DNA of 64,000 nucleotides from Myrmaecium sp. VS I D KN 1 (lineage: Eukaryota; Ascomycota; Dothideomycetes; Valsariales; Valsariaceae): assembly GCA_019775845.1 (NCBI GenBank), contig JADQAV010000008.1:806001-870000 (forward strand). The letters are read 5' to 3'. The notes beneath the pieces were generated by a model. It made no database searches and was not told where the DNA came from. It saw only the letters and a list, made by a program, of their open reading frames with translations. Made by a program: the position numbers and the translations under genes. This document shows positions 1 through 64,000 of this stretch, one piece after another (position 1 is the first letter of the stretch; each line of letters starts with the position of its first letter).

Positions 1-2171
1 GGCAGAAGTCGACGACGTCGCCGAAGCGTAGTACGTCGACTTGCAAAAAGGCATCTGCTCTTCCCGACACAACCGCGAAAGCGAAGCCACTCGGGACAGC
101 AGAAGGAAAACGACAGCATGGTAGCAACCCAGCGCCCTGTCGCTGGCCTTTTGCTGGCGCAAGGAGCTAACAAGCAACATCAGACCAAAGGTTGCGATGA
201 AAAACAGCAGAATCTCATCTTCCCAGATAGTGAACGAGTTCGAGGCAAAGCCGATGGAGAGGAGCAGCGTCAAGATGGTGGTAGTCCAACCCCATACAGT
301 GTCCGGAAACGGACTTTGTAGCCGGTTGCGTATGCACCAGAAAGCGCTGGCAATGCCCATATCACTGCCCACCACGGTGAGAAGGACGATAGTATGCATG
401 GCAGGGAGGGACTTGATGGTGGTCCCCAAAACAAGGCCCACAACGGCGCCCACCACAGTGCCAGCACCACCGCGAAGCAGTAAAACAGGCGTGACCTCCG
501 TGACGTCCCCTTGAATAGCACGCGCATAGATGCCCAGGACCAGCAAGGCACCTAAGAGCATTCCGACACCATTAACCATGCTCGGGATATCGAAACGAGC
601 CCACAGAGCCTTGCAAGTATTCAAGTTTTCTCTCTGATACTCGAGGAATGCCATGCCCACACTCAGCCATTGCTTAGACGAAGGGTTTGGCATCGCATTA
701 ACTTCGCTCCACGAGGCACTCGCAGAATCCCAGAGAGCTCTTAACGGAGAATTGACATCATCGCCGAGACCCCTAGCCTTCGCATACTCCAGTTGGTATC
801 GGTGGATCTGTGATGCTGCCAGACGGTTGACTGTTGCAAAAGCCTCTAGATCGGTCCCGTCACTTCCGATGAAGGCTTCCTCGATGGGCGTTCCTAGGTT
901 ATTGAAGGGAATCGGCATCCCCAACAAGAGGGACAAGGTGGGAACGAGGTCGATTTGAGCAACTGGTCTTTCCTTAGCATGGGCAGGTGGTACTTGGTGC
1001 ATCGGTGAACTCCTGCCGAACACCCCCTTCTTGGAGTACATCCACAAGGCCGCCTGAATTTCGTCGTCAGACTCTCCGCCGTGGTCGCCTTTGGCGTCCA
1101 TCCCGTGATCGCCCATCACAACCAGGAGAGTTTCGTCATCCAGCGACTCGGTAATCTTGCGAATGACATCGTCCATCTGCCGAAGCTTAGCGGCCATGGC
1201 GGGATGGTCGGGCCCATAGCGATGTCCTGCATGATCCACGCCGAGGTAATGGCCAAATATGACGTCCCATTTCGTCGCATTCGCAGGATCCAGAAGCGGG
1301 AAGAGGTGCTCCGTAACTCCATTATCCACGGTATGCAAGTCCCAGACGTTGAAGGAGTCGTACGCCCTCGTCAGGTTGGGCTCGAAGTGGCCGGGAAAGA
1401 GCGCATGCCATGTATCGTCGCCGAGATGCACAACCCTCTTGCTCGCATTCCGTAGCTGTGCCACGAGATTGTCTTCCTCTATGGCCGTCCCGGCGAAATT
1501 GGATCCCGCGTCGATGAATGTAGGCAGGGTTCCAGTCGTCAGGCCCTTCAACCGTTGGAGTGTGGTCGTAGGAGGATCTGCGATGAAAGGACGGAGGAAA
1601 GCATTGTGGGGATACCGAGAAGCCGTCTCATAGAGAAAAGGGACCGAGTTGTGGAAGTAGTGCGGTGCCTCCGTGCTGGTCTCCGTGCTGGTCTCCGGGA
1701 GGAACGGAACCGTGAAATCGTAGCGGAGAGCATCGACGATGATCACCACGGCCTTCTCGAACGTCTTCGGGTACCAACAGCCGTCCTGTGCGGATCCCGA
1801 ATCGTAGCGCGGGGAGAGGGAGGCCGGCGGCACGGCACAGTCGGACTTGTGGTCGAGTACGAGGCGCGTGAGGAGGAAGCCGCTGGTGAAAAGGTAGATA
1901 CCCAGCAGATGCAATAGCCTTCACCGAAACCGTCAGCCGCGATGAACCTGCAAAGGGCACTCATACATGAAGCGACTCACAACATCCAGCAGAAGAACGC
2001 GACCAGCAATCCATGTGCGGCCTTGAACCGGATCTCCCCCTGCTTGTTGGCTTGCTCGGCATCGGGTGCGCCGGCCTTCACTCCTTGAGCTTCTTGTCGC
2101 TCCTTCTCTGCTTTGGCCTTGGCGAAGGCGGCTTTGATGCCCTCGTAGGTCGACAGGGGGCCATCCTCCAT
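1..2171 (-). CDS. GPI13: GPI ethanolamine phosphate transferase 3 (PIG-O/GPI13), 3' end outside window
   Basis: Adds ethanolamine phosphate to the third mannose of the GPI anchor precursor in the ER membrane. Exon 1 is 2171-1981, the intron is 1980-1919 (GTGAGT...GAAG, branch CTGAC), and exon 2 runs from 1918 off the left edge. The N-terminus has a charged cytosolic segment and then a TM helix (about residues 52-78). The alkaline-phosphatase-like luminal domain follows, with VVIIVDALRYDF, the block GHYLGVDHAGHRYGPDHPAM and MGDHGM, which together carry the metal-binding Asp/His residues. The GVDHAGHRYGPDHPAM form is typical of PIG-O rather than PIG-N or PIG-G. After about residue 470 hydrophobic helices begin, as expected for the multi-TM C-terminal half, which is cut by the window. 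The start is the first ATG of the open frame. Identity is confident; the C-terminal part cannot be judged. Confidence 0.93.
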
Positions 2172-2900
2172 TGAAGCGATTTGCGATTTGGCAGTTTAGG
2201 AACCATTGAAGGGGTTGGAGGGTTTAAGGAGGTTCTGGCGATGATGAGGGAAATAATTCCAGGGAAAATCTCGGATCAACGGTCAGAGGGCACCCCAGTG
2301 ATAATACCGCAGTACTGTTTACTTCCTCCGCAAACCCTCGTTGGCTCACCTCAACAGGATCAGAAATACTCCGGAGTAGCTAAATTAAGTGCCACGACAA
2401 GTCGCGCGCGCATACTGTTCAGGTATCGACGATGTACAACAAATGCTCCTGACTAAACCATAGGAAAAAAAAAAGTTGCATTGACTCCTCCAGGGTTCCA
2501 TCGCGGCAGCAACCCTGGAGTAATATCATACATTAAAGAATAGAAACTATGTAAGGGGAGTAGTAATCCCAGCGGCAAAGAACCGGATGATCCTGCAGAA
2601 TTATGACCGGGTGCGTTGACGAATCTCCGGACATCCCCCAAGAATGTACAAATATCCCAATGTGACCAGGAGTCCGCAAATCCTCGAGCAAATGCAGTTA
2701 TCCTTTGCAGGGCAAAGAAGGGAGGGGGCTGCAACAGATTTACAGCCACCACACTTGTGTATTTCGTGATGCAAAATTCAAAATTCGTAGCCAAGTGGCT
2801 CAGCAGATCCGGTGGTGGGTACGGCCATGTGTGGGGTATGGTGTGTGGTGATTGTGAAGCGTAAGGGTTCTCGCGGCGGTTCGGTTGAGACGATACGGTA
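2172..2900. other. Intergenic: GPI13 promoter and downstream flank of the next gene
   Basis: No coding sequence seen. It should hold the promoter of the leftward GPI13 gene and the 3' UTR of the gene starting at 3431. A perfect 10-bp inverted repeat (2488-2497 and 2511-2520, 13-nt loop, CTCCAGGGTT/AACCCTGGAG) lies in the middle. An A10-12 run begins near 2463. Confidence 0.6.
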
Positions 2901-3431
2901 CTAGGAGTATTCGTTCTTCTCCTTCAGTCCTCCAACTCGCTCCAAGTCTATGGACTGGAAACGGTCCGATGCGTCCTGTTGGTAAGGTGGCAGATCCTCC
3001 TGCAAAGGCTCCAACCCAACGCTGTGTTCACCAACGCGAACAACTACAACCCGTCCAGACTGCCTCTTCCCAGTCTCGTCGACTTCCTCGGGGAAGGTGA
3101 TACGGATCTCCGGGATCGGGCTGTCAGGAGGACTCTGCGGGTTCTCGATAAGGGTGCGTTTTTCGTCGTATACATATATAGATTCGGTGCGCGGGCCAGA
3201 ATTGGCGGTGATCGTGAGACGGCGGTGGTTGGATACTCTCTTCTCGTTGTACATGGGAAGTTCCTCCCGAGCCGACTTCCTGACCTTTCTATGGTGGCGG
3301 ACGAAGAACAGCGCACCGACGAGGCAAAGGCCGAATACGACGAGGACGATGAGAGCGATGAGTAGGTTTCTCATGGTAGGGTCCATGGTCGAAGAGGCGT
3401 CGCTACGAGCGAAGAGACCCACGGTGCTCAT
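2901..3431 (-). CDS. Single-pass membrane protein, 176 aa, function unknown
   Basis: An uninterrupted 176-codon frame. One strong TM helix (about residues 21-44, NLLIALIVLVVFGLCLVGAL) is followed by a basic stop-transfer segment (RHHRKVRKSAR). The cytosolic tail contains ELPMYNEKR, EIRITFPEEVDE, a GKRQSGRVVVVRVGE core and a DLPPYQQD acidic/tyrosine motif. I recognise this tail pattern from small uncharacterised membrane proteins in other Pezizomycotina, but no biochemical role is known to me. The short N-terminus and the positive residues after the helix predict a signal-anchor topology with the tail inside. The two PPY/PMY motifs could be sorting or WW-binding sites; that is inference. Confidence 0.8.
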   Translation of the reverse strand: MSTVGLFARSDASSTMDPTMRNLLIALIVLVVFGLCLVGALFFVRHHRKVRKSAREELPMYNEKRVSNHRRLTITANSGPRTESIYVYDEKRTLIENPQSPPDSPIPEIRITFPEEVDETGKRQSGRVVVVRVGEHSVGLEPLQEDLPPYQQDASDRFQSIDLERVGGLKEKNEYS

Positions 3432-6400
3432 GACGAGGAAAAAGAGTGAGCCTCGATCGTATGTTTGGTCGGTGTGAGGGGCAGGAGTGTGCGGCGACGG
3501 GTATTCAGGCTGGAAACAGGAAGCGCCAGGTCAGCATTGGCCCCCGAGTAATGGGCAGAGAACGGAGTGTAAGATTTGCGAGCAGAAGGCGGACCTTTCT
3601 TTTACCTCCTTGATCGATCCGACTCGCAAATCTGCTTGAAGGAAAGGACGTCGTTGGCCGGCGGTGGGCAAGGACGAAGGAGACGATGGGGGAAAGAATG
3701 GACGCGAGACAATCAGCCCAAACGAGAGAGGAGCTGGTCCGCTGGTAGAGAAAGTATGCAGGGTGGAAGAAGGGAAAGAAGGGGAAGAAAGAGCAAAGGA
3801 GGAAGATGGGAAGAGGGAGGGAGAAGGAAGTGGGTGTGTTTGGGGGGGTGATGGGAGGGAATGGCCGCACGGCCAGGGCGCTAAACAGTGCCCAGATCCA
3901 ACCAAGCACTGCCAGGGTTGAAATTAAACATCCCAAACGGCTGCCAAACCAGTCCACATGGGGCTGGCGGCTTTCTGTCAACCCACCGCCGGTTCGCAGC
4001 CATGACGCGTTCCTGAGGGCGCTGGCCTGTCAGGTTCGCGAAGCCAAGAAGCGAGTTCGATCGATAAACGCTGGAGATCCCTTGTGGCTGATCAACACCT
4101 GTTCCTGTTCCCTCCTTCCTCCCGGTTGGCACGGCACAACGCTTGCCATGGAGAAAGCGGTAGGTAGTCCGGTAGCGAACGTCCCAAGTGGAGCAAGCCA
4201 CATATATGGTAAGGTAGTTATATGTAAATTCAAGCATAAGGAAAGTGTCAATTCCCATAGCAATTTATAGTATTGCAAAGTGAACCATCTTTTGTGAAAA
4301 GTATGCAGAAGTAAACTTGCCTATCACTTCCTAAGGTAGCGATGATATTGAAACGCAGTGCCTCACGTCTTGGCCTTTGTCATTGTCGATGGACCATTTC
4401 AGCATGCAGTCCTTTCGGTACTTGTGCAGTAGTGTCGGTACATCTAAAATGCCCAAATGGCGGGCGCTTCGTCCCTTGCTGTTTGCTCTATATTCCCAGC
4501 CAAGTATAAAGAATCTTATTCATCGATACGTCACGTCCGATTCACAACTTCTTGAATACGAGCCGCTGCGCAGACTCTCCGGCTGAGAAGCCACTCCTTC
4601 GCATCTGATTGATCTCGGGTAAGTAGTGAAGGATGTTGGATGCGTTTATATTATCAATCAAGTCCTTCGTCGTTACTAGGCCAGGCGCGTTGTCGCAAGC
4701 CATTATTCGAGCAGGTTTATATTTGCGCATCGCAATGATGAGCATCAATGCTTGTAGGGAGGATACTGGAAGAAGGTAGAAACTCAAAGCATAGATTTTT
4801 GGCTTTGTGCAACTAAGGAGAAGTGCCCGGAGTGCCAGAGTCGCTCACTCCAGGCGATTTGATAATTTATAAGGTTAGGCTTTCGCGCATAAGAGCCGAT
4901 GGCACATAGAGACGACGGTTTGCACGACCTCGAAAGTGCCCAGATGATTACGGAAACCCATTCGAAGGCTTTCGAACTTACCGTGGCTATCGGTAAGTGA
5001 ATCATATCCAGCGGACGACCTGATGGCAGAGTGATGTTCACCGGTTGATGTTGTGTCGAGAAGCAGCGAGGCCTCACTGGATGGCTCCAACCGTCTTCGT
5101 TTTGGCGATGCAGCTCCTACTCGAGTTAACGTTACTGTCGCCGTGGAGATGTTCGGTCCGCGCTTAGAAGGGAGTGTCGATCCAACTTGACCATGAGCTG
5201 GATTCTTACGTACTTGTAGTACACAACAAGTGTCGGCGTATCATTCGGTACCGTCTCAAACGGCCACCAGACGTCACGGTGTGCTGCGTATCGCCCATAC
5301 TTTTTGCACACATTCGCTGTACACGAGAAGTACGGAATGATCTCTAAAAGGTTCCGGTGAAGGGATCGACCGACAAGGCCTTTGCGAACTGCTCTGGTAG
5401 CTTGTGTGGTTTGGCGGCTCTGAAGACGAAGAGTTTACGCGAAAACTTGGGCGCTTGGCTGCGCTGAAAAGACGCGGTGTGCCTCTCACGGCGAGGTGGA
5501 AACTGGAAGAGGCATGCCGTGAGACGTAGATGCAATGTTGCGGGAAGCACATCAGATGAAGGTGGTCGGTCTACTTTTTCTGACACTTTCTGCCCTCAGG
5601 GCCGGTCTCTCCTCTGGTTGAAAATTCTATAAATTCGCGATGCTCATGCTTGCTGACAGGAGGTAACGCGATGCCGTAGTAGCTTATGTAACGCCAACGA
5701 AAGGGCAGCGGCAGGGCGGCGCACGGCAAAAAGGACGTATCCACGCATCAAAGCCGCAGGTGTTACTGCGGCACGTACCTCGTTACATTCGGACACGTTG
5801 GCTCAGAAGGGCGGTTAAGCTGCTGGAGGAGGACAAGAGGTCGGGCTGCACGAGAGGTTATGGGTTGGTGTACGGTGTGGGAGGAGCTGCCTTGGGTCGT
5901 GAGTACCTCTTGGATACTAAGGTATAATACTCACGCGCCCTGCACACTCTGCCTTTTTCACTTTTCCTGCAAGTGTGCACTCCCATTGCAGCACACGGTA
6001 CGGGCTCCGGAGTACTATGCTAAAGGTTCTTCCATCCCCCGCCCTGACGGAGTTCAACAGGTACTACGGAGTAGTGTGAGGCAAGGCCCATTTGCTGCAC
6101 GGTAAAGGGGGGGTGGTTACCTTCTTAGCAGTACGGTAGTTAAGCTCGAGGGATCACCTGCGACAGCTACATACCAGTGCCTTGAGGTAGTATTCGTACC
6201 TACTAGGTAGGCCATGAGGAACAAGAAGCCAGCCGGTCTGTACAAAGAAAGCCATCAGCCATCAGCCATCGCACCTTTCTCGCCAGGCCAAGCCAGGGAG
6301 AGAGGAGCGAAAGAGAGCCTCACAGTCAGGTGAAAAAAAGTAGTGCCTAGGTACCTTAAGGGACCTCAAGTTCAAAGGCGGGCACCATCCCTTAGAGCGA

Positions 6401-6509
6401 CCCACGGCGGCGTCGATCCCAGACCTGTTAGCGTAGGGCTTCCCGACACGATACCCGATCCGCGCAGACTGGCCATAGCAAGTTCCCCCCTGCCCCCCAG
6501 TGCCCCCCA

Positions 6510-6544
<35 letters not shown>

Positions 6545-7604
6545 CCCGCCCGCCAGTACCATTCCGCCCTGGGGGTAGGCCAGGTACTCCAAGGCACCCG
6601 CCCACGCCCGCCCACTAGTTACTGCAGGTAATGTCGACACCTACCAGGCTGCCTTAACGTTACCTACTACCTTACCTTACTTGCCTTTTATCACCCTCAC
6701 CTCGTCTCTTGTCCTCTGCTTATACTTCCGCTCACTTTGACTTACTTTTCTCCCTGTACAGCTTCGACCCGTCTCCATTCCCGTTCTTCTGTTCATATTC
6801 TCCAAGCCCGTTCAATCACAACCCATCATCGCCATCGCAACCGTCGCCGTAGCCGTCGCCGTCGCCGAAATCTACTATCCTTCTTTACCACTGACACCTT
6901 ACGACCCTATCGACGACAGCGGGACGAGCCAACAACGGCTGGCTCTATCACCATCGCTGCTGCTTTCGACTGCCGTTGCCGTTGCCGCACTAGATCTCGC
7001 TCGCTGTCTTCGCTGTCTGGCGCTGCGTTCTCCGTCCGTCGCGCCTGCGCTTACCTGGCCTCTCCCTCTTTAAAACTAACGCTCCATTCCACCACGCCTC
7101 CCTTGCTTGGAGTTCTTTACCCTCTTCCACCTCGTCGCCGTGTATGATACCCTGATGCGTTCCCCGGCTTGTGCGCGACACTCCTTCGAGCTTAGCATGC
7201 AAAGCGGTTGACTGTAACGCCCGGCCATATCATTAAACGCGACATCCCAGGGGCGCGCGTTCCCTCGAGTCCATACGCCCACATAACTACCTCCTGCGCT
7301 TTGTCCAGCTTTACTTTCGCTCTGCCAACTGCCTGGGACCGTATACACGCCTTGCAGACCAGTCCTTCCGTGTTATCGCTGCTCCACATACTTTGTAAGG
7401 GACCCAGTCACGCGCCGCTGCACCTTGTCACATATATACGCCAGCGGTGACCCTCATATTGCTTTTCAGGTACTACATTACGCAGCAGGCAGCGTATAGC
7501 CGTCCACCGGTTGCCTCTACATCTGTGCTGCTGCTCTGATACCCAGTATTCCACCACCCCCGATCTCTGCACACAGTTCCTTTTGCTGTGGCATTCTTCA
7601 CACG
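3432..7604. other. Long intergenic region (4.2 kb), no gene recognised
   Basis: Only short, compositionally biased frames occur. 3505-3920 is a purine/pyrimidine-skewed stretch that gives spurious Ser/Pro or Gly/Arg/Lys frames. 4540-5590 holds short frames on the minus strand without conserved motifs; a decayed gene cannot be excluded. 5900-6250 is rich in TACCTAGGTA-like and CGGAGTA palindromic words common in fungal intergenic DNA. 6490-6541 holds a C-rich repeat. 6640-7600 is pyrimidine-rich and is probably the promoter and 5' UTR of the Pumilio gene. Confidence 0.55.
6491..6541. repeat. C-homopolymer tract preceded by a 10-bp repeat
   Basis: Two copies of TGCCCCCCAG (6491-6510) and a third start run into 29 consecutive C (6513-6541). 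The true length may be uncertain because long G/C homopolymers are error-prone. It makes spurious poly-Pro and poly-Gly frames on the two strands. Confidence 0.9.
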
Positions 7605-10600
7605 ATGAACGGCGGATCCGAGCACAGGCAACCCATGGCTACATTGCCAAATAATGCACGATGGACCCCAAGTTGTCCAAACCGAGGCTCTCAAGATCGG
7701 GACCCTGACAGTACGGAGCAAGGTCGGCATCCGGGATTGAGCAGCTATGTTGTCTCGCGGCAAAGTCCCTATAAGCCAAACTATGGTAGCAATACGACGA
7801 CTTGGAATGCCGATAACCGTAGTGCATGGAATAGCCTGCCGAGAGATTCAACCTCAGTCAAGGCCAATCCGACACCGCAAGATACCGAAACTCCCTATGG
7901 GATGAATGGCATCTTTTCGCCCACTTCGTTCCCACCCGTGGTACCTCAGCAAAGCACCCCGGAACTCACTGGCAATCCTGGACTGGGGTCTCTTGTTGCC
8001 TCATCCGAATATGATCAAAGCTGGACATCTCAGCCATCCGGTTGGAACGGCGTCAACGGCTGTTCTATACAGCCGCAGAGCCGGAGCCCTGGCGTGTCTC
8101 CTGCTCCAAAAAGCCATCAGGATCAAGGACAGTCATTATCTTCGTATATGCGCGGGCTGGGCCAAAATACGCCTGCATGTCTGTCCACGGGGCGAGCCTC
8201 GAACCAGCGTCAAACTATCCCTGGCAAATCAACCTCGACATCCTTGCTCGATCGCAATCCGACAAATTTATCAGACCAGATTCGGCAGATTAGCCTTATA
8301 AATGCTCATGGAATGGCCTCGCACCATACTGACTCTGACAGCGCGCACTTCCAAGCTGCTGAGGCCACGGCTGGGCGTCTGGATCAAGATAATACCCCGT
8401 TCTTGCCGCGTGGAAGACGGAGTGTCTTTCAGGAATACATTACTCCACAGGGGAATGCAGCACGTCGGAATGGTGCCCCATCCAGTTCGCTTCAGTCTGG
8501 AGGACCGCCCCAGTATGACCCACTTCCCACTACGATCGGACTCTACACATCGATCTCGGCTTCCGCGCACCTTCCGGGGCCGATATCCTCAACTGCCTCC
8601 CACGCACATGACCGACAATTGCAGGAAAGGAACGGTTTCACGAGCAAGGATACTGTGTCGCAATTCAGACGTTCCAGTATGAATGATGCCGGAGAGCCAA
8701 CTGCTACTTCACATAGACCCTCCATGAGCATCAACAACTCTACACAGAAACCATTTCAGGACACGGAATTAGTACATGAAGCCCAAAATACAGTTCAGGC
8801 CGATTTCTTCGCATTACCGTCATACAATCCGCACTACCAAACAAATGCCGATGAGCAGCTCGCATCCTCACATAGAATTCGTCTCGAGTCACTTGGCGGG
8901 GTCACTCCTAATGGGCTCGAAACTGCCCAGAAGAATTCTCACTACAGGGTCAATACGGATGCGAGATACGCCTACCGATGTCCATCTCGCGAAGAAGTGG
9001 AGCTTCGAGCACTGCCAAACGAGGCTGCAACTGCATCGAACGGGTTCTGCTCGGCTCCAGTCAATCGTCAAGGCGTAAGCTACAGCCTAGGTCACTCGCC
9101 ATGGCTGCCTGGGCACCACAGTCGAGTCTCTTACCAACTCGCCGGAATCAGTTCCCTTTTTGCGCTGCAACATACCCCTGACATGCGGGTTTTCACTCCA
9201 CCTCCAAGAGCCCCGCGTGAACATGATAGCAGTCATAACATCCGTAGTGCATTGCTCGAACAATTTAAAGCCACTCAAAGGATAAGACGATGGGAGCTCA
9301 GGGTAAGTTCGAGTCACTTCCTGGGGGTTCAAGCTACTAAAAGTCTACAGGAAGTTTATGGGCACTTCGTCGAATTTGCGGGTGACCAGGATGGGTCGCG
9401 GTTCATCCAGAACAAGCTGGAGATCGCTCACAGCGATGACAAGGAACGAGTGTTCAAGGAACTGGAACCGAATGCGCTCCAGTTGATGCAGGATGTCTTC
9501 GGTAACTATGTGATTCAGAAGTTCTTTGAGCACGGTGATCAGAATCAAAAGAAGATTCTGGCAAACTGTATGAAAGGACATGTGTTTTCCTTAAGCACTG
9601 GAGTGTACGGGTGTCGAGTCGTACAGAAGGTGCGTCCGACAGGTTATAATTACCGGTGGTTACAGCTGACACTCGCAGGCACTCGAAACCATCTTGGTGG
9701 ATCAGCAGGCTGCCCTTGTGAAAGAGCTCGAGAGAGACGTCATGAAATGCGTAAAGGACCAGAACGGCAACCATGTCATCCAGAAAGCGGTCGAAAGAGT
9801 ACCTCCTGCGCACATACAGTTCATCATTGAGGCTTTCCGCGGGCAAGTGGGTTCACTTGCTTCACACTGCTATGGTTGTCGAGTGATCCAGCGTATGCTC
9901 GAATATTGCGAGGACTCCGCTCGTTCATCGATCCTGGAAGAACTTCATAACCAAGGGCCGAACTTGATCACGGATCAATACGGTAATTACGTTGCTCAGC
10001 ACATAATTGAACGTGGGAGCCCTGAGGACCGTGAACGGATCATGTCGCACGTCATGCGTCAACTCTTGTTTTTCTCAAAACACAAATTCGCCAGTAACGT
10101 AGTGGAGAAATGCCTGATGCATGGTACGGCGGAGCAACGTCGACAGATCATGGCCCACCTAATCGGCGAGGAGCCCCTTGCCGAAACGAACAAAGATACC
10201 GGAAGTGTCGACAAGCAGAAAAGCCTCCATGGCGAATCAAAGCTGGCGATCCTTCTAAGGGACGCGTTTGGCAATTATGTTATCCGTAAGTAAGAACTTG
10301 GCAAATGTAGTGATATAGGCTGAGACTTTGCAGAAAAATTGCTGGATACCCTCGAGGATCAGGATTATGCCGCCCTGGTGACACGTTTGAAACCCGAGGT
10401 AGACAGGGGTAGGCGAAATGGTGCAGGGAAACAGTTCAATGCTGTAAGTGATGCAGATCCGTTACCGGCATCTGACAATGCTGACCAAGCCTAGGTCGAG
10501 AAGAAGATGCATCGTCTCGCGATGAAAAACACCTCGCCAGAGGTTGCGAATCGTAATATCGCAACCACAGCTGCGGACAGAAAGGTGGAACCTCCGGTTA

Positions 10601-10710
10601 CCACACCCCCTCTTACAATGGGTACGCGGAGTGGGCGCAGTAGCCTCGATGCTACGGCGAACGCCACTCCAGACGAGACACCAGAGTACAGTAACAACCC
10701 CAAGATTTGA
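7605..10710 (+). CDS. Pumilio/PUF-family RNA-binding protein (Puf3-like)
   Basis: Five exons: 7605-9302, 9351-9629, 9679-10285, 10334-10443, 10495-10710. The introns are 48, 49, 48 and 51 nt, the frame closes, and the product is 969 aa. The N-terminal 560 residues are Ser/Gln/Asn/Pro-rich and probably disordered. The C-terminal third is a Pumilio homology domain with successive repeat cores: DGSRFIQNKLE, FGNYVIQKFFEHG, YGCRVVQKALE, NGNHVIQKAVE, YGCRVIQRMLE, YGNYVAQHIIERG, FASNVVEKCLMHG and FGNYVIQKLL. These side chains read a UGUA-type 3' UTR element. The repeat order and the N/C architecture match fungal Puf3/JSN1-type regulators that act on mitochondrial or other mRNAs in the cytoplasm. The exact orthologue is inferred. 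A short basic tail of about 100 residues follows the repeats. Confidence 0.92.
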
Positions 10711-11613
10711 CATTGATGGTGACAACTAGCCGTGTCCAACGGCTGCGCTCCATACCTTTCCTGCTCTCCAGATCGAACTCCATAAGCTACTTACGACTCG
10801 ACGACCCGAAATCTAAACATATCTCTGCATTCTGATATCGAAAATTGTTCTTTCCTGGCGCTCTGAATGGAGTCGGCGATGACTCGGGCGCTTATACACA
10901 CGGCGAAATTCCAACGATACACGACCATTGATTCCTGCACGACGACGTAGAGGATCATATATCCGTACTGTGCAGCAACAAGAGTAATTCCGCATATACT
11001 TCTCATTTTCGTATTGCTTGTTATTGTCATGACGTGGGGTTCTATCGCTTATCGATCCCTTGTACCTATGTAGGTACGGGATGCGCTGCTTTATGTTGCA
11101 GGCGAAAGCAAATGTACCTTTTACTTCCCTTCTGATCGAAGCGGCTCTCGAAGCGGAACCGCCTCCAGAAACGTCTTACATCCATCACAGCGCCCTGCTG
11201 GCGTATTGTTGTTTGCATGGGGGATATCGGATTGCCTACTGCTGTTAATTCTATCTGCGCTTTTCTGGGGCTCAGACATATCATCTTTTTTTCGGTCTCT
11301 GTTGATCAAACTTATGGGGGTATTGTAAAGAGGGGAGGGGATAATAGAGATGCCTCAGTGCACTTGCTTTTCTTAATATCCGGGCTGCTAGCCTATGACG
11401 AATAGACCGTGTCTCATATATCTTTGAGGAGCAGTGCGAGCATACTTTGGTGCCTAGAAGTGGCCGTCAGGCATCAATCGCGACAGCAACTCAGACACGG
11501 ACCGGAGATTATTCGGCACAGCTGGCCATTCCCGCATCACCGTCCACTCCTCAGGGTAGAGGAAGAGTCGTCCCACGAAAACACGATCACGACTCATCAA
11601 CACCTCCGAAGCC
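10711..11613. other. Intergenic, no gene seen
   Basis: This is the 3' flank of the Pumilio gene and the promoter of the following mitochondrial protein gene. Frames are short and lack conserved motifs. A TACCTATGTAGGTA near-palindrome lies near 11061-11074. Confidence 0.6.
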
Positions 11614-13207
11614 ATGACGACGCCGCGTCTACCGTTTCTCTACCCCATGCTATTTCGGTCGGTCCGCACGGCGGAAAGGGCGACCGTACGGAACGCGCAG
11701 AAGGCCAGGTCTTCCAAGGCACCACCATCATCATCATCCATCAGGTTCTCCACCAGCAGCCGGCGACGCGTCGCGAGCCCCCGTCAGCGATATGGTCCCG
11801 CCCAGGAACCGCTTCCGCATCTGACCGGGAGCAATTCCGGCCCAGCGAAACAAATGGGGAAGTCGGAGGGGGACACGGCGGACAGAGGGGCGGCCAGCAC
11901 CGGCGGCGGGGCAGGGGGACGGTCCGGCGAGGAGGCGGCTGGTTCCACATCCGAGGAGCAAACACCAATTCCCGCGCCAGCAGGAGGTGACCATCCGGCG
12001 GTAGGCTCGAGGCCTGGTCCCGGCGAGGGACGCAACGTGTCGCCGGCCGCGGAAGGCTCCCGCCCGCTGGACGCCAAACCGCTGGAGACGGTCCTGCACA
12101 TGCCTTCCCCGGCGGAGGAGAACCAGCGGCGACCGCCGTACCTGCAGCCGCCGCCGTACGTCCACCACTTCGACACGTTCAGCTTGGTGAAGCAGCTGGA
12201 GCAGAGCGGCTTCAGCCAGGACCAGTCGATTACGATCATGAAGGCGGTGCGGGCGCTGTTGATGAAGAACATGGAGCTGGCGAGGGATGGGCTGGTCAGC
12301 AAGAGCAACGTGGAAAATGTGAGTTCACACGCTGGTCTGGGGAGTGCCGTGTGTATGGCAGCCATACTGGAGTAGCAAGGCCCTGGGTGGGTGGATAAGG
12401 AGTGGGTTGTGATTGGGTTTGCTAATCAGTTCCATGGCGGGTACAGGAATCCTATCTGTTCCGGGCCGCGTGCAGCGAGCTGCGGACGGAGATACAGAAT
12501 AACCGGAAGGCGCAGACGGAAAAGATGCGCAGCGAGCGCGGGCAGCTGCAGCACGAGGTTGACATCCTGAGCCAGAAGATGACGCAGGAGATCCAGCAGA
12601 TGAAGGACGCAATCAAGGGCATGTTCGACGACCGTAAGATGGAGGTGAATATGGAGCGGCGGCACACCGACAGCGCGGTACGTAGGGTTCCAGCTCTCCC
12701 CTGTTCTTCTTTAGGGATTTCCGTTATCCTCCTTTCCCCCCACTTTCTCTATTTCTCCAAAGCCGGACTAACGACTGACATCGGGACTCGGCGCGCGGTT
12801 AAAAATAACAGATCCAAGAGATCAACTACCGCATCACCGTCGCCCTGAACTCGGACGCCCGCAGCGACGTCGAGGGCCTCCGCTGGGTGCTCACGCGCCG
12901 CGCCGCCGTCGCCATCGCCGTCTGCGCCGTCATGATCCTCAGCACGCTCAAGTACGCCAGCTACATGACCCAGGCCCAGGCCAAGGAGCGGGAGAAGCTC
13001 GCCAAGGAGCTCAAGGCGACCCAGATCGGGGCCGAGGGGGACGCCTCGTCCGCCTCCTCGTCCTCGTCCCCGTCCTCGTCCCCGCCATCCCACACAAATG
13101 GCGATGCTGGCGGCAACGGCGTCCCTACGGTCCCGACGTCCTCCGATGCGAGGGTCTTTGCACCTGACCTCTTGCTCGTCAGCGAAGGGGGTGGGCAGCT
13201 CGGCTAG
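11614..13207 (+). CDS. Mitochondrial coiled-coil membrane protein of the FMP32/MCUR1 (CCDC90, DUF1640) family
   Basis: Three exons: 11614-12318, 12447-12677, 12812-13207; both introns carry CTAAT/CTAAC branch points; 443 aa. The first about 55 residues are Arg/Ser-rich without acidic residues, as in a mitochondrial presequence. A low-complexity Gly/Pro region (about 60-170) follows. The family core then starts with FDTFSLVKQLEQSGFS and IMKAVRALL, a long heptad coiled coil (about 230-340) follows, and one TM helix (RRAAVAIAVCAVMILSTLKY) lies near the C-terminus. Family members sit in the inner mitochondrial membrane and are linked to cytochrome oxidase assembly (yeast Fmp32) or to the calcium uniporter (animal MCUR1). 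Which role applies here cannot be read from sequence. The Gly/Pro insert and a Ser-rich tail after the TM helix make it longer than the yeast protein. Confidence 0.85.
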
Positions 13208-13979
13208 CGTGCGCGGATGCCTAAAGTACCTACCTTGTCAGCGTTCTTTCCTTCCCGTTATCCTTTAGGAGAGTCATCCGCTTTCACAGAAGGCCGAGGC
13301 CCACCGTCACGCCTTCGTGCCGCCGCAGCCTCGGCTCTCCCCGCGGCTTCGGGCGAGGCCAAAGGGGGTCTTATTTTTCCGTCAAGCTCCCAGACGCATG
13401 GATATCTTCTAACACACGTCTACCGCGCGGCGGGATGAGCGAGCATTCTCCGTGGAAGAACAGAGTCGGGCGGAGGTGCACGCTTCGTTTCCTAACTCCC
13501 TCCTCGCACGTGAAAGGGGGCGAGCGAGCAGGACGGTATGAAATCCTCATCTCGACATGATACGGAGAGGCATCGACGAGCCCGTGGTGGCTTGCCACGA
13601 TCCACAGCTTAAGGGGAGTGAAGAGTCCTCCGCTCCTCGCGTGCCGGAGTTATAGAAGGGATGATAGGATCACGTCAGTGCGATTAGATAGGGCTTGCGA
13701 CCAGGCCAGGGCCTGGCATTGCAGCGCCAAGCAGCAAGGCAACCGTGGTCAGGTATGTCTAATTCATCATGTTCGTTCTACCGGCCGACGTGTGTGTTGT
13801 CCTTTAACCGACTTGTCCTGTTTCATGTCCTTCCACCGAAAACAAAACGTCCTATCTCTGCAAATGAAAATGAAAAGCCATGTCTGAACTGAACACGTCT
13901 TACCGCCCTCGAGTACTTGAAACCGACATCGGCATGTCGAAATGCCGATATTCCGCACCGTTTGACGGGAGAGGCCATA
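13208..13979. other. Intergenic between convergent genes
   Basis: 3' flanks of the FMP32-like gene (+) and the SDR gene (-). No coding sequence or strong repeat seen. Confidence 0.6.
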
Positions 13980-15072
13980 TCAAAGAGCACAATACCCGCC
14001 GTCATAGATGATATCAGATCCGGTCAGATACGAGCTCGCGTCACTGGCCATCCATACGGCCGTGCCTCTGAACTCCTCCGGCTTCGCAATTCTCCCCAAT
14101 GGGATATGCTTCACCCACTCTTTGCTCAGCTTCTCCATCTCTTCGCCTTCGTTGACGGCTGTCTGAATGTAACCCGGCGAAAGTGAGTTGACGCGGATAC
14201 CGTGTGGGCCCCATTCACAAGCTAATGACTTGGTAAGGTGCTGCACAGCAGCTTTTGACTATACGAATGTCAGCGCTAGGAGATGAGTGGAAGGATTGAG
14301 CCCGTCTAGACGTACCGCATTATACGCCGACTGCTTCTGCGGCCTATTAACTATGGTGCCGCTCATGCTGGAAACGATGATGATGTTGCCTTTCTTGTTC
14401 TTCAGCATGTGTCTACCGGCCTCGCGGGAGAACAAGAAGGTCCCATTGACGTTCACGTCCAATAAATTCTTCCACTCCTCGAAGGGGTAATCCTCCGCTG
14501 GGTAGCCGCCCGTGATGCCCGCGTTCGCGACCAGGACGTCGACCTTGCCGAAATCCTGGACGATCTTGGCGAAGGTGTCCTTGACCGCTTCCTCCGAGGA
14601 GGTGTCGCATTCGTAGGGCCGGATGTCCGTCCGCTCGCCGCCCGCTTCTTTCACCTCCGCCTGCATCTCCTCCACGGACTTCTTCGCGGAGTCCAGCTGG
14701 AGGTCGACTACGGCACCGTGTGCGCCAGATAAAGCGAAGGCAAGGAGGATCTGCTGGCCGAGTCCTTGGGAGGCCCTAATCACAATTTGGATGAGTGTCT
14801 GTCCAACCAGCGTCCTGTAGGGATCCGACATATTCGAGCGGGGCATATTTGCTCACCCAGTCACTGTACGCGAATTCTGATTAGCACACTACAGATCGTT
14901 CGTATTGAGAGCGGCTGTACGGACCTACGCAGACTTTGTTTTCCAGCGAGAAAATTGGCAGGGTCCTGGGTGTGCGATGAGCATATCGGACACAGATGGA
15001 CGGGCGGAAGAGCCTCGCTGGTAGGAGACAACGACTTCGGAGCAAGGGTGTGAGGGGGACGTACGGCGGCAT
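13980..15072 (-). CDS. Short-chain dehydrogenase/reductase (SDR) with mitochondrial-type leader and a 7-nt microexon
   Basis: Spliced model: exon 1 15072-14925, microexon 14863-14857, exon 3 14775-14316, exon 4 14258-13980; 297 aa. Exon 1 encodes an Arg-rich leader (about 40 residues) ending in FSLENKVCV. The 7-nt exon TGACTGG restores the Rossmann motif VVTGASQGLG, which no two-exon join across this region gives. Downstream are the NAG motif (VLVANAGITGG), the catalytic Ser region (IIIVSSMSG), YNASK (Tyr/Lys of YxxxK) and the C-terminal GSDIIYDGGY. The family uses NAD(P)H on polyols, keto sugars or acyl substrates. The ENKVCVVTG start resembles fungal arabinitol/xylulose-type SDRs, but the substrate is not assignable. 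Intron 1 (14924-14864) uses a GTCCGT donor; intron 2 (14856-14776) uses GTGAGC; intron 3 is 14315-14259. Confidence 0.88.
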
Positions 15073-16257
15073 AGCTGCAGGTTATGTTCTCCTCAGACTC
15101 TGAGGTCGAAATATGGAAGAAATGTGGGGTGTAGAGACGTAGCTAGCAGCCGCGGCGCTTACAACCTACGGGATACTGCGGATATTGCTGAGTCCGGGAA
15201 GGAGGTTGAGGAGGAAGACAGATCGAGGATAGAGAGCAAGACGAGTGGGTTTTTATTAAGTCTGAGGTAGTACAAACAGGGGATTGAGGGTACTACGTCA
15301 TGACGGCGGAGGAGGCTGCCAGGCACGGGACGATACGAAGGAATTCGACGACGGCGGCCGAGGCACCGGGCGGGTGATGCAATAACCACCTACTCCTACT
15401 TACAATTGTCTCCTTTACCGCGAGTTAAGTTACCTACTTGTTCAGGTATTGATCTCGCAAGGGGTTAAGATAATGATCCCATCCCCGATTGGTTTCCAGA
15501 GGCTCGGTTGCTCGGGCCGTCATCGAGATCTCAACCCCGCATTCCGCAGATTTCGCTTTCCCATCTCCCCATTTCCCATTTCTCATGTTCCCCCGCACCC
15601 GCACCTGCGCCACACACCCACACACGTTCGTCACAGCCACATCATTGGCGGGCCTGGGGCGTGGCGTCCGGCACCAGTATGTAATTAGGTATAACTTGAT
15701 CTCAGTAGAGGAAGAACCCCCAGATATAGGTCGCGCCTGCTATAACCAGGCTCAGTATCCACAGCTTGTCGCTATCCTGCCCCCTGATGAGTTGATGAGA
15801 GCGTGGCATCCATGGGGCTTTCGCCATTCCCTTTCAGCCTCGTCTGGTTACCGCGCCAGGCACCAACCAGCCTTGCCTTATGTAATCGAGAGCGGTTGCA
15901 GGGGTCATGTACGTCATCACATCACATCCCTACAACACCAACGGCATCGATGGATCAGATTAATCAACAATAGCAGAGGTGACAATCAAGAGAAAGGATA
16001 CTATCCGTCCCTATTTGGCCAGCGCCGCATCAATTACTACTTCGTGCATACCATACCATACGCACGCCCGTCAAGAAGTCACAAAGATCTAGCAAGCGCT
16101 TAGAGACAAGCCGTGAATGAAGCCCTCCATCCTCTTTTCCCCCACACGGCGACCGATCTGGATAACTTCTACTCAATCGCGCCGTTCATCACCACTGCTC
16201 TTCATCCCAAGACCACCAATATCCGCATCGACAAAGCACGAATACTCAACCGCCAGG
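15073..16257. other. Intergenic promoter region between divergent genes
   Basis: Lies between the SDR start (-) and the DHH gene start (+). A long frame at 15489-16103 lacks domains and biased codon use and is taken as chance. No repeat or RNA gene seen. Confidence 0.55.
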
Positions 16258-17851
16258 ATGCCGAAGCGGAAAGCATCCGCAGCGACCTCGTCGCCGTCGT
16301 CAACACCGCCTTCTTCTCCTCCGCCGCGAAAACGAACGGCGAAAGCCTCACCGGTTGCAGCAGCAGCGTCGGCAATGGCCAAGCCTGATCCATCTCCCGC
16401 TTCCTCCTTCTCTCCAGCAGAGGCAGACACCACGGAGTGGCCAGCTCCGGCGGCTCACATCGCAGAAGCGCGCCGCATTATTCGAGAATGGTAAGGGATC
16501 CTTCCACACGCCAGTGCCCTTCATATCCAACTTGACCCATTTGGCAAGCTTCCTTTACACGGAGCACGAGGCGACTCTGTCTCCCCCTTTTTCTTCTCTC
16601 TCGCTCACACGTCCCCAACCCAGCGCCGCCGCCCAGAAACCCACCGTGATCGCGCCGGACAAGGACGCAGACGGGCTGTCCAGCGGCGCCATCCTCCGCT
16701 CCACGCTCATCCACCTCGGTCTCAAACCGGACCTGATCCGCATCCACCACCTCCAAAAAGGCGACCACGTCGCCTCCGACGCCTCGCGGGCCACGCTGTC
16801 GAGCTACGCCCCCACTCCCGCCTATCTCTTCATCCTCGACCAAGGCACGCGGCCCGGTCCGGCCCTGCTGCCTTCGCCCCCGACCACCACCCTCCTGATC
16901 GACCATCACCACTATCACAGCTACCCGGCCGACTTCCCGCAAGACACCGCCGTCGTCAATGCCGCCCACTGCCCTCCAGTCGCCACTAGTTCCCTGCTCA
17001 CGTACTTCATCTGCGCGCCCCTCCATCCGTCCGTCCCCGCCTCCTGCGCGTGGCTCGCGGTCCTCGGCACGCACGGGGACCTCGGCACCTCGTTCCAATG
17101 GGAGAACCTTCCATACCCGGACGACGAAGACCGGAGCCACGGAGATATGAAAGCCCTTGTCTTCTCCAAGCCCGGCTTCAGCCGCAGCGCCATCAACACC
17201 GCCGTCGGCCTGGTGAACGCGCCGCGGCGCGCGTCCAAATGCAACGTCTCCGACGCGTGGGAGGCGCTGGTCGCCGCCACCACTCCCGGCGACATCCAGA
17301 AAAGCGCCGCGTTGCAAGCAGCCCGTGAAGAGGTGGCAGCTGAGACCGCGCGGTGGTCCCGGGCCCCGCCCGCGTTCTCGAAGGACGGCAAGTGCGCGGT
17401 GGTGCGCGTGAGGAGCCCGTGCCAGGTGCACCCGGTCGTCGCGACGCGCTGGGCGGGCACGCTGAAGTCGAGCAAGCTGGAGCTGGTCCTGTGCGCCAAC
17501 GACGGGTTCGTGGAGGGGAAGGTGAACTTCAGCATCCGGCAGGCGAAATGCGCGAAGGCGCGGGGCGTGGCGACGGACATCATCGCCTGGTTGGAGGGGC
17601 TGGTGCGGGACAACCCGGATGCCTCGCTCCGGGACCGGCTCGGGGAGAGTTTCGCGAGGGGCCATAAGGAGGCGAGCGGTGGCGTTGTTGAGAAGGCGGT
17701 GTTTGAGGAGCTCATGCAGCTCCTTGAGGTCGGCGTCAAACCGGAGAAGGCCGGAGGAGGAGGAGCAGTCGGGGGAAGCCCGATTAAGAAGAAGACAAAA
17801 GTCGCGGCGCAGGGAAACACGCTTCGCAACTATTTCGGCAAGGGGACTTGA
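16258..17851 (+). CDS. DHH-family phosphoesterase
   Basis: Exon 1 16258-16490, intron 16491-16623 (GTAAGG...CCCAG), exon 2 16624-17851; 486 aa. A basic N-terminus (MPKRKAS, then Ser/Pro/Lys-rich, NLS-like) leads into the DHH core: VIAPDKDADGLSSGAIL (Asp-containing motif I), FILDQGT (motif II) and LLIDHHHYH (the DHH motif III that coordinates two metals). GTHGDLGTSFQW follows. A C-terminal domain contains GKVNFSIR, like the DHHA1 substrate-binding domain. The family includes RecJ exonuclease, nanoRNase, pyrophosphatases and, distantly, Cdc45. The intact metal ligands suggest an active hydrolase; a nucleic-acid substrate is inference. The C-terminal tail TLRNYFGKG resembles a short PIP-like motif (x-x-L-x-x-YF). 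An upstream in-frame ATG at 16117 is possible but less likely. It ends 24 bp from the convergent SLD7-like gene. Confidence 0.85.
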
Positions 17852-17875
17852 GGACGTGAGTCGAGGAAACGGACC

Positions 17876-19589
17876 TCAATCAGGTTGGGTTTTGGTACGA
17901 TGTCGGGCGGAAGCTCGCGTCGGCGTCTTCAACGCGTCCTTGGGGGTCCCGGATTGCCCTCGGATGGCATCGAACGGACTCTCTCCGGAGTCAAGGAGAG
18001 CTCGGCCACCGTGGGCTGGCGTACTCGTTGCCGTGTGGCCGTCTCCCGATGCGCCGGGAGCAGGTGGCATCGGGTCCACGCAGAAGATGGCCAACAGCTT
18101 GTCGACCGTGTCCCGAAGCCGGTCCGGCTGGGTGTGGAGCGGTTGCGTGGCGATGTAGTTACGCTTTGGAGAAAGTAGTCAGCTTGGAGAGATTTCGATG
18201 TATATAGATACCGAAAAGGGAAGAAGAACAAGAAACTCACAAATGCAAACACCGTCCCCTTGAAAGCATGATGATAAATCATCTTGTACTCCTCGTCCCT
18301 CGCACTCTCAGCAGCCTTTTGCTCCTCCGTCAGCGGCGAGGCCGCCGCACCGTCACCAGGAAGCGCGTGCGTCGTCGAGCCTCCCCCTCTCCGAGTATTC
18401 CTCTTCCGCGGCAGCCACCCATAAATCCGCATCCCCGCCATGACGATCCGGGAGATGGCATCCCGGTTCCGCGCCTCGACCGTGAGCTCCGCCGGCTCCG
18501 TCGTGGCGCCAACGCTTGTCACCTTCGACAAAGACGAGCGCTTGTGGGATCCGGTCTCCGGCAGGCCGCGCCGGCTCGCCGGCCGTGTTGCTGCATCCGG
18601 CGTCGCGCTGAGGGAGCGCGGGATGGGTTGTTGCTGCGGTCGCGCGCCGGTTTCGGCGTCCGATGGTGGTGGTGGTAAGGTTGGCGACGCCCGCCCCGCG
18701 CGCGACGGTTCGAGGGAGAGGGATTTGCGGGCCGGAGGCACGTTGGCTGATGGCGTGGTTCGCTCGACGCTGCCGCTTTGCTCGGGGACCCGCTTCCCGC
18801 TCTTTTTTCGTGCCGTTGCTTCTTCGAAGACGTCGGAGACGCGCTTCCGCTCGGCGGCGGTGATGGCGGCGTCGCGTTGTGAGGGCAGGAAGCGAGGGGG
18901 TTCGGCGTTGCGGGTTGTGGAGCTTGAGGGGGAGGATGGCGGTGTGGGGGCGCGGCTTTGGTAGATGAGGTCGGAGGAGAGGGGGAGGGCGTAGACTTTG
19001 AACTGTGGGGTTGCTGGGGGTTTGCGTCCTTCTGTGGCAGCCGCGATGTCGGCTGGCTGATGATTATGTGCATTGGGAGGAGTCGGAAGTGCTTCCTGCG
19101 CCGCCGCCTCCGCTGGCGAACACTCCAACGTGCAGTAAAACAGAACCTCCGTGACCCTCGGCCATGCATGCGCATCCTTCCTGCCCCTCTCCGCTTCCAC
19201 CAAGATCCCCACCGGCGCTTGCAGCGTCCTCATGTCCTCCGGCAGCGGCGACGGCGACAGCAGGCTATCCGGCGCGCCGCACAGCAGCCGCTCGGCGAAC
19301 CAGTCCTCCGTCGCCGCGGACTCGGTGTGAACGGCGAGGCTGGGGCCGGCGGCCAAGTGCAGCGGGATGCGGGAGGGGTCGACGAGGGAGAGGAAGCGCA
19401 GGCCGCGCACGCCGGGGAGGAGGCCATGTTTTGGGACGCTTGTCGTTGCGGACGCGGGGGTGAGGACGATGTCTAGGGGAGGGGGTGGAGTTAGTATATG
19501 ATATTGTGACGGGCATATCAAATAAGTATGTATGTACCGTTCAGAACCTCTCCGTCAGGCAAGCTGATTTGGCCCCTCCATGCGGCCAT
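17876..19589 (-). CDS. SLD7: SLD7-like DNA replication initiation protein
   Basis: Exon 1 19589-19538 (MAAWRGQISLPDGEVLN), intron 19537-19473, exon 2 19472-18241, intron 18240-18164 (branch CTGAC), exon 3 18163-17876; 523 aa. The short first exon was found because the long frame otherwise starts inside an intron. The N-terminal domain (DIVLTPAS...) and the C-terminal domain (AISRIVMAGMRIYGW, EEYKMIYHHAFKGTVFAFRN, DTVDKLLAIFCVDP) match the fungal Sld7 family. The roughly 250-residue linker between them is Ser/Pro/Arg-rich and probably disordered. Sld7 binds Sld3 and helps CDK-dependent loading of Cdc45 at origins; fungal databases often call the domain mitochondrial morphogenesis protein. Function is inferred from the family. 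Confidence 0.8.
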
Positions 19590-20102
19590 GCCGGGGCGGG
19601 GTGGTATTGCGGCCGCTGGGCGTGGTCTGCTCTGCGGCAGTTCCTCTCGCGCCGTGCTAGTTCCGATGAGTAGAAGAATATATAAATATATCCTATGTAC
19701 GTAAAGATGTGGTTATGGATGTCAAGGTCATTGGCAGGTTGACAATTGTTGATGCTTGACGGTGACGCTCGGACTCGGCGAGCCGATACGATTGCCGGGA
19801 CGCGTCGCGGTGGATTCCCCGTCACGAAAGCACGTGAACGGTGAGTACCATATAAGTTCACATTTGGTATATCGTCGAATACGAATTTATTTACTTGTAG
19901 TACAGATTATCCTGTTTTCTTGACTAATAGGTAACGATGCCCCATGATATCCACAACCCCAGTTTACCTATCCGAGAGCACTTCTACGGACGCAAGCGAT
20001 GATTTCCATCCGCAGAGGCAGAACAACACTTCCACATAACCGATGATACAATCCACCATGTCCATGCCACTAGAGTTGCGTTCGTGAACCCATTCCATCC
20101 CC
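19590..20102. other. Intergenic, SLD7 promoter side
   Basis: A/T-richer stretch (19660-19720, 19860-19960) between the SLD7-like start and the 3' end of the transcription factor gene. No gene seen. Confidence 0.6.
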
Positions 20103-22617
20103 CTACCTCTGCAGCCCACCACTCCCCGCCTGCCCTCCCAAGCCCATCCCACCACCATTCGTACCCGCCGCGCCACCAGCAGCACCAGCAGCACCACCAT
20201 TACCACCAGCCATAAAAAACATCGTTTCCGGCATGAGATCCAGCGGCCACGGCCAATCATCAAACAACTCGGGCGGGAGTTGGAACTCACTCAGGTCCTC
20301 CATTGCCCCAGCGGTGCTGGACCCTCCCAGGGAGCCGCTGGGTGTCTCTGGACGACGAGCGGTTGCTGAAGGAGGAAGGGCAGAAGGAGGAGGAGGAGGA
20401 GGAGGAGGAGGAGGAGGAGGAGGAGGAGGAGGGAGGCCGTCGTACATGACTGCCGAGGGGGTCTGTGCCAGAGGAGAAGGCGCGGAGCTGATGCTGCTTC
20501 GGGGGGTGCCTGCGGAGGAGAAGGGCGGGGAGTGTTGCAATATCGGTTGGCCTCCTGCCATTGGCGGCTGTGGCTGCTGCCGCGACGGCGCCTGTCGCAG
20601 CGAACGCTGCGGCCTAGCTCCGCTCGTGCGGAGATTCCCCCGCGGCCGCATCCGTTCGCTCATATACTCGTCGATCCGTCTGACCTGCCGTCGCAACGCA
20701 TCGCTCGTGCCCGCCGTCTTGCTGAGGCCGCTCTCCAGCGATTCCAGCAGATCCGCGATGCTGAGGATCATCGTTCGGACGCCCTGGTAACTTTCTTCTC
20801 GCAGCGGCCCCTCCATGACCGAACCGAGGATGGTGCCGATACCGGCGAGGTGGTAGATCAGCGGCGTGCTGATGGCGCGAAGGTACGCGACCGGTATGGT
20901 CTGGAAGACGGCCAGCAGCTCCGCGGCCACGGCGACCTTCTGGGCGCTCACGTCGTGGTAGCCTCCGGCGCCGTGGCTCACGGCTGCGGGACCTTGCTCG
21001 CTCGAGAAGAAGACCATGCGGAGCAGCTGCAGGGTCGCCTGGATGTTGGCGGACTGGAAGCCGAAGATGTCGCAGTTGCGATCGCCGGTCAGGGGAAGCG
21101 TTTCCTTGAACTGCTGCGGAAGCAGCGAGTATTGTTCGGTGAGCTGGGCCAGGATCGCCGAGGAAGGGATGGAGTAGGTGCCGAAGAGGGAGGAGACGTC
21201 GATGCGGTTGTCCATGCCCCGGGTGTGCCGCGAGCGTAACCGCACCAGGGCTTGCTCCAGGATGAGGTAGAGGTCCGTGGTGAAGTTCCAGCCCCGGAGC
21301 CAGCATACCGCGGTGGGGGAAGGCATCGTCGCGACCGGACCGATGTATTCGTCGTCGACCTCGGAGGGATAGTGCACCCGCGCGCAAGCTCCTTGGGCAT
21401 GGACACTGCCGTTCCAAACGATGGACGTATACACATCGAGCGTGAACGTGGACCAGTAAAGCCGGCGCCGCTCCTCCACTTCCACGTTCGAGATGTCCTT
21501 GGGCCAAAACGCCTCGTCGTGAAGGCGCTCAATCCCCGCGATGGTAAAGTAACGCCCGACATGATTCTGCATCGCCTCCACATCGCCGTACTGAATACTC
21601 GTAATGGCAAGAAGCGCACACGCTCGCATATAATCCAGCCGGCGAGCGGCCGTAAGGTCGCGGGGCACCGCATCCTCCGCAGCCGCATAGAACGTCTCGG
21701 ACGATATGCTCGTCAAGTACGCCGCATCAGCCGCCACCGGACCGTACAGCGCCCCGTCGCGGGCGCGGGCAGACGCAAGCGCGCACGCGGCCATGACCGA
21801 CGCGAAGCAGCCCCGATCCTCGAGGTACTCCCGACTCCGCAGCTTCTCCAGCAGCGTCGATCGGTGGAAGAAAGGGAATCTGGAACATCGGGAAAAATCA
21901 GCGGACTGTGCCTACCTCTGTGCGCCTCTCTCTCTCTCTCTCCCGGTGGGGGGGGGGGGGGGGGGGGGGGGGGGGGNNNNNNGGGGGGGCTTGCGGGGCC
22001 GGTTTCATACATCGGATAGATCACCGCGAAATACACATCGATCAGCGCCACGATCGTGCTCGCGCAGCCCGCCGCGAATGATCTCCATGGTAGACTGGGC
22101 GCCTCGCGCGTGTTTGGATCGGCGGACAATCCCACGGAGGGGCTCGGCAGCGCTCCGCGGGAAGAAGAGGGCGTGCATTGCACGGCCGGATCGCTGGCCG
22201 AGGAAGACTGCTGGCTTTTCAGCGCAGCAGGATATCCCGGCGAGCTCCCCGGCGCCCTTGGGACAGTGGCTTGCGGTCTTGCCGCTCCCGCCCGGCCCCT
22301 CTTCATCGGCCGGTCAAAGGTGCACGCGAGGTCGAAGTCGCAGCAGTTCTGACAGCGGCCACCGCCGCCGCCGCCATCGGCGACGACGACGTGGCCGGAC
22401 GCGCTCGGCGGCGGGCGACATTTGATGCTCCGGCGGTGACAGAAATCACCTGGTGGACTGAGATTAGGGAAGGGGGGCTTAAAGGCTTGAAGGCTTGGAG
22501 GCTTGGAGGCTTGGGGAAGAAACGCAGGTTGAAATGAAATGGAAAGTCGAGGATGGTGCGGCACGTACAAGCCCGGGACGTCCGCAGCAGTTTCCGTGGC
22601 CTCTCATCGGGCGGCAT
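20103..22617 (-). CDS. Zn(II)2Cys6 fungal transcription factor with an unusually long zinc-cluster loop
   Basis: Exon 1 22617-22569, intron 22568-22450, exon 2 22449-22011, intron 22010-21880 (contains a homopolymer and a 6-N gap), exon 3 21879-20103; 754 aa, with the frame closed through both junctions. The first splice joins RTSRA to CDFCHRRSIKC and completes the cluster C-x2-C-x6-C-x21-C-x2-C-x6-C. The 21-residue third loop includes six glycines. The second splice gives YPIFPFFHR at the start of the middle homology (fungal-specific TF) domain, with ASVMAACALASARARDG, LDYMRACALLAITSIQYGD and RRRLYWSTFTLDVY. The C-terminus has a 16-Pro run and an acidic/aromatic patch (EFQLPPELFDDWPWPLD), a plausible activation domain. 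It is nuclear and probably dimeric. Genes for a sugar transporter and an anhydro-sugar kinase follow immediately, so local regulation is likely (inference). Confidence 0.9.
20384..20434. repeat. GGA trinucleotide repeat encoding poly-proline
   Basis: About 16 GGA/GAG units on the plus strand. Read on the minus strand they encode the poly-Pro run of the transcription factor. Confidence 0.9.
21948..21989. repeat. G homopolymer with a 6-N assembly gap, inside an intron
   Basis: 29 G (21948-21976), NNNNNN (21977-21982), then 7 G (21983-21989). A CT/TC dinucleotide run adjoins it at 21926-21943. It lies wholly within the second intron of the transcription factor gene (21880-22010), so it does not affect the protein. 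The true length is unknown. Confidence 0.97.
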
Positions 22618-23187
22618 GGCATCCGTCCATCCTCCCCCGCTCCCGGAATGGTGAGATGGCTGTGCCGGATGCAGGGCGGTGAGTTCGAGTTCGGTGGAGC
22701 TTAGGTCTGATGTGAGGAGGGAGTTGAGTGCGAGCTGGTGTGCGTTGATTCCGTTGATCCCTTTTCGGTGAGTGAACGGGACCGCGAAGGAGCCCGGGGA
22801 TCGCAATGATAAAGATGAAGATGAAGCGGATGGCCCAGCAGATTATACATTTCGCTTCCAAGCACGTGAACAGGTGAAGTTAGTAGATTAGTCTCAACCC
22901 CACATCCCGGTCTGCTCCGGTTCCGCCGATTCGGTTGAGTTGGCGCTGTGGCGGGGTGCGCGGCGGATCTGGGGAAGGAACGATCCATGATGGGCTAGCC
23001 GGTTCCGCAAGTGCGGAGCGGGTCCAGCCACTTCATTAGTCATCTCCATCATGATCCTTCAAGTCTCGACATCATTCTACGACGGTATGGCTTGAAATCG
23101 ACGTCTTTCTATCGAGATTCCTTTCGATGAATAATATGTACAAAATCAAGGGGCTACAAGACCACATCCGCCTCTCCCTCCTCATCA
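22618..23187. other. Intergenic: regulator promoter and 3' flank of the transporter
   Basis: No coding sequence recognised. A short GCTTGGAG/GCTTGAAG tandem motif lies just downstream at 22481-22512, within intron 1 of the regulator. The promoter is otherwise plain. Confidence 0.6.
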
Positions 23188-24964
23188 TCATACGTCCTCG
23201 GCATGCTTCAGCTGCCTTTCCTTCTCGAAGCTGACTCTGTCCACCTCCGGGATGCCTTCGTTGGCCAGGACATCGCCGTGTTCGCGGTAGGCCTGTTCCA
23301 TCTTCCAGTTGAAGGGGCTCCCGGTCGAAAAGAGCGCATCAATGGACTCCAACGAACGATCGGCAGTTTCAGGATAAACTAAGGTGAAGAAGGGGGTGTT
23401 AGTCACGTTATGAGGCAAATCAAGCGGTCTCGCAACCGCACTGGCAAGTCAATCATCACTCACAGAGATATATCACCGGAATCCACAACAGATTGAGTCC
23501 CGCGAAGAGGAAGTACGTCCGATTCTCGAGTTGTGAGAACATGATGGGGTTCACCAAGACCGTCATGCCGACGCCGATGGCCCAGCCGGTGATGCCGAAG
23601 CCGTTGCCCTGCGCGCGCATGTCGGAGCTCCAGATCTCTGTCGGGATGAGGAAGGCGACGGTGCCCCAGGTGGCGGCGTAGACGAGGTTGAAGAGGAACA
23701 GCATGGCGACGGCGGCAGGGGCGTACTGCCCCGCTTTCTCCGGGTGGGCGCGGGATGCTTCGTACACGGAGGCGGCGATCAGGTTGACGGCGAAGAGCCC
23801 GGCTGCACCGGACATGAGGCATACACGGCGACCCAGTCGATCCACGATCTGGGCGCTGATGATCGTTCCGACAATGCCTACGGTGTTTAGACCGCCAGCG
23901 AGGCCGTTTTGCGTGAGCGTGCTGTAACCTGCTGCCTTCAGGAGGGTTGGTGAATATGCCGTTACAGCCGTGATGCCCGTCCAGGAAGCCATGATCTGAA
24001 GGATCAGACACAGCCAGGCGCGGCGGCCCAAGTGGTGACCTGGTTTTCCTCCTTTTCCGACCAAGATCTTTGCAAACTGCCAGGGTGATGATCGCGTGGA
24101 GGATTTGGCCACGGCAACGATCTCCAGGAACTCCTGCTCGACTTCCGGGTTATAGGAGCCGCGAACGTGGGTGAGCACTTCGCGGGCATCGTCGTAACGG
24201 CCGACGGAAGCGAGGTATCGCGGGGAGTCCGGAAGCGCTCGCACACCGAGGAGCAATATGAGGGCGGGTATACACTGGAAAGCGAGGAGAAAACGCCAGC
24301 GGATGTCGGAATAACCGTTATTGATGAACGAAAGACCGAAGGAGAGCCAGTAGGCGATCGAGATGCCAAGATAATTGGCGATGAAGACGTAGCCCAAGAA
24401 GCCGCCTCGATGGCTCGCAGTTGACGTTTCAGACACCAGTACGGGCGTGATCCCTGTGAGAGCCCCGGTTCCCAGGCCGGTAACCACGCGGGCAATGAGG
24501 ATAAAATCGGAGGACTGAGTGGCTGCTTGGAGAGCACCGCCGATCAAGGCGAATACGGCGCCAATCCAAAGACTGCTATATTGTCAGCGGGCGCTGCGGA
24601 GAGTAGCTAATACTGGGCTTTCCTCACCCATTGATTCGACCGATCCGATCGGCCAACCAGCCGCCGATGAAACAGCCAACGATACAGCCCAGGTAGTAGA
24701 TTGAGACGATGCCACCCTCATGCAGGGTGTCGGTGACGGTGCCGTCCGCTTCGCCAATCCCCACCTTATGCACGTAACGAGGGGCGCTGTTCACTCCACC
24801 CATGACTCCTTGGTCATAACCTTCGAAGAAGATGCTGTCGCTGGCGTTAGCAGTTGCTTTGACACGGAGGCTGGCAAAGGAGCTTACGAGATCAGAGAGA
24901 ACGTCTGAATGGCTGCATTGAGCTGGTTAGGGCTCAGCCTCTTCCAGAAGTCGAAGTAACCCAT
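23188..24964 (-). CDS. MFS sugar porter family transporter
   Basis: Exons 24964-24888, 24834-24628, 24572-23464 and 23378-23188, with introns of 53, 55 and 85 nt; 527 aa, the usual sugar-porter length. The sequence starts MGYFDFWKRLSPNQLN, then shows FFEGYDQGVMGGV (TM1), GGWLADRIGRING (the loop 2-3 D-R-x-G-R signature), PDSPRYL (the PESPR-like motif after TM6), a central cytosolic loop, DRLGRRVCLMSG (loop 8-9) and IPTEIWSSDMRAQGNG (the PxEx3-like motif after TM10). Twelve hydrophobic segments are visible. It is a plasma-membrane sugar/H+ symporter or facilitator by family. The substrate cannot be read from sequence, but the divergent neighbour is an anhydro-sugar kinase and the next gene is a Zn2Cys6 regulator, so co-regulated uptake of the same sugar is plausible. 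Confidence 0.93.
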
Positions 24965-25679
24965 CCTGTGGGTATGAGTTCGACAAAGCAACGAAACGGC
25001 AGAGATGGACTGTTGAATGAAAGTAAAGTGGAAAGAAATGAAGGGAGAATATTGTGAATGACCGCCTCGTCTGGAGCGGACGAGCCGGGGGTTATATACT
25101 AGGGAAATAATTGGAGGCTCATGATGGAGATGGTGCGTAGTTCGGGACGGATATAAGCCCAACGAAATCGTGGAGAGGCCCTGACAGCCTGGGGAAGAGC
25201 CTTTTCCCGCACCTCCGATTCCCCGCAAGGGAATTGGGGAGGGTGAACCCCGTGGTATGGCGGGGCGAAAGCCGCTTAAGCGTGTTGCCGCGTTGCCGTG
25301 AGGCGGGGTGTGTGGGGTATAACCGTGTAGCCGCGTAGCCGCGTAGCCGCACAGCTTCAGTACAGTCGCGGAGGGCCTGCTGACTTTCAGTGAGTTCTAA
25401 GACCTCGAGATGTCAATAAATCTTGACGAACTCACCGTACTAGGGACGGTAGTGGTCCGCCGCATGTGACCAAGCCCACATATTCACGTTGCCCCTGCCT
25501 CACGTCTTAAACCCGTCCCCATATAACCTAGGCCGTCCACTTCCCCCAAGATCCGTGACTGTATACTCGTCCTCTCTTCTCTTCTTCCCTTTTTTTTTCC
25601 TCGAGCAGTCTCTCCTTGTAGTGGCTTCACAGCACTCAACATCTTCTTCTCTTTTGCTCATATACCCCATTCGCTCGCT
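24965..25679. promoter_or_regulatory. Divergent promoter shared by transporter and kinase
   Basis: 715 bp between two start codons. TATA-like words lie about 130 bp upstream of the transporter ATG (TATATAAC on the minus strand near 25091-25098) and about 155 bp upstream of the kinase ATG (ATATAACC near 25522). Six CreA-type SYGGRG sites lie at 25170-25175, 25189-25194, 25221-25226 (reverse), 25260-25265, 25303-25308 and 25312-25317. Five 8-bp GTWGCCGY units sit at 25284, 25292, 25327, 25335 and 25343, giving CCG direct repeats spaced by 5 bp. The pattern suggests glucose repression and a zinc-cluster site (inference). Confidence 0.6.
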
Positions 25680-27118
25680 ATGGCACAGGGTCAGGTAAAT
25701 GGCCATGCGAATGGTCACGCCAATGGCCAGACAAACGGTCACAAGGAAAGCGAGCCCCTCGAGCTGACGGTACTCGGGCTGAACTCGGGGACCTCGATGG
25801 TATGTTGAATCGCCCACAGGCGCATACGGGGTCATCTATCACCATTGCGGCAACAGACGAGCTGACATTTCCCGAGGATGGCATTGACTGTACGCTCTGC
25901 CGCTTCCGCCAGGAAATGCCCGAGTCACCAATGCACTTCGAGCTGCTCGAATACGGCGAGATCCCTCTTCCCCAGCCCATCAAGAAGCGCGTCATGGAGA
26001 TCATCCTGCACGATCAGACGTCCGCTTCTGGACTGTCCGAAGTGAACGTGATTCTGGGAGAAACCTTCGCGGACGCGGTGGAGCAGTTCTGCAAGGAGCG
26101 GAACATTGACAAGAGTACCATCGATGTCATCGGATCCCACGGCCAGACGATCTGGTTGCTCTCCATGCCCGAGCCCGGCCAGGTCAAATCCGCGCTCACC
26201 ATGGCCGAAGGCTCCTTCCTAGCCGCGCGGACCGGCATCACAACCGTGACCGACTTCCGCGTGTCCGACCAAGCGGCCGGCCGTCAAGGCGCTCCGCTTA
26301 TCGCCTTCTTCGACGCCCTCCTCCTGCACCACCCGACGAAGCTCCGCGCATGCCAGAACATCGGCGGCATCGCCAACGTCTGTTTCATTCCCCCAGACAC
26401 GCACGGCGGCGTCGCGGAGACGTACGATTTCGACACGGGTCCGGGCAACGTCTTCATTGACGCCGTCGTGCGGCACTATACCGACGGCGCGCAAGAGTAC
26501 GACAAGGACGGCGCGATGGGCGCCCGCGGCACCGTCCATCAGCCCCTCGTCGACGAGTTCCTCCAGCACCCGTACTTCCAGCTCGACCCGCCCAAGACGA
26601 CCGGCCGGGAGGTCTTCCGGGACACGCTCGCCTTCGAGCTGATCGCCAAGGCGGAGCAGCTGGGCCTCCGCCCGGACGACGTCGTCGCCACCGTTACCCG
26701 CATCACGGCCCAGGCGATCGTGGACCACTACCGGCGCTACGCGCCCGCCGGCCTCGAGATCGCCGAGCTCTTCATGTGCGGCGGCGGGGCTTACAACCCC
26801 AACATCACCGCTTACATCCAGAAGCACTACCCCCAAACCCGTATTCGTATGCTCGACGACGCTGGCATCCCTGCCGGTGCCAAGGAGTCCATCACATTCG
26901 CCTGGCAGGCTATGGAAGCCGTTGTTGGCCGGAGCATTCCCGTCCCTACCCGTGTCGAGACTCGGCGGGAGTACGTCCTGGGCAAGGTGAGCCCGGGGGA
27001 GAACTACCGGAAGGTCATGGCGAGAGGGATGGCTTTCGGTGCTGGCCGGGACCATCTGAGTCCCGTGAAGGAGATGGTCAATTATGTGGGCGGGAAGGTG
27101 TTTGATAACAAGTGGTGA
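25680..27118 (+). CDS. AnmK-family anhydro-sugar kinase (levoglucosan kinase candidate)
   Basis: Exon 1 25680-25799, intron 25800-25876 (GTATGT...CCGAG, branch CTGAC), exon 2 25877-27118; 453 aa. The splice creates the ATP-binding signature [12 protein letters not shown]. Further motifs are [58 protein letters not shown] (the Asp at residue 226 is the likely catalytic base), MCGGGAYN and [17 protein letters not shown]. These are the motifs of AnmK (anhydro-N-acetylmuramate kinase), which both hydrolyses the 1,6-anhydro ring and phosphorylates O6. Fungi lack peptidoglycan, and the characterised fungal member is levoglucosan kinase of Lipomyces starkeyi, which makes glucose 6-phosphate. That substrate, or scavenged bacterial anhydro-MurNAc, is inferred. 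The N-terminus has an [15 protein letters not shown] repeat of about 20 residues, probably disordered. The gene is divergent from a sugar transporter. Confidence 0.9.
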
Positions 27119-28082
27119 ACACGCATCGTGATTTCCTAGACATGATAGCAGTTAGCATACCGTCTCGGTCGATGGTTGGGAAGGGATGGTGGGACGTGGC
27201 TAAAGTCGTGATAGGGCTCCGCACGTGCCAATCCATAATGCAAGGCTGTGGTTTCCTTATTGCGAACATGTTACCACTTGTTCTAGTTCGCAACTTGAAT
27301 ACATGACACTGACCTTTCATCTGCGCGATCAATCACCACCAGTCATAAGGAACATAGTAAACATATGCTTGTTTGAACCGGTGAAATTTAAGTTGTTAGC
27401 TTTGAGATCACCAACGATTGCTCAGGAAGCACTCACCACCCCGTCCGGATACCTCTTTCACTGGTCAGGACTGGCCGTCTTGTTGCGCGTAAGGTAAGAA
27501 CTTAGAGAGAAGGAAACCACATCTTTCTTGCCGGCCCGTTAAACATAAAACCATTAGCAAGCATCTGTTACATACAGTCTCTCACCCAAATTCCTCTCTG
27601 ATCACAAGAGCATAAACCGTACCGTGTTTTACCCAAGCTTTTAGGAGCTGGCAAGCTCCTGCGCAAAAGCACGATAAGCACATTTAGTGAGCGCTATAAG
27701 AAGAGAAGAACGGATATAGTAGAACAAGATGCGGAACCATCTAATAACTTCCACTTGTATCTCTTTTTGAAGTGTGTGATGTATGAACAGACAGCTGCTC
27801 GTGGCACCTCGACCGATTACTATTACGTTATTCCCTTTGACTAACCACCGCCTACTTCCATTTGGAAGTCTTAGTTACATTATGTCCGCTTCGCAGATGT
27901 TTGAGTGTGAAAGTTGATATTCTCAACAAATGTACCTTGCCAACCTCGCCACAATGATCGCATATGCAGAGGGATGTACAAAGAAAAGAAGGACGCACAC
28001 ACACGGCCGGGGACTATCGCTAGATGACATGACCAGGTGGTGGATTAGAGTATCCTCTCGACCAACATTAGCGGCCTCGAGG
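27119..28082. other. Intergenic, no gene seen
   Basis: The base composition drops towards A/T. No conserved frame. This is the 3' flank of the kinase and of the convergent unknown gene. It marks the start of the accessory-looking stretch. Confidence 0.55.
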
Positions 28083-29104
28083 CTACAAGCTGAGGTCCTC
28101 CCGCAGAGTGCGTCCCGACAGAGTGTCAACATCTTTGTTGTCGCCGTCGTCGGAGCTAGGGGACGACAATTCAGAGGCCTCATTGTGTGCTTCTGGAAAG
28201 TTGCAGTCAGTAAAAGCACTCATGCAAAAGGGCAAGTATGTGATGCAGTAGTCTTACCTTTAAACAACAGGTTACCGCGCCCGCGACCGGTAACGGCGGC
28301 GCCAGACACTCCAGGCGACGTGAGGAAGGCGCGCGCACGACGGCCTCGGGATGGAGGGACCCGGGGACGGCCCGTTGGACGCGAAGGAGATCCGTTGCTG
28401 AACTGGACCTGGCTGGGGACCGGCTGTACAGGTTCGGGGTCGGGGTTGACGGGCTCATTATCCGGTGTTCTCGGCCGATTCGGGTCAGGAAGAGACAGTG
28501 CTTCCTCGCGACGAAGCTGCTCGACAATCTCACGGATGTCGTCTCCCGGGATGAGTTTGGCGGTGGCAAGGAGATGCTCGACCTTCCAGTAAAGGAAGCG
28601 CAAAGCATCGATCTGAGTAACACGTGCTGGGCCTCGCGTCAGTTCAACGCCGCCGTGGTTGACGGTGGTGACGCTGGCATAGAAGCAGCCGCCATGGCGA
28701 GGAAAGACTTGGACGAGCTTTGGTCCGGGCCAAAATATTTGTTCGCAGGTGCTGTCGATGCGTTCAAGTAGTTCCTGTTGAGTGATTGTCTCGTCACTGG
28801 CGTTTCTCTGGTCGTTGGGATCCTCGGAGACGCCTTCACCCACAACGCGCGGAGGAAGGCCATTGAACGGCCATGGATTGACTATTGGCGTGTGGAAGTA
28901 CTTGAGCACATCTGCCCATCGTTCCTCATCATCCAGTCTCATATCAGCGCGAAACTGTTGGAGCATTTCGTGCAGTTCAGCGTCAAGGGCTTCTGCGTCG
29001 TCGTGCACGTGCGTGCTTTCCAACATTGTGGTGAGTCCGACCTCGTTCTGCATGTACTCCAGCATGGCCAGTTGCTCGTCGGGGTCTTGTACGTAATCCG
29101 CCAT
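28083..29104 (-). CDS. Unrecognised protein, 318 aa
   Basis: Exon 1 29104-28258, intron 28257-28193 (GTAAGA...TTCCAG with a CTGAC branch), exon 2 28192-28083. The frame closes and gives an acidic C-terminus (SELSSPSSDDGDNKD). I recognise no domain. The N-terminal 200 residues look folded and mixed alpha/beta (YVQDPDEQLAMLEYMQNEVG, ALRFLYWKVEHLLATAKLIPG). The remaining part is Pro/Arg/Gly-rich with an RGRRAR / GRGRGN segment that could bind nucleic acid or act as an NLS. There is no signal peptide or TM helix. It neighbours another unknown gene and a degraded transposon, so it may be lineage-specific. The intact spliced frame supports a real gene. Confidence 0.6.
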
Positions 29105-29773
29105 CGCGCCTGGTCTCTAATTCGACTCTAGCTGGCGGCGTTGTTGTTGTTGTTGCTGTTCGTCTCAATGTCGTTTGTCGTTGCTGGAGACAGTAGGGTA
29201 ACGAGTGGTTGGAGCGCGCGAGAACTACTAGTAGGTGCTCAAGGCCAAGACATTCGTTTGTAGTAGAGAGATAGAAGAAGTCGGATAATGTGACCAAAGA
29301 CTTTTGGGGCCCTCGCCAAATAGCTCCGATTTGAAGGCAGCCGCAGCGAAGTCGCAACCGAACCCAAGACAAGACCAAAGAAGTGACGACCCAGTGCAAT
29401 GCAGGCAGCTCTCTCTGGACGAGCACCTTGAGAAGGCATGAGGGGAATATTCTTGATGGAGAGCGCCACTTTTTCTCATCATGAAAACAACAGAGGGTAT
29501 CTATGCGTTCGTAAAATTAGCCATTCAGAGAAAAGCTTTTGATCACAAGATGGAAAATCAAGAATCATTTAAAAAACGCCACATGTACAGCCCAAGAGAG
29601 AGCCGTTTTGGCTATCGAGGAGAAACTAGTTCAAGGAAGAGGCATGTTGCACATCGGCAGATGATTGATGAGAAAAATACGTATGGAAGAAACAAGCAAA
29701 CAAAACTCCCAGACAGGCGAACAAGAAGATCGGAGAGCTTACGACACTGGGGCCAGGTCCAGTCAAGACGTAT
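29105..29773. other. Intergenic, no gene seen
   Basis: Promoter of the gene starting at 29104 and 3' flank of the gene ending at 29774. A GTT/TTG repeat (29140-29160) lies just upstream of the 29104 start. Confidence 0.55.
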
Positions 29774-30910
29774 CTACACTGTTCGTCCGAATTGCGGTAG
29801 TGTTCCATTCCACTTTGACATGCACTCGAGCATGATGTTCAATGCTCGTGGGCCGGTCACGCACATACCCGTTCCAAACTGCGGACCATGGCTTTGTCCA
29901 CTTGTAATCAGACACGCATGAACCCAAGCACGTTTCACATCTGCTTCACTGCAGACATCTGCGATGATTTTTGCGCCTGTTGTCAATGCGGAGGCCACCT
30001 GTGCCGGGTTACCGAGTCGATACTCATCCGCACACATAGCATACTTGTGCAGCGCTCGTGGCTCATTGAGCGAGGTTTGAGAGTAGCAGGCATGCGTGAC
30101 CAGCAGGTTATACAGATACGGAGGACAGCCGGGTGTGCAGGTCAAGAAAGGCGTCTTTAGTAGGAGCAAAGTGGCTATAGTAGTTGCGCATAGCAGAATA
30201 GCAAGAGACTTGAGACGACCGACGAAGCCCAATGGTGGGTAAACCAGGTGTTGGATGAGCCCATCCATTATCGTTACGAAGAGAAGGCGCTTATTGACGC
30301 GGTAAAGATGGCGTAGGAAGCCCGCAATGATTGCGAGCATACCTTGCCCCGAGTTGAAACGATCAGAAGTAATGCTAGCGAGCTGTGCCGCAAGGATGCC
30401 TTTGACGGCCGATATGAACTCGGACTTCACGCCGCGGGAGGTAATCGCGTCCGTCCCGAATGTTTGAAAGTGAATTTTGCTTGTCCAGAGGTAGGCAAGC
30501 CCGGTGTCAAAAAGCACGCCCATGAGCTCAAGTCGCCCAGACATCAAGAAGGAGTACATGAAATTGAGGATGAGACGATTGGCGAGAGAACGTAATGACC
30601 ATGGGACACTATCCTGGGCTGCCTGTGGAGGAGGATCTCTTGATGGATAGACGAGGACAGAAAGGAGAAAGGCGAGAGTGATCACACCTACTTGGAGGTT
30701 CAGGATGGCGAATGACACATCGGCAGTGCTGAACTCGACCATCACGCGAGAAGCGAATAATGCGGCAGCGTATCCAGCCAGGGGAAGAAGCACGTGGATA
30801 TACTTGCGCCAGATGGAGTACTTGGCAGGGATTTCCACTCGGCCGTCCTGAAGTGCTTGATGCCCCGCGGGGATCGACGAGGAAGAGGTGAGGTTGATGC
30901 CCGGATCCAT
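29774..30910 (-). CDS. Unrecognised multi-pass membrane protein, 378 aa
   Basis: One uninterrupted frame. Hydrophobic segments that could span the membrane occur at about residues 36-56 (IHVLLPLAGYAAALFASRVM), 66-88, 130-150, 215-235 and 240-262. A hydrophilic cysteine-containing C-terminal part follows (TCTPGCPPY, CADEYRLGN, CSEADVKRAW, CVTGPRALN). I know no family with this pattern. The ATG lies only 80 bp from the inverted end of a RIP-mutated transposon, so its upstream region has been replaced by transposon sequence and expression may be altered. No intron was needed. It could be a fungal-specific biosynthetic or transporter-like membrane protein; no function is proposed. Confidence 0.55.
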   Translation of the reverse strand: MDPGINLTSSSSIPAGHQALQDGRVEIPAKYSIWRKYIHVLLPLAGYAAALFASRVMVEFSTADVSFAILNLQVGVITLAFLLSVLVYPSRDPPPQAAQDSVPWSLRSLANRLILNFMYSFLMSGRLELMGVLFDTGLAYLWTSKIHFQTFGTDAITSRGVKSEFISAVKGILAAQLASITSDRFNSGQGMLAIIAGFLRHLYRVNKRLLFVTIMDGLIQHLVYPPLGFVGRLKSLAILLCATTIATLLLLKTPFLTCTPGCPPYLYNLLVTHACYSQTSLNEPRALHKYAMCADEYRLGNPAQVASALTTGAKIIADVCSEADVKRAWVHACLITSGQSHGPQFGTGMCVTGPRALNIMLECMSKWNGTLPQFGRTV

Positions 30911-30990
30911 GATGTTGATCGGGTTGTGCTCCTTCGTCCGGCCAAGGGTCCCTTCAGTTCAACTTTCGCGCACAGGCCTGGTCGCCAAGT

Positions 30991-31150
30991 ATAAGTTACT
31001 AAGTTATATATCTTATTCTTACTTACAAGTGATCGCGGAAATCAGCGGATTTCTCTATAATATTAATAAAGAATATGTTTATATAAGAATCGCTAGTAAA
31101 GCTATTTTATATTAATATTAGTATATAACTAGTATAAATTAATATATATA
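30991..31150 (+). repeat. Left terminal inverted repeat
   Basis: Pairs with 34465-34615 in inverted orientation. It contains a CGGAAATC-AG-CGGATTTC near-palindrome (about 31035-31052). One 10-bp extra segment (about 31005-31014) interrupts the match near the outer end. Confidence 0.8.
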
Positions 31151-32485
31151 TATACTTCTTATTATAATATATAGTATTAAGGCCTCTTTCTAGTATTATC
31201 GTCGCTCTATTATCGCCGTTATTAATATACTTATACTACGGCTCTCTTATTATTAGTTTAATACTATTCTTTATAAGTATTACTACTATATAAAGCCTAG
31301 TAATATCTATTATCTAATACTCTTAATTAATAAGATAGTAATTTATATAATTATCGCTAATATAAAGAAGTATAGTATTCTATACCTAACTAACTATAAT
31401 AATATATAATATAGCCCTATAAAGCTTATATACTTAGTTATATAATAGTTCTTTATAGAGCTAATAAATAAGATTATAATAGAATTTAAAATATAATATT
31501 TAATTTTAATAATTAGTCGCGCTCTTTAAGAGTTAGGGATTCTATAAAAAGCTTTATAATACTAAATTATTTAGAGAGATACGGACGCCTGCTTTCTATA
31601 TAATTATAAGATAATATAATATTATTTAAACTAGCTAGTATTTATAAATAAGTTTATAATTAATAAAAGAATATTATATTAATAATATAGTTAGTCGCTA
31701 TAAGGAATACTAGTTATATAAAGTATTAAGCTATATCGCTCGAATTAGTAAAGTATTCTACTTATATATATAATTAACGGCTTCCTAGAGGACTTTTTTA
31801 TTATATAAAACTTTATTACTACTAATATCTTTATCTAGTAATTTAAAGCTATTATTCTCCCTTAATATTACTTCTTTCTTTAGAAGCGATCGGTTATTAT
31901 TATAGATAATTACTATATATATTTTAATAAGTATATCCTTAAGGCCTATTAGTAATATAATATTATTTATAAATTCCTATTTATATATTTATTAGACTTT
32001 AACCCTATTAAAACTACCTTTAAGTTATTAAAGTAGTAGTTAAAGAAATAACGCGACGCGGCGCTTATATAAAGCGAAAATAACTATAAGGAGTAATTTA
32101 TAGTCTTCCTAGCTATAGTAATACGTAAATTTAGTACTAAGATTAACTATTAGAGCCTATTTTTTAAGGCGGGTATAAATATTAACTTAATAGATACTAA
32201 GGATCGTCTATAAAGTAGATATATAAAGTAAAGGTAGATAGTAGTTAATTTCTAGCTATATTTATATATAAAAATAGCTATTTAGAACCTATTATAAACC
32301 TCCTTACTAGTATATTATTCCTTAAGCTACCTTCTGCGGCTACTACTTATATATAGGCCCCTTATCTATTAAACAGCTGCCCGGTAGTAAGCTTAGGTAT
32401 ACTACTAAAACTATATTATATAATTAGAAAATCCTAAGATCTAGCGATTTAGGAAGAATTCCTAATTATATAAGCTATATTTTCT

Positions 32486-32587
32486 AGTTTTCCTACAGCC
32501 TATTATAAAGTCTTAATATAGTATTAATATTCTTTTAGTTTTCCTACAGCCTATCGCGAAGTCTTAGTATAGTATTAATATTTTTTT
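32486..32587. repeat. Tandem duplication of a 51-bp unit inside the transposon island
   Basis: The unit starting AGTTTTCCTACAGCCTAT recurs after 51 bp (32486 and 32537). The copies differ mainly by A/G and T/C changes, so the duplication predates most of the RIP mutation. Confidence 0.75.
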
Positions 32588-34464
32588 AAACTTCTACTAG
32601 GCGTCTTTTTATAATTATACGTATAACTTAATACTAAGTAGTAGATATAGAGTTTTAAGGCGGCGAAATTAAAGATAATATATATAAGAAGCGCCTCTAA
32701 GTATAATATAGTAATATTTATATTACTAGTATATTAAGAAAGGTATTAATATTCTCCTTAATTAATAATATAATCCCTCGCCTAGTAACTACTAACGCTA
32801 GCTCTTCTAATATATTTATCTTTAATATTTAAAATATATAGTATTTATTATATAAAATAAGCTTTATTATATTAATCTCCGCCTTAAAGTAAGGATATTT
32901 TATTACTATTTAGCTTAGGAACCGGTTAAGATATAAACTATTAAATAAGGTATTAGGGGGGCTACTTAGAGTATACCGTAATAGTAGCTTATTCTTATTT
33001 ATCTTATTTATTAATAGTATCGTTAAAGGTGTCCGCGTATAGTATTAGTATTAAGGCGTAGGTATAGGGGGGAAGGGTTAGAAATAACTACTATAACTAG
33101 GAAACTATAAATATAATATAAATACTAGTAGTTACTTATATCCTTAGCTTTTTAAGCTTTATATCTTAAGTAACGGGCTTAATTAATATACTATTATTAA
33201 TAGAGGTAACTCTTCTATAGTATTTAGCTATATAAATAACCTTCTATTATAAGCTACTTTAGCCCTCACCTATCTAAATATTTAAAGATATTATAATATC
33301 TATTCTAGTAGATTTTCTAAGCTATATACTAGATTAGAAGCTACTATCTAAGCTTAAATCTTAATAGAAGCGTTATTTAAGTATAATATTTATTACTAAT
33401 ATCTAGATAAAGATATACTACTACCTTATAAAAATAGCTAGCCTTCTAATACTATAAGAGATAGTAAAGTTTATTAAACTTTAACTATATACTAATTCTA
33501 AGGTCCCTAAGGATATTACTAGTAGTTTAGGCGTCCTTAATTAATATAGTTATAGTATTTTTTAATAGCTTCTTCTTCCGTTAAAACGACGGTATAGATT
33601 ATATCTTAAGTAATAATAATAGTAGTATTACCTCTTCTATAATACTATCTACTATATAAGTATATATAGTATTAACTATTAATTTAAGATCTATATCTTA
33701 GTATTAGGCTCTATTTAATACTCTACTACTTTTAGTACTTAGTTCTTCTACTTATTATTACTTCTAATTAATAGAAACTCTACCTTCTTCTTATTATATT
33801 AACTACTACTTTTTAATAATATTTTACGCGTTACTAGATATTTCTTTAGGCCTTTTTTATTAATATAATAAGCTACTTCTATTATATAGGCGGTACTAAT
33901 ATTATAGAAAGTATTATTAGTAAGATTAATTACTAAAGAGCTCCTTACTAACTTAATACCTTTAAAGACTATTATATAGTTAACTTAAAGATAAACTACT
34001 AGTAATAATAGCGGCGAACTACCTCTTAAGATTATAAGATATTATAAATCTACTATTAGTATTATATAAGGTTAGTTTTATATATAAATACTATATTACT
34101 TAACTTAAACTAACTATTTTAATAGATTTAGTAGTTAGTAGTAGCTCGTTAGTATTAAATACGCCCTTACTTATAATATCTACTATAGTCTTATTACTAC
34201 TACTACTTACTACTGCTATTATTACCGTCGCTATTACTATTATAGCTATAGGCTTCTATATACTAGGAGGAACTAATAATATTAAGTATAAATACTTTAA
34301 GATACTTAGCGGTACAGAAGATATATATTTATATAATTATATTAATATCTTAATAGCGTTATTAATAGTATTATTAGAAGCCTTCTAAGGGCGCGAAGAG
34401 TAACGCGGTAGTATCTTAAAATACTAAAAAAGTAATTAGAAGTAATAGGAAGGAAGAAATTAGG

Positions 34465-34615
34465 CGTATATATATTAAATTAAATTAGTTATATACTAAT
34501 ACTAATATAAAATAGCTTTATTAACGATTCTTATATAAACGCGTTCTCTATTAATATTATAAAGAAATCTGCCGATTTCCGTAATTACTTATAAGTAAGA
34601 ATACTTAGTAATTAT
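34465..34615 (-). repeat. Right terminal inverted repeat
   Basis: The reverse complement of the left end over about 150 bp, including the conserved TTCTTACTTAYAAGT and GCTATTTTATATTA words. Differences are mostly transitions. Confidence 0.8.
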
Positions 34616-35425
34616 ATATTAGACCTAACCTCTTAATCTTAAAGAGAAGGCTTTCTTAGATAATTATAAGTATATAAATTAGTTAGTTCTAGAGCGTATA
34701 TTATATCTATATTATAGAGGTTTAAATATATATAGTTAGATATACGTTAAGTTATTAGGTTAATTATCCTAAAACTGCATCATCGTTGTAAAATATAACT
34801 ATATATATAGGGAGGTCGGGGCCGGGAAGTCGTTCCTTCCCTCTCTATAGACTCTCACGGAGCTATTTCACTCTTATAATCTAAGTGGAAGCCACCTAAG
34901 GCATCACCTACTACCTTATAAACATGGTCAGATCAATACTGTCAGAAGGAGACGGTACCTGGGTGCATCGGGTACTATATTGCTTTCTGAAGATCGAACA
35001 TTTATATTACTAGTGGTCTTTGACTGCCTGTAGTATCTTTCCATAGCCTCAGTTATCTTTCTTTCTTTTGACTTTCCTCCCCTTTCATTGCGGGTTCCAA
35101 TTTTCTCAGTCACATGCTTCTTTCCTACAAGCTTGCCAAGGCTAAGCTTGCTTCATTTCTTAGCAATAACTCTGGAAATTCTTTGAAGCATTACTTGTTC
35201 GCACTTCTCACGACGTAAACCGTCAGCCGTCTTCAAGCCGTCATTGTGGTTTGCACGTGGCAAACTCCTCGTGACCGAGTCTGTCATTTCTTGTTGACCT
35301 TCACATCTGGCCTCTTGTAGTTCTTACAGCAACCAACCACATAAACATACACACATACACACACATCACCGCAACATCAACGCTCGTCACGTTCAAGACT
35401 TCAACACGCTGCAATACCCCACAAG
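34616..35425. other. A/T-rich shoulder, then normal intergenic DNA
   Basis: The A/T-rich sequence continues to about 34812 beyond the right inverted repeat. This may be RIP spreading or a second fragment. It then changes sharply to ordinary composition. The last 300 bp should be the promoter of the gene at 35426 and include a CA-rich run (35335-35370). Confidence 0.6.
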
Positions 35426-36680
35426 ATGGACCACGCAAGCATCCTGTATGCCCAGATGGCTGCCATGAACGCACCCGCGATGACGCAGTTGCAGAATCAC
35501 CTGTAAGTATATGCCCTGCTGCCCTTCAACGTCCTTCTTTGAAAAGAAACGCGGATGACGCACGAACAGAGACACTCTGGCCATCCAGGATCACATTCGT
35601 GAGACCATCACGCAGGCAGCGATCAAAGCGAGCGTGCGGCCCAAAGAGCAGGGCGATTTACACGTTAACCGTCAGAAGGAGTTCGCGCCTGCCGCTTTTA
35701 CAAAGCAAGACATTTGTAAGTCTAGGCCGAACCCTCGTCTCCGTGCAGTGGTTTCCTGCTTCGTTGGCGTCGCAGCGTGGATGTATTGAAGCCTCACACT
35801 AACCCGCTAAGTGAACATCTGCGATCATATCTACCGACCCACCGGCCCTTGGTTCGACACCAGCGCACCCCCGGACCGTCGTCATTTCGCCATATCCGGC
35901 GCGGTGACTCACCCGACTACAGAGGGACACCATTACGCGGTTCTGCATATTTACCATGGCACCCCGCAACAGCCAAGATCGACCGCTCTCGCTTCTTCGG
36001 GAAAGCAATGCCAAACCGAGGCGCAGGCCATGAATTCGCTCACGGACGCACTCTTCTATAAAGGTGGCCCGGCTGATACCGCGATGGCCAGCTATGCTCT
36101 CGAGAAGCAGTTGCTCAATCGCGAGTGCACCCTTGAGACACTCCATGAAGCTCGCAGGATGATACACACCATTATCGTGGCTGGCGAACAGAATGCCGAC
36201 GAACTCGAGCAGCGGCGCCGTCAGTTGGCCCGCGCTTCCCTCCACAACGAGGATTGCAGTTGTCACAAAGCAGAAGAGAATGAGAAGAATGATAGTGTTG
36301 ATGAAGGTAAGCAGGAGGCGAGGCCGCAGACGATTGACGAACTGCAGCAGATGGAGCATCACAACCGTGGAGCGGTTGAGTTCCTCATGCTCCACCTCCC
36401 CGCCGAGGAACTCGCCGGGTTCTGGGCCCGCCGCATCACGGAGATCATCGCTATCAAAAAACGTGAACAGACTCTCAAACAGCGTTTGGAGAACCGCGCC
36501 TTTGAAAAGGTCATTCGTACCCTCCGTGATGGCGTCCTGGGGCTTTGCCACGTCGCCAGGAACGAAAGGGAGATGGAGCTCCGAGAGGCCCAAAAGCGTC
36601 TCCAATTCGTTCTGAAGACCAAGGATCGTTACAATGAGGCTTTGGGAGAAGCTAAGGCCGTTAAGCAGCAGTGGAACTAG
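35426..36680 (+). CDS. Unrecognised coiled-coil protein, 363 aa
   Basis: Exons 35426-35502, 35570-35715 and 35812-36680; introns of 67 and 96 nt, the second with branch CTAAC just before the acceptor; the frame closes. The N-terminal half (AILYAQM..., IRETITQAAIKASV, NICDHIYRPTGPWFD, HFAISGAVTHP, HHYAVLHIYHG) looks globular. The C-terminal half is highly charged and helical, with long heptad-like runs (LEQRRRQLARASL, AIKKREQTLKQRLENRAFEKVI, AQKRLQFVLKTKDRYNEALGEAK). No signal peptide or TM helix is seen, so it is cytosolic or nuclear. No known domain was recognised. It adjoins the transposon island and may be lineage-restricted. The clean splicing and intact length support a functional gene. 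Confidence 0.65.
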
Positions 36681-37908
36681 ACAGGACGGGCCTGCTCTTG
36701 TCGTATCAACGCTTTTCGAACCGCATGAGCCACGTTGGCTCTATTAACCTTGTACATCTACATTTCTGAGAATTGCAGAAGGATTGGAAATATACTGCCT
36801 GAAGGGCAGAGAAGGAAGAGGATTGTGAAAGAGAATGGGGTTCGTCAAAGTAGCGGATTGTCACTGGTCTTCTTCACTCACCCCCTCTCGGCTCTCCCTA
36901 AGCTAGTGGGCGTACTGCCTTCGGCGCTGTTCATAGTCCGCTCTATAGCAATCCAAATGCAAAACATGCGCAGCTCATGTGCCTGCAAGATGTTCCCTTC
37001 CATCCTTTACACGCTGTTTGAGGCTAGCTTCTTGCATCTATGGCAGTGTGTGGCTACCACTTTCCCTGCTAACTGGACCGTGATGTAATTGAACAAAGAC
37101 ATATCGAAAGGTTTTGGCTTCTTCCGCTTTGATTCTTTCTTTCTTCCATTCTTGAACGCGTATAGCAAACTTTTCTAGTCTGCTAAAGACGGCGTGTCTG
37201 GAGCAACAGATGTAATCATGGTCATGGGTTTCCGATCTCGTACTCGGATAGCCGTTCGATACAGTATCTAGCCTTCTGTTCACCATTCGCTCGTGTACCT
37301 ATAGTGTTCCAGTCCATGCTCTTTGCTGCGCCGGACCTGTAAGAGGGACACTTGCGCCGTGGCAAGCTGGGATGGGAGCTGTACTTCGGTGTCTCGCCTA
37401 GCATTCGTGATCTGATACACTAAGTCTCCCTCAGGACCTAGGAGTTTTGGTCTCGTCTCTTTTCCCCATCTGAGACTTCCTCGAAACGTGGGTGGAGTTG
37501 CAGGTCGAACGAGCAGACTTTCCCTTCCCTTTTACTTACCCGTCGGGGAATCATAGATAGGTGTCTACCTTGGATGATCTGTGAGTTTGTCAGGGTCGAG
37601 GGTTCTCTATAGCGTATTTATCTCCTTTTTCTTTTCTTAAAACAAAGATTTATGTTCTTTTCTTTTCTTGAAATAATAAATAGAGCAATTGATACACATG
37701 GGAAAGCTCTGCTCGTGTGATTAACTGACAGACGAGGTAGAGAGATATTCAAAAATGGAGCGTATGTGCATTGGAATGTTCAATTTATTTACAGTCGAGA
37801 TGCATTCTCCGCTAGGTAGACACCCTTTCCCCCATGAATCTCTCAAGGAGATAGATAGAGATGCATGTATGCATACATGCGTTACTTGAGACCACTCGAG
37901 GAGGTTAT
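36681..37908. other. Intergenic between convergent genes
   Basis: No coding sequence recognised. A TTCTTTTCTT repeat occurs at 37628-37670. A perfect 18-bp palindrome GCATGTATGCATACATGC is at 37863-37880, just past the AA9 stop codon on its 3' side. Confidence 0.6.
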
Positions 37909-38760
37909 TTAGAAGCCGACCAGCTCGCGGGCATGCCTCCGCAGCTTCTTCGCAGCCGCGGTCCAGACGGCGGGGCCAGGGAAGGGGTAGCTGGAGAAGG
38001 TGGTGTAGAGGTTGAAGAGGATGCCGTCGTCGGTGGGGGTGTAGAACTCGGTCGCGCTCTCGCCGCCGGAGATGCTGACGCTGCCGGAGCCGGTGACTTT
38101 AAGGTTGACGCACTGGGGGTAGTTCTGGGCGCCGTCGGTCTGGCCGGCCGAATGGAGGGCGATGATCTCGTGGCGGAGGACGTAGTTGCCCGGCGCGAGC
38201 TTGGCCGGGATCGTCACGTTCCAGGAGTAGCCCGCGGCGATGAGCTCGTCGGTCGCCCAGGTGCCCGGGTTCGAGCCCGAGACCAGGCCGGCCTGGTCAA
38301 GCTTGACGAAGGAGAGGGTCGTCTTATCGACGGTGGTGCAGTCGTCCCCGCAGTCGGCCAGGTAGTCCAGCACGGGGCCGTGGTGGGAGTCGGGCCAGGT
38401 GTCTGCGATGTCTCTGGGTCAGCGATGCGGTTCAAGCGAGACGTGATTCAGGGTCTACTCACTCCAGATCAACTGCACAACATCTCCCGCCGCCACCTCA
38501 GCGTACGCCTGCCCGGGCGTCGCGTTCTTGTGGCAGATGATGTCGCTCGAGGTGTAGGCGTCCGGGGCGACGTAGCCGTTGTCCAGGTTGTTCGCCGGCC
38601 AGCCGACGGTGTCCGGCACCGGGTTCTGGTAGGCGTACGACGGATCCCATCCTTTGTATGACACGCCACCTGCCACCACGGTCTCGACGTGTCCGTGTGC
38701 GAGGACGGCGGGAAGGCAGGGGAGGAGGGAGAGGATAGCGGAGGAGGCGAGGGACGGCAT
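37909..38760 (-). CDS. AA9 lytic polysaccharide monooxygenase (former GH61), secreted
   Basis: Exon 1 38760-38463, intron 38462-38403, exon 2 38402-37909; 263 aa. The signal peptide (about 21 residues, ending PAVLA) is followed by the mature N-terminal His22 (HGHVETVV), which forms the copper histidine brace with a second His in [10 protein letters not shown] (106/107). The axial Tyr region is in QNYPQCVNL, and [33 protein letters not shown] and paired cysteines are typical. There is no CBM1 and no GPI signal; the protein ends soon after the catalytic domain. It oxidatively cleaves cellulose or xyloglucan outside the cell, using a reductant and O2 or H2O2. A TATA box (TATAAAG on the minus strand, about 38871-38878) lies about 110 bp upstream of the ATG, and CreA-type GCGGAG sites occur at 38940-38945 and 38965-38970. 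Confidence 0.95.
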
Positions 38761-41033
38761 GGTGAAAGTAAAGGAACGGGTACGACTTCTTGAGGAATGA
38801 GAGATAGATTGCTGTGATCAAACGGCAACGACCTGGCTGAAGAAATAGTAGATGTGAGAAGGTGCTGCCACTTTATATGCTCTCCAAGCCCCTCAGGTTC
38901 CGGCAATCTAGAAACACTCCTGTTTCCATCACGTCCTTGGCGGAGAAATTATATGAAGCTTTCCGCGGAGTCCCGACAAGACGGGATCTGTTTCATGTAG
39001 CCTCACATGGCGGGAGTGCCACACTGGCCTTGAGGAGCTAGAGATCGCACCAATGACCATTCGAATCTGCGACGCGCACAGAGGCTTCTATGTACAGAAC
39101 GAGTTCCACCTGGTGGGCGTGGAGTGGAGTAGACAGCCGGCAATTCACTCCGGGGGGTTCCTGGTCTCATCGTCTCGTCCCTGGAACAAGGCCAGGTCGC
39201 TGTTGGGAATCCAGTAGTGTGATCGAAACCGGTACATCCTCAGCTGTAGGCATATAAAAACGTCCGCCGGAGGATTCGTCGTCCTTTCGAGCATTTTTCC
39301 AGGTCAGATTCACTCTGGAATCCCTCTCCAGCATCACCCAGCTCGCTGTCGAGTATCGATTGCATCCTCCGGCTCTCCCCGCCGCAAAGAGCGCCGGGGG
39401 CTGGGGTCGAGTGGATCCTCCGCGGTGCTGAAACCGACTGTGGTGGAGAACAGCTGTCGATATGGTGTGACTAGCAGGCCAAGACGTCCAGGGTTCCTTT
39501 CCTGTGGGAAGGCTGTGACAACACAGTATACAGTACAATATAAATTTAGGATTCGGCAGGGAGCCCCGTCGCGGGCGGCCCGTCGGACCCCCTGGCCGAA
39601 GCATTAACGAACGTCCAGGATGATGTGAGTGGCTTCGCTTATTGGACGCCTTCAAGGCTGTCCCCCTCGTCCCTCTGCCTTGCTACGAGGGGTCCCCCCT
39701 GAACGCCGGATTCTAACACTTTCTAAACATCTGTTGACCTGAGTTGGTTAAGCGGATACTCAGATAGGTATCAAATACTCCACTGCGCTTGCAATTCGGT
39801 CCATGCGAGGGATCCGTTTAGGGACTTCCCTGGTATGGATGGAGGGTCATCGGTCCTTTTTTGAGCAGTCGACATAGATACGCGCTTCCGTTGGCCACCC
39901 TGTTCTGCCCAGTTCCGCAATGTATAGTCTCAGGTTCTCACTTTGGTGTGCGGGCTCAGCGGAGTCGGAATGAAGGAAGCCTGAAAGTAGAAGGGTGATT
40001 GCCGTGCACCGTAAGCACTCGATGAACTTCTGGAATGCATTGCGCGATACATCAACCTCAGACGAGCCGGAAGCTTGGCGGTGGAGGAAGAAGAAGAAGC
40101 AAAGAACACCATGCGAAACCTGGAACGGCACGGGGTATCACTGTGCTAGCAAGCAAAGACCCACCATGGATCGTAGCAGGATCTGTGTTGCCGATCGCAA
40201 TCGCGGGTTCTTCATGCTACTGGCACGGGCTATCGAGCTCCCAGTAAGTATCACAAGGGCATCCAAGCGTCCATAGAGATCCGAGCATTCCTTGTCACAG
40301 AAACATCAAATGTCGTTCCAAGGATAGCCTCGTTGACGATCCCCTAGAACACTCTGATATTCACTATTTCGAGGTTAAAACAGCCAAGAGCATCAACGGT
40401 GTCGATTCCAATCTCCCTATAGGGCACGATCGTCGATCTAGCTGGGTCGGTATCATAGATATTAGGAGCAGTGATTGCCGTGTGCTCAAGGCAAGCCGCA
40501 AGCTTACCGTTGAGGTTAAAACCCCGGGAAGCATCTCAGGACATCGTCATTAATTGTTTCTGGCGTGAACCCCTGCTTTGTACATAATACCTACTGTACC
40601 TCTCTTCCCCCCAGACCAAGTCTCTGATAGATCACTAGTTACGTCGCTGTTAACGCTGTTTCTTGTCGTTAGAGCGGTCTCCTGAGGACCGAGGACGGAC
40701 TTCCAGCGATCCTTTCACCCATCTTTGCGAGACAGTCGCCATGAAATCGTCACTGCACTCTCGACAGTTCTTGGGGGGAAGCAGTGTCGCAGTTCACATC
40801 CTTCGTTTCGCTCTTTCCATTTTGGAGGATTCCACTTTGACTACCCTGTCCCGGGCGAGGTCTCCGGAAAAAGCTTGATCACATCGAGTGGAAAATTCGA
40901 AGGATTCGAAAGAGCACACAATACACCGTAGTATATTGTCCAAGCAAGCCGGTCACGAGAGTAGAGTTCAATCCAGTAGTTTCAAAGCCGCTATCGCATG
41001 TCTTCCCGTCGCAAACATAAGAGGTTGATCCGT
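38761..41033. other. Intergenic: AA9 promoter and gene-poor stretch
   Basis: 2.3 kb without a convincing gene. The first 250 bp hold the AA9 TATA box and two CreA-like sites. Frames at 39167-39655 and 39847-40276 have no domain or signal and overlap each other on opposite strands. Confidence 0.55.
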
Positions 41034-42059
41034 TTAATCATCACGAGCCTCGTCTCGCCCCTCATCATAGGCCGCATCAAGCCGGTCGCCGTAAGCCTCC
41101 ACATCATCTCCGACCTGTTCGACTTCACCAACGCCTTCACCAACCTAAAGTTCAAGCGATTAGCTCTCTCTCTCAAATCCACTTCGTAGCAAGGGACCAA
41201 ACTCACAAACTCAGCCACCTTCTCCGGCGCCTCCTTCACGTCCTCAACCGCATTGTCGAAGCCCTGCTCCACATCCTGCGGGATATCCTCGACTTCTTGG
41301 AGCTGTAGCAGCACAGGGGCACATATAAGCAGAAAGCCTTACACACACAAAAAGGGGCAGGAAACATACCGTCTCCCCCGTCCACCGCGCCGCATCCTCC
41401 GGCAGCTCCTCCACATCCTGCACCCCATCCTCGACCGCATCACCTGTGACACAAGATCCAGTCAGTTCCACATCCTCTCTCCACACGAATATTCCCAAAG
41501 GAAAGAAGAAATCTCCCTTACCAATCTTATCACTTTCATGCATCAGCAACGCTCCGCCCGCCAACCCCGCCGCCGCGCCCATCGCGCCGTATGCCCATTT
41601 ATTGCCACCACCACTGCTGCTGCTTTGCTGCTGCTGCCCATCATCATATGATTCTCCATAACCGGAGCCTCCGGACTGGTTATATCCGCCCCCGTAGCCG
41701 AGGCCGGAGCCCCCATAGCCGGAGCCGGAGCCCCCATATCCGGGATCCCTGGCCTGGTCATATCCACCGCCGTAGCCGGATCCTCCGTAGCCGGGACCCC
41801 CTTGGTCGTACCCGCCGCCGCTGCTGTAGCCGGAGCCTTGACCTCCTCCGTAGCCGGGGCCGCTTGTCTGCTGGTAGCCGCCGTAACCGGGCTCGGGACC
41901 GCCGCCGTATCCGCCGCCGTAGCCGCTCTGCCCACCGGGTGGGCCGGAGCTGTAGCTGGTGTATGAGTCCTGCTGCTGTTGCGGCTCCTGCTGTTGCTGC
42001 AGCTTGGATTCGATGGCCTGCTCGGCGATGCCTTCGACGAATTCACCGATGAGACCCAT
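41034..42059 (-). CDS. Gly/Tyr/Gln-rich low-complexity protein, 272 aa
   Basis: Four exons: 42059-41522, 41443-41370, 41302-41207, 41144-41034; introns of 78, 67 and 62 nt; the frame closes exactly. MGLIGEFVEGIAEQAIESKL is an amphipathic start. A Q-rich patch and about 100 residues of irregular GYGG/SGYGGG/GGYDQ repeats follow, then a short hydrophobic glycine-rich helix (WAYGAMGAAAGLAGGALLMHE) and an acidic C-terminal third of repeating E/D-V units (DAVEDGVQDVEELPED, EVEDIPQDVEQGFDNAVEDV, EGVGEVEQVGDDVEAYGD). The middle resembles the Tyr/Gly low-complexity domains of phase-separating RNA-binding proteins, but no RRM is present. Proteins with the MGL-EFVEGIAE start and a small GAAAGLAGGALL segment occur in other ascomycetes without known function. 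Each acidic repeat block lies in its own exon. Confidence 0.7.
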
Positions 42060-42686
42060 TATGTTCGTAGTTGTATGTGTGTGTGGTAGAGAAAGCGAGG
42101 AAGAGAGGTTCGTATAAGTTGGGGGATATCGTAGGTACGTGAGCGGAAAGAGGAAGGAGAAAGGAGAGGTGGAGGTGAAGGTGAAGTTGAGGGGAGAGAG
42201 GAGGGGTGGCGCTTGTGATACTAACATGTGTCAGGCACGGCCTCAGATCGTCCGTCACCGGGCGCTGGTTGGCTCTTGCAGTGCGGCTAGGTAGGACAAA
42301 CAACCAGATACGATACAAACGGGAGTGGTCACAAGGGGGGTTTACATCGCTCGTTTTTTGCCCTCGTACAATATGACGTGCCCCAACTGATATGAGAGAG
42401 GATATCTTGAATCTGTGTATTCCTCATTATACAATACAGAAACATAGTACTGTAGAGACAGCCCCGTGCCCCGCTCCCGCCAAAATAAGCTTAGCCTCCG
42501 AACCCTCCCGCACTTCCCGCTGTCAGGGGTGGGGCGCTTGACGTGAAACGGCGAGCGGGTTAGTGGGGTCTCCAGCCTCTTCGTGCCTGAGGCCGGCACA
42601 CTACAGCCTGCCCCATCATGATGGCTCACTTCTCTTCATTTCACGACATTCGGGGTCGGGACGCACGATAAAAGAAATAATGATGA
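42060..42686. other. Intergenic
   Basis: Promoter of the Gly/Tyr-rich gene (purine-rich on the plus strand at 42090-42200) and the 3' flank of the next gene. No coding sequence recognised. Confidence 0.55.
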
Positions 42687-43607
42687 TTATATTTTCCCAT
42701 TAATGTGGCTAATATTATGTGCTAGATAATGATATGTGCACCTTGCGAGGCAGACCAGGAGGCGAGCAGAACTTCCAAGCGAAATCATTACGTCGAGGAC
42801 CTCATATCCTCCGTCGGAGGCCTTGCCTTTTACATATTTACTCACAGTCTGATCCATTTCCCCTCTCCTGCCTGTGCAGGAGAGCACCTTCAGGACTGGT
42901 ATCTTCCGCCCGTTCAATGTCGACCGCGCATCCGCCGCCTCCACACCTCGTTCCTGCTTCCAGCGGCACCGCCCCTGATGATGGGGATGCCACGGCTCTG
43001 AGCGATAGCCTCGGGCGACATGCTGCCCAGTATCCTCGCCACTTCCCGTAAATGAGGCTGGCACGCGTTCGTGGCTTGCCTCGACGTCGCCTCCAGCTTC
43101 GGCGTCCTCGTCTGGTTCCACCTCGTCATCGGGTGCTTGTTCTTCTGGCGGCCGGGGCCGGACAACAATGTTGTCGTAGATATTCTCCGATTCGGTGTCG
43201 GATGCTTGTTCTTCTGCCGGCGGGGCCGGGATCCGAACAACGATGTTCTCGTAGACTTGTTCGGAATCGCTGGAACGCGAGGAAAGAGAGCCTGGGGCTG
43301 CCGAGCTGCGGGACGGGCCGTCCGCGATCTTTGTCTGTCTCGAGAAAGAGACCTGCTGCTCCTCATGATGAGCGCCCGCAGCTAGGCCCGGGCCAGTGGG
43401 ATCGGTGCGGCTCGGAGCATGGCTTAGGCTTCTGCCACTCCTCGTAGTGCGAGACGAGGTCATATCGGACAACCTTGAACTCGTCAAAGGCGAAAAGCGC
43501 GCCGAAGGTGCTGAAATGAGGAAGTAGAAATGGAGGCTTGGGGAGAATTGTCTCTGCTGGTGCGATCTCTGCTCGAACTTTGGCCTCTCAAGAGAACCAG
43601 TAGACAC
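42687..43607 (-). CDS. Doubtful low-complexity protein with YxNIVVR repeats
   Basis: A single frame of up to 306 codons. A later ATG at 43461 (MTSSRTTRSGRS) is an equally good start. Residues about 110-170 carry two imperfect repeats, each with a YENIVVR or YDNIVVR core followed by a Pro/Glu linker (PAPPAEEQASD, RPPEEQAPDD), and then an acidic stretch. The rest is Ser/Arg-rich at the N-terminus and uneven at the C-terminus. No domain, signal or TM helix is seen. The repeat argues for selection on this frame, while the lack of any family and the C-terminal composition argue against it. An unseen intron in the 3' half is possible. Confidence 0.35.
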   Translation of the reverse strand: MSTGSLERPKFEQRSHQQRQFSPSLHFYFLISAPSARFSPLTSSRLSDMTSSRTTRSGRSLSHAPSRTDPTGPGLAAGAHHEEQQVSFSRQTKIADGPSRSSAAPGSLSSRSSDSEQVYENIVVRIPAPPAEEQASDTESENIYDNIVVRPRPPEEQAPDDEVEPDEDAEAGGDVEASHERVPASFTGSGEDTGQHVARGYRSEPWHPHHQGRCRWKQERGVEAADARSTLNGRKIPVLKVLSCTGRRGEMDQTVSKYVKGKASDGGYEVLDVMISLGSSARLLVCLARCTYHYLAHNISHINGKI

Positions 43608-44769
43608 AGGCGGGATTTGTAAGGCCTTTTGTATTGTAGATCCGCGTTCTTTCAGCCCTCTATATATCTGTGATATGTATGTGGTGACAGGCGCAGGCGT
43701 AGTCTGATCTCATAGGGAATGAGTTACGTGACCTAGGGATTTTGTCCGTGAAATATGAAGTGTGCACTTAACAGAATGCGGCAGGTATACCCTGTCCACA
43801 TGGCCGAACTTCCTTCTAAAACCGGCCGTAATCCACCTTGTTATACGGCGTTATGTGCAGAAGTGTGAGTCTCGTATATAATAGAGCTTAGGACAGCAGG
43901 AAGTGCATATTATAATCTGCTGAAGAGGCTACTGATATAAGAGTGACATTTCCAGTCCAACTCGAAGCTCCAGCTGAAAGGTTTCGGAATTTGGCTATGG
44001 CTCGTTGCAGGGACCTCCAGTTGAGGATGGAGCACTCCGTGACCCTTAGAATCCTCGAGAGGAAGTCGAAATAAGGTTCCGCGTGAATGATGAAAAGAAT
44101 ATTAACAAACGTGATTACCACTGTATTATGAGGTCAGACATCATCGATCAGACTTGATATATCCGCAAACCCACAATCAGTGACCAAGTAACCATTCGGT
44201 AGTTGATTAGTTGTCATATTGAGCTGTACGCCATATTTCCAGAGGACTGAAGTCCCTTCCATTCACCAGCCGCTGAAGATGTTTCCTGATAGCTGAGTCG
44301 GACAGATTTGCATGATATCCAGTGGCTCCAACAGGATAGCTTCCACAGTCGCCGCAGTCCGGAACTACTTCGAAGAAGAAGGTGATATAGGTAGCAGAAA
44401 GCGCTGAAAACATCATCGCTCGCTGGGCAAGACCACTCGGGATGCAAACATCTATTGCGTCTGTGTCAGATACCCAATAGCACCTGCGGCTCACAGGAAA
44501 GTTCTGGGTAGGCAAAGTGACATAGTCGGTCGCGATCGTAGAATGCCGACTGAATCCCGGAGGATTACTGATTCTGCCACGAACTGTGCAGGAAGATGTC
44601 AAGTTTCCTCTCCTTATAGTGAACAGTGTTCAGGCAGGTCTTACGAAGACCGCACGCGGCTTTCCTCGCATTATCCATTCAAGGTCCTAGGTCCCCTCGG
44701 AATTCCATCCCACGGATAAAACTCCAGCAGCAGGCCTACTCCTCCGCGGTCATCCGGCTTACGACACGG
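43608..44769. other. Intergenic with possible gene remnants
   Basis: Two minus-strand frames (44602-44207, 131 codons; 44121-43888, 77 codons) have fairly even amino-acid use and could be exons of a decayed or lineage-specific gene. I could find no splice pair that joins them and no family. Confidence 0.4.
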
Positions 44770-45321
44770 TTATAGACAGGACAAGACGAGGTCCAGAATT
44801 TCTGCAAATGCCTCTTTTTCCACAGCTTCGCCCTTCTCCAGGCCTACTCCAAGCACCAGTAGGCGCCCTTCTTCCGGCTGCTTGGTTTTTATGGCGCTCC
44901 CGACTTGCGACGCCAGCAGTTCGCCAATCGTGCTGCTGCCCGCATCTCGCCCGCCGAGGATTGTGGTCGCTGTCAAATGGGCGGAAGGAAGCAGATCCGA
45001 CGAAGGCATATCGGGGTCCAGCTCATCGTTATAACGATCCGGCGAAGTATTGAAGACGGCATCCGGGGACGCGGAGGTGTCGAGGGGGACATGAACCTGG
45101 AAGAGAGCCAGTCAGATCCTACTGGGCGCCAGAACGCTCTGAACAATGCAACAACATACCCAATGACCAAACCGCCCCGATTGAGATATTGTGACCAGGA
45201 TCTTGTCTGCAAAAGAGACCACCATCACATCGGTGTCTACACCGTTGATCTGCCCGCTGGCCTGCGTCGTACGCGCGGGGAATTGCGCGGGAACGGGCTC
45301 AATATCGGTTATAGCACTCAT
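44770..45321 (-). CDS. Proteasome assembly chaperone 3-like protein
   Basis: Exon 1 45321-45160, intron 45159-45097, exon 2 45096-44770; 162 aa. The sequence runs QINGVDTDVMVVSFADKILVTISQSGRFGHW-VHVPLD, then LLPSAHLTATTILGGR, STIGELLASQVGSAIKTKQPEEGRLLVLGVGLEK and a C-terminal helix. This is the layout of the small alpha/beta PAC3 (PSMG3) family, which with its partner helps order alpha subunits of the 20S proteasome. The assignment rests on remembered family pattern (GRxxxW-I/V-HVPLD and LLGG-ETIGxLxASQIAxAI), so it is likely but not certain. It is divergent from the ECM16 helicase gene, with 293 bp between start codons. Confidence 0.7.
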
Positions 45322-45614
45322 CCTGCGGCAGGGACTACGCCGTTGGAGTCGGCCGTTGAGGAGCTTTGAACGGACGATTTGCCTATTGAGTAGATCCACT
45401 GGTAGTTACATTGAGGTGAACTCGCGAGGTCCTCCGTCATCGGCAGAATCGATCCGCATCCCACACCGCCTTCGGTCATCGGCGTTAAGCCCGCCGCAAG
45501 AACCCTGCTCCTCCAAAATTTCGAGCTCGACAACCTTGTATCGAGTACGGTAGTCCCCCGCTGGAGCAGCTGCAAAGAACCGCCGTCGCTGCATCCGGCC
45601 CAGCGTTCGACGCC
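45322..45614. promoter_or_regulatory. Short divergent promoter, PAC3-like and ECM16
   Basis: 293 bp between two start codons must serve both genes and their 5' UTRs. No TATA box is evident, as is usual for growth-related housekeeping genes. Confidence 0.5.
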
Positions 45615-48600
45615 ATGCCGCCCAAGTTCGTTCCCAGACAGCGCAAGCACAAGGTGCGCGCCCGCGAACAAGCCCAGAATGGCGCTTCCACCGGACCGAC
45701 AGCACAGGTCGACAGCAACGCGCCGGAGATGCTGCCGCCGGACAAGAAGGAAAGAGAGGAGCGAAGGGCAAAGCTGCGGGAGGAACTCCGGGCGGAGAAG
45801 ACGAAGATGAGCAGTAAGAAGGCGAAGCGACTGGAGAAATACATCGTACGTTCTGGTTATGCTGTCTTGCGAGGGTTGGTTCGCATATATTAATATAACG
45901 GGCAATGCGCAGGATACCAAACTCCGGAAGGATGAGGCCGCCGAACTTTTGAAGAAGCTTGCAGAGACACGGGTCGATACGAGTTTGTTCAGGAGCTCGA
46001 AGAAGCTTGGCAGTACCACAGAGAGCAAACGAGAGGCTCTCAGCAGGGCGTACAGAGAAAGAGAAGCAGGAATCGACGTTGAGAAGAACGAGGCTATGCT
46101 CTTTGAGAGCAAGGAAGTTCCGGATACATTACTGGAAGACGCCGCGAAAGAAGGCTCTGGGGCGGAGGATGCGGCGGGGTCAGATCAGAAAGAACCGGAG
46201 AAGCCGCAAGCCCCTCAAGGAGGGTTATTCGCGAAACCTTTGGCGCAAACGGTGGCGGGTATTGGCTTGAAAAGGCCTCTGGAGTTGGATGACGATGGAA
46301 GGCCGATCATCAAGAAAAGAAAACGGGCCCCGGCCAAGCCTTTCAAATTCCAAGTGGAAGCTCCGGCGGAGCCGGCATGGGAGGGGTTCAGCTCGGAGGA
46401 CAGCGAAGGAGAGGATCACAGTTCAGAATCTGGGTTGTCTGAGGCCTCGAAATCTGAGGATGAAGATAGCTCTGAGGGTGCAGGCGATTCTGAAGCAAGT
46501 TCCGAGGATGAGAGTGGTGAGGAAGAGAGTGGGAGCGAAGAAGACAGCGATCAGGATGAGGAAGATGATGAAGATGCTAAGGCCAAACGAAAAGAGCGTC
46601 TGTCAGCGTTCAAAGCTTGGGCGACCCAGCAGAAGAACGAAGCGGTTGGGTTTACGCCGTCCAACCCCCTTCAGGATCATCAACAAGCGATCAAATTCAC
46701 ACCCAGGGCACCAGAGCAGGACCCGCTCCCGCCGGAGCTCGCCACTATCACAGCCACAGATGGTACTCGAAAAGCCTACAGTGTACCTGTGACGCGGTCT
46801 CAGGAATTTCAGGATGCTAGACTGAACTTGCCGGTGGTGGCGGAAGAGCAGAAGATCATGGAGGCCGTCCATAACAACGACGTTATTGTTGTGTGGGGCG
46901 CTACTGGTAGCGGTAAAACAACGCAAGTTCCTCAGTTCCTTTTCGAAGCCGGATACGGTGATCCCAACGGTCCAACACCAGGCATGATTGGCGTAACTCA
47001 ACCGCGACGAGTGGCCGCAGTCAGTATGTCCAAGCGTGTGAGCGAAGAGTTGGGCGACTGCGGCTCGAAAGTTGGCCATCAGATTCGTTTCGATACCACG
47101 GTTGGCAGCAACACGGCGATCAAGTTCATGACGGATGGTGTCTTGCTCCGAGAGATTGCTCAGGACTTCGCCTTGACGAAGTATTCTGCCATTGTTATCG
47201 ACGAAGCTCACGAACGGAGCGTGAACACGGATATCCTCATCGGCATGATGAGTCGAATCGTCGACCTTCGGAAGACCATGGCAAAAGACGATCCGAAGAC
47301 AAATAAACCGCTAAAGCTGATCATCATGTCTGCCACGCTGCGCATCTCGGACTTCACGGAAAATCAGCGTCTCTTCCGCAAGGGCCCTCCACCGCTGCTC
47401 CAAGCCGAAGGCCGCCAGTACCCTGTTACTATTCACTTTGCTCGTCGGACACAACGAGATTACGTCGAAGAAGCTTTCCGGAAGGTCAGCAGGGGTCATA
47501 AAAAGCTGCCACCGGGAGGGATGCTGGTCTTTTTGACTGGTCAAAACGAAATCTCTCATCTCGCCAAGCGATTGAAGCAGACTTTTGCTTCGACCCAAGG
47601 CAACGAGACGAAGACGCCGCCTGTCCGAATTTCTGCCGCTGAGTCTACGGTGGAAGCGGAAGACATCGACATTGGCGAGGAGATTGGCAACGTCGGGGGT
47701 GGTGGCGAAGGCTGGGACAGCGATGAAGATGTCCTCACAGGCCTTGATGAGGAAGAGGATAAAGAGTTTGATATCGGCGAGGAGGCTGGAGACAAAGTCA
47801 TGAAAGTTCATGTGCTGCCGCTCTATTCCCAGCTCCCTACCAGTCAACAGATGCGAGTGTTCCAGCCGCCGCCCGACGGCTCTCGTCTCATCGTGCTGGC
47901 TACCAACGTCGCCGAAACTAGTTTGACGATACCGGGAATTCGGTACGTGTTTGACTGCGGACGGTCGAAGGAGAAGAAGTACGACGGCACCACCGGCGTG
48001 CAGAGCTTCGAGATCGGCTGGATCAGCAAAGCGAGCGCAAGCCAAAGAGCTGGTCGTGCCGGTCGTACCGGACCGGGTCACTGCTACCGGCTGTATTCCT
48101 CCGCCATCTACGAGCGTGATTTCGAGGAGTACGCGGAGCCGGAGATCCTTCGCACGCCGATTGAAGGGCTGGTCCTCCAACTGAAGAGCATGAACCTCCA
48201 CCACGTCATCAACTTCCCCTTCCCCACACCTCCCGACCGCCAAAGCCTAGCAAAGGCGGAGAAGCTGCTGTCATATCTCGGCGCCCTGACGCCGAACGGC
48301 AAGATCACCAAGGTCGGCCGCGAACTCTCCCTCTACCCGCTGAACCCGCGCTTCGCGCGCATGCTCGTCCTGGGCCAACAGCACAACCTCACGGCCTACG
48401 CGATCGCCCTCGTCGCCGCCCTCGCCGTGCCCGACATCTTCATCCCGGAGAACCAGCTCGACCTGGCCGACCCCCTCCCGGCCGCGGCCGAGGACCACAT
48501 CCGCACCGCGGCCGACAACCTCGAGGCGACGGCGCGGGCCCAGCGCCGGCGCGCGTACAACAAGGCCCACGCCTCCTTCACCATCGACCCGGCCTCGGAC

Positions 48601-49383
48601 GCGCTCAAGCTGCTCACGGCCGTCTGCGCCTACGCCTGGGACCCGACCGAGGCGTTCTGCGAGCGCAACTTCCTCCGTCACAAGGCCCTGCAAGAAGCCT
48701 CCCAGCTCCGGGAGCAGCTGCACTCCATCCTGCGCACGCACAGCCGCGCGTCCTCCGCCGCCGCCCAAGCGGTAGGCGACTACAACCCCCGCCTGCCCCC
48801 GCTCAAGGACCAAAAGCGCAAGGACGCCCTCCGACTGATCTGCGCCGCCGGCTTCGTCGACCAGGTCGCCATCCGCGCCGACCTCGCGCCCGTCCCGCCC
48901 GCCAGCCTGGACGAAGGCCGCAAGCCCCGCCGCGCGATCGAAGTGCCCTACCTGCCCCTCTTCCCCGCCCATAACGCCGGCGGCGGCGTCGATCCATGCG
49001 TCTACCTGCACCCGTCCTCCGTCCTCGCCGCCACGCAGCCGGCCAAGATGCCCCTCTACATCGCCTACGCGCACCTGCAACGCTCTTCCGCCTCCAGCAT
49101 CCTCGGCGGAAAGCAAGGCAAGACGCGCATGGCGCCCCTGACACCTCTGACGACGGCGCAGCTCGCCCACCTCGCTGCTAAGACGCCTCTGATTGCGTAC
49201 TCGAAGCCCCTTGCGGGCTACAAGGTGGAGGTGCTCGCGAAGCGGGACGGGGATCCGCGCGAGCGGCGTCGCGTCACGGTGGGTGTCTCGCTTCAGGGCG
49301 AGGCTGGGGCTGTTGGGTGGAGCTTGGGTGCGAAGGAGGTTGTCCAGGTGCGGGATGCGAAGGGGGTGTGGCATGTGGAGTAA
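45615..49383 (+). CDS. ECM16: DEAH-box RNA helicase ECM16/DHR1 (DHX37)
   Basis: Exon 1 45615-45845, intron 45846-45912, exon 2 45913-49383; 1233 aa, close to yeast Ecm16. The N-terminal 300 residues are charged, with a long Ser/Glu/Asp acidic tract (about 240-330). The helicase core has GATGSGKTTQ (Walker A), TQPRRVAA (Ia), DGVLLREI, IDEAHERS (DEAH, II), SATL (III), a long acidic insert, ATNVAETSLTIPGI (V) and QRAGRAGRTGPG (VI). The winged-helix, HA2 and OB-fold regions follow. In yeast the enzyme is activated by Utp14 and removes U3 snoRNA from pre-18S rRNA in the nucleolus. The RIRFDTTVGSNTAIKFMTDG stretch and the acidic insert between the two RecA lobes fit this subfamily. G+C rises strongly in the last 1.1 kb without loss of frame. 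Confidence 0.95.
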
Positions 49384-49954
49384 AGGGGGTTTTGGCTGTG
49401 TCTGATGTATGAATTTGTACATATGGTAGGGCTGTGGCATCGGACAGTGGAAAAAGGTGTAGCGGATTGGCACGTTTGGCGTATTGAATCACAGATCGTT
49501 TGTCATGTCATATAGTGATATGTTTCGACGTATATCTCATACCAAGGCAAGTGAAAATTGGGGTTTTCATTACCAACATAACGTTCCTAGAGAGAGTGGC
49601 AAGATGCATTTTATAAGTGAATATGTTCCGCTCACGAGAAAGTAAGAAAAGACTTCGTAAATAGATAAGCTTTTACGTGGGTATAAGATTGCGTAGGAAA
49701 TATGAAGGGAAAGGAAATGGGGAGGAGGCAGAGTAAAGGAAAAGAATCTCCACCCCTCTCCCTTTTCCTCTTCGCTTTGTCATCGAAAATGCCTTGTGAA
49801 AGAGTCGCTGGCGTTAACGTAAGAAGGAAAGAAAAGTAGTGCACGCTATACCCGTTATCCCTATGCAAGCCCAGAAGAAGAGAAAGATGCAAGACGAGAC
49901 GAAAAAGAAAAAGAAAAAATCCGTGAAGTTACATTGCAGCAGCATTCGTCAGGG
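49384..49954. other. Intergenic between convergent genes
   Basis: 3' flanks of ECM16 (+) and the RBR ligase (-). A/T-rich and purine-rich; no coding sequence. Confidence 0.6.
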
Positions 49955-51772
49955 TCATCGATCCGGAATAACCCAAGCCGCATCCCCGCCCTCATCCAGC
50001 TCGTCGCTGTCCCACTCGTCCTCCTCGTCGTCCCGGACCATCTGGAGAAACCGCTGCAAGCCGGCGGGGTTCGCAGCAGCATCGGCGGGTGGATGGGCAG
50101 GAGGAGCATGGCCCTGACCAGCTGGGGCTGCCGGTCGCGCGCCTACAGCCCGATCTCGTGGGTGTGCGGCCTGCTGCTGCTGCTGTTGCTGTTGATGTGG
50201 CTGTGCGGGTTGTTGAGGAGCCGCGGCAGCGTGCCCACCATGGCCGTGTCCGTCCTCCTCCACCGCCGCCGCCGCGGCGAGTTCCTGTTGCGCTTGGGCG
50301 ATGGCCTCCGCGTTCGCCGCGGCCTCCCATCCCCGCGCCCCGCCGAACTGCACCTCCCCATCCCCATTATCGCCCTCCTCCAGTTCCCACAGACGCATGT
50401 AGCACCCGCGGTCCTTCTGGTTGAAGTGCTGGTACGGGTTGCCCGGATCCAGCCAGGCGCCGCAGAGGTAGCAGAAGTGGGTCCGGCACTGGAAGCAGGA
50501 CATGTGGTTGCAGCCGTGCGTCTTCTGGCAGGGCGCGGAGCAGGTCGGACAGGGCGAGGTGTGCATCCGGATGTAGTCGAAGGAGGCCTGTTCTTCCGCG
50601 CTCATTTCCGTCGCCGTGCGAGGCCAGCAGCGGACGTACTCGCCGTGCCACCCGCACAAGCAAACGCGGCAGAAGGCGTAGTTACACTCTTCACAGACGG
50701 CAACCCGCTCGATCTCGGACGGTTGTTTGTTGACTTCCGGGGGGTCCTCGGTGTCGGAATCATCCGACTCCATGAAGGCAGGGAGGTTGTCCAGGTCGGT
50801 CGTCTTGGGGTACCGCTTCGACCGGGCAGGTCCTTGACACCACTTCCGTGGACAATAGACGGTGGTCTTATCTGACTCAATCTTCTTCTTCCGCTTAAGC
50901 TCGACGTAGCGGAGGACGGTGGAGCGGTCCAGAGGGATAGCGAGGAGTTCGGCCGGACTGAGCGTGGCAGTCTTCTTCTTCCTCCGGGCATTTCCCTCTT
51001 GCTTTTCCGCACCACAGTCGGGGTCGAGACACCTCACGCCGGCAACGTCGCCCTCCTTGATGCAGTTGTTGTAGAAGTCCTGGAGGCAGGGAACGCAGAA
51101 GACGTGTCCACACCGAAGCAGCCGGTAGCAGACCGAGCCCTTCTTCGGCTCCAGGCAGACGCCACAGTCGAAAGTCTCCTGCTCGAATCGCTCCCTCCTC
51201 GCCTTGATGTCGAACCCCAGCAGTGCATCCTTCATCTCCTGCCGGATCTCCAGCACACCCTCATGTTCCTCCGCGAGGTCGAACGCCCGCTCCGCCGCCT
51301 GCTGCAAGAAGTCGATGTAGGCGAAGACGACCTGACCGCGCCCGTATTCCTCCCACAGCGCATCCCCTTCACTCTCCAGATTGTGTAGCCGTTCTTGAGG
51401 GAGCCATTCCGGCAATGTGCTGAGCGTGAAGCGTGGAGCCTTCTCTGTCGGATAGCCGTCCGGAAGCGAGATCTCGAGGTGGAGGGGTGGCAGGTAGGAC
51501 AGGCGGTGCACTTCCCGCCTGACTAAAACAGCTACCGGAGCAGCATCCAACGAGCTCTTCTCGTCGTGGACGGAGAGCGGTGGGGTGGGGATATCGTGCG
51601 GAGGGCGATCTGCAGCCGGTGGCGGGAAAACGACGGCGAGAGGCGCAGGAAGGGCGACGGGGATGTCGATGGAGGCGTCGAAGGGCGTTTTGTCACTGAG
51701 GACGAGCTCGGGAAAGATGGCGGTGATGGCGGAGAGTTCCTCTTCACGCTCGTCCGGATCGCTGTGCGCCAT
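49955..51772 (-). CDS. RBR-type E3 ubiquitin ligase with RWD domain (ITT1/RNF14-like)
   Basis: A single exon of 605 aa. The N-terminal RWD domain (about 1-165; EEELSAITAIFPE, then LHLEISLPDGYP) binds partners. RING1 starts at Cys203 (CGVCLEPKKG...RCGHVFCVPCLQDF), the IBR zone follows (YCPRKWCQGP, CEECNYAFCRVC), and RING2 has CPTC...HGCNHMSCFQCRTHFCYLCG. Cys421 in HGCNHM is the expected catalytic cysteine that accepts ubiquitin before transfer. The C-terminal 150 residues are Ala/Gln/His/Pro-rich with a poly-Gln run and an acidic end. RWD plus RBR is the RNF14/Itt1 architecture; those proteins are linked to translation termination and ribosome quality control. A divergent promoter is shared with the dolichyl-diphosphatase gene. 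Confidence 0.93.
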   Translation of the reverse strand: MAHSDPDEREEELSAITAIFPELVLSDKTPFDASIDIPVALPAPLAVVFPPPAADRPPHDIPTPPLSVHDEKSSLDAAPVAVLVRREVHRLSYLPPLHLEISLPDGYPTEKAPRFTLSTLPEWLPQERLHNLESEGDALWEEYGRGQVVFAYIDFLQQAAERAFDLAEEHEGVLEIRQEMKDALLGFDIKARRERFEQETFDCGVCLEPKKGSVCYRLLRCGHVFCVPCLQDFYNNCIKEGDVAGVRCLDPDCGAEKQEGNARRKKKTATLSPAELLAIPLDRSTVLRYVELKRKKKIESDKTTVYCPRKWCQGPARSKRYPKTTDLDNLPAFMESDDSDTEDPPEVNKQPSEIERVAVCEECNYAFCRVCLCGWHGEYVRCWPRTATEMSAEEQASFDYIRMHTSPCPTCSAPCQKTHGCNHMSCFQCRTHFCYLCGAWLDPGNPYQHFNQKDRGCYMRLWELEEGDNGDGEVQFGGARGWEAAANAEAIAQAQQELAAAAAVEEDGHGHGGHAAAAPQQPAQPHQQQQQQQQAAHPRDRAVGARPAAPAGQGHAPPAHPPADAAANPAGLQRFLQMVRDDEEDEWDSDELDEGGDAAWVIPDR

Positions 51773-52270
51773 CGGGGCAAGGCCAGGTCTGAAGACAAGT
51801 AGAGGTCGAGACGGTGGCGGACGGCAGGCGATCCCGCGGAAGAGGCGAGGCGTTCACAATCAGAAGGCGGAGGAGACGTGGAAGGTGGAAGACATTCAAG
51901 AAGGAAAAGTGAATATATGAAGCAAACTCAAGCGAGAAAGAAATTCCAGAGAGGAGGTTATTCACCGGGGTCAAAGAGTGCGTGGCGAGTGCAGTAGTCA
52001 GCTTGTACTGTATGCAGTTTGTGAGTGAATCGTTTATCTAATCACCAGCGAGAGATGACGGCGTCCGGAGCCAGACACCGACCGTAATGGACCCTGAATC
52101 ATCAGGCACGAAGGAGGCAGCCATCAGGCACGCATGCATCACACTCCGCTCCACAATGGACGATTTGGATACATGAGACGACACGACTCCCCCGCCGCTT
52201 CTCCAGACCAGCTCACCACCCTCCCCTCGACCATTTCGATCGCCGTAACCGCCAGTCAACTACCGCCATC
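51773..52270. promoter_or_regulatory. Divergent promoter, RBR ligase and dolichyl-diphosphatase
   Basis: 498 bp between the two start codons. No repeat or extra frame of note. Confidence 0.5.
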
Positions 52271-53323
52271 ATGATGAGGGGGCCCGTCCTAACCTCCTTC
52301 TCCCTCACCCATGTCCACTACGTGAGTCCTAAGCGCTCCTCCCCCAGCCTCTCTCAGTTGGCATTCACTCACTCACACTCACCGCTCTCTCCCTCACTCT
52401 CCACAGAACCCCGCCGACCGACTCTCCTACCTCTGCGCCTGGCTCGCCCTCGTCCCGCAAGGGCTCTGCGTCGCCTACGTCAGCCTGATCTACGCTACTC
52501 GCGAGGCCGAGGTGATCCTCATGGCCGTTGGCCAGGCCGGTTGCGAGGCGCTGAACTGGTCTCTCAAGCGGCTCATCAAGGAGGAACGACCAGCTCGTAC
52601 GTACCCTCTCCCACACAGAAACAGAAAGAAGAAGCAAGACATCCAAGAGAAGAACGAAACTGACCACACACAGGCATGAACGGCAAAGGCTACGGCATGC
52701 CCTCCTCGCACGCCCAATTCGTCACCTACCTAGCCACCTACCTCACCCTCTTCCTCCTCCTCCGCCACCGTCCCCAGTCGCACAGCCGTGTATCCCCACG
52801 CTCGCGCCGTGCCTCCCCCAAATCCCTCCTCTCCTTCCTCCCCTCCGCCCACACCCTGCACACCTGCCTCACCCTAGTCCTCCTCACCAGCGGCGCCGCC
52901 GCCGTCGCCTCCTCCCGCATCTACCTCTCCTACCACACCAGCCGCCAGGTCCTCGTCGGATGCGGCGCCGGCGCGGCCTGCGGCGCGGTCTGGTTCGCCT
53001 GCACCGCCGGCCTCCGCCGCGCCGGCTGGCTCGACTGGGCCCTCGACACCCGCCTCGCCCGCGCCGCCCGCGTCCGCGACCTCCTCTGCGACGAGGACCT
53101 CGTCGAGGCCGGCTGGGCGCGGTTCGAGGAGAAGCGCCGGCGGGACCGGGCCCGGCGGAGGCCGCGGTCCCTCCGCGGGGGCGAGCGCGAGAGGGAGAAG
53201 GAGAGGGAAAGGGAAAGGGAGAGGGAGAGCGGGACGGAGCGGGGGTGGAGGGATCGATGGGCGGGAGCAGCGGCGGGAGAGGAGAGGAAGGAGAGGAAAA
53301 GGAAGGTTGAGAAGCGGGGTTGA
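52271..53323 (+). CDS. CAX4: Dolichyl-diphosphatase (CAX4 family)
   Basis: Exons 52271-52321, 52407-52596 and 52674-53323; introns of 85 and 77 nt; 296 aa. It recycles dolichyl diphosphate to dolichyl phosphate on the ER lumenal side for N-glycosylation. PAP2 signatures are present: KRLIKEERP (motif 1), GMPSSHAQF (motif 2) and SRIYLSYHTSRQ (motif 3, with the Q form usual in this family). The start SFSLTHVHYNPADRLSYLCAWLALVPQGLC and four or so TM helices fit family members. The last about 70 residues are an unusual Arg/Glu-rich charged tail (REKERERERERES...) that follows the core and comes from a purine-only DNA tract (about 53185-53310). Whether the tail is functional is unknown. Confidence 0.92.
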
Positions 53324-54033
53324 AGGGAATAAGAAGGTGGTCCTTCCGCTGGACGTGCACGGGTCCGAAGCCGATGGACGAGCCTTCACGACCACGCGAG
53401 TTTTTCGTTGGGCGAGGTCGGAGGACCACTACGTTCAGCGGAAAGGTGGGTGTGCTCCGGGGCGTGGCTGCGTTTGAAGCGCATGCATCTAGCTGCACGG
53501 GTGAGTGGTGGGTGGTAAAAAGCCCGCGGGGGTCCAGTATCTCTTTGCTCTCATAAGCGATCGCTTAGAATAGACTTATGTACATATCGAGCAGATTTAC
53601 GACTAGCTGCATATTGTATAAACGAACCTCAGATCACTGGCTGCTCGAGTCAGTAGTAAAACAAAGTCAGAGAAGTAATCCTGGCCAAACACTCTTTTGT
53701 CTTCTAGAACATATTGCAAAACAACACCAAATCACAACAACAATGTGTCCAAGTAGAGGGAAAAAGAATTTCTACTGGGCTAGGCTACAGTCTGCTTCCG
53801 CTCTCCTACACTAAATGACATGCCTCCGAGCAGTCCGAGCCGTGGCCAGCGTGCCCAATGCATCACCCTGTCCACAAGTGGAACAAAAACCACCCAAACT
53901 CTTTGTTACCCTCGCTACCATTTTGGTCGAAACAACTAAGTCGCTGAGTAAAATGAAAAGCCTCGGCAAGAACGATTCCCTTTCGTCGTCTGTAGGCTTG
54001 GCTTGATCGCGTCTATGATCGACTTGACTGCGC
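53324..54033. other. Intergenic between convergent genes
   Basis: 3' flanks of CAX4 (+) and actin (-). No coding sequence seen. Confidence 0.6.
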
Positions 54034-55670
<1,637 letters not shown>

Positions 55671-55751
55671 TGTGATAGATTAGGGCAGAGAGCCGATTGA
55701 AAAGAAGCGTGAGAGAAAGGGAGAGAAGAAGGATGAAGACAGCTGGAGACG

Positions 55752-55886
55752 CTGGAGAGGTAGGTGGTTAGCAGACGGACGAGGGTGCTGCTTGATGGAT
55801 GGCAGAGGGAGGTTGTGGATGAGAGAGTGAGAGAAGAGGTGGTGGTGGTGGAAGTGGAGACGTGGAGGAGGGAAGGGCACACTTAC
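55752..55886 (-). other. Probable 5' UTR intron of actin
   Basis: On the minus strand a GTAAGTGTG donor (from 55886), a GCTAAC branch sequence (about 55770) and a pyrimidine-flanked CAG acceptor (55752) lie 80 bp upstream of the actin ATG. Inferred from signals only. Confidence 0.5.
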
Positions 55887-58160
55887 AAGGAGGACAACAA
55901 GGAGTCTGGGTGGGTTGGGCTGGGTTGGACGAGGTGAGTGAGGTAAGGTTTCGTTGTTGCGGGAGGCGAGAGAGCCCGGGTGGGTTTGTGCTAAATAAGC
56001 GGCCAGCAGCTCTTGCCGATTTTGGAGGGGCTGGCTCCTCACCACTGGGCGGACGGGCAGCCTAGGAGTAGGAGTGAGTGATGAGTGAATACCTAGGTAC
56101 TACCGCAATCTCGTCGTCGGGTCAGTTCTTCTGTCTCTCCTTTCAATCTTCCTCCTTGCTGTACCAATCGTACAAATACAACCTGAAGAACTTGGGTATT
56201 TACCTCTAGTAGGTGGACACTTGACGGAGTGAAGGGCACTTGCTGTCCTCTCCTTCTTCTGTTCTTCGCTCGTTCTTGAGCTTCTTCTTCTTCTTCCTCT
56301 TCTTCTTCTTTTGATGAAGGTAATTAATGACCACTGGGCAAGGTCCTGGTCGTGGCCGTAGTTGCAACGGTGCAGGTGCGCGTGCGGTGTGAGCGTGTGT
56401 GTGTACTGCGTGATGTGCGGGTGTGCGTGGAGACGTGCGTGCCGGCACGGTGTATGTAATATGGGCGACAGGCAGAGGGTAAATAGAATCAAAAGCGATG
56501 GGCGACGGCACAGGAAAGGAAGATCGATCAGATCAAACAGATGAACAGTTTCCTCTCCGGTCCTATATTGGTGGTGGTGAAGGTACCTATACTCCAATTC
56601 GATTGAAGCACTGGGAGATAGTCACGGTGGTTTGTCAAGGAAGGGATATCAAAGAGCTCGTGAGCAGAGAATACAGCTTCGGAAGAGCTGGAGAGGTAGA
56701 ATGAAGATCGAGTGTGCCCAGTACAACACAAACAGCTGCTCCATCTAGATCCCTCAGTACTTATCCAACTTCCCACGCCAGGCTACAGCCATTCTCCCTC
56801 CTGGCTCCCATTCTCCTCGCTCTCGCTCCTCGTATACGCGTCGTCATTCCTCCGCCACATACATGCCAGTAGGTGGGGGGATGGAGCTTGAAAAGCACAA
56901 AGAGACAGCGGAGAGCAGAGGAACACTGCCACGGCTAGTACAGTCCCTCTAGCGGGCGTCGACCGCGCCGGTCATGTTCCTCTGGGCAGTCCTCTTGGCG
57001 TCCATTCCCATAGGATACTACCCTTCACTCCATAGATAGATAGGTCGGTCGTCGCCGTTGGACACGCATTCATTCATCATCAGCTTCATCATCAACACTG
57101 TCCCCCCGTCAGCCCTCCCTCCTTACCCGCCCCTTCCCCTTTCTCCGAATCTACCCATCAACAGGAAATAGGGGGAGGGGGGAAGGAAGTAGGGGCTGAC
57201 GGCCGGCGCGCGCGCGCTCCACGCTCACGCTCACCTCTCTCACCGCTAACTGGCGGGCGGACGGCCAGGGCGGCGGCGGGGTGAGCGAAAAGACGCTGTG
57301 TGTGTACATACGTGTGTACGTGTGCGTGTGCGGGCAAGAGCGAAAAAGGGGGGGAGAAGAGGGGAGGGGGTGGCGGAAGCTCGAGGCGTGGCAGAGTGGG
57401 TTGGGATGGATTGGCACCGGATTGGCACGATTGGATCCCTGCCTGAGCGCCTTACCGTGGAAGGTCCTCATCCCTGCGCTGGAATTTCCATGGAATCCTT
57501 CATCGTCACGTGAAATGAGGGGATCATCCCATCTGTGATTCCCTCCCCTTTCCCTTGCCGATGCCCGATGCCCCGATGCCTGGCCGGCAATTATCGCTTC
57601 CGTTGCTGTTGTATGTTTGTTTTCAGGTATCAACTATCAAGGAGTTACAATATCCTGAAGATCTGCTCTATTCTTGTAATCTTTCGCCTCTTCCCTCTTC
57701 AACAACCTCCTCCTTCCCAGATCTCGAATACTGTATGTTTGCACGATCAGGGACTTCCTTGCCTGAGGTGTCGGCAAAGGGACGCCGGAAGGGCAGGGAA
57801 GCCGCTGGCTGCCTCGCGAACTTCAGGCTTCCCTGAGGTGTCCAATCGGCTAGCCCAGGTGCCCAGACCCCCCTGCTCCTCCCCCGCGGTCTCCGTCATC
57901 GAACGGCTGCCGCTGCCAAAATTTACGGCGGCCAGCAACGTGCACGACAGCACCGTCTCTCCATCGTTCACGAACGACGACCACAAGAATCACGTAGTAG
58001 GACACTCGGAAAGCATTTGATCCTCTTCAACTCTTAGCGATCGCAATAGAAACTCACGCAGCGCATCTACTATATCCCTGTTCGACACTCGCAACCGCAC
58101 CCGCATTCGACCGCTCCCCGCATCCACAGCGCAAACCCTCTAGCCCGTCCACTCGACACC
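55887..58160. other. Divergent intergenic region, actin and FES1
   Basis: About 2.3 kb with no recognised gene. It contains a CTT/TTC microsatellite (56280-56312), GTGTGTGT-rich stretches (56393-56405, 57296-57330) and G-rich runs (57170-57190, 57345-57371). These would form purine/pyrimidine-skewed promoter DNA for two strongly expressed genes. The ORFs here are short and low complexity. The last 600 bp are the likely 5' UTR/promoter of FES1. Confidence 0.55.
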
Positions 58161-58898
58161 ATGAACGATCCAAGCATGAGCAACCTCCTCAAATGGAGTC
58201 TTCAGAACTCCTCCGGAGCACAAGGGTCAACCGATCAAACCGACTCCTCCTCCAGCGCCCCCGCTGCCCGGGGCCTCGACCCGCAAGCGCTCGCGCAGCT
58301 CCTCGGCGGGCCCAGCGACGCCGACCTGATGCGGGAGGCGATGGCCGTGATCCGGAACGAGGAGGCCGACCTGGAGAGCAAGCTGGTCGCGTTCGACAAC
58401 TTCGAGCAGCTCGTCGAGAACATGGACAACGCGAACAACATGCCCCAGCTCGGCCTGTGGGAGCCGCTCGTCCAGCAACTCGAGAGCGCCGAGGCCGACC
58501 TGCGCCGCTACGCCGCCTGGTGCCTCGGCACCGCCGTCCAGAACAACGTCAAGTCGCAGGCCAAGGTACGTAATCTGCAGGAAGACCCCTAAACTGCAAA
58601 GGGGAGACAAAAGGACTAACACGCGCGTTCATGACAGCTCCTCGACTCCGGCGCCATCCCCACGCTCGTCCGCCTCGCTCTCCACGACGCCGACGCCGGG
58701 GTCCGCAAGAAGGCCATCGGCGCCCTCTCCTCCGGCGTGCGCAACTACCAGCCCGCCCTCGACCGCACGCTCGCCTGTCTGCCCGCCGAACATGGAGGCG
58801 GTGCGGATGCGGCCCCCCTCGACGCGAACGATATGGACAGCGTGGACGGCCTGATCAACCGGTTGCGGGCGGATTCGGCGAAGAAGGCGTCCGCGTAG
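58161..58898 (+). CDS. FES1: Hsp70 nucleotide exchange factor Fes1
   Basis: Exon 1 58161-58565, intron 58566-58637, exon 2 58638-58898; 221 aa. [12 protein letters not shown] is the conserved N-terminal start of Fes1, followed by a Ser/Thr/Gln-rich linker. The armadillo-like core follows: [82 protein letters not shown] and [20 protein letters not shown]. Fes1 binds cytosolic Hsp70 (Ssa) and promotes ADP release, supporting protein triage and folding. Length and domain order match the family. The second in-frame ATG (MSNLL) could also be the start. Confidence 0.95.
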
Positions 58899-59901
58899 GG
58901 TGGGAGATGTAGGTGGTGTTGTGTTGAGAGGAAGGAAAGGAAGAGGACGGCGGGTAGATATGGGATTCTGCATGGGATAGGGCGTTTCACGGCGTTCTCT
59001 TTCTGTTTCGCTATTTCACTCGTCATGATTGGAGGAGCAGGACTCGGGCTTCTGAAAGCCGGAAAGGAAGAAAGGGGGATAGGGTCGTCATGGATGGACT
59101 GCAGTGGGTTGGATGATCTCACTTCCATGTCGGATTTTTCTATTCGTATATATACGGTTAGGTATATAGATGCATGACTGATCAAAGTAGGAACCTACCT
59201 CGTTTATCAGTTTATATGCGAGAGGAACTTCCTTTCTGGGTTTTTCCTATATATAAGTAGTGATTTCAATCCCCCTTATAAGTAAAGGAAGTGTATGAAT
59301 TGAACGCCATTATAGGAAGGAAGAGGTGGGATAGGATGGAGTCGAACGGTACTATATTTAAAGGGAAGGAAGCTACCTGCCTAAGTAGGAAGGAATCTAG
59401 AAGGAAGGAGGGGTATACTATAGTAAGCTTACAGCTTTCAAGTTCGTAGCGGAGGTATACTAGCTATTGTAAGTACAGTACTCATATTCAAGATTTATTT
59501 GACAAAAGTAATCAATAATAATTCAGTTAATTTCCCTCCCTATATAGGCTAATCCGTACACAAGCGCTCCAAAAACGAAAATAAAAGGAGAATTCCAAGA
59601 ATCGATATTAAGACCAATAAATAGAGAAGAACGAGGGCCACCCTTTTGGGACAAAGCAAGCTTAAATAATAAGTAAGATTCTTGGAATCTATTGTTTTCT
59701 GGTAAGATCATACGTAACGCTAGAACTCCCTATCCTCATCCCCACCCATACAGTCCTTTTTTTCTCTATCTCCTCCTCCAGTAATCATTTATCTCCCCTT
59801 TTTCGCCTCTTCTCTCGCGAGACGGTTGCTCTACATGTCTATGACATTCCTCGTGCCTTCCCATATCCCCCCTACGAACCCACCTTCCTTCGCAAATCCC
59901 T
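58899..59901. other. Intergenic with an A/T-rich island
   Basis: 3' flanks of FES1 (+) and homoaconitase (-). From about 59150 to 59760 the sequence is A/T-rich with AAGGAAGG runs (59313-59412). A perfect 12-bp inverted repeat ATTCCAAGAATC/GATTCTTGGAAT is at 59592-59603 and 59677-59688. A 62-codon minus-strand frame (59711-59523) is hydrophobic at its C-terminal end and matches nothing I know. Confidence 0.55.
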
Positions 59902-62483
59902 CTAAACCCCAATCTCCTTCTTGACCCACTTCTCCAAACCACCGCACGCAATGATCTCCTGGACGTTCGGGGGCAACTCGCCCACCTTCTGGCTCCACGT
60001 CGCGCCGCCCTCGCCCTCGGTGACGGTGACCTTGCTCCGACGGACGTCCCACTCGAGCGTCCAGCCGGTGCGGCGGGTGAGGACCTTCTCGGCCGGAGCC
60101 GGAGGCGCCGGCGGAGGCGAGTCCAAGCTCTGCTTGTTCTGGGTCGGTTCGGAGACGGGGCGGGTGTCGGGCTGGCTGGTGGCGGCGGCGGCAGCAGTAC
60201 CGCCGAAGTGTTCGCGGAGACGGTGGGCCAGCTTGGGGACCTCGACGCCCATGAGGGCGTTGTTGATGGAGTTGCGGGAGAAGATGTTGCCGAAGGAGCC
60301 GGCGACGACGAGGGGGATGCCCTTGGCCAGGATGGCGGTGGCGGCCTGCTCGCGCGAGGAGCCGCAGCCGAAGTTGAAGCCGGTGGCGAGGATGTCGCCC
60401 GCCTGGGCGATCTCCCGGAAGGCCTTGTCGTAGTTCTCCATGCACACCTCCGCCATCTTCTCCTTCGTCACGTCGTCCTGGTAGGTGTACTTGCCCGGGT
60501 AGATGCCGTCCGTGTTGATGTTGTCCGCGTCGCAGAAGACGATCTCGCCCGAGATCTTCTCCGGGAAGCCCGGCAGGATCTCCGTCAGGGACTCGGCCGA
60601 CTCGGACGGGGGAGCGGCGGATGTGGAGGCGCTCTCGGTCGCGCCGAACGCTTGTTCGCCGGACTGAATCAGCTCATCCGCTTCCTTGATGATCTTGTCA
60701 AGTGCGTCCTCGATGCTGATCATGCGTTCCTCTTCCTTGACACCATCACCCTCGCCGCGAACGACGCCCTGGTAGTTCTCCGGCGCCTCGTACCACCCAG
60801 GGCCTGCGATTTTTCCGGTCAAGGCACTGGCGGCCACAACTTCGGGGCTTGCGAGGTACGCCTTGGCATCAGTGGAGCCCATGCGCCCCTTGAAGTTACG
60901 GTTGCTGGCGCTGATACCGACCTCGCCGGGCTCGAGCAGACCGGTCCCCAGGCCGATACATGGGCCGCAACCGGACGGCAAAGCCTGAGCACCAGCCTCC
61001 AGCAGGACTTGCCAATCACCCTGCTCCTCAGCTGCGCGCTGTTCCAGAACGGAGGCGGCCGCAATGTAGAAGTTGACGTGTTCCGGAATCTTGGGAATCT
61101 GGCCGTTGTTCTTCTCCGCCGCATCCTTGAAGACCTTGGCAGCAGCAGCGATATCCGAGGCACGGGAGTTCGTGCAAGAAACAAGGTAAGCCTTGTTAAC
61201 CTTGATGTTCTGGTCTTCGAGCTCCTTGAGCGGCGTGGCGACCTTGACGGAGTTCGGACCAGCAACGTACGGCGAGAGTGAGGAGAGGTCAAGGTAGAAC
61301 TCTTTAGCATACTCAGCTCCCTTATCGGCGGCCAGCTTATTCTCAAAAAGAGCATCAAGCCGCTGGTGGTTGAAGCGTTCTGCGATCGGCTTTCCAGCCT
61401 CGTACAGAGCAGCATCCGTAGCTTTGGCGCGTAGCCATCCTTGAAGGACGGAGTCGATCGGGAAAAGTCCGCTCAAAGCTCCCCATTCAGTCGTCATGTT
61501 GGCGATGGTCAGACGGTCGTCAACGGGTATACTCCTCATGGTCTCATCAGCGCCGGTGAATTCAATCGCGTGATTCAGCACCTCGTCCTTGTTGAAAAGA
61601 CCGCAGAGGGCGACGATAACGTCTTTTCCCGTGACGCCCTTGGGCAATGTGCCGGTGAAGGTGATCTTAGCGATCGGCGGAATCTGCCACCAAGTGACAC
61701 CTCGCGCCCAAATGGCGGCGGCGTCTGTCCGCACAACGGGTGTGCCCAAGCAGCCAACACCGCCGTACATGTTGGTGTGGCTGTCAGAAGCGACAGCGAG
61801 CGTGCCGGGCCATGCGTAGCCTTCCTCAACCATGATCTGGTGCCCGATACCACGGCCGGCCGGATAGAAGACCACGCCATGTTTCTTCGCGAATTCTTCG
61901 ATCTGCCTATACTTCTGCAGATTCTTCTCGCTCTTGTTCTGAACATCGTGGTCCAAAGTCATCACCAGCTGCTCCGGGTTATGTATCCTGGAACCTCCCA
62001 GGCTCATGAACTTGAGCGCCACCGGCCATGAATTGTCGTGAGTCATGCAGCGGTGAGGTTGGAGGGTGACATAGTCTCCAGACTTCACGTACTTTCCGGG
62101 CGCGAGTCCGACGGAGTACTTCTGTACGATCTTCTCGGTCAACGTCTGCGGGACGGCCGCCGACTTCTGGAAGGTGGAGAGGAACGGTGCGGCGGAGGGA
62201 TCCTCAAGTTGGGAGTGGAAGACATCATGTTGTTGCTCGCGAGCGCATGAGATCCTCGCGAACTGTCTCACGGCGTGCGTTCGGGGTATGGGGGAAGGAG
62301 ACGGTCGGATCGCCAGACTTGTCCGGAGCTGCCGTGGGCGTAGAACATTAGCACGATGTCGGAGAGTCACGAGCGCAGACGGAGGAAGGAAGAAGAGTTG
62401 GCGCCGCAGAATGTGAGCGGAAGAGAACTCACCAGGCCGGCGCGACGGGTCAGCAGCCTCGCTGCTCGTAGGGACATGGCCAT
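59902..62483 (-). CDS. LYS4: Homoaconitase, mitochondrial
   Basis: Exon 1 62483-62433, intron 62432-62329 (GTGAGT...CGGCAG, branch GCTAAT), exon 2 62328-59902; 825 aa. Reading through the intron would give an open but implausible N-terminus; the spliced one ([21 protein letters not shown]) is a classic mitochondrial presequence. The aconitase domains show [42 protein letters not shown] (homoaconitase-type), [21 protein letters not shown] and [10 protein letters not shown] (the three 4Fe-4S cysteines). The swivel domain follows ([31 protein letters not shown]). It converts homoaconitate to homoisocitrate in fungal lysine synthesis. A Pro/Ala-rich linker of about 40 residues precedes the C-terminal [17 protein letters not shown] segment. 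Divergent from phosphoserine aminotransferase. Confidence 0.96.
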
Positions 62484-63008
62484 TGACACGGTGGCATATG
62501 CGCGCGAGAGCAGTGATTGTGTGGCGGAAGAAGAGGACAGTCGCCGCCCGCGGACGAAGATATCGGACTGCTACTATGGTACCCCGGATTGTACGATAAA
62601 TTACTTGCGCTAAGCGGCCTCCCACATAAGCCGATTTCGGCCTCCGTCATTGGCTCGCGAGCCTCCCCGGCAGCCGCCCCGTGTTCCCCTCGAGCATCAG
62701 AACGATATCCTACGGGATCGAATGCTTCGCCCGTTGCCTGCTGCTCCCTCCATCCGCCGCCGTAGCCATCGCCAGCCAAATCGTGGATTGGCAGCGCCGA
62801 TGATCCCTGGGCGGAGCCTGCGGCGATTGTCCGAACTCGGGCGGGGCGGGACCGGTCCAGTCATCGCTCATTTCTACCGCGGCGGAAAATGACAGCGGCT
62901 GGTACGAGACGGACCTGATCCTGTCTCTCCCTCACAATCGCAACTCACACCCGCATTTTCTTGGAATCCTCCCCTCTCCTCCTTCATACTCAGAGCCGAG
63001 CCGTCGAC
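62484..63008. promoter_or_regulatory. Divergent promoter, LYS4 and SER1
   Basis: 525 bp between two amino-acid biosynthesis genes. CCAAT boxes appear in reverse (ATTGG near 62650 and 62786), and a GC-rich GGGCGGGGCGG lies near 62841-62851. No TGACTCA (Gcn4/CPC1) site was found by eye. Confidence 0.5.
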
Positions 63009-64000
63009 ATGCCTTCTCGTTCGGAGATCCACTACTTCGGCGCTGGCCCCGCCCCGCTCCCCACCGCCGTCCTCGAGAGGGCTTCCCAGGCCCTGCTCAA
63101 CTACAACGACAAAGGCATTGGCCTCTGCGAAATTTCGCATCGCTCTCCGGAAGCCAACCAGATCCTCGCCGACGCCAAAGGTGCCCTCAGCACGCTCCTC
63201 GATATCCCGGATGACTACGAAATCCTGTTTTTGCAGGGAGGCGGCAGCGGCGAGTTCAGCGGCGTGGTGTACAACTTGGTCTCCCGATGGGTGGAGAAGC
63301 GGAGAGTGAGAGCGGATCAAGAGCTGAAGGCGTCCGGCCTCCAGGGTGAGGAGTTGGAATCCAAGGTGCTGGAGCGGCTCCGGAGGGAAGTACAAGAGGA
63401 GCTGAAGCTGGACTACCTTGTCACCGGTTCCTGGTCGCTGAAGGCATCGCAAGAAGCTGCTCGGCTTGTCGGTGCCCAGCACGTCAACGTGGCCGTGGAT
63501 GCTCGCAAATCCAACGACGGAAAGTTTGGCAAGATCCCGGCGGAATCGGAGTGGAAGCTCACCAAGGGCGGCAAAGGCTCGGCATTTGTGTACTTCTGTG
63601 ACAACGAAACAGTGGATGGTGTTGAGTTCCCGAGCTTCCCGAGCTGCTTGAACGACGCGGACACTCCCGACGGACCTCTGGTGGTGGCCGATATGTCCTC
63701 CAACTTCATCAGCAGAAAGGTGGACGTCAAGAAGTACTCGGTCATCTTTGGTGGCGCGCAGAAGAACATTGGAAATGCTGGTATCACCATCGTCATTGTG
63801 CGGAAATCACTCTTGACTGACACCGCATCCCCTGCTTTGCTCCGGGAGTTGGACCTGCCCGTCGGCCCTATCGTCTTTGACTGGCCGACCGCCGCCAAGA
63901 ACAACTCACTCTACAACACTCTGCCCATCTTCGACGTCTGGGTTGCTGGCCACGTCATGGCCGGCCTCGTTCAGACGTATGGCGCGAAGAAGATCGCCGG
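63009..64000 (+). CDS. SER1: Phosphoserine aminotransferase, 3' end outside window
   Basis: The frame starts at MPSRSEIHYFGAGPAPLPTAVLE and stays open to the window edge (over 330 codons, no intron needed). Class V aminotransferase features are IGLCEISHRSPE, LFLQGGGSGEFSGVVYN (PLP phosphate region), DMSSNFISRKVDV and IFGGAQKNIGNAG (Lys that binds PLP). It converts 3-phosphohydroxypyruvate and glutamate to phosphoserine in serine synthesis, in the cytosol. An insert around residues 95-135 (RADQELKASGLQGEE...) extends a surface helix relative to the bacterial enzyme. The last part (about 60 residues) is missing because of the window boundary. Confidence 0.95.
   Translation, partial: MPSRSEIHYFGAGPAPLPTAVLERASQALLNYNDKGIGLCEISHRSPEANQILADAKGALSTLLDIPDDYEILFLQGGGSGEFSGVVYNLVSRWVEKRRVRADQELKASGLQGEELESKVLERLRREVQEELKLDYLVTGSWSLKASQEAARLVGAQHVNVAVDARKSNDGKFGKIPAESEWKLTKGGKGSAFVYFCDNETVDGVEFPSFPSCLNDADTPDGPLVVADMSSNFISRKVDVKKYSVIFGGAQKNIGNAGITIVIVRKSLLTDTASPALLRELDLPVGPIVFDWPTAAKNNSLYNTLPIFDVWVAGHVMAGLVQTYGAKKIA

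What the first reader, a model, noticed from the sequence alone, without database searches (positions are those of the whole stretch)
20103..27118. Candidate anhydro-sugar (levoglucosan) utilisation module: regulator, transporter, kinase
A Zn2Cys6 regulator, an MFS sugar porter and an AnmK-family kinase lie side by side, the last two divergent. Fungi lack peptidoglycan, and the known fungal AnmK relative is levoglucosan kinase of Lipomyces starkeyi, which converts 1,6-anhydroglucose to glucose 6-phosphate. A linked transporter and regulator would make a compact, self-regulated pathway for a pyrolysis sugar, or alternatively for scavenged bacterial anhydro-MurNAc. Gene identities are read from motifs; their joint role is inference.
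Basis: partly seen in the sequence, partly recalled or inferred. Interest (0 to 1): 0.78.

Follow-up and report, generated by a model that had tools for sequence, protein, structure and literature searches.

The report
Fungal gene trio for burnt-cellulose sugar
Three neighbouring fungal genes (an enzyme, a sugar transporter and a switch protein) tend to stay together in many moulds and very probably form a dedicated pathway for eating levoglucosan, the main sugar left by heated or burnt plant matter.

Summary
At 20103-27118 lie a Zn2Cys6 regulator (-), an MFS sugar porter (-) and a divergent AnmK-family kinase (+). The kinase is 77% identical to the solved levoglucosan kinase of Lipomyces starkeyi (328 of 427 positions) and 36% to a bacterial AnmK. 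In other moulds with readable gene numbers, kinase and porter are neighbours in 7 of 8 assemblies, porter and regulator within two genes in 10 of 11, kinase and regulator in 3 of 4. Published tables show the trio in two Zymoseptoria species and the kinase next to an MFS gene in A. nidulans. Gene order varies, and in Penicillium porter and regulator lineages match in 10 of 10 linked pairs. The porter lacks the usual glucose-binding residues. At the site where Gln to Ala lets yeast Gal2 take up more levoglucosan it has Ala, and the 120 best relatives have Ala or Gly. No MurQ partner for an anhydro-MurNAc route reached its cut-off in the genome. The kinase chemistry is known. A fungal levoglucosan transporter or regulator was not found in the open papers searched. 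Substrate, induction and regulator target are inferred, not shown.

The parts
20103..22617 (-). Zn2Cys6 regulator, 754 aa; exons 22617-22569, 22449-22011, 21879-20103; zinc cluster CDFC...CQNCCDFDLAC at residues 17-59, spread over exons 1 and 2
   Evidence: gene model; Fungal_trans PF04082 56.4 bits; 366 database relatives; Cys spacing
23188..24964 (-). MFS sugar porter, 528 aa; exons 24964-24888, 24834-24628, 24575-23464, 23378-23188
   Evidence: Sugar_tr PF00083 298.3 bits; model of an ortholog matches GLUT3, STP10 and XylE
23984..23989 (-). codons for A291-S292, in place of the canonical Gln-Gln of TM7 (STP10 Q295-Q296)
   Evidence: alignment; A 109 and G 11 at 291, S 119 and A 1 at 292, of the 120 best homologs; codons checked
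23651..23653 (-). codon for F403, in place of the canonical Trp of TM10 (STP10 W410)
   Evidence: F in 120 of the 120 best homologs; codon checked
24965..25679 (.). 715-bp divergent promoter shared by porter and kinase
25207..25349 (+). six CCG-N5-CCG direct repeats (starts 25207, 25215, 25288, 25323, 25331, 25339): candidate regulator sites, unproven
   Evidence: 6 against a shuffle mean of 0.60, 0 of 300 shuffles reach it (motif chosen after reading the sequence); CCGYGTWGCCGYG occurs 9 times in the genome, 3 of them here, against 8 for the pattern read backwards
25680..27118 (+). levoglucosan kinase of the AnmK family, 453 aa; exons 25680-25799, 25877-27118; Asp226 of DTGPGN lines up with position 212 of 4yh5

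Best explanation
This is a three-gene catabolic module for levoglucosan (1,6-anhydro-beta-D-glucopyranose). The sugar porter takes levoglucosan into the cell. The kinase opens the 1,6-anhydro bridge and phosphorylates it in one ATP-dependent step to glucose 6-phosphate, which enters glycolysis. The Zn2Cys6 protein switches porter and kinase on from their shared divergent promoter when the sugar is present. Shown here: gene structure, family membership, conserved linkage, matching porter and regulator lineages, and porter pocket changes. Known from print for relatives: the kinase reaction, and use of levoglucosan by Penicillium, Alternaria and Aspergillus species. Inferred: that this porter carries levoglucosan, that the regulator controls the two genes, and that the 8-bp CCG repeats are its sites.
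For: Kinase: 738 bits and 77% identity (328 of 427) to L. starkeyi levoglucosan kinase, against 188 bits and 36% (130 of 357) to Shewanella AnmK. At 96 of 96 positions where the 120 best fungal rows are nearly invariant and the Shewanella AnmK differs, this protein and L. starkeyi LGK agree. The R. toruloides row is 75% identical and the S. salmonicolor row 73%; an R. toruloides enzyme gave 10.65 against 1.25 U/mg background in yeast, and S. salmonicolor LGK purification is cited in print (reference titles). Linkage: gene numbers and shared contigs and published tables; an A. fumigatiaffinis predicted protein that runs from kinase into regulator. Co-evolution: two Penicillium lineages of porter and of regulator match in 10 of 10 linked pairs. 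Porter pocket: A291 where Gal2 Q341A raised levoglucosan consumption 10.4-fold; A or G in the 120 best relatives; of 20 paralogs in this genome that cover both TM7 positions, only one out-of-register row shows no Gln at either. No MurQ over cut-off in the genome. Fungi 'appear to exclusively use' LG kinase.
Against: No expression, transport or binding data. Gal2 Q341A and W455A also improved growth on glucose, and the double mutant was worse than either single one, so a small residue at this site is not specific for levoglucosan. The module porter has Phe, not Ala, at the second site, and Phe there is not unusual (6 of 22 paralogs). A. niger, L. starkeyi, M. guilliermondii and K. imperatae kinases were near background in the same yeast assay (1.67-1.89 against 1.25 U/mg; S. 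stipitis 2.98). Linkage exceptions: P. brevicompactum N7541 (kinase and porter apart), P. verhagenii N7454 (porter and regulator apart), P. manginii kinase against regulator; in A. glaucus CBS 516.65 the listed kinase and porter are on different contigs, and in A. spectabilis the listed porter and regulator are on different short contigs. The CCG repeat is partly a tandem array and could be neutral; four-fold CCG-N5 arrays occur at 58 places in the genome.
Confidence: 0.8

Rival explanations
1. The module salvages 1,6-anhydro-N-acetylmuramic acid or related anhydro-muropeptide sugars released from bacteria; the kinase acts as a true AnmK.
For: The family is named for this reaction and the DTGPGN motif is shared with AnmK. 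Bacteria share the habitat (general knowledge).
Against: The known route needs MurQ etherase to go on from MurNAc 6-phosphate (recalled); the only match to TIGR00274 in the genome scores 24 bits against a cut-off of 302 and is a double-SIS protein, probably glucosamine-6-phosphate synthase (the search is blind to introns). The kinase sides with L. starkeyi levoglucosan kinase at 96 of 96 diagnostic positions. MurNAc is bulkier and charged.
Confidence: 0.07
2. The module serves a wider or different set of anhydrosugars (cellobiosan, mannosan, galactosan, or an anhydrosugar made by enzymes in living tissue), levoglucosan being only one substrate.
For: Porter or regulator rows include fungi whose names I recall as plant pathogens or lichens (Pleopsidium; Lambiella, Bathelium), where fire is not an obvious source. 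Cellobiosan use by a soil fungus is reported. The porter pocket has lost its usual polar ligands, so specificity may be loose.
Against: The kinase is close to enzymes assayed on levoglucosan. No hydrolase for cellobiosan was found among the 20 window ORFs scanned.
Confidence: 0.2
3. The linkage is inherited gene order with no shared function.
For: Some assemblies show the genes apart, and no control with arbitrary gene trios could be run.
Against: Adjacency spans Dothideomycetes and Eurotiomycetes, for kinase and regulator a Leotiomycete (Leptodophora), and for porter and regulator two Sordariomycetes (classes recalled); gene order differs (porter-kinase-regulator in P. canariense, regulator-porter-kinase here) yet the genes stay together; porter and regulator lineages match.
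Confidence: 0.05

Closest known systems
Levoglucosan kinase of Lipomyces starkeyi (PDB 4yh5) and fungal 'AnmK' of Rhodotorula toruloides
   Same: 77% identity to 4yh5 over 427 positions, 75% to the R. toruloides row; same catalytic motif
   Different: No linked transporter or regulator was reported for them in the open papers searched; this enzyme has not been assayed
Bacterial levoglucosan clusters (lgdA-lgdB1-lgdB2-lgdC with ABC or MFS transporters and LacI/ROK-type regulators; PMC10066097 passages)
   Same: Same architecture of catabolic enzymes plus transporter plus regulator for the same sugar
   Different: Bacteria oxidise levoglucosan by a dehydrogenase and several further steps; this module uses one kinase step, an MFS sugar porter and a Zn2Cys6 regulator
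Fungal catabolic gene clusters with a pathway-specific Zn2Cys6 regulator (such as quinate or proline clusters; recalled)
   Same: Regulator, permease and enzyme linked in one locus
   Different: Only one catabolic enzyme; substrate is an anhydrosugar
Bacterial AnmK/MurQ peptidoglycan recycling
   Same: Kinase family
   Different: 36% identity to the Shewanella AnmK; no MurQ over cut-off in this genome

Membership tests
Fungal levoglucosan kinase (LGK, AnmK family) | Sequence closer to assayed LGKs than to bacterial AnmK | tested here: met
   738 against 188 bits; 77% against 36% identity and 96 of 96 diagnostic positions
Fungal levoglucosan kinase (LGK, AnmK family) | Catalytic Asp in DTGPGN (role recalled) | tested here: met
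   Asp226 lines up with position 212 of 4yh5
Fungal levoglucosan kinase (LGK, AnmK family) | ATP-dependent conversion of levoglucosan to glucose 6-phosphate | not testable with these tools
   needs an enzyme assay; shown for relatives only
Peptidoglycan-recycling AnmK pathway | MurQ etherase present in the same organism | tested here: not met
   best match 24 bits, cut-off 302; a double-SIS protein
Canonical hexose porters (STP/GLUT/HXT) | Glucose ligands Q295, Q296, N301, N332, W410, N433 of STP10 (roles recalled) | tested here: not met
   A291, S292, T297, G328, F403, G429 (the last lies beside a gap); profile alignments to STP10, GlcP and STP6, read by eye, agree for the TM7 pair and the TM10 Trp
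MFS sugar porter superfamily | Sugar_tr domain and fold | tested here: met
   298.3 bits; model of the Alternaria ortholog best matches GLUT3, with STP10 and XylE among the first nine
Conserved catabolic gene cluster | Linkage kept across divergent species despite rearrangement | tested here: met
   exceptions named in the report; no random-trio control
Conserved catabolic gene cluster | Genes co-induced by the substrate through the linked regulator | not testable with these tools
   no expression or binding data
Zn2Cys6 regulator | CX2CX6CX(5-16)CX2CX6-8C zinc cluster (consensus recalled) | tested here: inconclusive
   all six Cys present, but the third loop is 21 residues against 9-11 in the 104 of 120 relatives whose motif could be read

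The most novel reading that the evidence does not exclude
The porter defines a dedicated anhydrosugar permease subfamily whose glucose ligands have been traded for a small, less polar pocket (A/G-S-W-T-G in TM7, F in TM10). The regulator-porter-kinase cassette moves between fungi as a unit, and its presence in plant and lichen fungi points to a biological, not only pyrolytic, source of 1,6-anhydrosugars.
Probability: 0.2. Interest if true: 0.8.

Novelty: new member of a known kind. Interest (0 to 1): 0.62.

Why it matters
Levoglucosan is part of a large natural carbon flux (about 100 million tons of anhydrosugars a year from biomass burning, PMC4752346, abstract start in the listing) and a biofuel feedstock. 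The kinase is known, but energetic differences such as ATP-consuming transport of the sugar in A. [quoted passage not shown] A conserved porter and regulator beside the kinase give named candidates for both gaps. They also give a prediction for AN3498 and AN3499 of A. nidulans that can be tested at once.

Tried and rejected
Anhydro-MurNAc salvage: tested by looking for MurQ; none reached its cut-off. A larger cluster: of 20 long window ORFs scanned (stop-to-stop frames, not gene models), 7 carry a Pfam domain (PUF, CCDC90-like, Sld7, DEAH helicase, RWD/IBR, PAP2, aconitase) and 13 none, so nothing speaks for more than three genes. A close bacterial homolog: one scan of genome contigs gave 3 loci at 25-29% identity only; the scan uses exact peptide words and would miss distant kin. 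Autoregulation through the CCG repeat: 0 CCG-N5-CCG in 22618-23190, upstream of the regulator. CreA-like SYGGRG sites (consensus recalled) are somewhat enriched in both intergenic stretches (9 against a mean of 4.27, 8 of 300 shuffles reach it; 8 against 3.63, 6 of 300), but the G-rich sequence makes this weak. Gene order in relatives at DNA level could not be read: no fungal genome collection was open to me, so linkage rests on gene numbers, contig lengths and two papers. A 2015 JBC paper that I recall as the LGK structure paper is not held. Structure prediction gave fold matches but no distances, so the pocket argument rests on sequence alignment.
Full report
WHAT IS THERE. The window lies in contig C64 of a 25.66-Mb fungal assembly. 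Gene models built by hand from the sequence give a kinase of 453 aa (exons 25680-25799 and 25877-27118, +), a sugar porter of 528 aa (exons 24964-24888, 24834-24628, 24575-23464, 23378-23188, -) and a regulator of 754 aa (exons 22617-22569, 22449-22011, 21879-20103, -). All proposed introns have GT-AG ends. Pfam gives AnmK 297.5 bits, Sugar_tr 298.3 bits and Fungal_trans 56.4 bits. Porter and kinase diverge from a 715-bp promoter. Of 20 long window ORFs scanned, 7 carry a Pfam domain and 13 none; the nearest on the left is Sld7, an aconitase-family gene lies at the far right, and none looks like part of this pathway. In the kinase tree (71 rows, one per named species) and the porter tree (115 rows) the window protein sits with Alternaria, Ascochyta and Paraphoma relatives, so the source is probably a Pleosporales-like mould; it was not identified further.

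THE KINASE IS A LEVOGLUCOSAN KINASE BY SEQUENCE. Against solved structures it scores 738 bits to L. starkeyi levoglucosan kinase and 188 bits to Shewanella AnmK: 328 of 427 (77%) and 130 of 357 (36%) identical residues. In an alignment with the 120 best fungal relatives, 179 columns that the AnmK also covers are nearly invariant (at least 117 of 120). The AnmK shares 83 of them; at the other 96 the window protein and L. starkeyi LGK agree with each other. In print: the R. toruloides enzyme showed 10.65 U/mg against 1.25 background in yeast extracts, while the A. niger, M. guilliermondii, K. imperatae and L. starkeyi enzymes gave 1.67-1.89 and S. stipitis 2.98 there (PMC9476349, parts 1-3 of 5 read). 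Penicillium, Alternaria, Aspergillus, Lipomyces and Rhodosporidium species are reported to use levoglucosan (PMC4752346 passages), and A. oryzae turns it into malate (PMC5651581 passages). The genome search gave one kinase of this family. The only match to MurQ, needed after a true AnmK, is a double-SIS protein at 24 bits against a cut-off of 302.

LINKAGE IN OTHER FUNGI. The three database searches list the best 120 of 7995, 961 and 366 hits; 78, 114 and 107 rows carry a species name. I compared gene numbers and contig lengths for species present in two lists. Among assemblies with positional gene numbers in both lists, kinase and porter are consecutive in 7 of 8 (P. canariense, P. manginii, A. 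chevalieri, P. herquei, P. angulare, Elasticomyces, Recurvomyces; not P. brevicompactum N7541). Kinase and regulator are within two genes in 3 of 4 (P. canariense, Leptodophora, P. cosmopolitanum; not P. manginii, whose listed regulator sits with another porter copy). Porter and regulator are within two genes in 10 of 11 (not P. verhagenii N7454). P. manginii and P. canariense also list a second, distant porter or regulator copy. Counting by species instead, a shared contig is seen for kinase and porter in 13 of 19, kinase and regulator in 9 of 14, porter and regulator in 26 of 37. Most of the rest come from different assemblies and say nothing, but in A. glaucus CBS 516.65 kinase and porter, and in A. 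spectabilis porter and regulator, are listed on different contigs of one assembly. No contig length was shared between rows labelled as different species. In P. canariense the three numbers are consecutive in the order porter, kinase, regulator, unlike regulator, porter, kinase here. Two papers that were about something else show the same by their gene tables: Zymoseptoria tritici G1889-G1891 and Z. brevis contig42 g00010-g00012 are kinase, porter and transcription factor (PMC7317419 Table 1, passages; 'levoglucosan' does not occur in its text), and A. nidulans AN3498-AN3499 are a putative MFS transporter and the kinase (PMC8762651 Table 2, passage). One predicted protein of A. fumigatiaffinis runs from kinase (residues 14-437) into the regulator (437-1014) without the zinc cluster, probably a merged annotation of neighbouring genes.

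THE TRIO EVOLVES TOGETHER. Penicillium has two porter lineages and two regulator lineages. In 10 of 10 linked pairs, lineage 1 goes with lineage 1 and 2 with 2 (read by eye; chance 1 in 252 for a 5/5 split). The A. aculeatus kinase and regulator, on one contig, each fall inside otherwise mostly Penicillium clades. Aspergillus kinases as one clade are rejected (p-AU 2.2e-08; the group was named after seeing a tree), which fits transfer but also old duplication with loss. Trees 45 (71 of 120 regulators, chosen by genus, P0340 left out) and 46 used the quick method.

THE PORTER. Aligned to STP10, the positions recalled as glucose ligands, Q295, Q296, N301, N332, W410 and N433, read A291, S292, T297, G328, F403 and G429; the last lies beside a gap. 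Q177 falls on F159, where the register is less sure. Profile alignments to STP10, GlcP and STP6, read by eye, place the TM7 pair and the TM10 Trp in the same way. Across the 120 best relatives position 291 is A (109) or G (11), 292 is S (119) or A (1), 297 is T (118) or S (2), and 403 is F in all 120. Yang and co-workers found that Gal2 Q341A or W455A raised levoglucosan consumption 10.4- and 10.7-fold. The spacing of their residues (341, 342, 346, 347; 446, 455) fits STP10 Q295, Q296, I300, N301 and F401, W410; Gal2 itself was not aligned here and that mapping is inferred. So the module porter has, by nature, the Ala that opened Gal2. Against over-reading: both mutants also helped on glucose and the double mutant was worse than either; the module has Phe, not Ala, at the second site. 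For the window genome's other porters I had loci for 30 of 67 matches, plus those, together 24 further places. Of these, 20 cover both TM7 positions: 14 have Gln at 291 and 18 at 292. The only one of the 20 lacking both (C15:243k) is out of register; a further one (C42:37k) has Ala at 291 and a gap at 292, and three do not cover TM7. Phe at 403 occurs in 6 of 22 others, so that change alone is not special. A model of the Alternaria ortholog (pLDDT 78.8, pTM 0.82) best matches GLUT3, then STP10 and XylE.

REGULATION. The porter-kinase promoter holds six CCG-N5-CCG direct repeats (shuffle mean 0.60, 0 of 300 reach 6), and the 8-bp CCG period is seen 6 times against at most 3 in 500 shuffles; the motif was chosen after reading the sequence. 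CCGYGTWGCCGYG, taken from this promoter, occurs 9 times in the genome, 3 of them here; the pattern read backwards occurs 8 times, so genome-wide it is not enriched. Part of this is a short tandem array, and four-fold CCG-N5 arrays occur at 58 places in the genome while that pattern read backwards gives 264, so the repeat may be neutral. It is a candidate for a binding test, no more. It is absent upstream of the regulator.

COMPARISON AND NOVELTY. Bacteria use a dehydrogenase pathway with ABC or MFS transporters in the same clusters; fungi 'appear to exclusively use' LG kinase (PMC10066097 passages). Nine literature searches in the open library (listings and passages seen, not every paper opened) showed no fungal levoglucosan transporter or regulator and no account of this linkage; subscription papers and preprints are not in that library. 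The module is a new member of a known kind, the fungal catabolic cluster, for a substrate whose fungal uptake and control appear undescribed there.

HOW SURE. That the three genes form one functional unit: about 0.93. That its main substrate is levoglucosan: about 0.8. That the CCG repeats are the regulator's sites: about 0.35.

Noticed in passing
22300-22450 (regulator exon 2): The third loop of the zinc cluster is 21 residues with a Gly-rich insert, against 9-11 in the 104 of 120 relatives whose motif could be read; Pfam's Zn_clus model does not report it.
   Followed up: partly
21948-21986: Poly-G run with a 6-N assembly gap inside regulator intron 2; coding sequence is not affected by this gene model.
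   Followed up: yes
database row P0022: A levoglucosan kinase labelled Lyophyllum shimeji (a basidiomycete) groups with Thermoascus moulds in the kinase tree (96/72 support): horizontal transfer or contamination.
   Followed up: no
database rows P0014, P0297, P0192: A. aculeatus kinase and regulator (one contig) and the A. wentii porter fall inside Penicillium clades, suggesting that the cassette moves between genera.
   Followed up: partly
database row P0340: A. fumigatiaffinis has a 1014-aa predicted protein that runs from levoglucosan kinase into the regulator and lacks the zinc cluster; probably an annotation merge of neighbours.
   Followed up: partly
literature, PMC4632067: In the elm-disease fungus Ophiostoma novo-ulmi a gene annotated as this kinase is up in mycelium (logFC 3.67; passage), a hint of regulation unrelated to pyrolysis sugar.
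   Followed up: no
59905-62646: Aconitase-family gene (PF00330, 368.9 bits) at the right of the window, probably unrelated.
   Followed up: no
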